Source of the DNA: Polymyxa betae
Lineage: Eukaryota; Endomyxa; Phytomyxea; Plasmodiophorida; Plasmodiophoridae
Assembly: GCA_003693705.1 (NCBI GenBank)
Contig: RBZT01000441.1
Span: 62,001-126,000 of the forward strand
DNA: 64,000 nucleotides
Direction: 5' to 3'
Both the position numbers and the translations under genes were made by a program. Shown here in pieces: positions 1 through 64,000 of the stretch. How positions within the stretch are numbered: position 1 is the first letter of the stretch; each line of letters starts with the position of its first letter. Under the pieces are notes generated by a model. The model saw nothing but the letters and a program-made list of their open reading frames with translations, searched no databases and was not told where the DNA came from.

Positions 1-1
1 G

Positions 2-292
2 ACTTCAAGGATCCCTCGGTTACTGCTGGCAATACGAGACGTTCCTTCGTACGGCGCCGAACTGGGGTTGATCCTCCATCCTGATGATGATCGGGAGCGT
101 CTAGACGATGGGCAGCCGCCACACTCTTCACCCATCCATCACGACGCCGCGCCCGAATCGTCACCGATTTATCACCAGACGCCTCCATGTCTACAAATCA
201 TTCTCCAACCCGATGGACGTTCGAGATCATTCACGAGACGTTTACAGAGACCACCTTACGAATATGATTATGGCACGCGCCAACTCCTATAA
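2..292 (+). CDS. 3' end of an unidentified gene (partial)
   Basis: The frame is open from the left edge of the window to a TAA at 290-292, about 96 codons with no stop. I see no start codon that must be the true one, so this is probably the last exon of a gene beginning outside the window. The peptide is Pro-, Ser- and His-rich and ends in an Arg/Tyr-rich stretch with no domain I recognise. It converges tail to tail with the minus-strand gene ending at 310. The main evidence is the length of the open frame, so the call is weak. Confidence 0.35.
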   Translation, partial: TSRIPRLLLAIRDVPSYGAELGLILHPDDDRERLDDGQPPHSSPIHHDAAPESSPIYHQTPPCLQIILQPDGRSRSFTRRLQRPPYEYDYGTRQLL

Positions 293-309
293 CGTTTTGA
301 CACTATGTT

Positions 310-819
310 TTAAATAATGAGATTTTGACGGGGAGTTTCTGAGTGGTCTTCAGGTCGAACGACCGATTTCCTCGGCCAGCAGCAAATCCACACGACTTCT
401 TTTCGATGCGATTGTTCTTTGATTGCAGGAAGAATTTTGACGCCTTCGCGCAATGTCCTCCTGCTTCGATGTCGCCGTCTGCTATTTGATCGTTTCAACG
501 AAGAGTTTCTAGAAAACGCCCCAAACGAAGAGCCTCTTGGAGACGCCCCAACCGAACGAGATGAATGCGATCTCGATAGCCGAGAACGCCTTTTCGGCGG
601 GCGAATAGGTTTCGTTTCATTGTCGGTCGTCGATAAAGGTGCAGATTTCACTCGAAGTAATTTTACCAGGGCTGTGTTGTTTGGCGCTGGGCTCTCGGCG
701 CTGTTCTCGCCAGCTTCTTTCAGGATGATTGCGTCTAGTTTTGGTTCATTGTTGGTCGCAGCTGCGGGCACGGATTCGGCGACATTCTTGCATTTGTTAC
801 GAAACCATCGGAACAGCAT
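310..819 (-). CDS. basic Ser/Arg-rich hypothetical protein
   Basis: This is a single-exon frame of about 169 codons from the first in-frame ATG at 819. The frame stays open upstream to a GTG at 867 but has no earlier ATG. The middle third is very rich in Ser and Arg (runs such as RRSRLSRSHSSRS), as in disordered, phosphorylated or RNA-binding segments. No catalytic motif is visible. It could be a small nuclear or cytoskeletal protein, or a fortuitous frame. Function unknown. Confidence 0.4.
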   Translation of the reverse strand: MLFRWFRNKCKNVAESVPAAATNNEPKLDAIILKEAGENSAESPAPNNTALVKLLRVKSAPLSTTDNETKPIRPPKRRSRLSRSHSSRSVGASPRGSSFGAFSRNSSLKRSNSRRRHRSRRTLREGVKILPAIKEQSHRKEVVWICCWPRKSVVRPEDHSETPRQNLII

Positions 820-1364
820 CAAACATAGATGGATGGATCCGTTGAAATAGCAATCGAATAGCAGCACCCACGTTTGAAGCTGACGTACTTGATCGGATTG
901 ATTTTAAAGATATTATGGGTCCATAGACTATGGTTTCGCTTAAGATCATTACTATATAGTAGACAACGTAACGGTACTAATATTCATTTGAGTCAATCAC
1001 ATTGTGGCGTTCGAGATTGCTTGCAACCGAACAAGCTGACGATCATTGTTAACTTAAGCAGTTGTTTACTGAGCAAAACGATTTTCATTTCTGAACAACT
1101 GGAACGTTATACATAACGAAACAATAAATGGAAAGAATAGACTTGCAATCCAAGTTGAAACCAATCGCACGCTTCGATCTAGCCCAAACACCGTCCATCT
1201 CAATCTGTTTCTACGAGATGAAAGTGACACGACTCCGAAAGGGGAGAGACGTGTTTCCTTGTTAGTAGGGAGGAGGCCGCTCTACTGCCCTGTTATGTCA
1301 CGCATCAATATCTCTTTAAAAACTTCAGTCTTGTCGTTGTTTTCATTTTGTCGTCGTCCTACTA
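820..1364. other. intergenic region upstream of the proteasome gene
   Basis: About 545 bases with no convincing coding frame. It contains the divergent upstream regions of the minus-strand gene at 310-819 and of the proteasome gene at 1365. I recognise no specific promoter element. Confidence 0.5.
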
Positions 1365-2258
1365 ATGGCGCTGTCTGTCGATCTTTCCTTTCTTCAACGG
1401 GATATTTACCGAACAGGACCGCTGGTTGAGGCGTCAGAACTTCCTATGCCGGCCCTGTTTCCACTCCACCCTCCGAAAGCGATTCTGAAAATGACCGAAG
1501 AAGCGAAAGCGAAGGAATCGAAATGTACCGGTGCTGAAGACATGTTAACCGACAAAAATATTATTGGACGCTCACTATCTCAGTACTCTAACCCGATTGC
1601 TCCTGATATCAAATATGCCCACGGAACTACGACGCTTGGATTCGTTTTCAATGGTGGTGTTCTACTTGCTGTCGATTCACGAGCTTCTATGGGGTCATAT
1701 ATCGGCTCTGGAACCGTGAAGAAAGTCATCGAAGTCAATGATCGCCTTTTAGGAACAATGGCTGGTGGTGCTGCTGATTGTTCTTATTGGGAACGCAAGC
1801 TCACGGTTGAATGCCGCCTGTTCCAGCTACGAAACGGCGCCAACATCTCTGTTGCTGCGGCATCGAAGATTCTGGCCAACATCTTCTACTCGTACCGTGG
1901 ACGTGGACTGTCTTGTGGAACTATGATTGCTGGATGGGATCAACGTGGCCCACAATTATATTATGTTGATGATGAAGGAATGCGATTAAAGGGTCAGAAG
2001 TTCTCAGTCGGCAGTGGTAGCACCTACGCGTATGGTGTCCTCGATACACATTACCGTCCAGATTTAAGTCGTGAAGATGCCATTGAGCTCGGGAAGCGTG
2101 CGATCTATCACGCCACGCATCGTGACGCTTATTCGGGTGGAACCATCAATGCTTATCTAATTGAAGAAAAGGGATGGACCAAGGTGTTCTCTGATGACAT
2201 GAACACTCTGCACTATGGCCAGTACGCCGCTGAGCGCAAGTCTAAAGGACTGGAATGA
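1365..2258 (+). CDS. PSMB5: 20S proteasome subunit beta type-5
   Basis: This is the chymotrypsin-like catalytic beta subunit of the 20S core proteasome (PRE2/PSMB5 family), an N-terminal nucleophile hydrolase. It is uninterrupted at 297 codons. An 87-residue propeptide ends at AHG and is followed by the mature N-terminus TTTLGF. With Thr1 at residue 88, the expected active-site residues fall exactly into place: Asp17 at D104, Arg19 at R106 and Lys33 at K120. Met45 (M132) and Ala49 (A136) of the S1 pocket are also present, supporting chymotrypsin-like specificity. The downstream GSGSTYAYG and RDAYSGG segments are typical of the family. The ATG at 1365 is the first in-frame start. Very secure. 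Confidence 0.97.
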
Positions 2259-2439
2259 GTTCTTGCTTAAATAAAATGAGCATGGTCACCCTTCGGATTC
2301 CACTCGTCGCTTATCTTGTGACTGTCAGAAGTTATCATCTCAGGATTCAGCTGTGAGTCGAATGGTCAATGTCTATGGCGTGAAGGTCGGTCCAATAGCG
2401 CGTTTGCTTGGAGATATCAATCAAGCAATGTAATAGAGT

Positions 2440-2954
2440 TCCGTCTTTTACGGCCTTCTGATTTTCGATGCCGTTTTGAATGCATTGATTGGTGTGACAT
2501 CAGATGGAGAAAGCATGGTTATATCTATGTATTCATCACAATCTGTCTGTTTATGGAACTAAACTATGATTAGACTGCAACCGGTCTTGCTCCTGATTGG
2601 TTTGTTTATCATTTTCCTGTTGATGTGGGACACCTTCTTGTTCAAATATGGGCTTCTTGGCGTCCTGCTTTCCGAACTCAGGAACTACTTCTTCGTCTTA
2701 CCGGCGTACTGTGCCCTCACCATTGCACTTCGAATCGAGATTATCGCAGCCGTAACTGGCAATGCTGCTGATGCCTGGAGCTCTAATTCCTTTCCGACGC
2801 TCTATTATATGCACAACTGTCGTATGTATTACTCGAAAATTTTTGCTCTCATGTAATTGACTTCGTAACAGTATCCATTCTCTACTATCTTGTGGCCATT
2901 CAAGCCACATTTCTGTTATTTGACGAGAAATTGTATAAAACACCGACTGGGTAG
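2440..2954 (+). CDS. TMEM138: TMEM138-like ciliary transmembrane protein (5' end approximate)
   Basis: The main exon carries two hydrophobic segments resembling the middle of TMEM138, including FLLMWDTFLFKYGLL and then YCALTIAL. A following SNSFP stretch matches the family's NSNSF region. The last exon is joined by a 52-nt intron (about 2820-2871) and adds LSILYYLVAIQATFLLFDEK and KTPTG before a TAG at 2952. An upstream piece near 2444-2490 (FYGLLIFDAVLNAL) fits the first membrane helix, but I could not settle the 5' splice pattern or the start codon. TMEM138 is a four-helix protein needed for ciliary trafficking in animals. The next gene, ADSS, is on the opposite strand. Confidence 0.7.
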
Positions 2955-3104
2955 AGTCATAATCTTACAAAAAAAAGCCAAACGTCCTTCCCTCCGACAG
3001 CCGAACAGCACTTGAAATCAGTGTAATTGATGCTTCACAACGGCCAATCTTGTGATTAGACATTGTTTATCATAATTCAAATTAAAGACAATAACTGGTC
3101 ACAT

Positions 3105-4704
3105 TCAGCATTGTTTTGATTGTGAGCTGCAAACAATCATATCATGACGCCCAGGACCAACACCAATATAGGAAATGGGGACACCTAATAATTCCTCAAT
3201 CCGGGACAGATATCTTTGGGCCGCTTCAGGAAGGCTAGACTTGGTTCTGCAAGATGATATATCTTCGCTCCATCCTGGAAGGGTCTCGTAGTGGACCCTG
3301 ACTTTCCCGAGCTCCTCAATCGTACTGCAAGAACGTAAATAGAATGTAGAGGCATCTCTTATGGAAAAGTGTACCTAGGCATATAGCCGTCTAGTAATTC
3401 TTTGCGATCAATGAGATATTGGACGCCAATGAGAAGTTCAGTGATTCCTGTTAGAACATCCAGCTTGGTGACGTTCAGATCATCATATCCATTCAGACAT
3501 TGGGAATACTTCAACAATGGAATATCCAGCCAGCCACATCGTCGTGGTCGTCCTGTCGTCGTTCCAAATTCATGCCCGGCCTGCAGCATTGTTGGCTTCA
3601 GCTCAAAAGCAACATCTGATTAGCTCACACGACGAAGAGTTTCCCCAGTTTCATCATTTAATTCTGTGGGGAAAGGGCCGGATCCGACTCGTGTCGTGTA
3701 CGCCTTCACGACTCCAATCGTGCGTTGGACGGCACGAGGTGGCACCCCTAAGCCGACACAAACACCACCAGATGTAGTCGTACTACTCGTCACGAACGGA
3801 TACGTTCTACGACATTCGTAAGAACGACAATCGGATTGGTGATCCTCCAACTTACCCAAAATCAAGATCCAGCAAAGCTGCGTTAGCGCCTATGACGTTG
3901 ACATCAATGTCGGCATAAAACAGGGGGAAAAAAACCGACCTTCAGCTAGAATACGACGATTCTCTCGCAGCATCGATGACATAAGAAGAACAGTATCTGT
4001 AATGTATGGGGATAGTACATTCCGATAAGTCTGAAACCGTTTTAGCTCTTCCTCAGCTGCATCATGATAGTTGATATGATAAGTCTTCTGAACAGATTCG
4101 ACCAAACTTCGGTATTTGAGGGCGAAACTGGCCCAGTCCCCTACAAGATCACCTAATCGAAGATTGTCCCGAGAAGCCTTGATCGAATAGCAAGGACCAA
4201 TTCCTAACAAAATCCACAATTCACAACGTGTATAAAATGCACTCTGCACGAACCTCTTTTTGTGGTTCCGATCCCATTGGCACCACGACTCTTCTCCTGT
4301 GATCCATCGATGATCTGCGCTGATGGTTAAGACATTTGGCAGATAGTAAACCAATGATATCAATCGACCTGGTGGAAGTCAAAGAGAATATGAGCTCGAG
4401 CACTGATTCGAATTCTCTCAGGGCTGACATCAGCACCCCGATCGGAGATCATCTTCATTTCCTCCAATAGAGATGGAATATGGATGACAGTCCCATTCCC
4501 TATTACATTCACTTTGTTTGGATACAGAACGCCACAGGGAAGCAAATGCAGGGCGTATTTCACTCCATCGACCACGATCGTATGGCCTGCATTAGCGCCA
4601 CCGTTGAAGCGAGCAACGCCATCGAATTTGTCGGCCAACAAATCGACTAATTTGCCTTTGCCTTCGTCGCCCCATTGAGCACCCAGGACGGCACATATCG
4701 TCAT
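3105..4704 (-). CDS. ADSS: adenylosuccinate synthetase
   Basis: Catalyses the GTP-dependent joining of IMP and aspartate, the first committed step of AMP synthesis. The first exon starts at the ATG at 4704 and has the family signature [11 protein letters not shown] and then NGGANAGHT. It is followed after a roughly 53-nt intron by a small exon with IDGSQE and NGIGTTKR, then [12 protein letters not shown]. Later exons carry [40 protein letters not shown] and LTKLDVL-like segments. The last exon ends IGVGPGRHD with TGA at 3105-3107. Introns are about 50 nt, for example near 4319-4368 and 4203-4252. All parts of the fold are present, so the gene looks functional. Confidence 0.95.
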
Positions 4705-4824
4705 TCTAGGCAGATCCAATCAAGACTGAGCAGAGAGACAGACCCCCTTAAGAGTAAAGTGATATTATAGTGCGGTATAGCAATGGGCTCTGCGCTATAC
4801 GATCTCCTCTCACTCATTGATTCT

Positions 4825-4961
4825 GGGCTTTCCATTGCCAACACAGTATCAGAGACGCTTCCATTGCCAGCAAAGTATTAGAGACAATCGGGCTTCCATT
4901 GCCAGCACAGTATCAGAGGTAATCGGGCTTTCCAGTGTTAACAACAGTATAAGAGAATTTC
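4825..4961. repeat. degenerate tandem repeat, about 33-37 bp unit, four copies
   Basis: Four successive units share the core GCTTTCCATTGCCAGCACAG followed by TATCAGAGA-like sequence, beginning near 4825, 4857, 4890 and 4925. The last copy is the most diverged. The array lies between the ADSS start and a decayed retroelement fragment. No coding frame runs through it. Confidence 0.75.
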
Positions 4962-5097
4962 GGGTATTGTATTAGTCTTATACAGGTATCTGATGCCGAC
5001 TCTGAGCAGTTGATATATTTTATAGCAGAAGAAATAGATTAATTGAGGTCCTTCAACGGGTCGGGCCTTTTATAGCAAAGTTGCGCTACTTCAACAG

Positions 5098-5311
5098 CTT
5101 TCCATCTGATCATTAATCATTGCAAGCGCTCTGGATTTCATGTCTGGAGACACTCCTGGTCATCGGCAGCGGTCTTCAATCAAAATATCGCCTGGATAGG
5201 AGCATTGTGAAGAGCTTCGGTCGTGGTTGGCTCTCCTGGGGAATTATGCTGGGCGAGTACAACTTCGTTCTAGAACACACGAGCAGGCAGGCGGTCATTG
5301 GTCTGGTCTGA
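5098..5311 (+). pseudogene. decayed retrotransposon RNase H fragment
   Basis: In one frame the sequence reads SDH, stop, SLQALW, followed by a stretch ending LGEYNFVLEHTS. This matches the end of the Ty3/gypsy-type RNase H domain, where a TDH-SL motif is followed by a W-x-x-x-L-x-EY-F-x-x-EH motif. The TAA inside the TDH motif and the lack of any flanking polymerase or integrase show it is a relic. No LTR is recognisable nearby. Confidence 0.5.
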
Positions 5312-5366
5312 ATATCGGCAACACTTGCTCTTGAACCTTTGATATCCATATATTAGAAGCTGAACA

Positions 5367-6446
5367 ATGTCAAGAACATCGTCGGATGAATCTTCCGGGC
5401 CGTTAATCCCCATTCAGATCTGTTCTGATTTACATTTGGAAGCCTGGGCTGGGACCAGTTGGCGAAGGACAGAAGTCTGGAAATCGCTGATAGTCCCATC
5501 AGCGCCGTATTTGGCTCTAGTTGGCGATATCTCTGTCCCGGGCAGCTTTACGAATCGTGATGCCGCCGGCCCTGAGAACTTCGCCGAGTTTCTACGTTGG
5601 CTGTCGCAGCGATTCGTTCGCGTTTTCGTCGTCCTGGGCAACCACGAGTTCTTCACATTATCCAAACGATATGATGGCGAACCTGGCACCACGGTGAACT
5701 CCATCGTCGAGCAGGTTAACGATCTCTGCCAATCCCTGCCTGGCGTTGAGTTATTGCATCGTCGAAGTGTCGTGATCGAAGACGACATTCGTGTGATCGG
5801 AGCCACGTTATGGTCCGATATAGATTTAAAACGTGATTCTCTGGTGTCGTTGGTGGAGAATAGTATCAGCGATTATCATCGGATTATGGTCGACTGTCGA
5901 TCATCTGGGTCACAGCGCCTTCTGACGGTCCAAGATACTGTCGAATGGCATCATCTGGATCGCGCCTTTATCAAAGAAGAGATTCGGCAGGCACAAATCC
6001 TTGGTCAGCGCTGTCTGATTCTCACACGTATCGAGATAGCCTGTTGATTTGATCAGACTTGTTTTGATGTATTGTTAGACCATTCTCCAGCCGTCTCTGA
6101 GACATGTAAACCCGAATATTCGGATTCAGTTCTGAATTGGTATTCGAAATCGGCCTCTCATGGAAACCGTTCTGATTCGGCATTAGCGCGTTCGCAACCG
6201 ACCTGGTTGATGATCTGTTGAGAATGAGAAGCGTTCATACATGGGTGTATGGTCATACACATTGGAATGCAAGGTTGCGGGTGAGAGATACGAATTTGGT
6301 ATCAAACCAGGTAAAGAATCACTTAGAGGAAAGATGTTTGGCAGTCGTCAATGTATGATTAGTTGGGTTATAAGAAGGAGAATTCTATGTTCGATTGTGA
6401 AAGTTGTGGCATCCCGTACGACCCCGAATTTACAGTCTACATCTGA
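5367..6446 (+). CDS. calcineurin-like metallophosphoesterase
   Basis: Predicted metal-dependent phosphoesterase of unknown substrate. Exon 1 carries the first metal motifs: D21 and H23 in SDLHLE, G53-D54 in VGDIS and GNHE at residues 91-94. Three introns of about 46-53 nt follow. Exon 2 adds HHSPAV, exon 3 adds LNCAFATDL and then VYGHTH, the last metal-binding histidines, and exon 4 ends in YDPEFTVYI before TGA at 6444. Every joined frame reproduces the order of this family, which includes many fungal and bacterial single-domain phosphoesterases. There is no signal peptide or membrane segment, so it is probably cytosolic. Confidence 0.88.
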
Positions 6447-6533
6447 CGCCACCAGATTGCAATGACTCTCTCTCTATTCAATCTAGAACAAGATAAACGT
6501 GGTTTAGTTATAATTAAAAGACAGATGAAAGAT

Positions 6534-8150
6534 TTAGACGATTGGTTGGATAAATGCAGGGAACTGGCTACGTACAGCATTGGCTAATTTAACAAAGAGA
6601 CGAGGGTGATTGGTTTGCAGCGCTTGCGGCTCATCGGCCCATAGAACCAGAAAAGTTGCCACACCCGATGTTAACACAGACATCATAATCGAGACGATAC
6701 CGCTGCCGATAACAAAGCATGAGATACCGATAACAGGGGCCATTCCAGGCTATCAACCAGCATAAATACACAATCGAGATCATCAGGAGATGACTTACAT
6801 CGGGATCATCTATAATGAATAACGACGCAATCGCTGCAGTTATACCAGCAACCGAACCGCCGAGAATTGCTCCAGAAATGAGCGCGAATCCAGAAAGCTC
6901 GTCAGATATCAACACATCGACTCCCTTCGATTTGAACATTTCAAAAGTATTCCGAGCAGCAGTCATAAAGCTCTCGCCATAAACAGCAACCTATAAGAAT
7001 GTCATCACAGACGTAATCGCCTTCCATGGTTACTTACTCGCGTGAAGGCGAACTTTGAGATATAGACGGTTAAGGCCTCAATACAGCCCAGTATACAGTC
7101 GAGGCAGGCATTGGCAAGATTATCGTTATTACGATCGCGCTGGCTTTGGAACAAAGTTCGTAATGCTGTAATTGCAATTAGCGAGGGCGATGGCGAACCT
7201 CAGTGAATAGTACTTTCAATTATAGCCACTAACAGACTTCCTAAGCATACAGAGCCAAATGAGGTTGTGAAGGTTCTCTTAGCAGATTTAAAAGTTGGGT
7301 TTCGAGACACACCGAAAAAGTAATAGGTCCCAAACACCCCTTCGGGCATTCTGTCAATGATCCAGGAAAAGATACAGATTCATTTGTACCTGATGCGACA
7401 GTATGGATGGAATTTCGCAAGACTTCTAATGTCCAGAAGAAGGACAGGATTAGGAAGAACGAATAGAGGCCCACAAGGTTATTTGGTTGGGCTTTGGAGT
7501 CGAGCGATACAACGGCCAGCATAGCTTCAAGCAGATATTAGACGCTCCTTGGCGGCTGAAACGGCACGCTTACTGGTTGTCCAGACTCCTACCCAAAGGA
7601 CAGAAACAATCTGACACAATAAAGACGCCCAAATCATGGCCGGGTTCTGATTGATAGCAGAAACCGAGAGCTCCAGCAGCACAGAGACGAACTTGGTCCT
7701 ATCACGAACCAAGTAATACCACAGCCCAATAAAGCCAGCTGACACGAACAGGACCAAAGCTAATGCTGGGATACCGCTCATCAAGGCGAAGAACCCCGTG
7801 ATTGCCTGCAAGCCGATATTCGTCATGACCGACAAATGAATAATCGATTCGGAATGGGATTGCAGGAACTTCATCCATGCCAGACCGAACACGATGGCGG
7901 CTACGATGCCGATACCAATCGTTATCAAAAGCGGCCAATGAAAGTCGACAACGGCTGGATCGGTATCACTGTTCCCGACCTGTGTATGGATGTCGTATCC
8001 ATAGACAATGGCAAAGACGGCGACTGCGAGAAACTGGGCAGTGAACAACACGGCGAAAATCGGATCGCGATACGGGACCCGCGCCTCGTAATTGCAATGG
8101 AGGTCGTCCTGCAACGCATTGTAATGGGTCGTTGACGACGCCTGAAACAT
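6534..8150 (-). CDS. choline transporter-like protein (CTL/SLC44, PNS1 type)
   Basis: Multi-pass membrane protein of the CTL/SLC44 family, members of which move choline or ethanolamine. The N-terminal exon has YRDPIF just before the first helix, then several hydrophobic segments. Later exons carry FFWTLEVLRNSIHTVASGT, a family hallmark, and then CLDCILGCIEALTVYISKFA. Next comes VAVYGESFMTAARNTFEMF, matching the conserved AIYG-SF-AARN block, followed by GVDVLISDELSG. The C-terminal exon ends in ADEPQALQTNHP and a stop at 6534-6536. Several short introns separate these exons. The first in-frame ATG is at 8150; the frame upstream has no ATG before a stop. Confidence 0.9.
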
Positions 8151-8900
8151 CTCTTCAATGTATTTTGAACTAAATCGCGATGTGAACGGTCGCAATGTGA
8201 AAAAACTGCGCCGTGTTCGCTAAGTTGAGAAGAAGTGCGTGATGTTCTATGTGCTGAGAGAGTGAGAGAGAGAGACAGTCATCAGTCATCACTCATCCAG
8301 CAAGCTCTATCAGTGCGCGACGTTCTATATTGACTCCAACATGCTCTATCAGATAGAGCATATTGAATAACTGTCATATATACAACATGATACATGCAGA
8401 GGTGCCTACTACTATACTACTCATCTGTGGGGAGATTCATGGAGAAGGAAATCTTCGACATCGTTCGTGTTTGTAATCGATGCTCCGGATAGATGCAACA
8501 GTATTAAGTTGGACTAATTGATAGCGATAAGTGGTTTGGATGAACTCTGCACGGGTATGATGGGTCCTTCTTCCTGTTCGGCTAGGGGTTAACCCTAAAA
8601 CCCTAACTGGTTCATGTGGATCGCGAAGATGCACGACGCCTCTCAATGCTGGTGCCATTCAACCGCATTGTACCAACCATATGGACGATCGGTCTACGAT
8701 GGGGCCTCGTCAACATTGCGACCGCCAAAAATCCTTTCAAAATCGTTCACCGCATTGAATTGAAAGACCGTCCCGAGAATCACGTCCCAATCACGGCGCC
8801 TTTCTCATTGCTCTCATGGCTATCGCTGCTTGAAGAGCAGATGGGTTCGCGAAGTCTATCTCGATGGAATCTACTTGTTGAATTTTAGTCGATGTTCGAT
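8151..8900. other. intergenic region with telomere-like motif
   Basis: About 750 bases between divergent and convergent neighbours. A purine-rich AGAGAG tract lies near 8255-8275. A telomere-like AACCCTAAAACCCTAAC sits at about 8591-8607. A plus-strand frame at 8646-8888 is open but has no recognisable domain and is probably fortuitous. Confidence 0.4.
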
Positions 8901-9135
8901 CAAAGATTATCAAAGATGTCCCAAAACAAGTTATGATCGTCCGGAATCTCTATCAATGTCGTGTTAGTTTGCTTTCGCAATAATACTCGCTCAGCGAATT
9001 CTTTGAATTCTTTACATTGGTGGAACAGCGGAATAACCCAACGAGGAACTCCCTTACTAAGCCTATCTCGGTTTCGGCCAACATTTGTTTCAGCGCGAAA
9101 TCGCGGCGAACGATCTGCAACAAGAATGTCTCAGG

Positions 9136-10970
9136 TCAAAGGCGATATCGTGTATACTTGTTAGAGCGATCAGCAGCTGGAACCACCTTCCATGAAGGCG
9201 CCTCTCGAATCGAGGCTAACGGGCGCAGAGGTTTCCTCATGGCGTGCTTTGGGCGTCGCTCAGCCAGCGACGCCAGCACGCTGGCGACTTGGTGCGACGC
9301 CACGTTCGGCGTCAGGGCGTCTGTATCCCAGACGACGTTGGTTTGTCGGTCCAGTCCGTTCATCGTAGCCGGCTCCATCTGCAGCTCCTGAATTCGTTCT
9401 TGTAGTAGACGAGCATAGAGCTCTTTCTTCAACCTTCTATAGATGGACCCGGTCGGTTCAAGTCCTGCATATCTCACCTGATCTCGTCGACGATCGCCAT
9501 CATCATCGCTGGTCTTAGACGCTGCATTGCCTTTGTGAGATGCGCTGTGATTCGAAGGTTGAAGTCGATCGCGCTGCTCTTCGATCTCGGAAACGGCGTC
9601 GCTGTTCGGAATAAGCGCCGCCGCTGTCAACGTCTTCTGGCTGCCGTTCTTTCTGTTGGGTTTTGGGTGTTCGGGGCCTTTGGGGATATCGGGCGTGATC
9701 GCCACGACATGGTCGGGATCGTCATCGTCCAGATCCTGCTTGAACGCATGCAGACGCGCATCGACATCGACAATCAGGCTGGTCTTTCTTCTGGGCCGGA
9801 TCGTGGCAGCGATCGACTTCCCTTCGATTCCATGCACAGCGAGCACCGAGCTGAGATCGGCGAACATCGAATCGTGCAGGAAGGGCTTCAATTGCGATAG
9901 GAGACGTGCCGGGTCGCCGATTGCAGCTAAGACGTCCGGATTTGAGGCTATCAAGCTGGCGAGCTCTTCGGGCGTGATCAATCCATTCTCCAGCATATAG
10001 AGAATATCATTAGCTGATAGCTGGCCTGATTTCAGCAGATCTGCCACCTTCGCTTTCCGGTCGTCGCTGCTGATTGCTTTCAGATCGACCAGAAATTGCT
10101 GTGTGAATTTCGGTTCGATCCAGCGTGGAACATCGTCGACGATGGCGCCCGAATGTGATGCGATGAGATCGTCGACTCGAACCGATCCGGGGACTTGTTG
10201 TGTCCAATCTCCATCTGGGCCTTGCTCCATCCATGCGACATCATTGAGCAGGCGAAGCTGCATTAGACGAGAGGCAGCATCGGGTGACCCTCCGGATAAC
10301 ATCTGCAGCAACAGATCCTGGATGGAGACGTTCGCGTCGATTCCTGGTCGCAGTTCGCTGATTCGTAGAAAGAGCTGGATGAGGAAATCTGCAGCATGAT
10401 GAGAATGGCATCTGAGCTTGGTGAGACGAACCTACCGACATAATGATGGAGATCGATCTGTAATGTCCAGTGATCCACGACTTCGAACAACGCTTGACGA
10501 AACATGTCCTTGGTCATATTCGGGGCCTGGCCCAGATCTTTCAATGCATCGTGCATACTAAGAGTACGCGCATGATGAACGTGGAATTCGCGATGTAGCG
10601 CCTTGGTAAGACGTAGATGTAGGGCCATGTATTGCTGGCGTGTGATACAGGCAGAAGGACCACGAACAACATTCCAGAAGAGATCGATACAGGCGAGAAT
10701 CGTCGAATGAGAGGAGAGACGTTGTCGACGCTCCAGGGCGTCTTTGGTGTACATTGCCGGATCGCCCTGCAATCGATACGAGATCTGGGCGACGTTCTCG
10801 TGCAGTTCATGGGGCAAAGGCGGCGGTCGTCGTTGCCCGATCTGTTCCAGCGGCAGGAACTGGAAGTGATCCGCTACGACGGCGGTCGGTGCCAATGCAG
10901 TCGATGACGAAGCATCAGGCAGGTCTGATTCTGGAGCCGCTTCGATAGAGATTCCTCGTACTTCATCCAT
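9136..10970 (-). CDS. large unidentified protein, possibly EF-hand-like N-terminal part
   Basis: Two exons: 10970 to about 10437, then about 10394 to 9136, joined by a roughly 44-nt intron ending in CTGCAG. The ATG at 10970 opens MDEVRGISIE. The first exon is mostly helical, with a region around KDMFRQALFEVVDHWTLQ that has the flavour of a calcium-binding or helical adaptor domain. The second exon has repeated short helices (ANDILYMLENG, TPEELASLIASNP), then a charged, disordered tail. I cannot assign a family. The stop at 9136 may be intronic. Open minus-strand frames continue to a TGA at 8901, including GVPRWVIPLFHQ and IEIPDDHNLFWDIF, and an intron ending TTGTTGCAG near 9110 could join them. 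Confidence 0.65.
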
Positions 10971-11769
10971 ATATCAATAGATTGGTACCCTAGAAGAATC
11001 TCCTCCAATAATGACAAATCTCCTTGCCTGAACGTCTATGATCTCCAAAGGCGCGGATCTTCCCGTTGTGACCCAGCACTCGGCAATTCATCTTTCATCA
11101 ATGCAGACTGACTACTGAGGCGATGGTCTCAAAAGCCACAAGCGCCTGACTTGCTTCAGCCATCTCGCAGCTGACCGTTTGAAACAGCTTACCAGATGAT
11201 GAACATTATCAGACAAAATCGTCGACCTGATCGTTGAAATTGGCCCACATCAGCCTTCGTTATTCGCCATTTTCCGTTCAACATGACAATGCATTCTGTC
11301 GAGTTAAAGTTTAATTTCTCCCAGTCAATGTTGCTACATTGGCGAAAGAAGCAGACTTCGAATTTTTTGAGTGGGAGATTGCTTCTTCAAAAGCAAGACG
11401 TAAAGAATCGGGCCTGATCCCGATAGCAGCGATACCCGCTCTGCGCATCATGTCGTTTAATGTTGGAGAGCGCCAACAGGGTCAAGTCGATGAACCTTGG
11501 AGGACCGAGTTTCTATCAGGACGTTCCTAAGAACTATCTCATTGATTTCGGCAAAATTTGAATACCTCATCGTAACCCAAAACACAGCTCCAAAACTTCC
11601 GTCGATTTGGTATTATCACCTGTTGTAACGCGTCGTTAAAATAATCAACTGCAATAGAGAATTTCCGCGCAGTTTTTCAATACCTTATTTATTGTCACTG
11701 CGCATTTTTGAAAAACAGGCAACCCGGGTATCCGCTGAAGCAGCAGTTAAACGCCGCCTCATTACGATC
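10971..11769. other. intergenic region
   Basis: About 800 bases with no secure gene. A short minus-strand frame starting MAEASQALVAFETIAS is present near 11090-11165, but I could not connect it to a longer reading frame. Confidence 0.35.
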
Positions 11770-12460
11770 ATGTTCTCATTGCGAAATCTCTCGTCATTGT
11801 TGTGGCCGGTCGTGATAAGATCACAGCCATATCGCCATATCGGATCGGCACGATGGTTAGCGACGGGTATCCCGCATGATCGGCTGCATCGTAGACGCCG
11901 TCAGATGGAGTGGCGAATGTCAAAGATGAAGCCGAATGATATTCGGGCGATTCTGAGCGAATACGACGCCAGCAGTTTGCCAGATCTAAAACCTGCACAT
12001 TTTGCTCAAATCTCGGCACTACTGTCTCGTCATCCTTTGGTTTCCCAGATCTTGAAAGGTTATCAGATGCCAACCGGTAAAGTGCTTCCATCACGTTTTC
12101 CAATTTCTTACCAATTCACGCTTTAAATTAGCGATTCGCGTGGTAAAGCATCCAGCATTCGATACAGCCTGTTTTGCTGCTGTTCTACCTGATGGCACAT
12201 CGTCGATCTTCTCTTATCAACTCTGTATTCGAGGATCTACTACGACATCGTTATGGCGTATCTTCTCGGACGCTTGCCGTCAAACTTTATTTGAGGCCGG
12301 CCTGATCGATCAGGTGAAAGCTGTGACGAGGGATTTTGGTGTCGACCACCCAGGCAAGCAAATCGCCGTCCAGTACAATCAGATATTTCAAGACTTCAGC
12401 CTGGAACAAGGCCTTGTTCTTGAACGCCCCGAACAGCTATTGGTACTACAACGCATTTGA
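11770..12460 (+). CDS. probable mitochondrial protein of unknown function
   Basis: The ATG at 11770 opens a sequence rich in Arg, Ser and Leu with no acidic residues for about 40 positions (MFSLRNLSSLLWPVVIRSQP), which looks like a mitochondrial presequence. One intron starts with GTAAAG near 12079 and ends with AATTAG near 12130. The join reads MPTAIRVVKHPAFDTACFA. The mature part is about 180 residues with no motif I recognise. The frame is also open upstream of the ATG, but no earlier methionine fits a targeting signal better. Confidence 0.65.
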
Positions 12461-12691
12461 ATTCGAAAACACTGTTTGACTAAGGCGGTTGTAGAGATTG
12501 GTCGATCGTGACGATATGATGCGATGGCGTCTGGTCGATGGTCCAATTCGATCCGAACTTATCAAATACTTCGGAAAGGTGCTCCTATCCCCAGCTCAGC
12601 ATATATTCCAGATTGTCCCATGCAAAGACCAGATCATCGATGAACCATAATCAAACCCAAACTCACCTATCATTTACGTATATACATATTT

Positions 12692-13338
12692 TTATTTAGA
12701 CTTCCTTAGTTGTTCGGCCAGCCACTTCAATCCCTCAGAGACGCCTTCGCCCGTCTTGGCCGACGACCGACAAATCTGCCAGGGTCGATCACGAAGCTGT
12801 GTCAGTCCAAGAGCGCTGGACAGTTCAGCGGCCGATGTAGCCCCGGGCATGTCCTGTTTATTGGCGAAGACCAGGACCATGACGCCTTTCAGCTCCTCTT
12901 CTTCAAGCAGGGACATTAACTCTTCGCGAGCCAACTGAAATCGATCACGATCAAGGCTGTCCACAACGTAGATAATAGCATCCGTATTCTTAACATAGAG
13001 TCTCCTAGATATCATAAGCGATACTAGCAGGAGAAGATTGCTTTTACCAATATCGTCTAATTCCAGTTTGTCCACCTAGATCCCACATTGCAATTTGTAT
13101 GTTATCTATTACACAATGCTCCATATTGAATCTTATCAGCATTTGTCAGCATAATATTCTCATCGAATGATATCTGGGAGTACCCAACTGTAGGAATTGT
13201 CGATTGGACGACCGTATCAGGCTTATGGATTTTATGCAACAGGGTTGTCTTGCCAGCATTGTCTAGACCGAGAATCAAAATTCGACGCTCGCGCCCACCG
13301 AACAGAGAAGCAAATAACGTCGAGAAGAAAAGGCCCAT
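12692..13338 (-). CDS. ARL1: ARF-like small GTPase ARL1
   Basis: Golgi-acting ARF-family GTPase. The ATG at 13338 gives MGLFF with Gly2 for N-myristoylation. The P-loop is GLDNAGKT. The switch I block IPTVGFN is restored by a roughly 50-nt intron, followed by [13 protein letters not shown] (switch II), another short intron, then [15 protein letters not shown] for guanine recognition and a serine-alanine SAK-like G5 are present. The LEEEEL segment and overall sequence are closer to ARL1 than to ARF1. The gene is complete, about 180 residues, ending at 12692. Confidence 0.93.
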
Positions 13339-13636
13339 ATGATCGTTGGCCGATTAATGCAGCCGTATCTGAAATCGCAATCTCGCCGAAGCAAGCAGAA
13401 AACCGAAACCTGCGTCTCTTTTCTCGAATCTCAAAAATAAAGAAATTTCTCTGAAAAAAATCCTAAAAGTGCGCAGTGCGTCTTCACAACACAGCTGCAT
13501 ATTTTCGTTTAATCTGAGCCTGAGGAAAGCTTTGAAAAACTTTGCTTGTGTTTAATGTTGCTTCCAATAGTGGTACTAATCAAAAGGTGTACACTCGAGG
13601 TCGTTATACAGAGGAAGCTGACAATGATCGCATGCC

Positions 13637-15431
13637 ATGAATAATGGGCCATCAAATGGAAAGGAGGATTGGAAATTCGTACGGCAAGCCGTGAAACAGA
13701 AGAAGTATGGACATATTCGAGCGATATCGCTGGAAAGTGTCGTCCAGCTAAAGGTGAAAGCGAAACAGCGTGATGACGAAGACGGCATCACGCACGAAGA
13801 CGAATTCAGCGACGAGGACGAATTCGAATTCCGCTCAGCTGGCGACATCAATATTGGAAATTTCAACCTACGGAAGAGGATCGATTCCACCGATGAGATC
13901 ATCTGGGTATCACCTCCACCATCGCCTCGTCATATCGCTGGACCATTACAGCTATACTGCTTCCAAACAGAAACGCTTGCTGCTCATAAATTTCCGGTAT
14001 GACAGAATCAGAATAATGTATCTCCTGGCTGAGACGAAATCGGCATCGTAGATCTCCATTGTGACAGAAAACCTGAACTTTGTCGTGTCGTGCTCGAAAA
14101 AGGAGATCTTCGTCTGGTGGAAACAGCGCTGGGTACTAGCCCATCAACTAACGAACGCTCGTGTTCACTCGGCGGTCATGTCGAATCGGTTCCTGTTCTT
14201 GCGTGGTGCCGACGAATACGTGACAGTCTGGAACCCGGCCATAGGGCGTCTGCTGTTCAAACAGCGCGTCAACGGCGCCAATTCCCCAATGGCGATCACC
14301 GATAAAGAAATGCTGATCACTGCCCATCTCGACGACATCCTTGAGGTGTTCCGTGTCGATGATGACTGCCTGACTTGGGTTTGCATCATGGAGAATGACC
14401 ATCATAAAGGCAAGATCGAATGCCTATCTGCATCTGGGAAGTTCTGTGTCACCGGTGTCCAAGATCTTGGGTAATACCGCCTCACCATCGCCTATCTGTA
14501 TTCTGAGCGCTGTGTGCAGATTCTTCCTCTGGTGTGCCGACATCAGCTACGAAAGATTCGGACAATGCGTCGCACGATTCGAATGCCCTGGCAGATCGAA
14601 GGCACCCTGCTCAGTAGCTGTCGCCGCCAACCGCGATGGCGTTTTTATCGGGACGTCATACGACGGCAGTATCTTGGTCGGGCCTGAACATAACGAGCCC
14701 CATTACTTCCAAGATTTGTCGTCGGTTGTAATCGGCAAGCCATACAATTTTCAAATCCTGCACGACCGCGAGTTCGGCTTCGCCGGCGCCTCGGTCGCGG
14801 CAATTGGTCGCGATGGGCGATTCGCTGCGATCGCGTTCGATGGAATGGGAGTGCTGACCTTGGACGTGCAGCATGGCCGTTTACTGCATATTATCAAAGA
14901 CGTCGAATTGCCGACAGGACCTTGTGTGATGTATGCTCGCAGAGGAACTCAGGAAGGTTACCAGATTGTCTCTGCAACTCGAGCGAATCGCTTATCAGTT
15001 TGGACCATTGAGGTAATGATGGGCAGCCATAACGTGCTTAGTGTCGATTGATGACAGTCTAGGCAGTCTCCAGAATGAGAGTCACGATTCTTATGAGTTT
15101 TCATGAACGAGCCGGTGAATCCAGTATGATCCAGACCGCATGGATGAAGCAAGGGACGCCTCTCTTTACACCGGAAGTCGGTCGCCGTCTGATGCGAATT
15201 ATATTCGATCTGGGCATGCCTTTAATCGCTGATGATAAAATCCAGAAGCTATTTGCCGATAATTACAATGAGGCGCCGCCTTCTAAGAATCAGCCTTATA
15301 GTATTCTGCAAGTCGATGACGGATTATCGAGAATAAGTAAAAAGCTACCGATCCCAAATAGAGCACTGCCCAGCGGTGTACATAGCTTAAAGGATGCAAA
15401 AGATTCAGCCACAACTTGGATGAATAAATAA
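13637..15431 (+). CDS. WD/beta-propeller-like protein
   Basis: Four exons with three introns of about 45-55 nt (near 14000-14050, 14471-14520 and 15013-15063). The N-terminal third is acidic, with a [11 protein letters not shown] tract. The rest alternates short beta-strand-like blocks such as [29 protein letters not shown] and NRLSVWTIE, as in seven-bladed propellers, though canonical WD dipeptides are sparse. It resembles F-box/WD or other propeller scaffolds, but no F-box is evident. The C-terminal exon ends at TAA 15429-15431. Exact role unknown. Confidence 0.75.
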
Positions 15432-15513
15432 CTGCTTAATATTGCCCATAATTATAAAACGTACAAAAAATCAATACCGGGTAGTTCTACAGATGAAACA
15501 ATGTATGCTAACA

Positions 15514-16809
15514 TTAGGGAGAACAAAGACGCTCCTGAATATAATCGTGGACAAGAATGGCGTTAGCCATGCTGGGCGATGATAGAAACTGCTGAATACG
15601 CTGGATTAGGGTGGCTTTCAACGGATCATTTTGTTTCAGCATGACGGCAGCTTCCAGACAGCTACGGCCTGTGATACCATGATATGGGCCGAGCTGGTGC
15701 CAAGCACGTTCAGCTAACGTTCTCCAATCCACATCAGATGCTCTCATCTCCAAATAAAGCGTCCTTTCGTTCTGCTCGAACTTCTCGAGCTCAAAATCGT
15801 CAATTTTGGCGCTGCAGTTAGTGCACACCATGGGCTCTTCGTAGACGCCTGCGACGATGCCATCCTCGCAGAGCTGGCAACGACAAGACCGCAGATAGTC
15901 GATGTCTTGACAATGACGACATTTGCAAATAAATCCACGAAGTTCGAGCATTTCGGCCCGGCGCCTGCCAGCACCTTCCATCAGGGTAAGTGGAGAAAGG
16001 TTGTAATTCCATCCCAGGATATCTCCAGGTCGAATAGGCAACAAAGCACGAATCACCCACTTAGAATCTTCAATCGCTCCATCAACATTAGGTTGGCAGC
16101 TATGAGCGATAAGCGACCCATACTCAAACAGGGCGCAGTTGCCGTCTGTCATATCGATCGAATTATTATGCAGAATCTGCACCAGGTCTTCAGTATGGCT
16201 CATATACTCGTCCGGTTTGATTTGATTTCTACCGATGCGTTCTGCATCCCCAATCAATTCTTCATCGTCAGCAGCAGAGAAGCTCAGAATACGGTCGCGT
16301 TCGGCATCGGATAACGAGCAGAACTGTATATTACACTGGCGCCAGGTCCCAAATAAGATCGGCGCTTCGCGAAGCACGACGTCGCCTGGTTTAAAATCAA
16401 CCGTTGCCATAAGGCAGCGGCCACAAGACGAGCGCCAAACCGGCGAAATCCCTTCGGGTGGATTCAGGCGGGCCCGATGCAGGAGGTCATGACCTTGGCT
16501 GGCAATTTTCAGGCACTCGGGCGAGCAGATGGGCTCGCAGACAAATCCTCGACTGGAGCATATCGAGCAATAGAGAGGCTGATGATCAATGAGCTTCTGA
16601 CAGATTGAGCATGTTTCAGTATCCAGAGGTAACGTCATTGATGAGGTCGCTAAAGGTAGCCCCACTGCAGTCAGGTCAGTACCGTGAGATAGGAAGGTGG
16701 CTGCGCAACCGCCCGTTCTTTTGTTGCGAGACTCAAAATTTTGAAAGAAAAGTATTCGGCGATCTGCTGCTGCCTTAGCGTTCCGAAGTGAAGACGCAAG
16801 TACATGCAT
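15514..16809 (-). CDS. SET-domain protein related to SMYD methyltransferases
   Basis: Predicted protein lysine methyltransferase. A cysteine-rich segment (CSICQKL then CSICSSRGFVCEPICSPEC) precedes the SET core. The core contains GRCLMATVDFKPGDVVLREAP, then the cofactor-site region LIAHSCQPN and the substrate-side WNYNLSP. A post-SET cysteine cluster GFICKCRHCQD and CRCQLCEDG follow. The canonical asparagine of the NHSC motif is alanine here, which could reduce activity. The start is ambiguous: ATG at 16809 gives a basic N-terminus, and ATG at 16638 starts just before the zinc-finger-like part. The gene is uninterrupted. Confidence 0.85.
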   Translation of the reverse strand: MHVLASSLRNAKAAADRRILFFQNFESRNKRTGGCAATFLSHGTDLTAVGLPLATSSMTLPLDTETCSICQKLIDHQPLYCSICSSRGFVCEPICSPECLKIASQGHDLLHRARLNPPEGISPVWRSSCGRCLMATVDFKPGDVVLREAPILFGTWRQCNIQFCSLSDAERDRILSFSAADDEELIGDAERIGRNQIKPDEYMSHTEDLVQILHNNSIDMTDGNCALFEYGSLIAHSCQPNVDGAIEDSKWVIRALLPIRPGDILGWNYNLSPLTLMEGAGRRRAEMLELRGFICKCRHCQDIDYLRSCRCQLCEDGIVAGVYEEPMVCTNCSAKIDDFELEKFEQNERTLYLEMRASDVDWRTLAERAWHQLGPYHGITGRSCLEAAVMLKQNDPLKATLIQRIQQFLSSPSMANAILVHDYIQERLCSP

Positions 16810-17101
16810 GAACAGCAAGGTATCAATGGTGAATGCTTATACGCCAAGCCTACTGGCTATCAAACAAGGAACATTTTGCGTCCCTCAGGCTGGATAGTTT
16901 TCCTTGATGAAATACATTCTTAAATATATAATGCAATGAAGGTGGTTTATGACGTAACAGCGCTTTTTATTTTCTAGTTTTGATTTGAATGAATTTAATG
17001 AGAAGACAAAAGCAGTCGATGACAGCTGTCATCACGGAAAATCAATACATGCAACTTTGATGCTTGAAACGAAATCGGATCATGCTAGTTTGCTTGGAGT
17101 A

Positions 17102-17849
17102 TCATTTGATTTTGTACAAAGTTTCGCATAAAGCCCATACGATGGCCACTGAAACTGCAACCTGAGCCAGCAGGAAAATGCCTGAGATCATTGATGACGA
17201 TGTCCATGTCCCATGAATAGCTTGGTCAATCAGGTACTGCAACTGTCTTCCTGCATGCTCTTCATTGATGAGCTCCGCCTTAGTGCATCGCAAAAACAAG
17301 TTGATCAAGAACAGGTAACGAGCTGTGCAGGTCATTTGGCAGATAGAGGACCAGGAGGCAGTACCACTATGCAGCTGCCGTTTGGCAGTGAATTCTTCTG
17401 GAACTGTCGTCACCTGGACTGTAACGTAATCTTGATCAGAATTCTCCAAGGCTGATGTTGCATGGATAATCTGGCAATCTTTACATAGTCATTGTAAGAT
17501 ACTGTCATGTGGATCCGTCGTGATCCACTTGACGAAGCTTGGATTATGCAGCCGGACTTGACATTGATTTGAATTGATTATTGGATCGTGTCTGGAGAAA
17601 TTTGGTGATTGAAACTATGGCTAATATGAGCGATCCGATTTGAAGTGTCAGTGTGATCGCAGTCAATACGGAAAAAGCAGTGCTATTCTGGTCGAACCAT
17701 AACGCCATGAAGGTTTGCAGATATGTGCATCCGAACATGCCGTAATCGGTATCAACTACACTTATTCGTGCACTGTTTGGTGTGAAAACTGCAAACGGTA
17801 CAGAAAGAGTCAGAATCAGAATCAATAGGTCGTTGATAGGTGGCATCAT
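17102..17849 (-). CDS. small multi-pass membrane protein
   Basis: Two exons. The first, from ATG 17849, starts MMPPINDLLILILTLSVPF and contains about three hydrophobic segments, with a short loop carrying one cysteine (YGMFGCTYLQ). The second exon ends 17102 and carries two more hydrophobic stretches, around YLFLINLFL and MISGIFLLAQVAVSVAIVWA. The splice junction between about 17450 and 17560 is not resolved, though an intron there is required by the frame change. The layout of four to five helices recalls tetraspan proteins, but no family signature is visible. Confidence 0.55.
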
Positions 17850-17904
17850 GTCATACGAGATTGGATATATAAATCTAATTGAGGATGTGGATGGTTGGGA
17901 TACT

Positions 17905-17963
17905 AACGATTGGATGTTTGAAATTGACGAACGATTGGATGTTTGAAATTGACGAACGTTTGG
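17905..17963. repeat. 25-bp tandem duplication
   Basis: The unit AACGATTGGATGTTTGAAAT plus TGACG occurs twice in a row (17905-17929 and 17930-17954) and a third copy begins with AACG. It is a perfect small duplication in intergenic DNA. Confidence 0.85.
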
Positions 17964-18209
17964 TAAATACCCTATAGCCCAGTAAACGAGCCGTTCCCGG
18001 AACGTGAGTGATCAGTCGAATACATTGATCCTTTATAGTGTAAGCTGTTGAATCGTGATCATTGAGAATGAAGTTTGTAGCGACCAGTAATTTGTAGTAA
18101 GGCAACTTCAGTTTAGAGCTGTGCTGGGCATAGCACCGTCTTCGATGACTACAGCGAGCTAGACGAGTCTCTCCAAATTATGGATGGAGTCAAACAGCTT
18201 GCATGATCT

Positions 18210-18695
18210 TTAAAGCCAATCGGGAACGTGTTGTATGTCCCAAAAGCGGAAATGTTGCCAGTAAATAATGAAACCGGTGCGAGGAGCCGAGGATGTACTC
18301 GCCCGCTCCGGTTCTGCATCTTGACATATCATGTTGATAATAGCGATGTTCGGCACAGGAGTCCTTCCAAACCCTGTATAGTCAGTGCTTGTATCATGAG
18401 TGACGGCGACGAGTTCTCCATAGATGATTCGTCGCCATCGCGCCACGACAACGGTGTCGAGACGTTTTCCGACCATGGCAGAGGAGCCCAGGTCGGTTGA
18501 TTGCCGACTGGGAAGCTCTGCGTCCCTGACATGATGGAGCATAGTCGTTTCTGGTACCAAATCAGCATCATGACGAAGCCATCGAGCTGACAGACGACGG
18601 TTCGTCTGCTGCACCGTCACCGGTTCCAAGCCGACGATTTCATTCTCCAGGTCTGAACCATAAGTCGTCAACTGGCTAGAACCTCTGAAATGCAT
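18210..18695 (-). CDS. hypothetical protein
   Basis: Uninterrupted frame of 161 codons from ATG 18695. The sequence has no recognisable domain; a plus-strand frame overlaps it. It may be a real short protein, or part of a spliced gene. Listed because the frame is long for an intergenic interval, but support is only length and start. Confidence 0.3.
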   Translation of the reverse strand: MHFRGSSQLTTYGSDLENEIVGLEPVTVQQTNRRLSARWLRHDADLVPETTMLHHVRDAELPSRQSTDLGSSAMVGKRLDTVVVARWRRIIYGELVAVTHDTSTDYTGFGRTPVPNIAIINMICQDAEPERASTSSAPRTGFIIYWQHFRFWDIQHVPDWL

Positions 18696-18839
18696 TCATA
18701 GGCCAATCCGTAGGGTCTCCCTCGTTAGGAACGGTACGACCAAATCTATACATAATCGCTGAGCTTATTGTTTAACTTTCAGGATCTGTAACCAAATGTT
18801 ATTGCGAAAGGGTTCGTGAGCTAACCGAATTTTGCTCAG

Positions 18840-19521
18840 CAATCATGATGACGATGATGAGGCTCATTCGAGAGCGTCGCCGTTTGTAGATGCGAAAGGA
18901 GGCGCTGTCTCCTCTGAGATTACTGACCTGCTCAATTATATCAGCCGATATGTGCCACAGGAGATCGATTTGGAGGCGCCCCTTGAGCCCTTCATTCCGG
19001 ATTACATTCCTGCTGTTGGCGATATCGACGCTTTCATTAAGATCCCGCGACCCGATGATCGCCCTGACAATCTGGGCCTGACAGTGCTGGATGAGCCCAG
19101 CGGCCAGCAAACCGATCCGACTGTCCTGGATTTGCAGCTGCGAGTATTATCGAAACAATCGACGGCTCCGGTCGTGGTTGTTCGGAGCATTGACAATGCT
19201 GATAAGTCGCCGAAAGCGATCTCGGCTTGGATTGCCAGTATACAGGATCTGCACAGGCAGAAGCCGCCGCCTACCGTCTCTTACTCTCGTATGATGCCAG
19301 AGATTGATGATCTCATGCAAAACTGGCCGGCCGAGTTCGAAACGGTTCTGCAACAGAGCGGATGGCCCCTGACGGCGAGGACGCTGCAGATGGATGTGAC
19401 GTCTGTGGCTAGGATGGTTTGCGCTCTAATGGATATTCCTGTATATAACAGCCTAAAAGAGTCCCTACATCTATTGTTCACTTTGTATATCGAGTTCAAG
19501 TCTCAAACAGTTCCCGCATGA
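18840..19521 (+). CDS. IFT46: intraflagellar transport protein IFT46 (5' exon unresolved)
   Basis: Core component of the IFT-B complex that carries cargo into cilia. The main exon contains blocks highly similar to IFT46: EITDLLNYISRYVPQEIDL, then PFIPDYIPAVGDIDAF, then PRPDDRPDNLGLTVLDEPS. Later blocks are KAISAWIASIQDLHRQKPPP, MPEIDDLMQNWP and MDIPVYNSLKESLHLLF. The exon begins just after TTTGCTCAG at 18839, so a short upstream exon must supply the start. A donor near 18798 would leave a 42-nt intron, but the first methionine is not certain. It lies head to head with DZIP1-side genes and supports a ciliated life stage. Confidence 0.92.
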
Positions 19522-19568
19522 TCCCAATGATCTCAACTCGCGCAAACCATAATAATGTGATATTGTCT

Positions 19569-22150
19569 TTATAAATCAATTTCTTCGATAGAGAAGTCTG
19601 AATCAGCAACAGATTGCGACCTGGGCTCGGCTTCATAACGTGGACTTTGAGTTCTGGATTGGGCGCGATTGGAACCAGAGACGGTCTCTATTGCAGCTAC
19701 CGGTATCACAACTTCAGCTTTGGTTGTCTGAGCTGAGCTCACTGTGCCATCGCCGGAAGTCTTATAATGTTCATCCATTAGCGCTTGCACTCGAATAAGA
19801 GTTGGTGTGCGATCGTATCCAGATTCGACAATGAAATTCTCCATAATTCCATAATCGTTCTCATTCAATGAGTCCACAAGTGCCTCGATTTTTTGCCTCT
19901 CTTGAGCCATATACTGGGTGGAATGAGGAATACGACTGAGAACATGACAGTATGGTTCCTCATTGAAAACTTGGTGCGATTTGGTTGGGCCGGAACTACC
20001 GGATTCTTGAAATTCGTAAGGAGGACGTTTCAAACGCTGGATGTCTGTCTCATCCGGTTGTTCATTGCTAGAGGTTGGCTTTGACAGATCTTCAGTCAGA
20101 TCTACTGTATATTCAACTGCTGTGTCATCAGGGACGCTGGGTTTTTTCTTCGCCGAACTTTGGTCTGAATGGTACGTTTTACAAACAGTATTCAGATAAA
20201 CTAAAGCTAACCTTGATGCATCTCAGTGAGATATTCAATTTGCGTTTCTTCTTCATGGAGATTATCAAGCATCTCTTCCACAATAGTCCCCGAGGGTTTC
20301 GCAAACAAGGTGGGAGGATCTTCTGTGTTTCTAGGTTCAGAAAGAATATGAATGGGTTCGACAAGGATTCGATTGTTTTTAAATAATATTTGAGGTTTCT
20401 CCCGTTCCTCAAATGACTCAGCTGCATGAGCATTTGTCCTTTGGAAAACAACAGATACAGGTAATCCCTCAATTTGAGCTTTTTGACCTTCATTAGGAAC
20501 GGTCATCTGCAGGGCCGGAATGACATCAGACTCAAAATCCAATCCACTGGATGGTGTTGTAGGTTCGACATCCGAGATTTTTTTCTGGAATTGTTGCTCA
20601 TCGAGCCTTCCCTCTTTACTGATTTGGACCATATCTGATGGAGGCTTGGCTTCTTCGAAGTTTGCTTGTTGAACTCTTATAATGGTTGGTTGACCATCCA
20701 ATTTTTTGTCGTTAACAGCCGTAGCACTAGAAAAGGCACCCAGATTCTGATCCTTCTCCCGATATGTTTGTTTGTGATCATGAATCTCAGCGTATTTACC
20801 CTTGTCAACAGTGACTGTATTTTGGACTGGCAAGACTGCCCTCCTCACTTCGTCTAATAACCCTGTCTTAAAGCCATCGATTGATTTCCGAAAGAAACTC
20901 TGAATATCTTCCTTGAGATCATGGTCAGATTCGGCTGATTTTCCATAGACTGGAGCTGCATCAGTGTCTGAGTCTACAGGCTCCAAAGGCCCAATCCTTG
21001 AGCGATGCGGGCGACGAACTAATGCATGGCGATGCAATTCTTGCTGGCTACTTCTTTGGGCTAGATCTACTTGCATCATTGCTTTGACGCTCTCCAACTT
21101 TCCCTCAAGAGAAAGCATGCGTTGGCTCATTTCTTGTGATATTAGAGCACGCTCTATTGCGGTATCTACAGCAGGTTGCTGAATGATAACCGGAGGTGGA
21201 GGCGGAGGAGGAGCGTGCTGTGCCGGTGGAACAGCGCTTACCGCCTCCTTGAGCATCTGTTGTGCTGTTTTCATCCACTCTCCCATCACCGCGGATGCTT
21301 TATCTTGTATCAGTTTTTCGATTTGCTCTGCATTTAGCACCTGCTGCGCCGGCGCTTCGTCCCGCCTCTGGTGCGGGTCGGGACCCTTGACTGTTTCATG
21401 GCAGGAAAGTTCTTGGTGCGGATGACGGCGACTAGTATGCGCTTGCAGATGATGCTCAGAGATAAACGCAGAATTGCAGAATGTGCACTCCTAACGAGAC
21501 ACCTGTTAGTATGATTGGAGATGAGCTTGAATGTTAATGTTACATAATGTTTGGCAGTTGAGATGGGACCACTTGTCTCATTCGACATTCTCGTCTGCCC
21601 TGATGATACTCCAATCATTCGCTCATAGGCCTGAGCGACCTTCCTGATGTGCCGGCATTCCTTTCGTAAGGCACGAATCTCGTCGTCCTTGCTGGATATC
21701 ACATTATTGCTGTCGGTAAGGCGATCCTGAAGAGACGAGATTCGGTCCTTCTCGGTTCCGCTCTGCTTGATTAGATAATCTTGAACGAATAACAGGTATT
21801 CGATTGTTAGCTGTGCCAAACGGAATAGTTTCAAGAATGCTTCATCGGTAAAGTACCTCAAATCTAATGTGCATTAAGTTACTCTCTTTGTTCTTACGTC
21901 AAAGTGTTTTCTTACCATCTTCGGTAATATCAGCAAAGGCAATGTCTTCGACGTGCTCTTGTAATGCGTCAATGTCAATATCATTCACTATGGATTCTAG
22001 ATCAGCACGATCTATCTTCCGCCAATCAATTCGTCCACGTCTTCGCTTAAACGCGAACCCAGTCATGCATTCAACCTCATTGCGCTCTTCGTTGTTCTGG
22101 TGCATGGATGTTGGATTTCTTTGAGCAATCTCTGCAGTAGTATTCCTCAT
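19569..22150 (-). CDS. DZIP1: DZIP1-like zinc-finger ciliary protein
   Basis: Four exons. The first, from ATG 22150, has the Dzip1 N-terminal domain: FAFKRRRGRIDWRKID and LQEHVEDIAFADI. A short intron (21868-21918 or so) joins it to FLKLFRLAQLTIEYLLF, the family's strongest block. A coiled coil follows. The third exon opens with a single C2H2 finger, CTFCNSAF then HHLQAHTSRRH. It continues with a polyproline patch and a long disordered tail. A 47-nt intron ending in CATTCAG near 20170 leads to the last exon, which ends at 19569. DZIP1 acts at the basal body in cilium formation in animals. Confidence 0.9.
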
Positions 22151-22293
22151 CTAAGCCCAAATCAAGCCATGATATCAGCAGACTCACGCGAAAACCATGT
22201 TGGTGATGAAACTGAAAGCTCGTCACAGTCCTCTATACACGCCTTCGGAAACAGTCATGGGCAAACCAAGCGTTCGGTGATTACAACTTCAAT

Positions 22294-22537
22294 TTAGCCA
22301 AGAATCGCTGGATAGTAGGAGAATCGTATGCTTGGGTTCGGTTTCACACCATAACTAGCCACCTGTTCGATTAGGTCAACCTTATCAACACAATCTCTGC
22401 AAGAAAACCAGCCGAAACTGCCAAGACATGTGAAAAATACCTTTGATTCGGTGATTCTTTGGGGCAATCTATCTGTGTAGACGCTCCTGAGAATCTTTAG
22501 CCGGTTTAGTCAATCTAATCGTGCCGATTAAGCTCAT
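22294..22537 (-). other. possible small spliced gene
   Basis: A terminal exon reading DCVDKVDLIEQVASYG and ending AILG, with TAA at 22294, can be joined by a 44-nt intron (22397-22440, GTATTT to TTGCAG) to an upstream exon reading DCPKESPNQR. An ATG at 22537 opens MSLIGTIRLTKPAK, but in a different frame. The pieces look protein-like, yet I could not build a continuous reading frame. Confidence 0.25.
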
Positions 22538-22579
22538 GTTTGACCAAACCCATTGCCTATAAACATATTGGCAGTAAAG

Positions 22580-22613
22580 GGAATAGTCACTGGCGAGGAA
22601 TAGTCACTGGCGA
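22580..22613. repeat. 17-bp perfect tandem duplication
   Basis: GGAATAGTCACTGGCGA occurs twice in direct succession (22580-22596 and 22597-22613). It lies in the intergenic region between DZIP1 and EF-Ts. Confidence 0.85.
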
Positions 22614-22752
22614 TTATAGCTACAGAGGCAATGTCATTCTTTGCCCAAAAACATGAATTCCGGGAGCATCATCACTCGGTTTCATGCACAGGGTTGGCAC
22701 TAACATATCGAAGAATTTATGGGATCGAGACATTGTTACAAATGACTGATTC

Positions 22753-23649
22753 CTACGACGAGTCACCGACTCGCATCCTCACGAATCCATCAATATTCAT
22801 ATTGCCCAGCATTTCGGAAATCTTTGTTGCTGAATCACCAATGGCAAATGTTTGCTCCAGCAACGCTATGCCAGATTTCCATTTCTTCAGCTTACCCTCG
22901 ACGATACCCTTCGTGACATGATCGGGCTTCCCGAGCTGCTCTGCTTGTGCTGCCATTATGGCACGTTCAGCGTCGACAACATCGGCCGGGACGTCTTCTG
23001 GCCTCAAATATTGGGGCGATGCTGCTGCAATATGCATGGCGATCTGATCAGCTTTGGCTTTATCATCGCCCACATAGCGCAGAAGTACACCGATCTGGCC
23101 AATATCGCTGCGATTTGGAGAGCGATTATGAATGTAGGAGGCGAACTGTTGTCCCGGCTCAAGAAGCAGACCACGAGCTGATTTCAAAACAATATTCTCC
23201 CGAATAGCAAGCAATGCATCATTGAAATCTTCCCGGGCTCGGTCTCGTAGGGAATCGAGATCTGGATTCGTCCAGTTCTGTGAAGATCTACACTCGTCCA
23301 GAGCCAAATGCGATAGTCGAGCCGCTAAACTCACGAATCGATCAGTTTTAGCGACGAAATCGGTCTCTGATTGCAGTTCGACAAGTACAGCTCCATAATC
23401 ATTACGTGCTAATGCAATGACACCTTGGTTAGTTTCCCGATCTGCCTTTTTGCTGATAGATGCTAACCCAGCTGTACGTAAATAACGTTGGGCAGCTTCG
23501 ATATCAAGTGAGGAAACTAGAAGGGCGGTTTTGCAGTCAACGATGGGAGCGTTAGTTCGTGCCCGAAGAGTCTTGATGAGTTCCATCGGGACATTGGCGG
23601 GCGGAGCCGTCGCCGTTGAAAATAAACGGCGGCAAACGCAAGCAATCAT
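22753..23649 (-). CDS. TSFM: mitochondrial elongation factor Ts
   Basis: Nucleotide exchange factor for mitochondrial EF-Tu. The ATG at 23649 gives MIACVCRRLFSTATAPP, a typical mitochondrial presequence, though the frame is open a little further upstream. The UBA-like N-terminal domain is present (MELIKTLRARTNAPIVDCKT), and so is the EF-Tu contact motif SETDFVAKTDRF. Further blocks typical of the family are GVLLRYV and AMHIAA. About 298 residues, single exon, complete to 22753. Confidence 0.93.
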   Translation of the reverse strand: MIACVCRRLFSTATAPPANVPMELIKTLRARTNAPIVDCKTALLVSSLDIEAAQRYLRTAGLASISKKADRETNQGVIALARNDYGAVLVELQSETDFVAKTDRFVSLAARLSHLALDECRSSQNWTNPDLDSLRDRAREDFNDALLAIRENIVLKSARGLLLEPGQQFASYIHNRSPNRSDIGQIGVLLRYVGDDKAKADQIAMHIAAASPQYLRPEDVPADVVDAERAIMAAQAEQLGKPDHVTKGIVEGKLKKWKSGIALLEQTFAIGDSATKISEMLGNMNIDGFVRMRVGDSS

Positions 23650-23776
23650 GATAAGAATGGCAGAGTCGGCTGTGAACACTTTGGTCTCAGATTGGAACTG
23701 GCTGAGCGCATGTACCGGTATAGCGTGGTGTCATTATTGCCGTTAGGTAACCCCTATTGGCCCAGCAACCTCAAAT

Positions 23777-24353
23777 TCATGCATGTGATTTGTAGAACGA
23801 TTTTCGTTTAGCTACTCTTCTTCTTTGGATCTTGGAACATACGGATGCGAGAATTGGATCACATTTATATCTGCTATGTTCAGCAATTAAAATTTGTAAC
23901 AACGAGGCTGGATAAGCAAGCCTGGGGTATGTCCAACTCAAGATGTTTTGCAAAGTTTCTAGTCTCCAGGGTTGATGATAAACAGCGATTGCATACCACA
24001 CTTAAACTTTTGCTTTGCTGACTTCACATTGTTAAACGACCAACTTCATCAACCAATTGTGTGATGCTTTTGAGATCTCAGGTTGACATGATTCTATTAC
24101 GGTCCTACCTAGGTCATTCAGGCTGGTAGATAGTGCACTCAGCTGCTAATGTATTTTCGTCTCTCCCTCTGATTTAATGAGTGCATCCCTGACGACGCAT
24201 ATCGAGCAATCAGCAGTAGCGCCATTATCGAGATGTGTGCGGCAACTCGCCAGCAATACGAGGCATCTCAATTGGATCACTGCTGGCAGCAAGCGTCAAC
24301 GCCAAGAGTAGCAATAAGACGAGCCCAAGCAGCAACGACGATATCATCGACAT
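23777..24353 (-). other. unresolved minus-strand coding signals, incl. small secreted ORF
   Basis: At 24353 an ATG opens MSMISSLLLGLVLLLLLALT, a strong signal peptide or membrane anchor, followed by IEMPRIAGELP and a stop at 24225. Further downstream, at 23777-24001, a frame of about 74 codons is open (including NILSWTYPRLAYPAS). Between them, frames such as LKSITQLVDEVGRL look coding. I could not assemble these into a single gene, so they may be one spliced gene or unrelated fragments. Confidence 0.3.
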
Positions 24354-24697
24354 TACTTTAAATCGATGAGGTAGCCTTTGGTGAAGCGCCATCTGTGTTG
24401 ATGCTACATACTCCGATTAGAATGAAAATACCGGTAGACAAGACTATTAGAGTTTGAAATTGATCGAGCAGAGCTCAGGCTACAAAGTGAATGGTGTGAT
24501 AGACTAATGTAAAACATGAAACACAGCTGATATGCTGTCATTGTTGTTAGCACAGCGAACTCCCGAATGTGTCTCAAACCAGCAAACCACAGCAAGGAAA
24601 CGAATCCGTGATCGGACCTCTTTGTTGGCGAATTGAAAGACTGATAGTCCTGCTGCTGTTGTTTTGCACTCTGCCATAATTCAAATCTCTAAACTCA

Positions 24698-25465
24698 TCA
24701 AAGCCCGCGTCCGGCAAGAATTTGACAGATGACATCGCGAAAGAAGACGCTGGCATCGAAATGACAGTCACCAGAGCCAGGTAATCGCCAATCAACTTGC
24801 TCATAGTGGTCGGCAGCAATCGTGCCAAGATATTCACCCCATTTGGCACTAATCACAGAGACCAGGCCATCATTATCGCCTTCTCTGCTAGCAATATATG
24901 CATGTGATGGTCGCAGGACAAAAGGTATATGTACTGGTGGCTTGCTGGCACCGAAAGAAAAATATTGAACGTTTTTGTGATTAGGGGTTCGGCTGTTAAA
25001 CTCTCGCTGGGATGCTGTTGTCAGATCGTAGAACACCTTGGCGTCGATGCCAGCATAATGAAGCATTGCTTCGATTCGTAGACGTTGGCCGAGTGTAGAG
25101 ACGCCCCAATCAGCTAAAGTTGTACCTCGATGAGGCGTTGCAATAGTCGTAATCGATGCTACCAGCTGATGCCCGTCTAAATGTGATACCAAATAGCGGG
25201 CATCTAAACCACCCAGAGAATGAGCTATCAAGTTGAATCGCTGATACGGTGCAGATTTTTCTGAATTCTTCAGGTCCACGATAAACTCCTTCAAGAACCG
25301 AGCGCGGTTCGGAATATCGGCCCCATGCGGTATCAGCGGCTCGAGTACAATGCAGCCGAGATCGCGACGCAGCACAGCGGCGACTCGGTTAAAGTACTGA
25401 ATTCGCAATAGGCGCCCGACATCCATGAGCCCATGGCATAGGACAATAGGATATCTGGGTCTCAT
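24698..25465 (-). CDS. alpha/beta-hydrolase, probable triacylglycerol lipase
   Basis: Predicted lipase of the alpha/beta-hydrolase fold. The start is ATG 25465 (MRPRYPIVLCHGLMDVG), with the HG oxyanion motif. The nucleophile elbow is AHSLGG. A probable acid lies in EGDNDGLVSV and the catalytic histidine in ADHYEQVDW, giving the Ser-Asp-His order. TPHRGTTLADWG is typical of bacterial-type and yeast lipases. About 255 residues, no intron. No clear signal peptide with this start; the frame upstream lacks an ATG, so an upstream exon could add one. Confidence 0.85.
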   Translation of the reverse strand: MRPRYPIVLCHGLMDVGRLLRIQYFNRVAAVLRRDLGCIVLEPLIPHGADIPNRARFLKEFIVDLKNSEKSAPYQRFNLIAHSLGGLDARYLVSHLDGHQLVASITTIATPHRGTTLADWGVSTLGQRLRIEAMLHYAGIDAKVFYDLTTASQREFNSRTPNHKNVQYFSFGASKPPVHIPFVLRPSHAYIASREGDNDGLVSVISAKWGEYLGTIAADHYEQVDWRLPGSGDCHFDASVFFRDVICQILAGRGL

Positions 25466-25741
25466 TGAACTGAGACATAGACACCAGCACCCCACCACCA
25501 CCCCCGACACCCATCAGACATTAGAAGGCCGTCCCGCCGATACAGACAGACGCATCTCTTAGCAATTCTCCTCTTGTAACTCAGACGTCTCTGCCCTTCT
25601 ATCATTATTTCTTCTCAATAGCCAATACGCTGTTCGTTCTGATTTCTTCGTCGAAACAATCATGAATTTGGTCATCATGATCATGCGGGTGAGCCCATGG
25701 GGCTGCCCGTCACAATCCGTTCTATAGACAGAGCGCTGGTC

Positions 25742-27366
25742 ATGAGGATGTCGCTGGCCGACCATCTAATAGTCAGGTGAGACAGCTGGGAATCTTCGGT
25801 CTCGATCATTGATCCGGAAATAAGTGGCGAATACAACTATGACGATGATGGTTCGTACAGCGACGATTTCGATGGTGGTCTAGAAGCCGAGCATATTGTA
25901 CCTGGCGAATCTCATGATACTAACCAAGAGCGCCATGACGAGGCATGTTCTGTCTCCACAATGGAGAATATCTCTAGCCCAGCCAGGAAACTGACTAATA
26001 CTAACGGGAGAAAGCTGAGAATCCCTAAAGCTGTAGCGAAAGCCGCCAGCAATATGCCCCAAGAACCTAGAACACATTCGATGGAATTAGCTCGACAATA
26101 TGGTCTGTTTGTTGTTGTGTTTCTAACCTGGGAGATGCTTATTGATTTAGGATCTATGAATCTACAGGACAGATTAGCTCATATATCAAAACGGCTTAAG
26201 CATGAGCAGAAGGTTGATGAACTAGGCCCAGTTTACGATATCCATTCTAAGCATGGCAACAGGAAAATAGCCGGCTACGTGATGCCCTTCTGCAGCTTCA
26301 GCGGTCACAAAAGAGCCCCGAATTTGAGAATGAGAAGGCGGATCTCAAGCGACAACTGAAAGAGTCTAAAAGTGAGATTAAGACACTTAAAACGGTAATG
26401 TCCCATCCACCAACTACCATGATGTGATTAATGGATCACAATAGGAACTACGACGATATGAGACAGCGCAAGCTGAATATCAGCAATCAGTCTCTGACTA
26501 TCCAGAACGAATACGCTCGTTGACAAAAGATCTTCGCCAATCGAAAGAGAAGTGCAATGAACTTCTTTCACAGCATCGTGATAATGAGAGACAGATCCGA
26601 GTGCAACATGATAAGATCTGCACGGTGATCAATGGATATGTCAGCTACTGTGTGATATGCTGACTTGGCTTACAGCTGCAGAAACAGCTGCAAGGTTATT
26701 CGCAGAATGCCAAGAAGGGCAATACGAAACCTGATCTAGAACGAAACGCATGGCTCAATCAGGAAAAGGTGAGATTATGTGCACATGTTTTGCTCCCTCT
26801 TGAATCTGTCCTGAACGCCAGGAATATCGTCGTCAAATTACTGATTTGAAGAGTAATTTCCAGAAAGAACAGAAACGCAACCGACGGATGTCCACATCAA
26901 TGAAAACTATGAGAGATCAATTTGAAGGCAGGGATTACAGCTGTTTTGCATAATTTCGTGTTCATCTTTGAAACTTCAGGCGAGATCATTCGGTTGGGAA
27001 ACTTGCTGAAAGAAAAGGACAGGAAACTATCAAATTCTGTGCATAAGTTCTCTATAACTGGCCAACGTGAAGGAGCTCCATCACGAAGTGACGCCCTGCG
27101 GTTGTCCATGACGTCCAGAGAAGGGGATCATGACATTGATATATTGTCAAATAATTCTGATATCGGTTGGACGATCACTGTCCAATCTAGAAACTGTATT
27201 TGACTCATTGTTTGCAGCTCAAGAATTACAGACATCACTTCAGCAAATCAAGTCTGCATTTCCATCAGAGAGCGGTTCCGATCCTATCATTGACGACAAT
27301 ATTTTTAATGACTATGCAGCCGACGATTTTGCAGCAGATGACTATGAAGAAGATTTCGATGAATAA
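25742..27366 (+). CDS. long coiled-coil protein, probably cytoskeletal or ciliary
   Basis: At least eight exons separated by introns of about 47-56 nt. An intron from 25776 (GTGAGA) to about 25823 links the first ATG (25742) to GEYNYDDDGSYSDDFDGG. Later exons form an extended heptad coiled coil: KADLKRQLKESKSEIKTL, SLTKDLRQSKEKCNELLSQ, LQKQLQGYSQNAKKG and EYRRQITDLKSNFQKEQK. The C-terminus is acidic and repetitive (NDYAADDFAADDYEEDFDE) and ends at TAA 27366. An acidic YSDDF-type head and a lebercilin-like coiled coil suggest a centrosomal or ciliary role, but I do not claim a family. One exon boundary near 26210-26300 is ambiguous. Confidence 0.75.
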
Positions 27367-27933
27367 ATTCCATCGAATAAAACATTTACAGCTACAAGAG
27401 TCGTCGCTCTTCACACTTCGTCCATTAAGTAAGTCTTGCAGCGTGTGAAACGGTGGTATGCGCTGTCGGAAATCGAACCCGGGGCCAAGCCCCATTGTAG
27501 CTACATGCTTTTGCTCGGTGTACATACCTATGGTATGTATGTCCCATTTGTATTCTAACAAGAGGTATCTAGTGTTTCTTGAAGCGTCCCCTTATTAGTG
27601 AAACTCTCACGGGACACTACCTGGGCGTCGTGGGCGGAGAAGTGTCACTCTCCTGCACTTCACTCGTTATGGGAATGCACCTCCTAACCCTGCGCACTCA
27701 CACGGTTGCGATTAACTCGACGGTGGAGAGCTCCAACGACGTACCTTCTGGCACATGCTTGAGCAAAACCATCAGATGCGCCCGATGCACTTTCTAACCA
27801 GAACGCTCCGAGTAGAATGTGAGTCTCCCCAGAAGGGTTGACGCATTTTGACCCTCAAAACTTTCCCGATGAGGACAAACATAAATAAGGTCAATTCCGC
27901 TAAATCCTGACCAAAGATGTTGAGGTTATTCGG
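27367..27933. other. intergenic region between convergent genes
   Basis: About 570 bases. A plus-strand frame at 27579-27797 is open but unconvincing. A GGTTCGAT B-box-like sequence on the minus strand near 27470-27500 was examined as a tRNA and rejected. Confidence 0.4.
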
Positions 27934-28963
27934 TTATTGTATTATGCAATTATTCGTTTTATCAATTTGTCGGATCTCACCCGAATTACAACTGATCTTG
28001 AAGGTTGCAGTTACAGGCCGATGATCCGATGTTCTAATTGTATCAGTGCTATTATAACCCGTATTCTTAATATTATCACTGGCTTTCCATAGAATACGAT
28101 CTGTCCATGATGGAACTCGCTGCTTTGTGCTTGTGTCGTACAGATCGGAATTCTTATCATATTTATACGTGGGAGCGAACCTGATCTCAGCTTCTTGAAA
28201 TCCTGAGAATACTGTCCCTCTCCTCATCTCAATACCAAGCTGCTCATTAGCCTTCATAACTTCCGCCATTTGACGCCGCAGTAGATTGTCCACCATTCGA
28301 CGCCCACCGTTAATCCGGTAATTTAGATCACCGAACCAGAATACAATGTCAAAGAATTCCGATACCGATTGTCGCTTAGTTGAATTCAACAGATTCATGG
28401 TGTTGTTGATCATATGGAAATCCGCATTCCTTTGTTCTATATCAGAATCATGTGCATGAAAATGACAATTGATGAAGGCGAGAGATGTTTGACCCAGATA
28501 GAATGATACCCCAACACCACCTAAATCACAATCAATACTGTTGCCAGCAGTTCAACGAATAGTTACCTTTGTTGCCGATTATATTGCCGATACCGGTAGC
28601 AACGCTACTTGCACAGTTCGACGAGATATATGGTAGAAGAGAACGACGTAAAAATACGATTAGATGAATGGCATTCAATGTAATACGTTGTATTGGAAGC
28701 CATTCAGAACCCATATGCTGTTTAAGCTGATTCTCCCATTTCGTTTTATCATCGTACACAATAGCAACTTCCATAGATTGACCACATTCTTCAGTACCAA
28801 TAGCATAGATATCATACTGATTTGGTGGTATAAAATCAGTCAAATCTGGAGGAGGATCCTGTGCATGTAGATTCCATGTCCCAATAAATACAGATAGAGA
28901 TCTGCATTTGTTGGCATCGTCGTCTACCTCAATCTTCTGATAGAGGTCCTCACCATTATCCAT
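27934..28963 (-). CDS. inositol polyphosphate 5-phosphatase, INPP5E-like, with CAAX box
   Basis: Removes the 5-phosphate from phosphoinositides. The catalytic motifs are in order: FIGTWNLHAQ, GTEECGQ, NKGGVGVSF (restored by one intron of about 45 nt near 28520-28565), CHFHAHDSD, FWFGDLNYRI, PSWTDRIL and SDHRPV. The protein ends in NNCIIQ, a CAAX motif predicted to be farnesylated, as in INPP5E, which acts in the cilium. The ATG at 28963 gives a short N-terminus. Open frames up to about 29441 may hold further 5' exons. Confidence 0.9.
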
Positions 28964-29592
28964 AATCCGCCTCAATACAGTACCGAATCCGATCGAGGCA
29001 CATGCATTATAAGTTGTTAACACGAGATCTCGGGACAACAATAAACCACGAATTGCTCACAAATGTTACCAGAAGACAACAAGCGTTCGGTACAGAGAAG
29101 AAAGCAGAAACACGAAGTAGAATTGTGAACGTTTACTAAATCGCCCTTCCATCCTGGACAGACGAATTGATGTGAAGATTTCTAAAGGACGACGAGAAAT
29201 CGCATTGAAAATGATGGATAAACCTGATGCTCTACAAACATCAACGTGATGATGTGGCAAAATCACAACAACAATCCAACACGAGTGGTTTCATACTCGG
29301 ACGATGCGGCCAGTACGGCAGCTGGATCCTGATCCGAATGAAGGCGTAATCCTGTTGAAATCCAACAACAGCTCGATTGGGCAACTGATGATGTTCGGCC
29401 TCATGCTGAGCCTGTTTGAAAATAAGTCCGTAAAACTCCAACTTTGAGTTCTGTAGATTTTTAACAGTGAGCGAGAATCTCGGATTGTTTTTCTGTTACC
29501 TCACCAGTCACAACATATCTGGTTGAGACAGGTCACAGGGTAGACTAGACCTTGTAGGTGGATCATCTCATCATTACAGTTTGATATCATCC
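28964..29592. other. shared upstream region of the 5-phosphatase and ARPC1
   Basis: About 630 bases between divergent genes. Minus-strand frames such as FKQAQHEAEHHQLPNRAVVG look protein-like and could be 5' exons of the phosphatase, but no intron joins them convincingly. Confidence 0.35.
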
Positions 29593-30828
29593 ATGGCTGG
29601 AGCTGGTGAAGAGAAGGCTCTCGTCAAATCTCTCACCTGCATTGCATGGAATGCCGATCGCTCCCAGATCGCACTCTGCCCCAACAATAACGAGGTCCAG
29701 ATCTATTCGGTCGCCGGCGTCGATGTATCAGCCTGGAAGCTGCTCCATGTTTTAAAAGAGGTTTTTGGATTAGAACCCCATTTACATCAACCTCATGAAA
29801 TCTCTTAGCATGATTCGCTGGTCTCTGGCATTGATTGGTGTCCACATACAAACCATATTGTGACCTGTGGTCATGATAGAAACGCTTATGTATGGAAATA
29901 TGCAGATGGTGTATGGTCTCCAACATTGGTCATATTACGAATCAATCGGGCTGCTATAACTGTCAAATGGTCGCCATCGGGAGTGAAATTTGCAGTTACA
30001 AGCGGAGCCAAAGTCGTTCCCATTTGCCATTACGAGCAAGGCAATGATTGGTGGGTCAGTAAGACTATCAAGAAGCACAAATCAACCGTATTGGCTCTCG
30101 ACTGGAATCGCAACAACAAGTTCATCGTGACGGGCTCTGCTGATTTTAAATGCAGAATATTCTCAGCGTTTATTGAGGATGTCGACGCTGACGAAGATCA
30201 CGATGCCTGGGCGGGCATCTTCCCGGCTCAGAACAAATTCGGAACGCAGCTGGCCGAATTTAGTGCCGAGGGATGGGTCGAGACCGTGGCCTGGTCGCCC
30301 AATGGCTATCGGCTCGCATTCGCTTCTCATGATAGCTACGTTCATTTCGCTCAAATTCTAACAGAAGGGCCTCCAGTCTGCAGCTCGATTCAGACAGTGT
30401 TTCTGCCATTCATAGCCGTGGCATTTCTGTCGAACGACGCCGTCGTTTTTGGAGGGTATGATTGCAATCCGATTCTGTTTGTTAATTCAGGGTCGGAAGC
30501 CGAGCCACGATTTCAAGTTCACAGCGTTCTTGATAAGATGGTGGCGACGCCAACCACAAAGAAGGCAGCGTCCAACTTCTCTAATGTTAAGAATCTGTTC
30601 GATGCATCGACCCGAATGGGACTCACATTTGGCGGAGAATCCAGTGATGCTGCTGGCGCCTTGAAGACCCGACATCAAAATGCTATCAATGGATTGGTTC
30701 AGTTCTGGGCGGACGCTTCCAGATCGTTCGCGTTGGAATTCTGCACGTGTGGTGTTGATGGGCGCATCCTTACCTGGGATGTCTCGAAAATGCCAGATAT
30801 TAATCTGCCCAGTATTGGTCTTGCATAA
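29593..30828 (+). CDS. ARPC1: Arp2/3 complex subunit 1 (ARPC1)
   Basis: WD40 subunit of the Arp2/3 actin-nucleating complex. ATG 29593 opens MAGAGEEKALVKSLTCIAWN. One intron of 47 nt (29761-29807) joins LLHVLKE to HDSLVSGIDWCPHTNHIVTC. The propeller continues with VTCGHDRNAYVWKY, AITVKWSPSGVKFAVTSGA, VLALDWNRNNKFIVTGSADF and VAWSPNGYRLAFASHDS. The C-terminal part includes NGLVQFWADASRSFALEFCT and VDGRILTWD. Length and block order match the family. The gene ends at TAA 30826-30828. Confidence 0.95.
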
Positions 30829-31094
30829 AATCGAATTTAAGTAATCACAGCGTAGCGACATTTGCCTGAGGCTTAGTTTCGGCAATTTAATCAGAAAATT
30901 ATCGGCTGTAATCGTGGCTAAACATCGCCATTCGTGACAGGCGTCAAGGAGAACTATCGTGAACTCGCCTATGTGGCCAAAAGGATTTTCGTGATTGGTA
31001 GAAATCATGTTCGGAGGCAATGCCCATACAGATGAACCATATTGAATCAATCAACAACAATACACAAAGAAGTCAACCTGGATTCTTAAGCGAC

Positions 31095-31976
31095 ATGAAG
31101 TTCCTAATTCTAACTCTGACTGGAATTCTAGTGCTCCAAACATCTAATGCGAACGTCGGTTTCGCCAAGTTCTTGTTCGCAAACGACATCTGTTCAACTA
31201 CAACTGGATGGATTCGTGGCTCATACAGCTGTTTATGTCATGAAGGTGCATTGGTGGGATGCATGAATAACACGAATTGCTCGTATGTTAGCAGCTGTCG
31301 TCCAATACCATCATGCACCAATGACCAGTTTCTGAGCTGCAACAACCAATCACTGTGTCTGCAGGGACTGAATTGTACCTCAGGGCGGCATTGTCGGGTG
31401 ATGACATTCTGTCAGTCAGTTCTGACTCAACGTAAAGTCTGCATCCCAAGATCTGGCAGCAAGAATTTTACAGTATCATCCAATCAGAAGCCGTCCCAAC
31501 CGCAGAGCTTTGCCTATCAAAAATTTACCAGCCTACAGGCCGACGGCAATCTCGCTAATTCTACAGACAACGCTACAGCGAAAACGCAAATCAGCGGCGA
31601 TACGATGCGCCCGACAATCGAAGCCACAGCAGCGCCAGAAACCGCAATCAGCAATACGACGGAAAGCGCTACATCAGCGCCAGAATCCATCAGCAACAAT
31701 ACAACGGCGAAAGTTACGGCAGCGCCGTCGGCGAATGCGACAACGGCGCCAGAACGCGAAACAGTGCAGAACGAATCGCAGAATGGAAACGCGACTGGAC
31801 CTGCGATGACATGCTGGATTGAGACATTCCCAGCCATTGGCTGCCGAAACATCACTCAATGTTATCCAACTTATCAGTGTGTATTCCAGCCTAAATGCAT
31901 CAATATCAGTCGCTGTATTCAGAATGGTACTTGCCAGGATTCCAGCACTTGCAGGCCTGTATGGCAATGCGGTTGA
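31095..31976 (+). CDS. secreted cysteine-rich protein with Thr/Ala/Pro linker
   Basis: ATG 31095 gives MKFLILTLTGILVLQTSNAN, a textbook signal peptide. An upstream in-frame ATG at 31020 would place it internally, so 31095 is preferred. The mature protein has two cysteine-rich modules, residues about 35-125 and the last 50, with short C-x(n)-C spacings such as CHEGALVGCMNNTNCSY and CWIETFPAIGCRNITQC. They are separated by a low-complexity linker with many NTT, NAT and APE triplets, which carries potential N-glycosylation sites. No intron. It looks like an extracellular or wall protein, or a secreted effector candidate; the function is unknown. Confidence 0.75.
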   Translation: MKFLILTLTGILVLQTSNANVGFAKFLFANDICSTTTGWIRGSYSCLCHEGALVGCMNNTNCSYVSSCRPIPSCTNDQFLSCNNQSLCLQGLNCTSGRHCRVMTFCQSVLTQRKVCIPRSGSKNFTVSSNQKPSQPQSFAYQKFTSLQADGNLANSTDNATAKTQISGDTMRPTIEATAAPETAISNTTESATSAPESISNNTTAKVTAAPSANATTAPERETVQNESQNGNATGPAMTCWIETFPAIGCRNITQCYPTYQCVFQPKCINISRCIQNGTCQDSSTCRPVWQCG

Positions 31977-32112
31977 ATGCTCAGTTCTCGTTTCCCAATC
32001 CCAACATGAAACCTTCTGAATTTCCATTGACGTCTCATAACTTCACATATAGATAAACAAGAATTGTGTCTGTGCTGAATGCAGTAGATTGTTTGTCAAG
32101 GCTTTCCTTATC

Positions 32113-33154
32113 TTACGATTTATTTCGATTGGATATTCGCATAGATCGTGTTGGCAGCCTCAATGCTTCCAGGCGATCTAAATCGAGCCTGGCGGCAATA
32201 TGATCTCGGAATTCAAATCGGCCCTTTTTACGTTGAGATCGGCATTCTGTCTTTATAAAATCAATCAGATCAGATTTCACTTTTGAATCGACATTTGAGG
32301 TCAAATTAGCGAAACTAAAGCGCTTGCGAATCTGAATCAGATCGCGAACTGAAAACGCAGAATGTGCTGGGGAGGGTTTGATGCAATGCTTTGGAGAACT
32401 TTCAGGAACTGATAATATATAATTCCGAAGATCGGTGTGATCTTCATTGTCATCTGAGCGGGAGCGCTGATAAGCAGCAATGGAAGCTGAAAGCGATGCT
32501 ATCAGTGCGTCTCGTTCATGAAGAGCTGCAATCAGATCGCCACGCTGCGACTGTAAAACTTGAATTTCATCGAAGGCTTGTTCTAACTACATTGAATTTT
32601 AGCGATAACAATTCATTTGTAGTCTATTAGCATTACAAGCTGGAGAGATTGCTGTTGCAAACCAAGGATATGTTGCTGAAAGATTTCGGATTCGCGGCTT
32701 TTCGTACGAAATCGAGTCCCGTCTTCTTCTTTGACAAACCTCAATTCAACGGCCGCTTCATTACCAGGAAAACGTTCGCCCTCATGGAATGATCCAGTTG
32801 AAAACTTTTTCCGATGATACCGATTCTGCGGTCTCAACTGCCTGCGTTGACGGTTTGTCGGTCCAGATGGAGGACGTGGCCAGGCTCCATTTCCTTCATC
32901 TGAATCCGTACTGGACAGGTTCAGGATCTTATCCGAGAATCTCCATTGCGAATCAGAATCCAGATCAGCACGATGCATCGAACTGTGACGAACAGAAATC
33001 AGCTCTCTGCCTGTCGATTGATTTTGCCGGAATGGCCCAGTTGCCTCCAGAGAATTAAGAATTGTCAAATGGTTTAAAGGACCTATTATTATACTGATTA
33101 GGATGAGACGACTAACAAAGATTGCAGGCTTCCTTACCTACCCGGGATAGACAT
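32113..33154 (-). CDS. coiled-coil protein of unknown function
   Basis: A short first exon (ATG 33154, MSIPG) is joined by a 57-nt intron, GTAGGT to ATAATAG, to a long exon containing a basic, disordered region. A second intron of about 50 nt starts GTAATGC near 32640 and ends in ATGTAG. It leads to a coiled coil, LEQAFDEIQVLQSQRGDLIA, and then a C-terminal domain with SVRDLIQIRKRFSFANLTS and FRDHIAARLDLDRLEA. About 313 residues in the model. The middle has SDSDEGNGAWPRPPSG, typical of disordered linkers. No family assigned. Confidence 0.6.
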
Positions 33155-33212
33155 TTGATCTAGTGAGAAGAGACATAACAGAAAATGGCCTGTTTAGTGC
33201 ATCAGCTTTTGT

Positions 33213-34190
33213 TTAGATTTCATCATCGCGGTTGATCTTTATGTTCGGCAGCGCTTCTGCAAGGACTGCAACATCTACATCGCAGCAGCCAATCAGATTC
33301 AAAATCTTCAGCGAGCTACACGCGATTAACGGGTCGACATCATGAATTCGAGTATGAGATAGATCCAATGTCGCCATCCGAGTGCAATTCGATAGTGGCT
33401 CAACATTATCAACCCAGGTCCCATACAAATTCAAAGAACGAATAGGTCGACATGATGATAGGACTGATAGCAGCTGGACTCGAGTCTCTCTTAGATTGAG
33501 ATGCTCGATGTAAGGGCATCCATCTAACGGCTCGATATCACTTAGGTTTCGTAACCCTCTGGCGCTTAGCGTGATTAAACGTCTACAAGCTCGTAGTGGT
33601 GTGAAATCGCTCACACGACATCCATCCAGCAATAATGTAGAGAGGAAGACGCACGATGCGAGAGCATCAAGATTGAAAACTGGCGTCTGACGTAGGTCAA
33701 GTTCAATGAGTTCTCTGCATGATCGCAGAGAACTGATATCAGCAACAGAACAACGTCGAAGATTGAGATGCTTTAAATGAGGGCAGTAAGACAGAGCAGA
33801 AATATCCTTAAGCTCGATACAAACAGACATATCCAGATGGGTTAGCTTCACACACGATGATAATGAACCGATATTGTCGATCTTCGTTCCGGAAATATTC
33901 AGATTGGTGAGCTTAAGTAACCGTGATATGGATGTCGCCCTGGAGATCCTCGTATGGGAGATATCTAAAGAGTATAAACCAATGTATCCTTTCAGTAAGC
34001 GTTTCAGGTGATAATTGCAGAATATTCGTCGATCGGTCGGTTGTAGTGAAGTTACTCTGGACAGGCACGCAGTACGAATCGCACGGTTGCTCTGCATTAA
34101 GCAGCATTTATCCAGCCAGGTTAGGCACTCCCAAACCTGATCCGCCGGAGGCCATGGCCGGCTGAAGAAATCTCCCCAATCTGCCATCAT
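33213..34190 (-). CDS. leucine-rich repeat protein
   Basis: Single exon of 325 codons from ATG 34190. About ten LRR units of 22-24 residues follow, each with a pattern like LKHLNLRRCSVADISSLRSC or IRSLNLYGTWVDNVEPLSNC, in the BspA/cysteine-containing style where C or T replaces the usual asparagine. A short non-repeat N-terminal region with a possible F-box-like helix (WECLTWLDKCCL) precedes them. No signal peptide. Probably an intracellular binding protein. Confidence 0.8.
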   Translation of the reverse strand: MMADWGDFFSRPWPPADQVWECLTWLDKCCLMQSNRAIRTACLSRVTSLQPTDRRIFCNYHLKRLLKGYIGLYSLDISHTRISRATSISRLLKLTNLNISGTKIDNIGSLSSCVKLTHLDMSVCIELKDISALSYCPHLKHLNLRRCSVADISSLRSCRELIELDLRQTPVFNLDALASCVFLSTLLLDGCRVSDFTPLRACRRLITLSARGLRNLSDIEPLDGCPYIEHLNLRETRVQLLSVLSSCRPIRSLNLYGTWVDNVEPLSNCTRMATLDLSHTRIHDVDPLIACSSLKILNLIGCCDVDVAVLAEALPNIKINRDDEI

Positions 34191-34362
34191 GAAGGGGAGC
34201 TCTTTGGCGCGCCACTTAAATATCGCTTGTGTAATGTGTCATACTATGCGATAGAGGCGCCTAGACACCATATGATACTACGTATTAGAGGGTTGTCGTG
34301 TAATGTTACAGTGTAATGTTATGGGCTATGTACAAGTTAGGGTTTTATTAATCATTTCCTGT

Positions 34363-35757
34363 TTAAGCAAGCCTACTGCTACGCCTAGTACCACGAGACT
34401 CCACAGGTGCTTCTTTGGATTCGTCGTTTTCAAATGTGAACCTTGCAGGACGGGTTGACGAGCGCCTGGATTCGGGTAAAGTGTTACGAAACGACGCCTC
34501 GGATAGTAATCCTTGACGACGGAGTCGTACCGCTTTCTTCTGCTCGGCTTCGGCTTTAGTTGTTTCGGTTGGTATAATCTCTTCGCGAAGATATTCGAGA
34601 AACGGCTCCAAAGCAGAATCACTGCCGTTGTCGCGTTCACTCATGAAACATATCAGTTCGTCCAATGTTTGGGCAACAAGACGAACTTGGCCCTAAAGTA
34701 TGAAGTATTGTTAGAGTTCAGGTAAATGAACATAAAACACAATGGACCTGATCATGCTGTTCATAGAGACGACCACATTGGGATTGTACAGATGAATAGA
34801 AAAACCAATATGATTTGCCCTGAGAGTCTCGTCCTTGTGGCTCAGGCCTGAATGGGTCGGCTAATAAAATCAATCAGCAATGAAAGTCTAGGAATCAGGG
34901 GAATCGCTTACGATCTACACTCGAGATGAATTTCAAGATCTCCGAAGATTCTGAGCATGCCCAATCGCACAGATTCGATAAAATCAAAAGCTAAAGCCAT
35001 TGCAATGAGGTTAAACCGGAAGAAAAACAACAATGAAGGATTTACTCGAGCATATGGCGATAAGGAATGACAATCTTCCGTCCATTGCAATAATAATGGA
35101 TTCTGATATTTTCTCTTGCTTGGCCTCAAATCGCTATCCGATTCCGCTCTTGGGATAGACTTATCCAACAGCGACTGATATGCTTCGGAATCATTACTGT
35201 CCGGGTACATGAATCCAATAAAGCTGTTTTTCATGCCCGAGATGATGCGATGCGTCAAGGTTTGCCACTGATCTGGCCTGACAAAAATCAGCATTACGTG
35301 CATAGTGAAACAAGAAACATTACTTGAGAGCATCTTTTCTGTTCTGTCCCAAATAAATACATCGAGCGGCGAGTTCTGAATACAGAGGATCATCGCGCGA
35401 GAATATGATTGCTTGCTCCAACTCAAGAAAGGAGAATGGTGGTAGCATTAAAATCGGTGCAAATACTTGACAGAACGACAGCAGATTAACAAATTCAGTT
35501 GTAGAATTGATATCAGCAGCTGTGACATCTGGGATACTTCTCAAAGCATCTTCTCCCTGGTCGCCTTCCAATTCCATCGGAGTCGCCGACTCAGTCACGA
35601 CCTGATGCATCACATCTCTATCGACTCCATCATATTCATCAGGGTCGGGATGGAAATCGGATTCGTCATCGCCTTGGTTGGATGGCTCATAGTCGGATTC
35701 TTTAAGTGGATACGGTGATGGAGGTGGTGATAGATTAGTGGACGATACATTCTCCAT
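34363..35757 (-). CDS. DDT/WHIM-like chromatin-remodelling protein
   Basis: Five exons joined by introns of about 45-55 nt. ATG 35757 opens MENVSSTNLSPPPSPYPL, followed by an acidic stretch. Exon 1 then has LLSFCQVFAPILMLPPFSFLE, like the DDT domain of ISWI-partner subunits such as RSF1 and CECR2. The penultimate exons give RPEPQGRDSQGKSYWFFYSS and RLYEQHD, matching the WHIM-type GRDSxGxxYWxFY motif that follows DDT in these proteins. The C-terminus is basic, with RRSSRLA at the end. Likely nuclear. The exact orthologue is not certain. Confidence 0.7.
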
Positions 35758-35980
35758 CAAGCTAAACGGAGCGATCCCAAACACCACACTGACTCCAGCC
35801 TTAAACTGCGAGATCCATTTTCAGCCACATACTGCTTACTGAATTACCGATTCTGAATCACTTTTATCAACGACATTATCAAGATCTTGAAAGCTGATGC
35901 GAAATTAATCAGAATTCGAATTATTACAGTAATGCCTAAAACGATATATGAATGCGTAAAGCTGATATATCTTATTTAAT

Positions 35981-36952
35981 CTAAGAATCTGAATCACTGT
36001 CAGCATAACTGACAATATTGAGTTTCTTGGTGAGTTGGGATCCCTGTTCTTTCGATGAATTTGATGCAGAAGATGGAGGCTTCACCTCGGGACTTTTGCG
36101 TTTTCTCTTTACTACAATAGGCACAGTCGAGCCGTTCTCGTGACTGGTATTTGCGATGATGTTGATACCAGAAAAGGCTCCGGATTCCTTGACGACAGCA
36201 TCTTTGTCGACATCGTCGTCGATTCGTCGAATTACCCTGTCGTTCGTATCGCCAAATACACTGCGAACTGTTTCTTCATCCTGCTGTTCTTGTTTCTGCA
36301 ACACTGTCGATTCGTATTTCCTTTGATGTAGCAAAAGCAATTCTTCAGGTGATCGTTGACTATGCCGTCGACTCATGGCCTGAAGTTCTTGAAGAGCATC
36401 CATCTGATCCATCTCTCTTTTAGCTTCTTTCTGCCTATTCTCTAAAGCCTTGACACAACTGGTTAGTACAAAAATATAAAAATTATACAATTAAACAAAC
36501 CTTCATGGCATCCTGCTCTTCTTCCTTTATCCTCTCTTCAAGTTCTTTATCAACTTGCAGCGCGGCAGTCCAAGGTTCGAAATTTCGCTTCGCACCTCGC
36601 TCGACAACATAATTGCCATTTTTTGGATCGGTTTTGAATGTGATTTCGCTCGAGCACATAACACATTTGATAAAAAATCGCCAGACTTTGATCCCTAGGT
36701 AATCTTCCCCAATGGCAAGCTCTTTTTTCGAATTAAACTTCTTCCCAGAATACATGAACTCTCCACACGACATACACTGAACGTTCATTGGCAACATGGT
36801 TCGGACGGTTTCTTGCCGGTCGATCGGCTTGCGATTTCTTGGCAACTTCGTGGCATCGAAATCTGGTGGGTAATATCTGAGACCACGTCAGTGGAACGGC
36901 CAGGACTGCTTCAGCTATTTTCTTACTTATTGAGCACTTTACGTTCACCCAT
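35981..36952 (-). CDS. YJU2: splicing factor YJU2 (CCDC94/Cwf16)
   Basis: Spliceosome step-one factor. The first exon starts at ATG 36952 with MGERKVLNK, and a 54-nt intron restores YYPPDFDATKLPRNRK, the invariant family N-terminus. A C-x2-C pair (CMSCGEF) and a second CVMC make the zinc site, with EITFKTDP and GAKRNFEPW following. A second intron near 36445-36490 joins DAMK to ALENRQKEAKREMDQ. The tail is charged and ends in a DSDSDS stretch. The family is only found in eukaryotes. Confidence 0.95.
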
Positions 36953-37539
36953 TGTGACAGCGAATAAGGTTTAGAAGGAAGCGGTGTGTAAACGGTAGTC
37001 CGACAGCAACACCGAATGATGAAATGGCGATTTAACGATATACTTTTCACGCACTGCAAAACGTAGCGCAGCCCCTTGTAACATTACTTCCACTAGTTGG
37101 CTCTTAATTCAAATACTGTATCGGCTTTATTGAGATTAGATGGCAATCGGAATTAAACAACTAACAGGCGACATTACACTCGTTAACGACAGAATTTTTG
37201 CCATGTTGTGTGTTGATGCATCAAAACTGGGCTTGCACAATTTGGTGGGTTTTCGATATCAGGTTACTGCTCCAAGACAATCTTCTAGTTCAGTGTAGGT
37301 ATTATTTATACTATCTGATACCTAATGGCTGTTATTTATATAGAAATAGCATAGGCCGCTCGCAGGTCAAAGAACGTCCAAGACGAGCACTGTCCTTGAC
37401 TTCGGTAAGAGGGCCTGACCGTTACGGACTGCGTTCCGGTCTATGTTTGGTTAGATCGCTCTGATCTCGACCAATAGCAGTTAAATTGTGACATTTGACG
37501 GTTACCCTGATGTTAGTTTCTGTCTTAGCTGAGGAGCTT
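36953..37539. other. intergenic region
   Basis: About 590 bases with AT-rich stretches and no convincing gene. A plus-strand frame at 37198-37464 lacks recognisable features. Confidence 0.4.
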
Positions 37540-38624
37540 ATGATGGTTCGACTGCAGGTATCAAATATCAATCTAGCAGCCGTCGACCTGCTGAGGTTGC
37601 TGTTCTATCAAAACGAAGGGTCCTTAGCTGTTTGCTACCATTTCGCTTGATTCATCGTGATTTTATAGGCAGTTCTTAGCTTATACACGAACCGATGACG
37701 AAGTCTCATTGATCTTGAAACGAAATGATATCAATCCATTCAAAGATATTGCTAATGTCTGTATATCTCCAATGAGTTGGCTGGCTCTAAGCCTCTGTAA
37801 TGACGAAGAAGGTTCCAGGACATTTAGTCTCTGAGCTCTTTGATCATTTGATTTGTTTTAGTGAGTGATGGTCTCGTGAGTAAGCTATTGTCGTTGCTGG
37901 CTACTCAGAATTATTCGATTTTCTACCTGTCGACGGCAACGCAAGATTACATTCTGGTGAAAAGCGACCAGCTCGAGGAAATCTTACGCTGCCTACGAGA
38001 ATCTCTTACTGTTGATATCGACTTCAACGCATCATCGGAGATCGACGAAAGCTCTCGCACAACGCCACGTTCAAATGCTAATAATGAGGGACTGTCGCAA
38101 GTAGGACTAGATGAAGCATCTCGTGAAGTAAAGACGCCTAGCGATTTCGAAGTTAAGCTCGCTTTGCTGCCTGAAGGATTCTGTCTCCATTCTTTATCGC
38201 TTGCGGAACTCGATCGAATAATGAAGCCCCTTATACGGGTTCTATTTATTGAACGCAGCAAACTATCATTTTTCTCTTTTGCTATGGTTGAAGATCAGGT
38301 CCGTTCGGTGAATGTTTAGCACTTTTAGAGAAAGAGATTAATTTGTTTCAGATTTCAATGATCTTGGATAAGGAGTCAGCCAAATTCTTTAGAACGTATG
38401 CCGAGATCGATCAGAAATACAGATGGCGAGCATTTAAAGTGCTTGGTGAATGGGGATTTTCGGAAATCGGCCTCGTGAACTCTCTATCCAGTGCTTTGTC
38501 AAGTGCTGGAGTCGAATCTCCTTTATTCTTATCAACATTCAGTCGAGATTTTATTATTGTCCCTTCTGAGGTGGAAGAAACAGCTAAGGAAGCTTTTATC
38601 AAGGCTGGATTCATGGTCTCTTAG
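37540..38624 (+). CDS. CASTOR-like ACT-domain protein
   Basis: Resembles the arginine sensors CASTOR1/2, which regulate mTORC1 through tandem ACT domains. Five exons: ATG 37540 opens MMVRLQVSNINLAAVDLLRL. The next exon has FLAYTRTDDEVSLILKR, followed by LLATQNYSIFYLSTATQDYI, which mirrors the LSTYQTDFILV segment of CASTOR. After a charged linker come FVKLALLPEGF-like and LSFFSFAMVEDQ segments. The final exon, after an intron of about 55 nt, reads ISMILDKESAKFF and then LSTFSRDFIIVPSE, matching the second ACT half. ACT folds are also common in amino-acid enzymes, but the order of blocks and lack of a catalytic domain favour CASTOR. Confidence 0.8.
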
Positions 38625-38797
38625 ACCAAATATACTTTCACTTAATTATGCATTACCCCAAACGTATCTCCTCTGTGAATAATCCTAAAATATGCATACC
38701 AAGCTATCTTCTAGGAGATTAGAATTGCAAAGTGGGGTCATGGGGACAATAAAGGTTTAGAAATGAGATAAGGCCAATACTGAATATTCAAAATGAA

Positions 38798-39892
38798 TTA
38801 AGCCCGACCAGCCTGTTTCATCACTTCTAACATTAATTTGCCAACAGCAGCGGGAGATTCTGAGACGGCAACCCCAGCTTCTTTTAGAGCAGCGATCTTC
38901 TCCTTGGCACCGCCCTTACCGCCGGAAATAATAGCTCCAGCATGGCCCATACGCCGCCCAGGTGGAGCTGTAAGCCCTGCGATGAAGGCAACCACCGGCT
39001 TGTTCTCGACGTTATTCTCAGCTAAAAAGGCGGCGGCTTTCTCTTCAGCCTGACCACCGATTTCACCGATCATGATAATTCCTGAGTTCTGAGATTACTA
39101 TCCAAGGCATCAATGGCACATCGAATCAACCTTCGGTCTGGGGATCTTTTAGGAATCTGTCAATAACATCGATGAAGTTGGTGCCATTAAAAGGATCACC
39201 CCCAATACCAACACATGTAGACTGTCCAAGCCCAACACTTGTCGTCTGATGAACAGCTTCATACGTTAAAGTTCCCGATCTGGAAACAATGCCGATTTTT
39301 CCTAAAGCGAATGTGAAAATTAGAATAGTAACAGCGATATTTACGATCAAACCTGGGGTGTGGATGTATCCAGGCATAATACCAATCTTGCATTCTCCAG
39401 GCTTGATAATACCTGGGCAGTTCGGTCCAATTAGACGAACGTTAGGCTTCTTCTTCAGAGCCCGCAGGACCTTCACCATATCATGTTGTGGAATACCTAT
39501 AGCAATTTGACATCAAATGCCTGTATGACATAAAATAAAGGGCAACCTTCAGTGATGGTTACAATCAATGGAACATCAGCCTCAATAGCTTCAAGGATGG
39601 CGGCAGCTGCGAATGGAGGCGGCACGTAGATAGCGGTGGCGTCGGCACCAGTTTCTTTAACGGCGTCGGCAACTGTATCAAATACTGGAAGACCTAGGTG
39701 CTCCTTGCCGCCCTTTCCAGGCGAAACACCACCCACAACTTGGGTTCCATACTCAATCGCCTGCTCCGAATGGAACGTCCCCTGCTTTCCCGTGAGCCCT
39801 TGGACGATAACACGAGTGTTTTTATCGACGAAAACGGCCGCTGTCGAGGACAGGGCACGTCGGCATGAGGAGAATGCCCTGTTAAGAAACAT
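38798..39892 (-). CDS. SUCLG1: succinyl-CoA ligase, alpha subunit, mitochondrial
   Basis: TCA-cycle enzyme forming ATP or GTP from succinyl-CoA. ATG 39892 gives [16 protein letters not shown], a mitochondrial presequence. CoA-binding blocks follow: [19 protein letters not shown] and [10 protein letters not shown]. Introns of about 50 nt separate [54 protein letters not shown] and then [15 protein letters not shown]. The phosphohistidine motif [20 protein letters not shown] is intact. The gene is complete. Confidence 0.96.
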
Positions 39893-40474
39893 CGTGATCT
39901 ATCGTGGCTGTTTTATGGTAAGATGGAATTGCCAGTTAATACGAGACGATATGCGCACTTTCTCTGATTTTTAAGTTCTCTTTTTCTCAAACTTGAACTT
40001 TCAGTCTTTTACTGTCAATCCCAGCTTGAGCTACAGAATTACACAAGCATGTCATCGTCTGATGCACAAGAATTATTCGTGTGTTTTCTGACGGATTCGG
40101 TAATTGGATTTTATAAATACAGGCTATCGAAGAGGTACACAAAATAGTGACACATAAACGGTGGATTTCCTGTTTCAAAATTCTGTGTAGCAAGGCTGGC
40201 TGACTCCTATCTGCTTGTCGACTTGTTTGGCAGTACATTCCAGGAAGGACTCTATACTGGTGATTAATTCAGTGAGACTTGAAATCTGAATATGGTGCTG
40301 ATGGAGTGATGGGTGAAAACCGAAATATGGCATAACTATCATTCTAATCCATGTACTGTATGAAATGCAAGGGTACAGACCCGGTTTAAAAAATTACCGA
40401 CATTTATCTCATTACGTATAGGCAGGGAATTTTGTTAGTAGTAGTAATATATGCAAAACAGAAACCACACAGAA
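39893..40474. other. intergenic region
   Basis: About 580 bases with no coding frame that I can support and no recognisable element. Confidence 0.4.
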
Positions 40475-41680
40475 TTATACAACGGATATACGACGTGGAC
40501 GAGGCGTCGGAGATGGGATCGGTGCAGTGGTGTTGACGAACGTTGAAGGTGCTGGAGAGGCAATCGTCACTGAAACGGCGACAGGTACGTTTTGCTGTGC
40601 GGCAGTTGCTAGGAGTTGAGAGAGCGATGAAGAATTAGCAGCTGCTGACAGATCGATAGTGGTAGTTGGCGATGCCGATGCAGCCGGAACCAAGGTTGGC
40701 AATGTTGCCGGCGTGCTTGTTATAGGTGCAGTGCTTGGAGATAAGCTGGGGAAGATGACTGGGGTTGTGGATGCAGATGTTGTCGGAGCCGGCGTTATGG
40801 CTGCAGATGTTGTCGGAGCCGGCGTCATGGCTGCAGATGTTGTCGGAGCCGGCGTTATGGCTGCAGATGTTGTCGGAGCCGGCGTTATGGCTGCAGCTGC
40901 AGGTGGTGTTGGGACTGGAGTGGTAGCTGTTGATGGCATGGTGGTGGTCGGTACTGGCGTCACATCTGCAGCTCGTGGACGTCGTGTAGTAGCAGCTGAG
41001 GCTTGGGTCGCGAACGTGCCAATCTTGGCGCAGAGACTGCCATTGCAGGCGTATCCTGATGGGCACCAGCCACAGGTCTTTCCAGAAATATAGGCTGATT
41101 CTCCAACCCAATTGCCAGCTGATTTATAGTGGCAGACATAGACCTGGACCTGAGGTTTTCCCAATAGGTTCGAGCATGTCGTTTGAGCACAACCAACAAA
41201 TTCGGTTGTAGCCCAGACCATCTGTTTATAGTGACCGCACGCTTTACCAGGTGTACACGATAACAGGGCGAAATCGTAATCTTTTGCCTAGACAGATCAT
41301 CATTTCAGCTCATGGTTCGGCAACAATTATCATTCAGTGAAACAATGGTTTGACGATGTGAAAAGTTTGGCAATTACCTCAGCAGCCCATGCCGAAGCAG
41401 CATCGGTGATGTTCATAGCAGGCCAACCCCAGGCCAAATTCTCACCGTATGATGTCGAGCTGTGTCCAGTTGGGCATGTGTTAGCATATGCCAATGCTGA
41501 CGCTTCCAAATTCGAATCCCACAGCATCGTCAGCATATTCATAGCAGTCGGCGACACATTGCTGCGAACTTGATTGTGCACAGCCAATACGGCGGCCTTG
41601 TCATAATCTGTTAGGGCAGCGTGACTGCTGCAAACAATCACAGCGATCAGAATTAGATGTAATTCGAGCAATGTCGGCAT
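40475..41680 (-). CDS. secreted CAP/SCP-domain protein with mucin-like repeat tail
   Basis: CAP superfamily (CRISP, antigen 5, PR-1). ATG 41680 opens MPTLLELHLILIAVIVCSSH, a signal peptide. The CAP core has AVLAVHNQVRS and then SYGENLAWGW. One intron of about 92 nt ends in TGTCTAG near 41290 and joins AASAWAAE to AKDYDFALLSCTPGK. GHYKQMVWATTEFVGCA completes the metal/substrate cavity residues. A cysteine-containing linker (CGWCPSGYACNG) precedes a long Thr/Pro/Ala tail with repeats of ITPAPTTSAA and more TTT stretches. It is likely extracellular and heavily O-glycosylated. Comparable CAP proteins are common in pathogens. Confidence 0.85.
40771..40890. repeat. four perfect 30-bp tandem repeats
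   Basis: The unit begins CTGCAGATGTTGTCGGAGCC and ends GGCGTTATGG. It is repeated at 40771, 40801, 40831 and 40861, with only single-base differences. On the minus strand each unit encodes ITPAPTTSAA within the mucin-like tail of the CAP protein. Confidence 0.95.
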
Positions 41681-41955
41681 TGGATAAGTTAAAGATATAT
41701 CATGAGTCAATGCAATTAGAGACTTAAGAATGGCATGGCAAATGACTCAGCATGCAGTATGTATTATTTCCAATGTGCATCTTATCGCATCATATTGTGT
41801 ATAAGATCATAAGCAGACAGTTCAGCAAAAGATCGCCGTTCTCACTCATGCCAACTCAGTAAAATCGATTAATAAAACCAGGAGTCGCGATCGTATGACA
41901 GAACTATACAAATCATCGATCGGGCTTTCGATATCGCAGACAAACCTGTCAGACA

Positions 41956-42165
41956 CTATTCCAGCAATGCAGCGAGCACGCCGCCCAGCATCCGTAAACC
42001 ACCACCACCAGCCTGAATATAGACTGCGACGACACCATGGAACTTTCCCGGAATATTCGAGTAGACACCCTTGTCATATGTCAAATGACCGATCCGAAAC
42101 GCACCAACTTCCGAGTCATTCAGTCTTCCGCATTGTTTTAGCATCAAGCTTGTTGTGTCTGTCAT
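41956..42165 (-). CDS. small hypothetical protein
   Basis: ATG 42165 opens MTDTTSLMLKQCGRLNDSEV, followed by GKFHGVVAVYIQAGGGGLRM and a stop at 41956. The composition is ordinary for a soluble protein, and it starts head to head with the orphan gene at 42187. It may be longer if an intron lies in the Gly-rich stretch. No family recognised. Confidence 0.4.
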   Translation of the reverse strand: MTDTTSLMLKQCGRLNDSEVGAFRIGHLTYDKGVYSNIPGKFHGVVAVYIQAGGGGLRMLGGVLAALLE

Positions 42166-42186
42166 TCTACCAGCATCAGATCAAGC

Positions 42187-43386
42187 ATGAGCGCCATCGA
42201 AATGCCTCGCATCGCCGGCGAGACGCCGTCTGATCGCGAACATCTTGACCATAATAAGTATCTCAGCCCTCACCTGATTGTTCGTTATGCCATTGTCGGC
42301 TGGTGTCTGTCCAAGTTCAATGGGCTTGGCTATATCGGTCGTACCAACATCCAGCAGATGCACGCCTTAGCGGAAACTGTCCAGAAACAGGAAAACGAAC
42401 AGCAGTCGTCACGCCTCGAGCCGCTTCGAGTCGCCGAAAATCGCATCCGAAACGACGTTCTGCAAGATTTTATCAAGTATGTTTGCGACCCGAAAACTGG
42501 TAGAGAATTTGACTGCGATCGGACCAACTTTATGTTCCAGTCATGTACTTCTGCACTTTTATATTGTGTAGCCCGGGCATTACCCGATCGGTTCCCAGAT
42601 CCCCGCGATCTCATGATTCTAAACTCGTACGATTATGTCGAAGGATACCTGAACACCTATAACGATTACTGCTCGAACCGTTACGATTTCTTGGTTTTCA
42701 CGCAATCGCTCGGGAAGACAATCCGTGAATATTTCCGCCGCTTTCAGCTCGGACTAGAGAACGGATCCATTCGTCTGGATCCGCGATATCGTCAGCATTT
42801 CCGAAACAGCCTGCTTGCCGCTTTCGACAAGATTCGCGACGATCTCGGTGAAGAGTACTGGAAGAACGAGTTCCCTCTTCGAAATCCAGAGGAACCTCTC
42901 CCAGAAACTCGCTCTTACGATTTGAATGACGAATCGCAAGTCTATGATTGGGACGTCGACGATGTCCCTGCCGGAGGTCGCATCGTCCTCCGACAGCCGT
43001 ACGCACCCATCTTGGAGGCACATCAGCGCGCCAAATTGAAAGTGCTCCTGCATGTACTGGATGCTCTGCAGCGGTACCAATCAGATCAAGGTGTCACCCG
43101 GGAACACGCGATCGCCTTATTAGCCTGTTTCGAAGACAAAGCACACCAGCTTCTGCACAACATGGGTGTACCAGACGACGATATCCTTCCACTGCGTGCA
43201 TCTGCCCATGCTGATCTCGTATGTATTTGCCAGCTTGCATGCGAGTCCCAGAGAGCCGGTAACGTTCCAGAGTCCGAACAAGGTCGTCGCGATGAAGAAA
43301 CTGACGATCAGTCTCAGCTGAGACAGGAGAAGATTGTTCAGCAGATGATGTCCAACATGAACATTCAGCCATCCAGCTCCGAATAG
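42187..43386 (+). CDS. orphan single-exon protein
   Basis: Uninterrupted frame of 399 codons from ATG 42187 (MSAIEMPRIAGETPSDREHL). It is mostly alpha-helical with regularly spaced aromatic residues (YVEGYLNTYNDYCSNRYDF, TIREYFRRFQLGL). A C-terminal coiled-coil-like, Gln-rich tail includes RQEKIVQQMMSNMNIQPSSS. I recognise no family. Its length without an intron is unusual for this window. The N-terminal IEMPRIAGE also occurs in the small ORF at 24225-24353. Confidence 0.75.
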   Translation: MSAIEMPRIAGETPSDREHLDHNKYLSPHLIVRYAIVGWCLSKFNGLGYIGRTNIQQMHALAETVQKQENEQQSSRLEPLRVAENRIRNDVLQDFIKYVCDPKTGREFDCDRTNFMFQSCTSALLYCVARALPDRFPDPRDLMILNSYDYVEGYLNTYNDYCSNRYDFLVFTQSLGKTIREYFRRFQLGLENGSIRLDPRYRQHFRNSLLAAFDKIRDDLGEEYWKNEFPLRNPEEPLPETRSYDLNDESQVYDWDVDDVPAGGRIVLRQPYAPILEAHQRAKLKVLLHVLDALQRYQSDQGVTREHAIALLACFEDKAHQLLHNMGVPDDDILPLRASAHADLVCICQLACESQRAGNVPESEQGRRDEETDDQSQLRQEKIVQQMMSNMNIQPSSSE

Positions 43387-44403
43387 ATGGGATTTGCTCA
43401 TCTGTCCATACATGGTGTTCACTAGATCTATCGTATCATAGAGATGTATGTTTAATGCAGAAAGAGCTTTAATATTGTGCATTCAGAAGATCGACTTTTG
43501 TTGCGTATTTTTTCGTGTCATGAGCGCAACCATTGACAGCCTCTTTCGTGATAATGCGCATAGCGACCTTTTGGTAGAGCAATTTACAATTCAGAATTCG
43601 TCCATGCGGTTCTGTTTCGAACAGGAGCCAGTAAAGCCTCAGAACTGCATAAATGCGACCTGGAAGAAACTTTCACAGCCTGTCATTATCAACAAACTGT
43701 CGAATCGAATCGAATCCAACAGTGTCATTCTCTAACCTGTGTGAATCGAACCTGTGTCTTCGCGATTCAATCATTAACGGTCCGGCTTTGCTTGTCTGAA
43801 GCACAGGTTAGAGAATGACACTGTTGGATTCGATTCGATTCGACAGTTTGTTGATAATGACAGGCTGTGAAACGTCCATAGCACAAAGGAGGCTGAGAGG
43901 TACGGTACGCCGGCCTACCGTTGCGAACTTCTGAATCTACTCTAGTTTCAATTGTATTTCTCAAAATCAACGCACATTTTAAAACGTGCGAAAAATACTG
44001 TCCTCAAAAATCGAAAGTGTTGGACTGTGAGTTGCTTCGCAGTTTTAGGACAGTTTTGCCCATCCGAATTCCAAAAACGGAAGAACCTCTATCAACTTCC
44101 GGACATATAACGCCTTACCAAGTTATAAAATATTCAAATTCAAGACGTCAATTGATCAGGCTCGTCGAGATCTGCCTTTTGACGTCTTGTTTGCATTAAT
44201 TGGACCGACCCCGAGGCTCCTGTAATATCTTCGCTATGGAGGACGCTCTTTAAAAAAGTTGATTAAGATGTCCGCTACCGTAGGAGCTCCTACCGTTACC
44301 TCAACTTGCCAACTTATTAGGTATACGTAACTTTTGTGATAAATTACTCTTTTGTTTGTGAAATCAACGAATCTTGTCCGGGAAAAAGCCATACTTTCAC
44401 AAT
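43387..44403. other. intergenic region with inverted repeat and ORF remnant
   Basis: About 1 kb. A frame from ATG 43520 (MSATIDSLFRDNAHS) runs to 43735 and extends into the left arm of the inverted repeat described separately, so its end may be altered. A 14-bp palindrome GTAGGAGCTCCTAC is at about 44280-44293. No other gene is apparent. Confidence 0.4.
43671..43872. repeat. 71-bp-arm perfect inverted repeat, 60-bp loop
   Basis: The left arm, 43671-43741, begins TTTCACAGCCTGTCATTATC. The right arm, 43802-43872, is its exact reverse complement, ending GATAATGACAGGCTGTGAAA. The 60-base loop has no clear gene. Such a structure could fold into a long hairpin and may be a MITE-like or palindromic element. 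I see no target-site duplication at the ends. Confidence 0.95.
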
Positions 44404-44415
44404 GTGCGCTCGCAC
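44404..44415. promoter_or_regulatory. GTGCG-N2-CGCAC palindrome upstream of GTPase A
   Basis: GTGCGCTCGCAC followed by TTTATC lies 154-143 bases before the start of GTPase copy A. A near-identical GTGCGCCCGCAC followed by TTTATC precedes inverted copy D (52090-52101 on the plus strand). The function is inferred only from position and symmetry. Confidence 0.3.
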
Positions 44416-44557
44416 TTTATCTGAAAATCGATTTCAAACAAATGTTGAATAAAGATGGGTCGCGCTGTAGGCCGCAGACCTTCTGTAGGCCGGAGACCCC
44501 GGCACCCCGACCCCGTCACCCCGACCCCGCCCAGGTCAGAGCCACAATCCATTTACA

Positions 44558-45376
44558 ATGCGGATCATCAGTATTGTTGTCCTGTTAGGCCTCGTTGGAA
44601 GTCATTGTGCTGTCAAGGCGGGCTTCGCTCCTCATGAATACGGATGCTCCCGATTCAACAACTATCTGGGTCCGCAACACAACTGGGAGAACGATCTCGC
44701 CCCTGCATTTCTGCACAACGATTTCGTCGTTGTGATCCATGGTGTGGTGGGCGCCGGAAAATCGTCCCTCATTAAACTGCTCTGTGGACACCAGAATGAT
44801 CTACAGATCGGCCAAAAACTCCCAGACAGCAGCAACATTCGCAGTGTCACCGACCGAGCCAACGTTTATAATTGCCGGTCTCGAACCAGTCCTCAGTCCG
44901 CCACCATCTTTGTCATCGATACTCCCGGCTTCGAAGAACCCAACGAGGCAGGCCAACTATGCGCCCTAGAAGGCGTCGACCGTGCACTTCGATTTGCCCG
45001 AGAACAGCGAGCCCCTCTCCGGCGAATCTATTTCTTAATGGACTGGTCCGACCCCAAAGAACCCATCCCGCTCAATCTGGAAAACCACCTCCATATCCTG
45101 CTTGCCCGCTATGGATCCTTGGTCGCATCGCGGATCCGCTTCGTCATCAGCAAGTCGGATCGGTTGTATCGAATGGGACGGCCCCAGGTCCATATTAAGC
45201 AAATGGTGGCGTTTACTGGGCAATGCTATAAAAATGTATTCCAGCTGGCTATGGTTCCCAAGCAGATGGTTTTTGTGTCCTTAAATGCTGAATACGGGGA
45301 TTGTCCTACCATTCGACAGCTCACGACTGATTTTGGTTGGAGCGTCGGAGGAAATGATGCTCGGACTGAGCTCTGA
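44558..45376 (+). CDS. signal-peptide AIG1/GIMAP-like GTPase, copy A
   Basis: ATG 44558 opens MRIISIVVLLGLVGSHCAVK, a signal peptide. The GTPase domain follows: G1 GVVGAGKS at residues 62-69, a G2-like SVT at 96-98, G3 DTPG at 121-124 and G4-like SKSD at 198-201. This order and the SVT-plus-DTPG pairing fit the AIG1/GIMAP class. The protein would enter the secretory pathway, unlike classical plant AIG1 or vertebrate GIMAP proteins. The TGA at 45374 may be a break: an alternative frame continues SSDGPLDAKLEHFTSI, and 45437-45841 carries a matching C-terminal domain. Whether this copy is functional is uncertain. Confidence 0.65.
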   Translation: MRIISIVVLLGLVGSHCAVKAGFAPHEYGCSRFNNYLGPQHNWENDLAPAFLHNDFVVVIHGVVGAGKSSLIKLLCGHQNDLQIGQKLPDSSNIRSVTDRANVYNCRSRTSPQSATIFVIDTPGFEEPNEAGQLCALEGVDRALRFAREQRAPLRRIYFLMDWSDPKEPIPLNLENHLHILLARYGSLVASRIRFVISKSDRLYRMGRPQVHIKQMVAFTGQCYKNVFQLAMVPKQMVFVSLNAEYGDCPTIRQLTTDFGWSVGGNDARTEL

Positions 45377-45841
45377 TGGACCCTTGGATGCCAAATTGGA
45401 GCATTTTACGTCCATTCGTCAATTACATTTGTAAATATGCAGCAGCATAGTCAGAAAGCATTTCTTGCAAATATGCAGCAGCATGATCAGAAGGAGTTGC
45501 TGAATACTGTATCGTTGCCAGGCGTTCGTTGCGGTTATGATAATTTACTGGATCTGAGAATGGACACTCAAAAGACCATAACTGCTGCAAAAGAGATTTT
45601 ACGTTTATTGCAAAGAAGCGCGTTCGACATGAGACAAGCACTCTTTGATCAAACTGTTACTTCCAATGTGTTCAAAGCAGCGTCGTACGCTGGCACCGCG
45701 GCGGGGTATGCAGTGCCAGTCGTCGCTCCAGTTGCCATCGCTATCCGTATGATAGGCGGTGGATGCGAAAGTTTGGCGGATAACAGTGCAATCCTTTTAA
45801 AAGAAGTTGAGGAAAACATCAATAAGTGCAAAACAGACTAG
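45377..45841 (+). pseudogene. C-terminal remnant of GTPase copy A
   Basis: Same frame as copy A but beyond its TGA. It reads NMQQHSQKAFLANMQQHD, then a helical region and a Gly/Ala-rich hydrophobic segment AGTAAGYAVPVVAPVAIAIR. This matches the C-terminus of inverted copy D in position and character. It is probably the former tail of the same protein, cut off by frameshifts or a premature stop. Confidence 0.55.
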
Positions 45842-46950
45842 ATGGTCTTCCGCAAGATCTTGCAATCATGTGTGGCAATGCATCCCGCCAATGAATTTCC
45901 AAAACGTTTTGAATAAAATGCTGTATATTTGATGACTTGATTTCTGTTCTGCTCTTTCTGTGCGGCGACAAACTCGTCAAAGGCAGCCGCACAGGCAAGT
46001 TTGCAATCCAACTGGGATGCTATTGCATAGGCTGCTGGTTTCCTGCCAGTTGATCATTATCACGTTGGTCCTTTGGAACCAGGTTGCCGAGGCGCTCCTG
46101 TAATCATGTACATACATGACATCGCCCGTACACCGGACGGAGTCTAGAATGTAACGTGCTGCGAGTGACGGAGCACTCTCGAGAAATTCCAATTTTCAAT
46201 GCGCACTGTGTCAGGCTCCTCTTTTGAGCTTTCGAACAAATGTTGTTGGTAATGAATATACAAACTGTTTATCATCTAGTTTATTATCGCAAACATTCTA
46301 CCTGCAGATTCCACACATACAGCATGCAATGTCATCGTCGTCAAACGCAGCGCCGTCGTCCGTCTCCACCTTCGTCCTCGTACAGTGACTGGGACTCAAC
46401 TCAGCGAGACATCTTCAATCCCAGGTTCGCCAGCATGCGAATAGCGCGACGAGCGGCCCCAGCAGCGACATTGACCCGCACAGCCACCACGAAAACAAAA
46501 CGGTTCCCAGCGGACCTGATTCCGGCAAGCTGCTCCCGTTCCAACGGCGCGGCACCGAATCGCTCCAAGGCCCCGAGCCCACCATCCCATCGAAGACGGC
46601 GATGATGCCGAAACGATCAGCGAAGAGAGCTCATGTGGATACACAGCCCATAAACACACACAATAATGTGGTGGGAATGAGTCCGCCCAATCCATCTATC
46701 AGATCCGAAAAGAGAGGCCGGATGAGACTATATAGAATCGCGCTGATGACTCATCCATCCTTCTCATCAATAGATCCAGAAAATCTCATCCATCAGGAGA
46801 TCAATTATCAATAGCGTGATTGTTGTCATTGCCCATACACAAGATGGGTCATCCGACCTTGGTCGGATGACGATTTTGCGACACAGACGTGGGTGGTCGG
46901 GGGCTATGGGATTGCGGCAACACCTGTTGATACATTTTCATTTTGTCATC
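45842..46950. other. intergenic region within the GTPase cluster
   Basis: A low-confidence plus-strand frame at 46324-46605 is Arg/Ser-rich. The short block CCCGTACACCGGACGG at 46125-46140 and AGTCTAGAATGTAACGT at 46141-46157 recur, in the opposite relative order, near 52175-52219. Confidence 0.35.
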
Positions 46951-48245
46951 ATGAATCAGCGACTGTCGTTCACCATCATTGCGTTGGTCTTTGGGTGCAT
47001 TGTTCCTAACATTCATGCAGCAGGCAATTATGGATGCAGGGGAGCGGCGCATACAAAGGAATCACCTGACTTGTGTTTTCGCCCCATCATTATGACCTTT
47101 CTCTGACGAAATATCTGGGTCCACAATCTCACAATGAGGAGTGGGAAAACTATTTGGCGGAATGTCTTTCAAACGGCAGTTTTACTACTGTCGTTCATGG
47201 CGTTGCTGGTGCTGGGAAATCACGTTTTATAGAGGGCCTGATTGGGATGGAGCCAGACACAATATCTGGACGCAAGAAACAATCGGAACCTAAAACTACC
47301 CCGACTTTGATTAGCGGTGTTACTCAGGAATGCACCGTCTACTCAGACATTAACGACGAGGTCAATTTCTGGCATGTGATTGACACACCAGGTTTCGGAT
47401 AGGCGAAAGAGCCTGGCCAAAATATGGTAGCTAAGTCCCTTGATGCCTGCTTCGAAATGATCAAAGCTACAAATGCGCCCTGCAAACGAATATATTACAT
47501 GATCGATGAAACGAAGGCGCGCGATGAAGTTCCTCCGTCAATATTGGAGAACCTGCAAGCCTTGGCCTTAACTTATGGTCCCTCATTCGCTGATTATTTT
47601 CGATTTGTGGTTAGTAAGTGCGACATGCTATCTCTTAAAAAGGATATATTCGTGAATACCAAGAATAATCTGATCGCCGCATTCCGGGAAGCATGTGGAG
47701 TTGACTTGGTACAAGATCCAGTTCTGTATATTTCGACATCAAATGTTGAAGGACACAATTGTTTTCGTCATTTGTTTCTGGACGTGGCCAAGCCCTCAGG
47801 AGAAGGTTTACTCTTGCAACAAAGTGAAAGTTCCTTTTCCAGACAGGCTCGGACCCTTGAACAATTCAAAGCCCGTGTTATGCCGAGTGCTCTCAAATAT
47901 AAGGTACACGCTGGCGATCAGTGGAAGTATCGATCGCACGATGTCCTCCAGCATGATTATGACTTCTCGATCGACAAATCGTCAATATTGAAGATTGGGA
48001 ATTCCACAAAGAATGCCCAAGACGAAACGTTGAAATATCTGACTTTCCTCAATTCGTATATTGATGCTCAAGATTACGTTCTAAAGTACGAAATTAAGGA
48101 CTGTGAAGATTGTGATTGTGCGAATCAGGCCAGACAACTCTTTAAAGGACTGAAAAACGTGGCTATCTCGGATCGTGATCTGGTAAAAGGAGCGTTTGAA
48201 ACTATTGCAAATCTGCCGAGCTGCACACTGGCAAGCTTTGCATAA
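46951..48245 (+). pseudogene. signal-peptide AIG1-like GTPase, copy B (broken)
   Basis: ATG 46951 gives MNQRLSFTIIALVFGCIVPN, a signal peptide. The domain continues in another frame with TKYLGPQSHNEEWENYLAE, G1 GVAGAGKS, SGVTQECTVY and DTPGFG. A TAG at 47400-47402 then interrupts the same frame just after the G3 motif. Beyond it the frame stays open to 48245, with VVSKCDML (G4-like) and a long C-terminal half. So there is one frame change between signal peptide and domain, and one in-frame stop. Either the gene is dead or the assembly has local errors. Confidence 0.7.
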
Positions 48246-49247
48246 TTGTACGATGGGAATACAGAGAGATTTGTTTTGCAATTTCGTTATACGCTATGAT
48301 GTAGTGGTGTATCGAACGGTTGTTCGACAGTTAATGGGACAAGTCCTGTATTAATGTATAAATAACGCGCCTGTAGTGTCTCGTATACCTGTGAAAGAAC
48401 CTACCAGGAGCCTATGCTTAAGGGTCCTCTACTCCTGTTCCAGAGAACATCTCCTACTCCTGCCAGATGCTAACAGACTACCTGACTGACAGCGACAATT
48501 CGAAGGCATCGGATCGCTTCAAGATTACATGGGTACTGGAGACTACTGTATTGTGGAAATTATGTGCAGTGATGATCTCAGACAAGGTAATCGTGTATGT
48601 CATATGGTACCCGTCTCCTTAACACGACATTTTTACATAGGGCCACGGAATTTTGGATCCAATATTTCCCAAAGACAGATTCTCGTCACGACATCGGATT
48701 TCGGCAAAAAAATATTCACGGAGTTTATTCAACAATGACGCATTTTTATTGATAACAAAGTGCGCAGTGGCGCATTTTTATTTATCACATTGGGAAAAAT
48801 TGAAAGTGTCGAGCTACCGTAGGTAAGATGGCGGGTATACATGTTGTTGTGGCTGTACATATATGGGACCCCGTATGGAACCAACATATTCCCTTGGTAC
48901 CTATGATCCAGCCTTCGCCTACGATCACCTCAAGCTTGCAACCACCATGACACCTTAGCGTACAGATTATCTACAAGGCGTTGCAGTTCCAATTCAACCA
49001 CATTCCCGACGTCGTCTTGGAGAGCTTCGTGTTCGTCATGACTGATTCGTTCAGATTGCTAGGTCAGGGGATACTTGTAGAGCCAGTTGGTCGTACTGTA
49101 TCAAGACATATAACTATGGTAAGTGCCATAATAAGGGGACTGATCATATCCACGTTCAAATGGAAGCCACAGAACATATCCGTGCTGGTCTATGGGGTCT
49201 CGTGGTCTACGAGATAGACCTGCCGCACCACTTGTCATTTTGTCATC
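48246..49247. other. intergenic region within the GTPase cluster
   Basis: About 1 kb with no supported gene. GTGCGCAGTGGCGCA-like sequence near 48760 resembles the palindrome upstream of copies A and D but is imperfect. ACCGTAGG near 48817 also resembles sequence before copy A. Confidence 0.35.
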
Positions 49248-50359
49248 ATGAATCAGCGACTGTCGCTCACCATCTTGTGTTGGTCTTTGTTTGCATTGTT
49301 CCCAACAGTCACACAGACCGTTATGGAGGCAGGGGAGGGTCGCTTAGACACCAATCATCTGAACCGAAGTTTGTTATATGACCGTCTCTAGACAATTTCT
49401 GGGTCGACCAGCTCACAACGATGCCTGCCAAGATGATATGATTCAATGTCTATCAAACGGCAGTTTTACTGCTGTCGTTCATGGCGTTATGGGTGATGGG
49501 AAATCACGTTTGGTAGAGACTCGGATTATTATCAGACCAGGAACAATATCTGGATACGAATTCACAATCCACTCGAGAATGCGTCGTTTACGATGACGTT
49601 ATTGCTTGTAATGGCACCTTTATATAATCAACACATCGGTTTTGGAAAACAACCCGGTACTGGTGATGATACTATTGTGCAACAATCCAACAAATTGGTA
49701 TTGACGCACCCTTAAAGCGAATCTATTTGATGTTAGATTTCTACCCATCGAGAGATCAAATTCCCCCTTCAAGCTGCAAACGTTGTTTTCAGCTTACGGT
49801 CCAGAAATCATAGACAGTTTCCGATTTGTTATGAGCCAGTGTGACCGATTGGAATATCGTCGGCAATCTATCGTTGATGTTTAAGCGATGCTTATTACGA
49901 ATATTCGGTGAATCTATCGGAGCCGCCTTTTGCTCTTGGATCTATATGGAGGTTTCCCCAATGCCGACATCGATTCAGATGCGAAAGGGTCTTCATCACC
50001 ATGCTCAATACCCGATACAACGCGTGTCTATTAATCCTCTAGATTCCGACCACACCAATACTGACAATGCTGCTCATACGGAACTGCCAGTTTCTAACCA
50101 CGACGTTAATCCTGCTGATCCACCTATTCAATGCGAACGGATAAACGAGTTTCGATTGATCCACAAGTCTCTGAGCATGTCAATGTCGACGCATCTGATA
50201 CCGATCGGAACGTCGCGCAAACGCCACAAAGCTGAAAATCGCATTCGAGCACTGGAGTTCTGGATTTGGTCATCGTCTGTGGCTGTGTTCTGCTATTATT
50301 CTGTGCCGCGATCACGGTTTTTGCCTGCACTGAAAGTCTTGCTGTTCGTACAAAGATAA
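49248..50359 (+). pseudogene. AIG1-like GTPase, copy C (highly decayed)
   Basis: ATG 49248 opens a signal-peptide-like MNQRLSLTILCWSLFALFPT, almost identical in DNA to that of copy B. The GTPase remnant in another frame reads HNDACQDDMIQCLSNGSF and GVMGDGKSR (G1). Further downstream, IDAPLKRIYLMLDFYPSR and FRFVMSQCDRLEY match the middle of copies A and B, but many frames and stops separate them. A hydrophobic segment VLDLVIVCGCVLLLFCAA near 50260-50310 may be the old C-terminal membrane anchor. Clearly a pseudogene. Confidence 0.7.
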
Positions 50360-50701
50360 TGATCGTTAATTAGTGTTTTATCAATTATTGCAATGTGGGT
50401 GTTTGACGTGGTACTTGTAACAATAATGTGGTTTTAACACGAACGCGATTCTCGAGGATATCACACGCATCTTCATGGAACATCGCCAACTGCTGCAGTC
50501 GCATCGTTATGTCAAGTTAATAAACGACTCGACAGTCGTTCGAAGAAGGCAGGAATGACATTTGATGTAATCACGACAGACGGATTGGGTACGTACTGGC
50601 CGACAATAACCACGAACTAACCCCTGAGATAATTAACGCCCATATCCTACATGAAATGCTATATGTCACACGATCAATGAGTTGTTAACAAATCTGTGTA
50701 T

Positions 50702-51940
50702 TTATCGATGCTTGACAGAATTGACACCGCAATACAGCGGCAGATCAGGTAACCACTTCCCATTCAATGCATCAAGCTTACATCGATCGTGTTCAGCAGC
50801 AATCGCATAGTTTCGATGCGCAAGGCCTGCAGCCAGGCAACTACCCCCAACGAGTGTTCCGACACCCGTCATACAGATAGTGAAACCTGCAGCGATAAGC
50901 TCGTCCTTTGACTTTTTTCAAAAGTCATTTGATATTCTCTCAGAAGCTGGGAAATTCGAGATGCTAGATCCTGGAGAGAACGGGTGGACGACTGTAGCCA
51001 CAGAACACGTGTGGGTTCCCATTCGATAGCACTTAGAAAATTTTCGAAACTGTACTCTTTGATCAGGGATCCAAGCAATTTGTACATCACCTTATAGGTC
51101 TTCAAGTGAGGAGAATTAACACCCGAAAATAAAGTCGGTTGCAAATCGCCTTCGCAGGCTCGATCATTGGAAGCAATGGTTAGATCGTGTGACAGCTGAC
51201 GAGCATTCCCATTCGATGTCACTGAAATGAAAAGCACGGTTTTGGAATGCGGCTCTGGATCGAATACCCATTTAAAACACTCTAAAATTCTGTCCAGCCT
51301 TTCCTTAGCCTTGTCCTTGTTGTCTTTCATCAACAGATCCGACTTGCTGACGACGAAGCGGACCCGCGATCCGATCGAGGGTCCATATCGGGCAAGCAGG
51401 ATACGGAGATGGCTTTCCAGGTTGTTTGGGACGGCTTCTTTGGGGTCGGTCCAGTCCAGTAAGAAATAGATTCGCTTGAGAGGGGCTCGCTGTTCTCGGG
51501 CAAATTGATGTGCACGGTCGACGCCTTCTAGGGCGCGTAGTTGGCCTGCCTCGCTGGGTTCCCCGAAGCCGGGAGTATCGATGACAAAGATGTTGGCAGA
51601 ATGAGGATTGGTTCGAGACCGGCAGTTATAAATGTCGGCTCGGTCGGTGAGACTTTGAATGTTGCTGCCGTCTGGGAGTTTTTGGCCGATCTGTAGACCA
51701 TTCTGGTGTCCACAGAGCAATTTAATGAGGGACGATTTTCCGGCGGCCACCACACCATGGATCACCACGACGAAATCTTTGTTCAGAAATGCAGGGGCGA
51801 GATCATTCTCCCAGTTGTGTTGCGGACCCAGATAGTTGTTGAATCGGGAGCATCCGTATTCATGAGGAACGAAGCCCGAAATTGACAGCACAATGACTTC
51901 CAACGAGGCCTAACAGGACAACAATACTGATGATCCGCAT
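50702..51940 (-). pseudogene. AIG1-like GTPase, inverted copy D, frameshifted
   Basis: Inverted paralogue of copy A with near-identical upstream DNA. ATG 51940 starts the same signal peptide, but one extra base near 51888 puts it out of frame with the domain. The main frame, 50869-51903, holds an intact GTPase domain: GVVAAGKS, SLTDRADIYNC, DTPGFGEP and VVSKSDLL, and a long helical C-terminal half. At a run of six A's near 50920 a further frame change leads to AAGFTICMTGVGTLVGGSC and a stop at 50702. Without the first shift it would be a full-length secreted GTPase, so it is a recent pseudogene or carries sequencing errors. Confidence 0.7.
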
Positions 51941-53033
51941 TGTAAATGGATTGTGGCTCTGACCTGGGCGGGGTCGGGGTGACGGGATCTGCGGCCTACA
52001 ATGCGACTCATCTTAATTCAACATTGTCGGGGTCTACGGGCTACAGTGCGACTCAATTCAACATTGTGTCAGATCGGTTTCCGATAAAGTGCGGGCGCAC
52101 TTTTTCAATATATGGCTTCTCCGTGGCTGCCTATCGAATCTCCTCGTACTGTATGTACAACGGAAGGGCCCATCGAGTCTACAATGTAACGTATAGTAAC
52201 CATCCCGTACACCGGACGGGTGCATTCAAGGTTTCTTGTTCTATCGAGGGCTGTTGCCTTTATTCCTTTCGACGGGCTCTATCAAAGAAAGGCCTTGTTT
52301 TGGTCAATAATGGGATCCGCGGCTGAGCCGTTGCAGATCTATGAGACCATATGACCAAAGTATGACAGTCTAGATGTCGATGACGGTTAAGGCTGGAGAC
52401 GGGAAGATCATTCGGACATGCTAATTGAAGATCTCCACTGCCCCTCCAGTGCCATTTCGCTGTTGTCGTCATCCTCAGAGGGTGGAACTGAATCACCCTG
52501 TTTTTCAGCCAAGCCTACAACAAAATACAGAGAGAAGCATTCTGATCATTGGCGATGGAACGAAAATGAAAGTCAATGTTACTGGAGACTAGACTGAAGC
52601 GTTTGTCTTTCTCTCTTTTTGTTTTATTGTAGGCTTGGCTGGCAACGGGTGATTTCTTTCCGCCTTCTCAGGAGGACAACGACAACAATCGAATACCAGG
52701 CCAGGGCAAATTAAAGGCACAATAAATTTGGATTTTTGGGTTGGGTGAATTATCTATCCTTCGAATGTCATTTCGGAATTGGGGAAATTAAAAATCATGG
52801 AAATAGAATTGGTGGCTTATTTGTATTCTAGAGCATGGGTGTTTTAATATCATTTTCGTGAATTCAGGACATTGATTTTTGGAAATGGCTGTTATTTTGG
52901 GTGGAAAATATCGACGATACCTTTACTGTTCTCGCATCGAGGCTTAAATATGGCTATTATCTTCCGATATAAAAAAGCTTCTGATGGCCGATTCTATGAT
53001 CTTCCTCCGATTCATAATTCATTCATTATCACG
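51941..53033. other. upstream region of copy D and of the next gene
   Basis: About 1.1 kb. The part to about 52120 matches the promoter of copy A, including the GTGCGCCCGCAC palindrome near 52090. A plus-strand frame at 51946-52326 is open but starts inside this promoter and is probably fortuitous. Confidence 0.4.
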
Positions 53034-53735
53034 ATGAAAATTGTTGCTATCTCTATCGGCATCGCCATAGCTGCTGCTCTAGCCTTTGGCCTGTCAGACG
53101 ATTCTGGACTGACAGTTCCTAATGACCCTTTGCCGAAAACGAGGACAACAAGCATTTTGCTGATTAAGAGGCCTTCGTCTCACTCGAAGCCCTCAGATAT
53201 TCATCGTCCACGCTTGCGAATGATCCTCATTATCCGTCGTCGCATATCGCTAGGAAACTCATCTTGGCCTCATAATGGCATCGGTGCCGCTAAATACGAT
53301 CCTTTCTCACATAGGCAGTCTCTTTGGAGTGGTGAATCTGGTGATAGACTTCTTTCTCATAATGTTCATCCAAGTCCTAGACACAGCACTCATCACAAAG
53401 CAGATGGCTTCAGTGATCATTATCATGTTAAGAAAGAACCAGAATTGAAATATGTTCGTACCGGAAACCGATACTCTGACGATTCGGATATTGACCGATA
53501 TGAATTCTTTAAGCACCAATCGCAGGCACCAACCCATCAAGACTCGAAAGCACGTATTCTCAGACGTGAAACTATCGTTATTTCACTGTTCGTGATCGCG
53601 ACACTTTGCGGTTTGGGCCTGACCATCCTATCGATGCGACCTCGGCAGAGAGTCGATGATGAGACCAACGAAGAGGTCGATGATAAGACATATGCGCCTC
53701 TACTATCACCATCTGTGGTTACTACAACGGCTTGA
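53034..53735 (+). CDS. type I membrane protein with signal peptide
   Basis: ATG 53034 gives MKIVAISIGIAIAAALAFGL, a signal peptide. The middle is rich in Arg, His and Ser with no domain I recognise. Near the C-terminus, RRETIVISLFVIATLCGLGL is a single transmembrane helix, followed by a short acidic cytosolic tail ending at TGA 53733. The frame is open further upstream, but an internal signal would then be buried, so the ATG at 53034 is preferred. Function unknown. Confidence 0.6.
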   Translation: MKIVAISIGIAIAAALAFGLSDDSGLTVPNDPLPKTRTTSILLIKRPSSHSKPSDIHRPRLRMILIIRRRISLGNSSWPHNGIGAAKYDPFSHRQSLWSGESGDRLLSHNVHPSPRHSTHHKADGFSDHYHVKKEPELKYVRTGNRYSDDSDIDRYEFFKHQSQAPTHQDSKARILRRETIVISLFVIATLCGLGLTILSMRPRQRVDDETNEEVDDKTYAPLLSPSVVTTTA

Positions 53736-54063
53736 TGAAGATAATGAACTCTCTAAACTTGAATTTTCTGACCTAACCTTAAATCAATGTGTTTCTTCAG
53801 CAAGCAAAATTTTAAAATGGGATTATCATCTTATTGTTGCTGTACCAAATTGCGGCCTTCTTTCTGATAAAACTCACAACACGAAATTGTCCCTGACTAA
53901 TCTCAGGCGGCATAATGTTGACTTGACAGTTATGATGCACCACTATGAACATTGGTGCTTCGTAGAATCCATCGGTTAACGACTTCGACTGCGATCTTAT
54001 CGTCATCGTTTTTATCTTTTCCGGGACGCCACATTGAGGCTAATTCCCGGCCTGGTCGGGGGA
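53736..54063. other. intergenic region between convergent genes
   Basis: About 330 bases; no gene that I can support. Confidence 0.4.
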
Positions 54064-56982
54064 TCAGCCAAGGTTTGAGGGACGATAGGACGACATACCC
54101 AAGAATTCACCAGCCTGAACAATGTCGGTTGAGAACAACGATTCTTGCAAACTGCTATTGAGGAAGGCTGATAAAAGCCGACCGAACATTCGAGAATGGA
54201 TTAGAAGTTCAGTATCCGGCTGATTTTGCGCTGCCAACAGTGTTCGGGCGACAAGTTTTAGTAGCAGCTGGCGATGCTCTTCTTCCCGAGATTTCTGCCT
54301 CATCATTCTGTGTAGTCTATGGTCAACCCCATAGAAATATTTAACTAGTGAATCGCAACGTACCGATTCGCCATCCATTCAGATGTTTGTTCATGAATAG
54401 CACCTTCCACGTCAGCAATAGGCCCACCTAGAAGGGGTCTAATTTTATCAATGCAGGATGACTTGAGCCCGTCAATTTCCTCATCTCTATGTAATGTTCA
54501 CTTAAGGAAACAGCTACTATAAACCTGAAACGTACTTGATGCCGTCTTCTTCAAAAACTGCATGATTCTGAAATACTGTAGATATAGCTTCTTCGTAATC
54601 ATCACGATCATCTACCCCATCGAGCAGCGTATCCAAGAGGTCTTTAACGAATCTTGTTCGAAGGCTTAAACTTTTATAACTGATAACATTGATTGGTTGA
54701 TCCTATAGTTCCTTTCAAATACCGGTTCCATCTCGAACGCTGTAACATACCTTAGTCCTTCGACGTATCTGTAAACGTTCAACAGCATTACGAAAATCTT
54801 GCTTGTAAAGCATCTCGTCGGCAGTTTGCTCAGCTGACCGAAATATCTGGCTGTCTACCAACTCAATGCATTCTTCAAACACAGCTTTGGCACGATGATA
54901 ATCTTGTTTAGCCAACAAAGCGATGGCTTCAGACCTTAACCTGAAAGCTTTTGCCCAGTTAAGTATGGTAGTATCATTAGGATCCAGCGCTTGAGCCTGC
55001 ATCATGAATCCTATTCGGCAAGTCAGATATACTCTTCGAAACATTCAAAGACGTATCATATTTACTTGAAATCAGATTCTCAACAGCTCGATCTGGATTA
55101 TCCACTGAGGAGTGTGATTCCAGTAAGTCAATGCCAGCAACCAGGTTAGCACGAGCTCTTATTTGAGATATAAATCCATTAGCAACATCAATAACTTCGC
55201 CCTCCATCTGGTCAATATGCCAATAGCATGCAGCTCGTATCATCCATTTCAGAGCCCGTTCCTTATTGTTCTCTTGCAGACATTGCTTCGCTTCTCTTCT
55301 GCAGCGCAGAACTTCCAACGCCTATACCAGAAGCTAAGCAATAGAGTCAGAAGGCCAACCTTCATGCATACCTGATTACATTGCATCATGCCCAGTTTGG
55401 CATCGTGCTGCTGCGCCAGCAGCTCCCGAGCGCTGCATTGAGAAACAACCTTGGCAAATAGCCCATGAGCCTTCTTGATCAGTTCTTCACGTTGGTCAGG
55501 CGGTACTGATTTCGACTGAAAAGCACAGAGGACATTGGCCCTTGCTTGCTTAATGACTGGGCCCAGTCGTGGCTGAAGGGCTTTCAACTATTCCCGCATT
55601 ACTTCCATATGAGTTACGTTACTGTGATAAACCTCCTCACCTTTATAGTGTTTTGTTCTCGTTCACTACGAAATCTGTCGACGATCTGGTTGGCGTCAAT
55701 GGTGCCCATCCCGTTCATCAGCGCCGACGCAGAGACGTTGGTATATGACGCCATGACTCTGTTCAGGAGTTGCTGAACGGTCACAAAGACGTGGGCGTTG
55801 TCGCATTTCTCCAAGTTCTGGGTGAACTTTGATAAGCGGTCATAAATCAGTTGTACAGCCGAAATTCGACGCCGATCACTAATAGAGCAGCGAAGCGTAT
55901 CCAGCTGATTCAACTGCTGGAGGCGATCCTCAACAGATTTGACATTTGGTTGAATCAAGTTCATAAGCAGCAGAGCTTGCTTGCCAATTGCGATCTTTTC
56001 GGCCTATAAAACATGATAGGCTAAGGTCGACGTGAAGCATAAACGTACAATTGTTCCGTCAATCACTACTGATGGGCGTAACAACGCTTCTCGATCCGAT
56101 TTTGGGCCTTGACGAGCTAGTATAATTCGTAAGTCCTCAACCTGAAGCTCGGCCTTGTCAAGAATTTTGTCAAGGAACGGCTGCAGTTCCGATGAGATGC
56201 TATTGATTCTTGCAATCACATCTGTCAGCCGCTCGTCGACCTTAAAAGGTATCAGTACACTGGCCACAAAATCTGGTTGAATTACCTGATTGGTGAATTC
56301 TTGTACTGCTGATTGCTGATCTGTGTTCATTGACGAAGATAATCTTTTTCCATTCAAACCCATTTCTTCATTGATATCTTTCAGATTTCCTAGAATTGCG
56401 ATGCTCAAGATTTCGTGCATCTGTTCCTCAGCTCGTTTTGCTATCGCTAATAATGGATCTGATCCCGTTTTGATTATTTCTAATACCTCTCCTTGTTCTT
56501 CGGCCAACTATATAGTAGACTATCAGTATCTATGAGGCTGAACGGGACGTGATTGTAAAATACAGAAATTGATAGACACTGACTTTGAAAGCGCGAGCTC
56601 GTTTGGACTGGAAATTCTGTTGCGTTTCAGAATCCAAATTAGCTGTTAGCAATGTGTCGAAGAGCTCAATCGATGCTGAATGACGTCCTCTATCGAAAGC
56701 TATCAAGGCAATCAGATTTAGCCGTTCGAAGCGAAATCGTTCATCGTTGTCGAGAAGCGATTGATGGAATCGTAACGACGTGATATCGTCGTTAATCTCT
56801 TCGTTAATGATTCCGGAATCGATCTCTGCTTCAATTCGCTGGGAAATTTGAAGAGCCTCTAAATAATGTGAGCGAGCCGCGCGATAAGCGCCAAAGGATT
56901 GCAGTTCATCGCCGTATTTGCCATGCTGCTGGGCTAACAGAAGCAGGCAATGAGCCGAAGGCTCCTCCTTTTCGGCTTGCAT
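54064..56982 (-). CDS. large helical-repeat (TPR-like) protein
   Basis: At least nine exons joined by introns of 45-75 nt, for example near 55589-55638 and 55322-55371. ATG 56982 opens MQAEKEEPSAHCLLLLAQQH. The N-terminal part has TPR-like pairs of helices, including AARSHYLEALQISQR and FDRGRHSASIELFDTLL. Further helical repeats run through the protein, such as QARANVLCAFQSKSVPP and AKQDYHRAKAVFEECIEL. The last exons read MMRQKSREEEHRQLLLKL and end GMSSYRPSNLG at 54064. Roughly 850 residues. No enzymatic motif. Probably a scaffold, possibly linked to cilia or vesicle traffic, but the family is not recognised. Confidence 0.7.
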
Positions 56983-57084
56983 CACTGCAATACGATCATC
57001 TCACCAAATAATCGATTAAGGGTTAATATCTGGTACTAGTGGAAGATCTGATATGATTTCATGTTTTCCATTTATTACATTTCT

Positions 57085-57867
57085 TTATAACGCTGGTATA
57101 GCATGAAACGACGTTTGAAAAGACAAATCGACCTCGGTGTGATTTTGCAACAGTTCTGGAAAATCCACGAATTCATACTGTGATAGGTCGGAGTCGGGAA
57201 CAATATGAATGATAGGGAACTCGATGATAGTTGACGATGACAATGCATCCCTTAGAGTTTTGTGATGGGGAACACGACGAAATGGAGCGGAACGTGATGT
57301 TGGGGCCAGTAAGAAAGCCGAAGATTGCCGGCTTAGCCGATGACGAAGAGCCAGGTTGGTTCCGACAATTTTTTCAAACACGTCGTTCAGGGTCATATTC
57401 TCATCGATTCGATGTCTTAAAATGCGTTCGTCGCCAAATACGAATTCTATTGTCCACAAGATCCTCGACTTGGTTTGATCGAACATCGAACGATTCTTTC
57501 GGCGACGTGACATTCCCGATGACATTACACGAAGCTTGACATGGCGAGAATTGCAGGCCTGTAGCAGTCGGTTGGTCTGTGATTTCGGACGAACCATACG
57601 CTGATCCCGATTCGATCTATCGCGAACACGAGAGACTTCCTCAAGAAACGAGAAATCATTGAGCAAGTCCTGATCACTGAACTCGCGAAGAGCAATGAAG
57701 GCGACTCGATCGCGAATCCCGGAACAACCGGTGGCTGCTTTATGCTTTCTGCTGCAGGGCAGACTGCAAGTTCTTTCATCACAGCGCGGGCATCGGTACT
57801 TCGCCGACGAAAGGTCGCAGATAGCACATTGCAGGGTCGGGCTAGGGCGGATACGATGAGTGGTCAT
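57085..57867 (-). CDS. ZNHIT6: box C/D snoRNP assembly protein BCD1 (ZNHIT6)
   Basis: Uninterrupted frame of 260 codons from ATG 57867. The N-terminal zf-HIT domain is complete: CAICDLSSAKYRCPRC, then CSLPCSRKHKAATGCSGIRD. The next block, VAFIALREFSDQDLLNDFSF and LEEVSRV, is specific to BCD1 among HIT-finger proteins. The C-terminal half is less conserved. BCD1 helps assemble box C/D snoRNPs in the nucleus. Confidence 0.9.
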   Translation of the reverse strand: MTTHRIRPSPTLQCAICDLSSAKYRCPRCDERTCSLPCSRKHKAATGCSGIRDRVAFIALREFSDQDLLNDFSFLEEVSRVRDRSNRDQRMVRPKSQTNRLLQACNSRHVKLRVMSSGMSRRRKNRSMFDQTKSRILWTIEFVFGDERILRHRIDENMTLNDVFEKIVGTNLALRHRLSRQSSAFLLAPTSRSAPFRRVPHHKTLRDALSSSTIIEFPIIHIVPDSDLSQYEFVDFPELLQNHTEVDLSFQTSFHAIPAL

Positions 57868-59489
57868 AATGTTGATGCGATGTGAATGGAGATAAGCAAA
57901 TGTATGATAGAATGCCCCAACAGAAATTGCGCCACGGACTTTATTCAGGCATGCCGCAACCGTGTGGTTGAATATATGGGCCCAATCCAGGTAATCTGTC
58001 AGGACGGCTGTGCACTGCAGAGGCCATAAATTCCGTAATCTTGTTTGAATACAGAGCTGTTCGGGGTATGATCAAGACATGTGAACTATGTTACGGAACA
58101 TTGTCGTTGAGACTATCAATATCCCATGTATCGATTTTGCTGTTACGATTTGGCAACTTGTAGTCACATTTGATCAAAATAGCTATGAGCGACATCAGTT
58201 TTTGACAGCTACCTAGAAGTATTAACCCGAAACCATATGCTCCCTCCGTTCCATATACAGGATATGTCGATCCTATCGACGGGCTGCCCAACCACTTTGG
58301 TTGTTGTCGTAGACGTAGAGGCCCTCAAGGCAACCGATTGAACACTAAGTTTACCAATGAAGGCGACTTGATTCTATCGATGTAACGTAATTGCGTTAGT
58401 GGGCAGCATCACCATGGACACACCATCTGGATGTTTTGGCTAATTAGGTCTTATACCAACTACATAAAAAAACGTTATAGATATTCCATTCCAGTGGACA
58501 AATTCATTTGAATATACTCTATAGCAAAGAACTTGTTCAAACAAGACTTTCATCCTTTGACCAACTAGCAATCAGTACCGCCTCTATACTGTGCATCAAG
58601 CTATCACCAAATCCAGTCTCTGACCCATCCATATATGCAAACTCTATGTGCTCAAGTCCAAGCAGCGGTCATCGTTGCCAGTACTGACCTCAATCTCAAT
58701 AACATTGTTGCAGGTTGTACAGAAACATTGATGTAGGATCATCTTCGCACGGATATGGCTGATTCTGTGGCTCGAGAGCACAGTAATTGCCGAGCACGTC
58801 GCCAGCTGTACCAGGGTGCCTGTGCACCTGTTTGGGGGCAAGGTTATACCGCAGCAGCTGAGTGACATTCTGACGGCGATTGACAATCTGTACGGCTGAA
58901 CTAAACGGAAGCCAAGCAAACAGAGATTCATTGGTGTTATATAAGGATCAATGAAGCATTGCTCGGCTCCTGGATTCGTGAATTACCAAATGGGCAGAGA
59001 CCATCATAGTGCTGATATTATCAAACCGGGGGCCTGCGATACGAGATATCAATGCCATTCGGCTTCTAACCCATTTAAAGTCTCATATTTATCTGTGAAT
59101 GTGCTTTGCAGGAGTGCAGATTGTAAACATGTTGATAATTTATAACATCTCCGACCCCGGGTGGCTTGCGGCGATTGCAACGCTGGTGATTTTCTTAGCC
59201 TGCCAAAGTTTTCTTTCCACATAAACAATAAATCACGTGGACCTTCCAGCGTCATTACCTATTTTGCCTTCAGCCATTACTTCATTTACCGGTTCCGCCT
59301 GAAAAACACCACCGACGCAGGATGAACATGTAACCGTGCCAAACGGTTCAAAACTGCTCGATCGTCGCACCTTCAGGTTGTAAAGTCTGAATTGTAGACT
59401 TTTTGCGTCACTGTCGCACTTTATGTTTCTGTAGGGGCTCTGCAACTGTGCCGATTTTTCTGTTTCGAACTTTATAATTCTTACAGCAT
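57868..59489. other. region with unresolved plus-strand coding signals
   Basis: About 1.6 kb before SEC12. Several plus-strand frames look protein-like: FIQACRNRVVEYMGPIQ near 57940-57992, MLRNIVVETINIPCIDFAVT near 58090, YLEVLTRNHMLPPFHIQD near 58208, and a terminal piece VPVHLFGGKVIPQQLSDIL ending in TGA at about 58907. I could not connect them with certain introns, so a multi-exon gene is possible but not modelled. The rest, to 59489, looks non-coding. Confidence 0.3.
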
Positions 59490-62400
59490 ATGTCAAATAA
59501 CAATGAGCCATTGTGGCCAGAATTTCATCTGATTTCCCCGGATGAAGCTCAGCAATATCGCCGCATCCCTGCTCTTGCAGTGCATTGGCTGAAAGACTGC
59601 GACATCGTTCTGATTGGAGGCGGTGGAGGTACAAAAGGGACGGGGATTAAAAGTGGAATTGTAAAATCGCCTACGAAGGCACATAGATTCGATTGTTTAA
59701 TGTCATAAATGTAGATTGTAAATACAATTTCAAGTGGAGATACCCTGACTCCAGCTGGGTTTCTTGATACCCATGATAAGCTGGTCATGACTATAACTGC
59801 ACATCCAAATGTAAGCTCACCTCTTGGGCCTAAGGTGCCGTTTTAATTACTATTTAGGAATCCGTTATCGCCTGCGCTATCTGCGAATTTATGTATATTA
59901 TTCGGTTCGAGAAAATGACGTTAAAGGTGATAGAACGCATAAAAACAGATTATTCCCAAGATAATCCTTTTGTGGTATGAATAGTAGCGCCTTCAATGTT
60001 TGAAGGTTTGCTAATTGCCGTTTCTGTAGTCTTGCATCACTTTCAACACTCCTGGAACGATAATAGCTGGTGGAGGTCAAGATTCTTCTGTCAAGACATT
60101 TGGATACCCTTCATTCGGTAGATTGAATCACTTCAAACATCACCAGAACTGTATACAGACAGTTTCCTTCAACAAAGACAGCACACTACTTGCTGTGGCT
60201 TCTAAAGAGACTTTTTTCAGCATTTGGCATGTTGACCATTCCAAGATGTTCACCCTATCATTCCGTAATATGGAGATTCGTGGCTGTGTTTTCTCTTCGC
60301 ACTACGAACATCTCGCTTATTCATGGATGAACGACCGTGAACTCGGGAGTCATCTCGCAATGTGGGATCTTCATTCGGGCAAGATTCTGAAACTGGTGCG
60401 TTTTCTGAACATATTCGTTTGTATCTGGATTTTGAATTCGTATCAGAAACGGCTAGATGATAGACCGGTGACTCTGGGACGTTTGAGTGACGATGGCTCA
60501 TCACTAGCTGTCACCACATTAAAACGTGATTGCACCGTCTACACATTTGATACGAGAACTCTATCTGTGGTTGGCAAAAGGACAATTCTTCACGAGTAGG
60601 GCTCAACATTGTCTTCGTTACTGCAAATCGACTAAATGTTTTGTAGCTTCCCGCAAACATCGCTGGATTTCTCTCCGGTTGGGGATCGGCTCATCTCAGT
60701 ATCGGCTGATACATCCGCTATTGTATTTCGATCACGATCCTCATCGTGTGGTACAATGTTGACCTGTCCTCTGAGATCTGCGGTTTACTAGTGATTAGGG
60801 TGCTTCAAGAGCATCTTCCTCATTTTCTTCATAGCAGGTCTCGTTATGGCTGTTCTGTTTTCCGGGAATGTATCCAAGAACGATATCCTTACTGATTTCT
60901 CTTCGAACCTTGGTGCGGTTCACAATTTGCACCTGGACCGTTTTTTATTCGTCTTCAGACACTGTTCGGAGCTGGTACAACAAGAAACCAGATCGTGCTG
61001 AATCCAATACTGACTGGGGTCATGAATTGTATGAGGATGCCGTTCCAGAACCCGCTTTCGATACAGAAGGTGTCGTAGTTCAGCTTTAATTGCCAACGTC
61101 TGTTTCATCGATATTCGCAGAGCCGATAAAGCCCCGCTTCGAAGAACAGCCCGTTTATTTGAGCTCGGTTCCAGTGGCCAAACATGAGGGCTTAAAACTG
61201 GATCCTATCACAGGTTGCTAACGTGCCATTTTGTCGCTATTTCGTCTCTGAATATTGCATTAGAATCATCCGAGTCGGTCTCACTGAACGGACACGAGGA
61301 GTACGATGAGAAGATGTTTCATGACAGCTACCAAGGTGAAGCTGCTACCCCGTCGATTCCAGATTCGCTTAAATCAGGTAAATGCTCTTTATTGCTCTGT
61401 ATCTTTTCTGTTTATCAATGACTTTCCGTTCAGATTCGATTCATCTGGCTTCACCGGATATTGTTTCGGCTTCTGAGAACGATCACCTTCAATCCGAATC
61501 TGCAAAAGGTGTTTACCTGCTTTCCGCTAATCTGTACCGCCTTGATGAGCTATTCTGTTAGCATTTCCGGAACCAAGCCATGTAATAGAGCATGATGACC
61601 TGACAATCCATGCCTCTGTCCACGATAGTGCAACTGGTGCCTCAAGTCCAGATTTAACCAACGCAGGTGAATGTGCTGTCCTCATGAATAGTTCTTTCAA
61701 TGAACGTGCCGTTTTTCTCTCAGGATCGGTTCTTGTGGCCGAACATGAGGGCTTCAATATGGATCCAATCACAGGTCGCTAGTGTGCCAGTTTGTAGCTA
61801 TTTCCTCTCTGAACAATGCATTAGAATCGTCCAAGTCTGTCTCACTGAACGGACATGAGAAGTACGATGAGAAGATGTTTCATAACTACGAAGGTGAAGT
61901 TGCTACCCCGCCGATCCCAGATCCGCTCAAATCAGGTAAATGCTCTTTATTGCTCTGTATCTTTTCTGATTATCAAATGACTTTCCGTTCAGATTCGATT
62001 CCTCTGGCTTCACCGGATAATTTTTCGGGGTCTGAGAACGATCACCTCCAAAACGAATCTGCAAAAGGTGTTTACCTGCCTTCCGCTAATCCGTACCGCC
62101 TTTGATAAGCTATTCTGTTAGCATCTACACCACCAATCCATGTATTAGAGCATGGCGACCTGACGATCCATACATCCGTCCAGGATAGTGCACCTGGTGC
62201 CTCAAGTCCAGATTTAACCAACTCAGGTAAATGGTCTGTCCACATGATTAGTTCACGCAATGAACGTGCCGTTTCTTTCCCTCAGGATCGTCTGCAGTGG
62301 CCGAACATGAGGACATCAAATTAGATTCAATCACAGGTTGCTAGCGTGCCAATTTGTAGCTATTTCCTTTCTGAATATTACCGTTAGAGTCATCCGAGTC

Positions 62401-63591
62401 GGTTTCACTGAATGGACGTGAGAAGAACGATGAAAAGATGTTTAATGACAGCTACCAAGGTGAAGCGTCTGCCCCATCGATTCCAGATTCGCCTAAATCA
62501 GGTAAATGCTCTTTATTGCTCTGTATCTATTCTGATTATAAATGACTTTACTTTCAGATTTGATTCCGGATATCTTTTCGGGATCTGAGAATGATTACCT
62601 CCAAACCGAATCTGCAGAAGGTATTTTCCTGCCTTCCGCTAATCTGTACCGCCTTTTGATGAGCTATTCTGTTAGCATCTACAGAACCAATCCATGTAAT
62701 AGAGCATGGCGATTTGACGGTCGATACCACCGTCCAGGATAGTGGTGCTGGTACCTCAAGTCCAGATTTAAGCAACTCAGGTAAATGTGCTGTCCCCATA
62801 ATTTGTTCTCCCATGAACGTGCCGTTTCTTTCCGTCAGGACCGGTTACAGTGGCCGAACATGAGGGCATCAAAAACGGTTCAATCACAGGTTGCTAGCGT
62901 GCCATTTTGTAGCTATATTGAATATTACCGTTAGAATCATCCGAATCGGTCTCTCGAGAAGGACATGAGAAGAACGATGACAAGATGTTTAATGACAGCT
63001 ACCAAGGTGAAGCTTCTGCCCCTTCAATTCCAGAGTCGCTTAAATCAGGTAAATGCTCTTTATTGTTCAGTGTATGTTCTGAATTTCAAATGACTTTCCG
63101 TTCAGATTCGATTCATCTGGCTTCACCGGATATTGTTTCGGTATCTGAGAACGATCACCTCCAAACCAAATCTGCACAAGGTATTTACCTGCCTTCCGCT
63201 AATCATCCGCCTTTTGATTAGCTACTGTTAGCATCTACGGAACCAAGCCATGTAATAGAGCAAGAGCATGGCGACCTGACGATCCATACCGATGTCCACG
63301 ATAGTGCAGCTGGTGCCTCAAGTCCAGATTTAACCAACTCAGGTAAATATGCTGCCACGTGAGTAGCTCTCTCAATGAACGTGCCTTTTCTTTCCGTCAG
63401 GATCGGTTCCAGTTTCATCTGATGACAGAGATACAATTGTTGATAATGACAGCCCTGAAATTGAAGCAATCGATGGTAGCTAATCCAGGTTCTGGTGGCG
63501 GTTGGTTTCTGACTTCACTGTGGTTTCAGAATCTACAAAACCTATCGCGATCAATGCAAGTGACATGCAGGACGATAATACCAATTTATAA
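59490..63591 (+). CDS. SEC12/PREB-type SAR1 exchange factor with repeat-built lumenal domain
   Basis: ER membrane WD40 protein that activates SAR1 for COPII vesicles. ATG 59490; the K-loop motif VLIGGGGGTKGTGIKSGI is typical of SEC12/PREB. Propeller blocks follow over several short introns, including FNKDSTLLAVASKETFFSIW, GRLSDDGSSLAVTTL and LDFSPVGDRLISVSADTSA. A transmembrane helix SIFLIFFIAGLVMAVLFSG comes next, at about 60810-60870. TAA 61087 lies in frame, but a 50-nt intron starting GTGTCG near 61072 and ending in ATTCGCAG removes it. That intron joins PAFDTE to EPIKPRFEEQ, and the repeat module then runs in phase 1 to TAA 63589. The predicted protein has a very long, Ser/Asp-rich lumenal tail. 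The intron over the stop is inferred, not proven. Confidence 0.8.
61140..63440. repeat. tandem array of four 4-exon modules, 547-563 bp period
   Basis: Each unit has exons a, b, c and d with a short phase-1 intron after each. Exon a copies start at 61264, 61825, 62388 and 62935, giving periods of 561, 563 and 547 bp. A partial d exon precedes the first unit. Coding examples: exon a has SESVSLNGHE, exon b SPDIVS and ENDHLQ, exon c HVIEH and ASSPDLTN, exon d VAEHEG and DPIT or a variant. Introns are as conserved as exons, for example GTAAATGCTCTTTATTG in all copies. The array arose by duplication of whole exon-intron units. Confidence 0.9.
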
Positions 63592-63759
63592 ATCAGATCA
63601 ATCCTAAATTACTTCTTACGGCCTAATGCGTTTCTGCTAGCGATTACCAGCGGGCTCTGCACATAGGAGGAGTAGGTAGAGTCAAGACTCAAGAGCCCTG
63701 TGCGACAAATTATTTATATCGCTACCACTGGGCGTTCTATACTTCGACTCAAACAGCAA

Positions 63760-64000
63760 GGGCCCACTTATCCAATATCCGATACAATAGTCGGCAAATA
63801 TTGGATAGAAAATGGCAATTCTGAGAGGGTCAGAAACGACAAGGCGAGAATCACTGTCGCATTGGCCGCAAACGTGGACGGATCCGAAAAGCTGAAGCCC
63901 TTGTCTACTGGTTATTACGCCAGCCTCCACGCTTTCGATAAGAAACGCCCAAATCAGCTTGGAATTTGGTATCGCTACAATAGAAAGGCCTGGATGACAA
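63760..64000 (+). mobile_element. partial pogo/Tigger-like DDE transposase
   Basis: Open frame to the window edge reading GKYWIENGNSERVRNDKARI, then TVALAANVDGSEKLKPL and RYNRKAWMT. This matches the DDE_1-type catalytic core of pogo/Tigger/jerky elements, where a xTVxLxANxxGxEKLKPL block precedes the KAWMT motif. The N-terminal DNA-binding part and the catalytic acids outside this stretch are not visible. It continues past the window, so integrity cannot be judged. Confidence 0.6.

Follow-up and report, generated by a model that had tools for sequence, protein, structure and literature searches.

Structure of the Locus

Within the window, a 64,000-nucleotide stretch of the Polymyxa betae genome, positions 59490-63591 of the + strand hold a Sec12-like coding region that we modeled by hand as 26 exons encoding 925 residues; all parts of the gene described below lie on this strand. 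Exons 1-6 (59490-60750) encode a WD40 propeller (residues 1 to ~334), recognized from Pfam and database matches and predicted to be cytosolic. Exon 7 (60799-60912) contributes one hydrophobic helix (residues ~336-356, with the hydropathy maximum at residue 337) and is followed by a unique, putatively lumenal stem made of exon 8, intron 8 and the opening 42 nt of exon 9 (60959-61162). Four repeat units, introns included, come next: unit 1 at 61163-61723 (561 bp; end of exon 9 and exons 10-12), unit 2 at 61724-62285 (562 bp; exons 13-16), unit 3 at 62286-62838 (553 bp; exons 17-20) and unit 4 at 62839-63400 (562 bp; exons 21-24). Exons 25 and 26 (63401-63591) encode the C-terminal end of the protein, which finishes in DNTNL and carries neither HDEL nor NDEL. 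The first and last positions of the model agree with those given in a preliminary description of the locus, and its picture of a SEC12-type propeller and membrane helix joined to an array of four-exon cassettes fits within this single gene model.

All introns of the hand-spliced model are short (45-59 nt) and have GT-AG ends. Introns 1-4 are in phase 0 and intron 5 is in phase 2, while each of the 20 introns from 6 to 25 is in phase 1, although 16 of these 20 are copies of four. The cassette boundaries are thus all phase 1, as had been described, and the same phase extends past the array to the helix and stem exons (7-9) and to the last intron. Splice sites and exon borders were picked by hand. 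The donor of intron 5 (60596) was set to keep the frame open and, therefore, the open frame is no independent evidence for the model. The pattern of gaps between repeat units and the codon usage (stops left out), presented below, depend less on the hand-chosen frame. Splicing of the modeled introns is predicted from their sequence. In all four units, the intron that follows exon A has an in-frame stop at its third codon, so that the array can be read as one protein only if it is spliced. Three 57-nt array introns are free of in-frame stops: 61667-61723 (intron D of unit 1), 61936-61992 (intron B of unit 2) and 63049-63105 (intron B of unit 4). Retention of any of the three would add 19 residues in frame.

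The GC content of the window is 46.0%; published values are 45.1% for Polymyxa betae, 45.7% for Spongospora subterranea and 58.5% for Plasmodiophora brassicae (PMC6328671). A proteasome beta-5 open reading frame (within 1320-2255) had its two best matches in S. subterranea and P. brassicae (73% identical each), and one metagenome protein was 76% identical over less of the query. Directly after the Sec12-like gene, an open frame on the + strand that continues past the end of the window (63676-64000) shows similarity to the DDE_1 endonuclease family (E 1.4e-11); hence, a transposon-like gene adjoins the array. Elsewhere in the window, two GTPase-like open frames resembling each other (44489-45373 on the + strand and 50872-51909 on the - strand) gave weak matches to MMR_HSR1. 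Both share a stretch starting GF(A/V)PHEYGCSRFNNYLGPQ and appear to belong to a local family. On the - strand, 40478-41287 encodes a fragment of a CAP (cysteine-rich secretory) domain (E 5.8e-5) and, after it, a Thr/Ala/Pro-rich region that contains short repeats. The stretch just upstream of the window contains, at its own positions 2311-3455 and 3717-4861, a pair of direct repeats of ~1.1 kb (67% identical, offset 1406).

Identity of the Propeller

A database search with residues 1-556, in which 7998 candidates were scored, returned four matches, the best being SEC12-like protein 2 of Juglans (E 2.7e-9) and none a Plasmodiophora or Spongospora protein. The alignment to the Juglans protein is colinear (23% identical) from residue 70 through the helix, where the sole prominent hydrophobic stretch of the Polymyxa protein (residues ~336-356) aligns with the helix of its plant counterpart. 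Upstream, residues 44-55 (59619-59654) form the K-loop-like motif GGGGTKGTGIKS. The diagnostic K-loop of Sec12 is GGGGxxxxG-hydrophobic-x-N (PMC8703528). The motif found here, GGGG-TKGT-G-I-K-S, fits at all fixed positions except the last, where Ser replaces the published Asn. With Ser at this position, the Polymyxa protein is at most a candidate Sar1 exchange factor.

Other searches were less specific. WD40 matches in Pfam and PDB span residues 72-331, within the region where Sec12 would have a cytosolic propeller of seven blades. Generic WD40 chains led the PDB matches of the propeller, with PREB in 54th place among the best 60 listed, and residues 1-128 alone matched no Sec12 chain. In the reverse search of the genome with the Juglans protein, scored exon by exon, this locus ranked 14th among the 30 matches listed (E 0.046), behind a top match that we take to be PWP2 and a second that is another WD40 protein. 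Sec12 is reported to be hard to distinguish from other WD40 proteins by BLAST (PMC8703528, PMC4419792). Mixed ranks are thus what a distant Sec12 would show and no proof that this is one. The replaced Asn and the generic WD40 matches, which are as strong as the Sec12 ones, would also suit a protein without Sar1 exchange activity, be it a Sed4-like regulator or some other membrane-anchored WD40 protein. We consider this unlikely, given that a SEC12-like protein is the best database match and that no stronger candidate for Sec12 emerged from the propeller searches of the genome, whose other matches were weak or, for the leader of the reverse search, apparently PWP2. The Sec16 TPR family also has a match in the genome, barely above its cut-off (23.3 vs 22 bits). 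The most likely product is an ER membrane protein of the Sec12 type, a variant within the long-tailed Sec12/Sed4 group.

The predicted topology, with a cytosolic N-terminus and a lumenal tail, takes its orientation only from the charges flanking the helix. We also considered N-glycosylation sequons as evidence of topology, but their numbers (8 vs 5.8 expected in the tail; 1 vs 2.2 before the helix) were too weak a signal. The tail (~568 residues) contains no Cys and is rich in Asp (58), Glu (56) and Ser (91). Its charge-hydropathy value, a crude index, falls on the disordered side (-0.14, compared to +0.20 for the propeller), and we infer from it that the tail is probably disordered.

A Tandem Array of Phase-Matched Cassettes

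The locus contains direct repeats whose starts lie 547-566 bp apart in those families where three or four copies follow one another; the period noted earlier was about 550-560 bp. Each unit has the layout A(51)-B(114/111)-C(75/63)-D(105/111) nt, and all exon lengths are multiples of three. The units had been described as near-identical, but they are only 85-88% identical in pairwise comparisons over 542-558 aligned columns. At 12-15% divergence, the units cannot stem from recent duplications. Units 1 and 2 differ little (2-3% in 60-column windows) in patches surrounding their intron B; these patches were the only sign of recent gene conversion, and we did not adopt that explanation. The phase-1 cassette borders support the proposal that units can join or leave the array without shifting the frame.

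The array appears only in this gene. When 55001-64000 of the window was searched with a profile of the four units, it recovered those same units (E 1.6e-197 or better, by construction) and nothing further at E below 0.1. Tandem Repeats Finder, whose longest period is 500, reported no rows. A DNA search of the genome (24.4 Mb, 541 contigs) with the array gave one match, at this locus, and all 12 matches of the corresponding protein search (E up to 10) fell inside this gene. We also compared with themselves 28 pieces of DNA, consisting of the window in 8 pieces and 20 10-kb stretches that we chose from three contigs. Same-strand repeat pairs at offsets of 100-4000 were found in 6 of the 28, and more than two copies in series in this gene alone.

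The flanks and the interior of the units gave fainter signals. Within exon 9, the 42 nt ahead of the first exon A are similar to the 3′ portion of intron D (z 1.9-3.8 for the four copies against plain shuffles). If this likeness reflects descent, an intron would have become an exon or the reverse. A nested duplication within the unit was too weakly indicated to retain, both for exons B and D (mean z 1.44, best 3.99) and for exons A and C (mean z 0.23, best 2.38; 36 class pairs). Exons 25-26 are no more than suggestive of a decayed A-B unit: the protein comparison of exon 26 with B gave a mean z of 4.04, but the DNA gave z values from -0.4 to 1.8 for the four copies and an nhmmer E of 0.2 at 63446-63578.

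Coding Signals and Possible Selection in the Tail

Three lines of evidence indicate that the array is read in the modeled frame. First, all three exonic gaps between units are multiples of three (3, 12, and 6), compared to one of the ten intronic gaps (Fisher P 0.014). Second, codon usage, trained on 16 long open stretches from the rest of the window and scored with stop codons excluded, was coding-like: the array reached +0.25 bits per codon in the modeled frame (standard error 0.03), compared to -0.01 to +0.12 in the other five frames and -0.02 to +0.01 in its introns. The propeller itself scored only +0.11. Third, none of the 109 changes from the unit consensus created a stop, where 3.6 were expected (P 0.02).

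The amino acid sequence appears to be under much looser control. The nonsynonymous share of changes was 0.679, within the range of a neutral simulation that took account of the transition share (0.711, SD 0.042, P 0.26), so that constraint on the amino acids was not significant in that simulation. Divergence is no lower in exons (0.150) than in intron cores (0.134), and the 95% interval for the difference between them runs from -0.029 to 0.063. By the NG86 method, dN was 0.140 and dS 0.249, and the pooled ratio of ~0.56 (0.39-0.80 by pair) suggests some weak constraint on the tail sequence. In all of these tests, the four units are a small sample and their consensus a rough ancestor. We take the reading frame to be kept and the amino acid sequence to be kept weakly or not at all. 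Near-neutral replacements combined with the absence of any stop point, in our reading, to selection that favors openness and disorder of the tail over its particular sequence.

The near-neutral replacements and the similar divergence of exons and introns would also be expected if the duplications were neutral ballast, with a frame that is open mainly since decay is young. Precedent exists in yeast, where Sed4 without its lumenal region is reported to complement a sed4 deletion (PMC11959615), so that a tail of this kind may matter little. However, the lack of stops in four copies and the preservation of frame by the exonic gaps, as opposed to the intronic ones, make drift on its own an improbable account. 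No better placed, in our opinion, is the proposal that the units are specific lumenal modules for binding cargo, calcium or a partner, with their copy number setting the valency. The units are acidic and rich in His and Ser, and all four share stretches such as SSPDL and HVIEH/HVLEH, as binding modules might. Yet amino acid constraint was not significant and no known domain was matched in the tail, all Pfam matches falling within residues 72-331. Nor did a search with residues 290-560 (2195 candidates, E up to 10) find a relative of the tail; it detects only relatives with exact shared 5-residue words, and an orthologue with a diverged tail could escape it.

Least probable is a division into two genes, a short Sec12 and a separate downstream repeat gene: the exon 8 frame does run open (ORF 60835-61089) to a TAA near 61087, but this stop lies inside intron 8 (61070-61120), a 51-nt, phase-1, GT-AG intron like its neighbors that is predicted between exons 8 and 9; the stem has a coding-like score (+0.21, in a variant that counts stops as -3 and favors any open frame); and the array has no good place for a start of its own because no in-frame Met follows the helix before residue 458, within exon 10, from where, by our reading of the sequence, the product would lack a signal peptide.

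A Tail Probably Lengthened by Cassette Duplication

On balance, and with moderate confidence, we propose that the gene encodes a Sec12-type protein with a disordered lumenal tail that was lengthened by cassettes and acts through its length and disorder. The N-terminal propeller would face the cytosol and act on Sar1 or, failing that, on some part of the COPII machinery, while the single helix would span the ER membrane and place the C-terminal 568 residues, acidic, Ser-rich and presumably disordered, in the ER lumen. A four-exon cassette of ~115 codons would have been duplicated in tandem to lengthen the tail, and exchange between introns of equal phase could join the copies with the frame intact. 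What would count for the function of the tail is how long and disordered it is, and its exact sequence less so. It may gather the protein at ER tubules and exit sites, perhaps by self-association, as in Sed4 and the Sec12 of Pichia pastoris.

Work in yeasts provides a rationale for this role. The disordered lumenal tails of Sed4, P. pastoris Sec12 (PpSec12) and Candida glabrata Sed4 (CgSed4) are reported to be less than 20% identical and yet all go to ER tubules, as do disordered regions of Sec16 and Atg13 (PMC11959615). The yeast work attributes the routing of such tails to the tubules to their disorder rather than their sequence. The concentration of Sed4 at exit sites is likewise described as requiring its lumenal domain, which takes part in self-interaction, and HDEL as dispensable for this localization (PMC10184828). 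By analogy, the tail of the Polymyxa protein could have a localization role like that of the yeast tails, reached here by cassette duplication.

A possible but doubtful extension of this model is that the tail works as an evolving ruler. Its length would change in steps of ~115 residues with the propeller untouched, copy number would differ among isolates, length would tune the gathering at ER tubules and exit sites, and selection would act on length and disorder alone. The countable, phase-matched and near-neutral units of an organism far from yeast would offer an independent case of a long tail and a simple test of the effect of length.

Comparison With Known Systems

The closest known parallels are found in yeasts. 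Sed4 of S. cerevisiae and C. glabrata resembles the Polymyxa protein in having a Sec12-type propeller, one helix and a long disordered lumenal region (PMC11959615). Unlike the protein described here, Sed4 ends in HDEL or NDEL, and the tail sequence found here had no relative in the database search. Sed4 is, as reported, confined to some yeasts (PMC4419792). The gene may work like Sed4 but is not Sed4: Sed4 arose from a Sec12 duplication in the Saccharomyces/C. glabrata lineage, and the host here is a plasmodiophorid. The Sec12 of P. pastoris also has an extended disordered lumenal region involved in self-interaction and exit-site localization; it differs in its HDEL end, and the account of it to which we refer mentions no repeat array (PMC10184828). 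Plant SEC12-like protein 2 and animal PREB share with the Polymyxa protein the WD40 propeller, the K-loop (near-complete here) and the helix. In the Juglans protein, however, few residues follow the helix, compared to ~568 here.

The titles and opening lines of abstracts in the open-license literature disclosed no Sec12 with an array of this kind, and the titles of papers on symmetric or duplicated exons nothing on such an array. Within their limited reach, these and the protein searches agree with the earlier statement that no SEC12 built from a cassette array is known. Multi-exon cassettes of the same phase are duplicated in tandem in other genes, such as those for the kringle IV domains of animal apolipoprotein(a) and the super-repeats of nebulin. 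The repeats of those proteins are folded or bind filaments, whereas the ones described here would make up the disordered lumenal tail of a COPII factor. The array is thus a moderate surprise: long disordered tails are known in the Sec12 family and same-phase cassette arrays in other genes.
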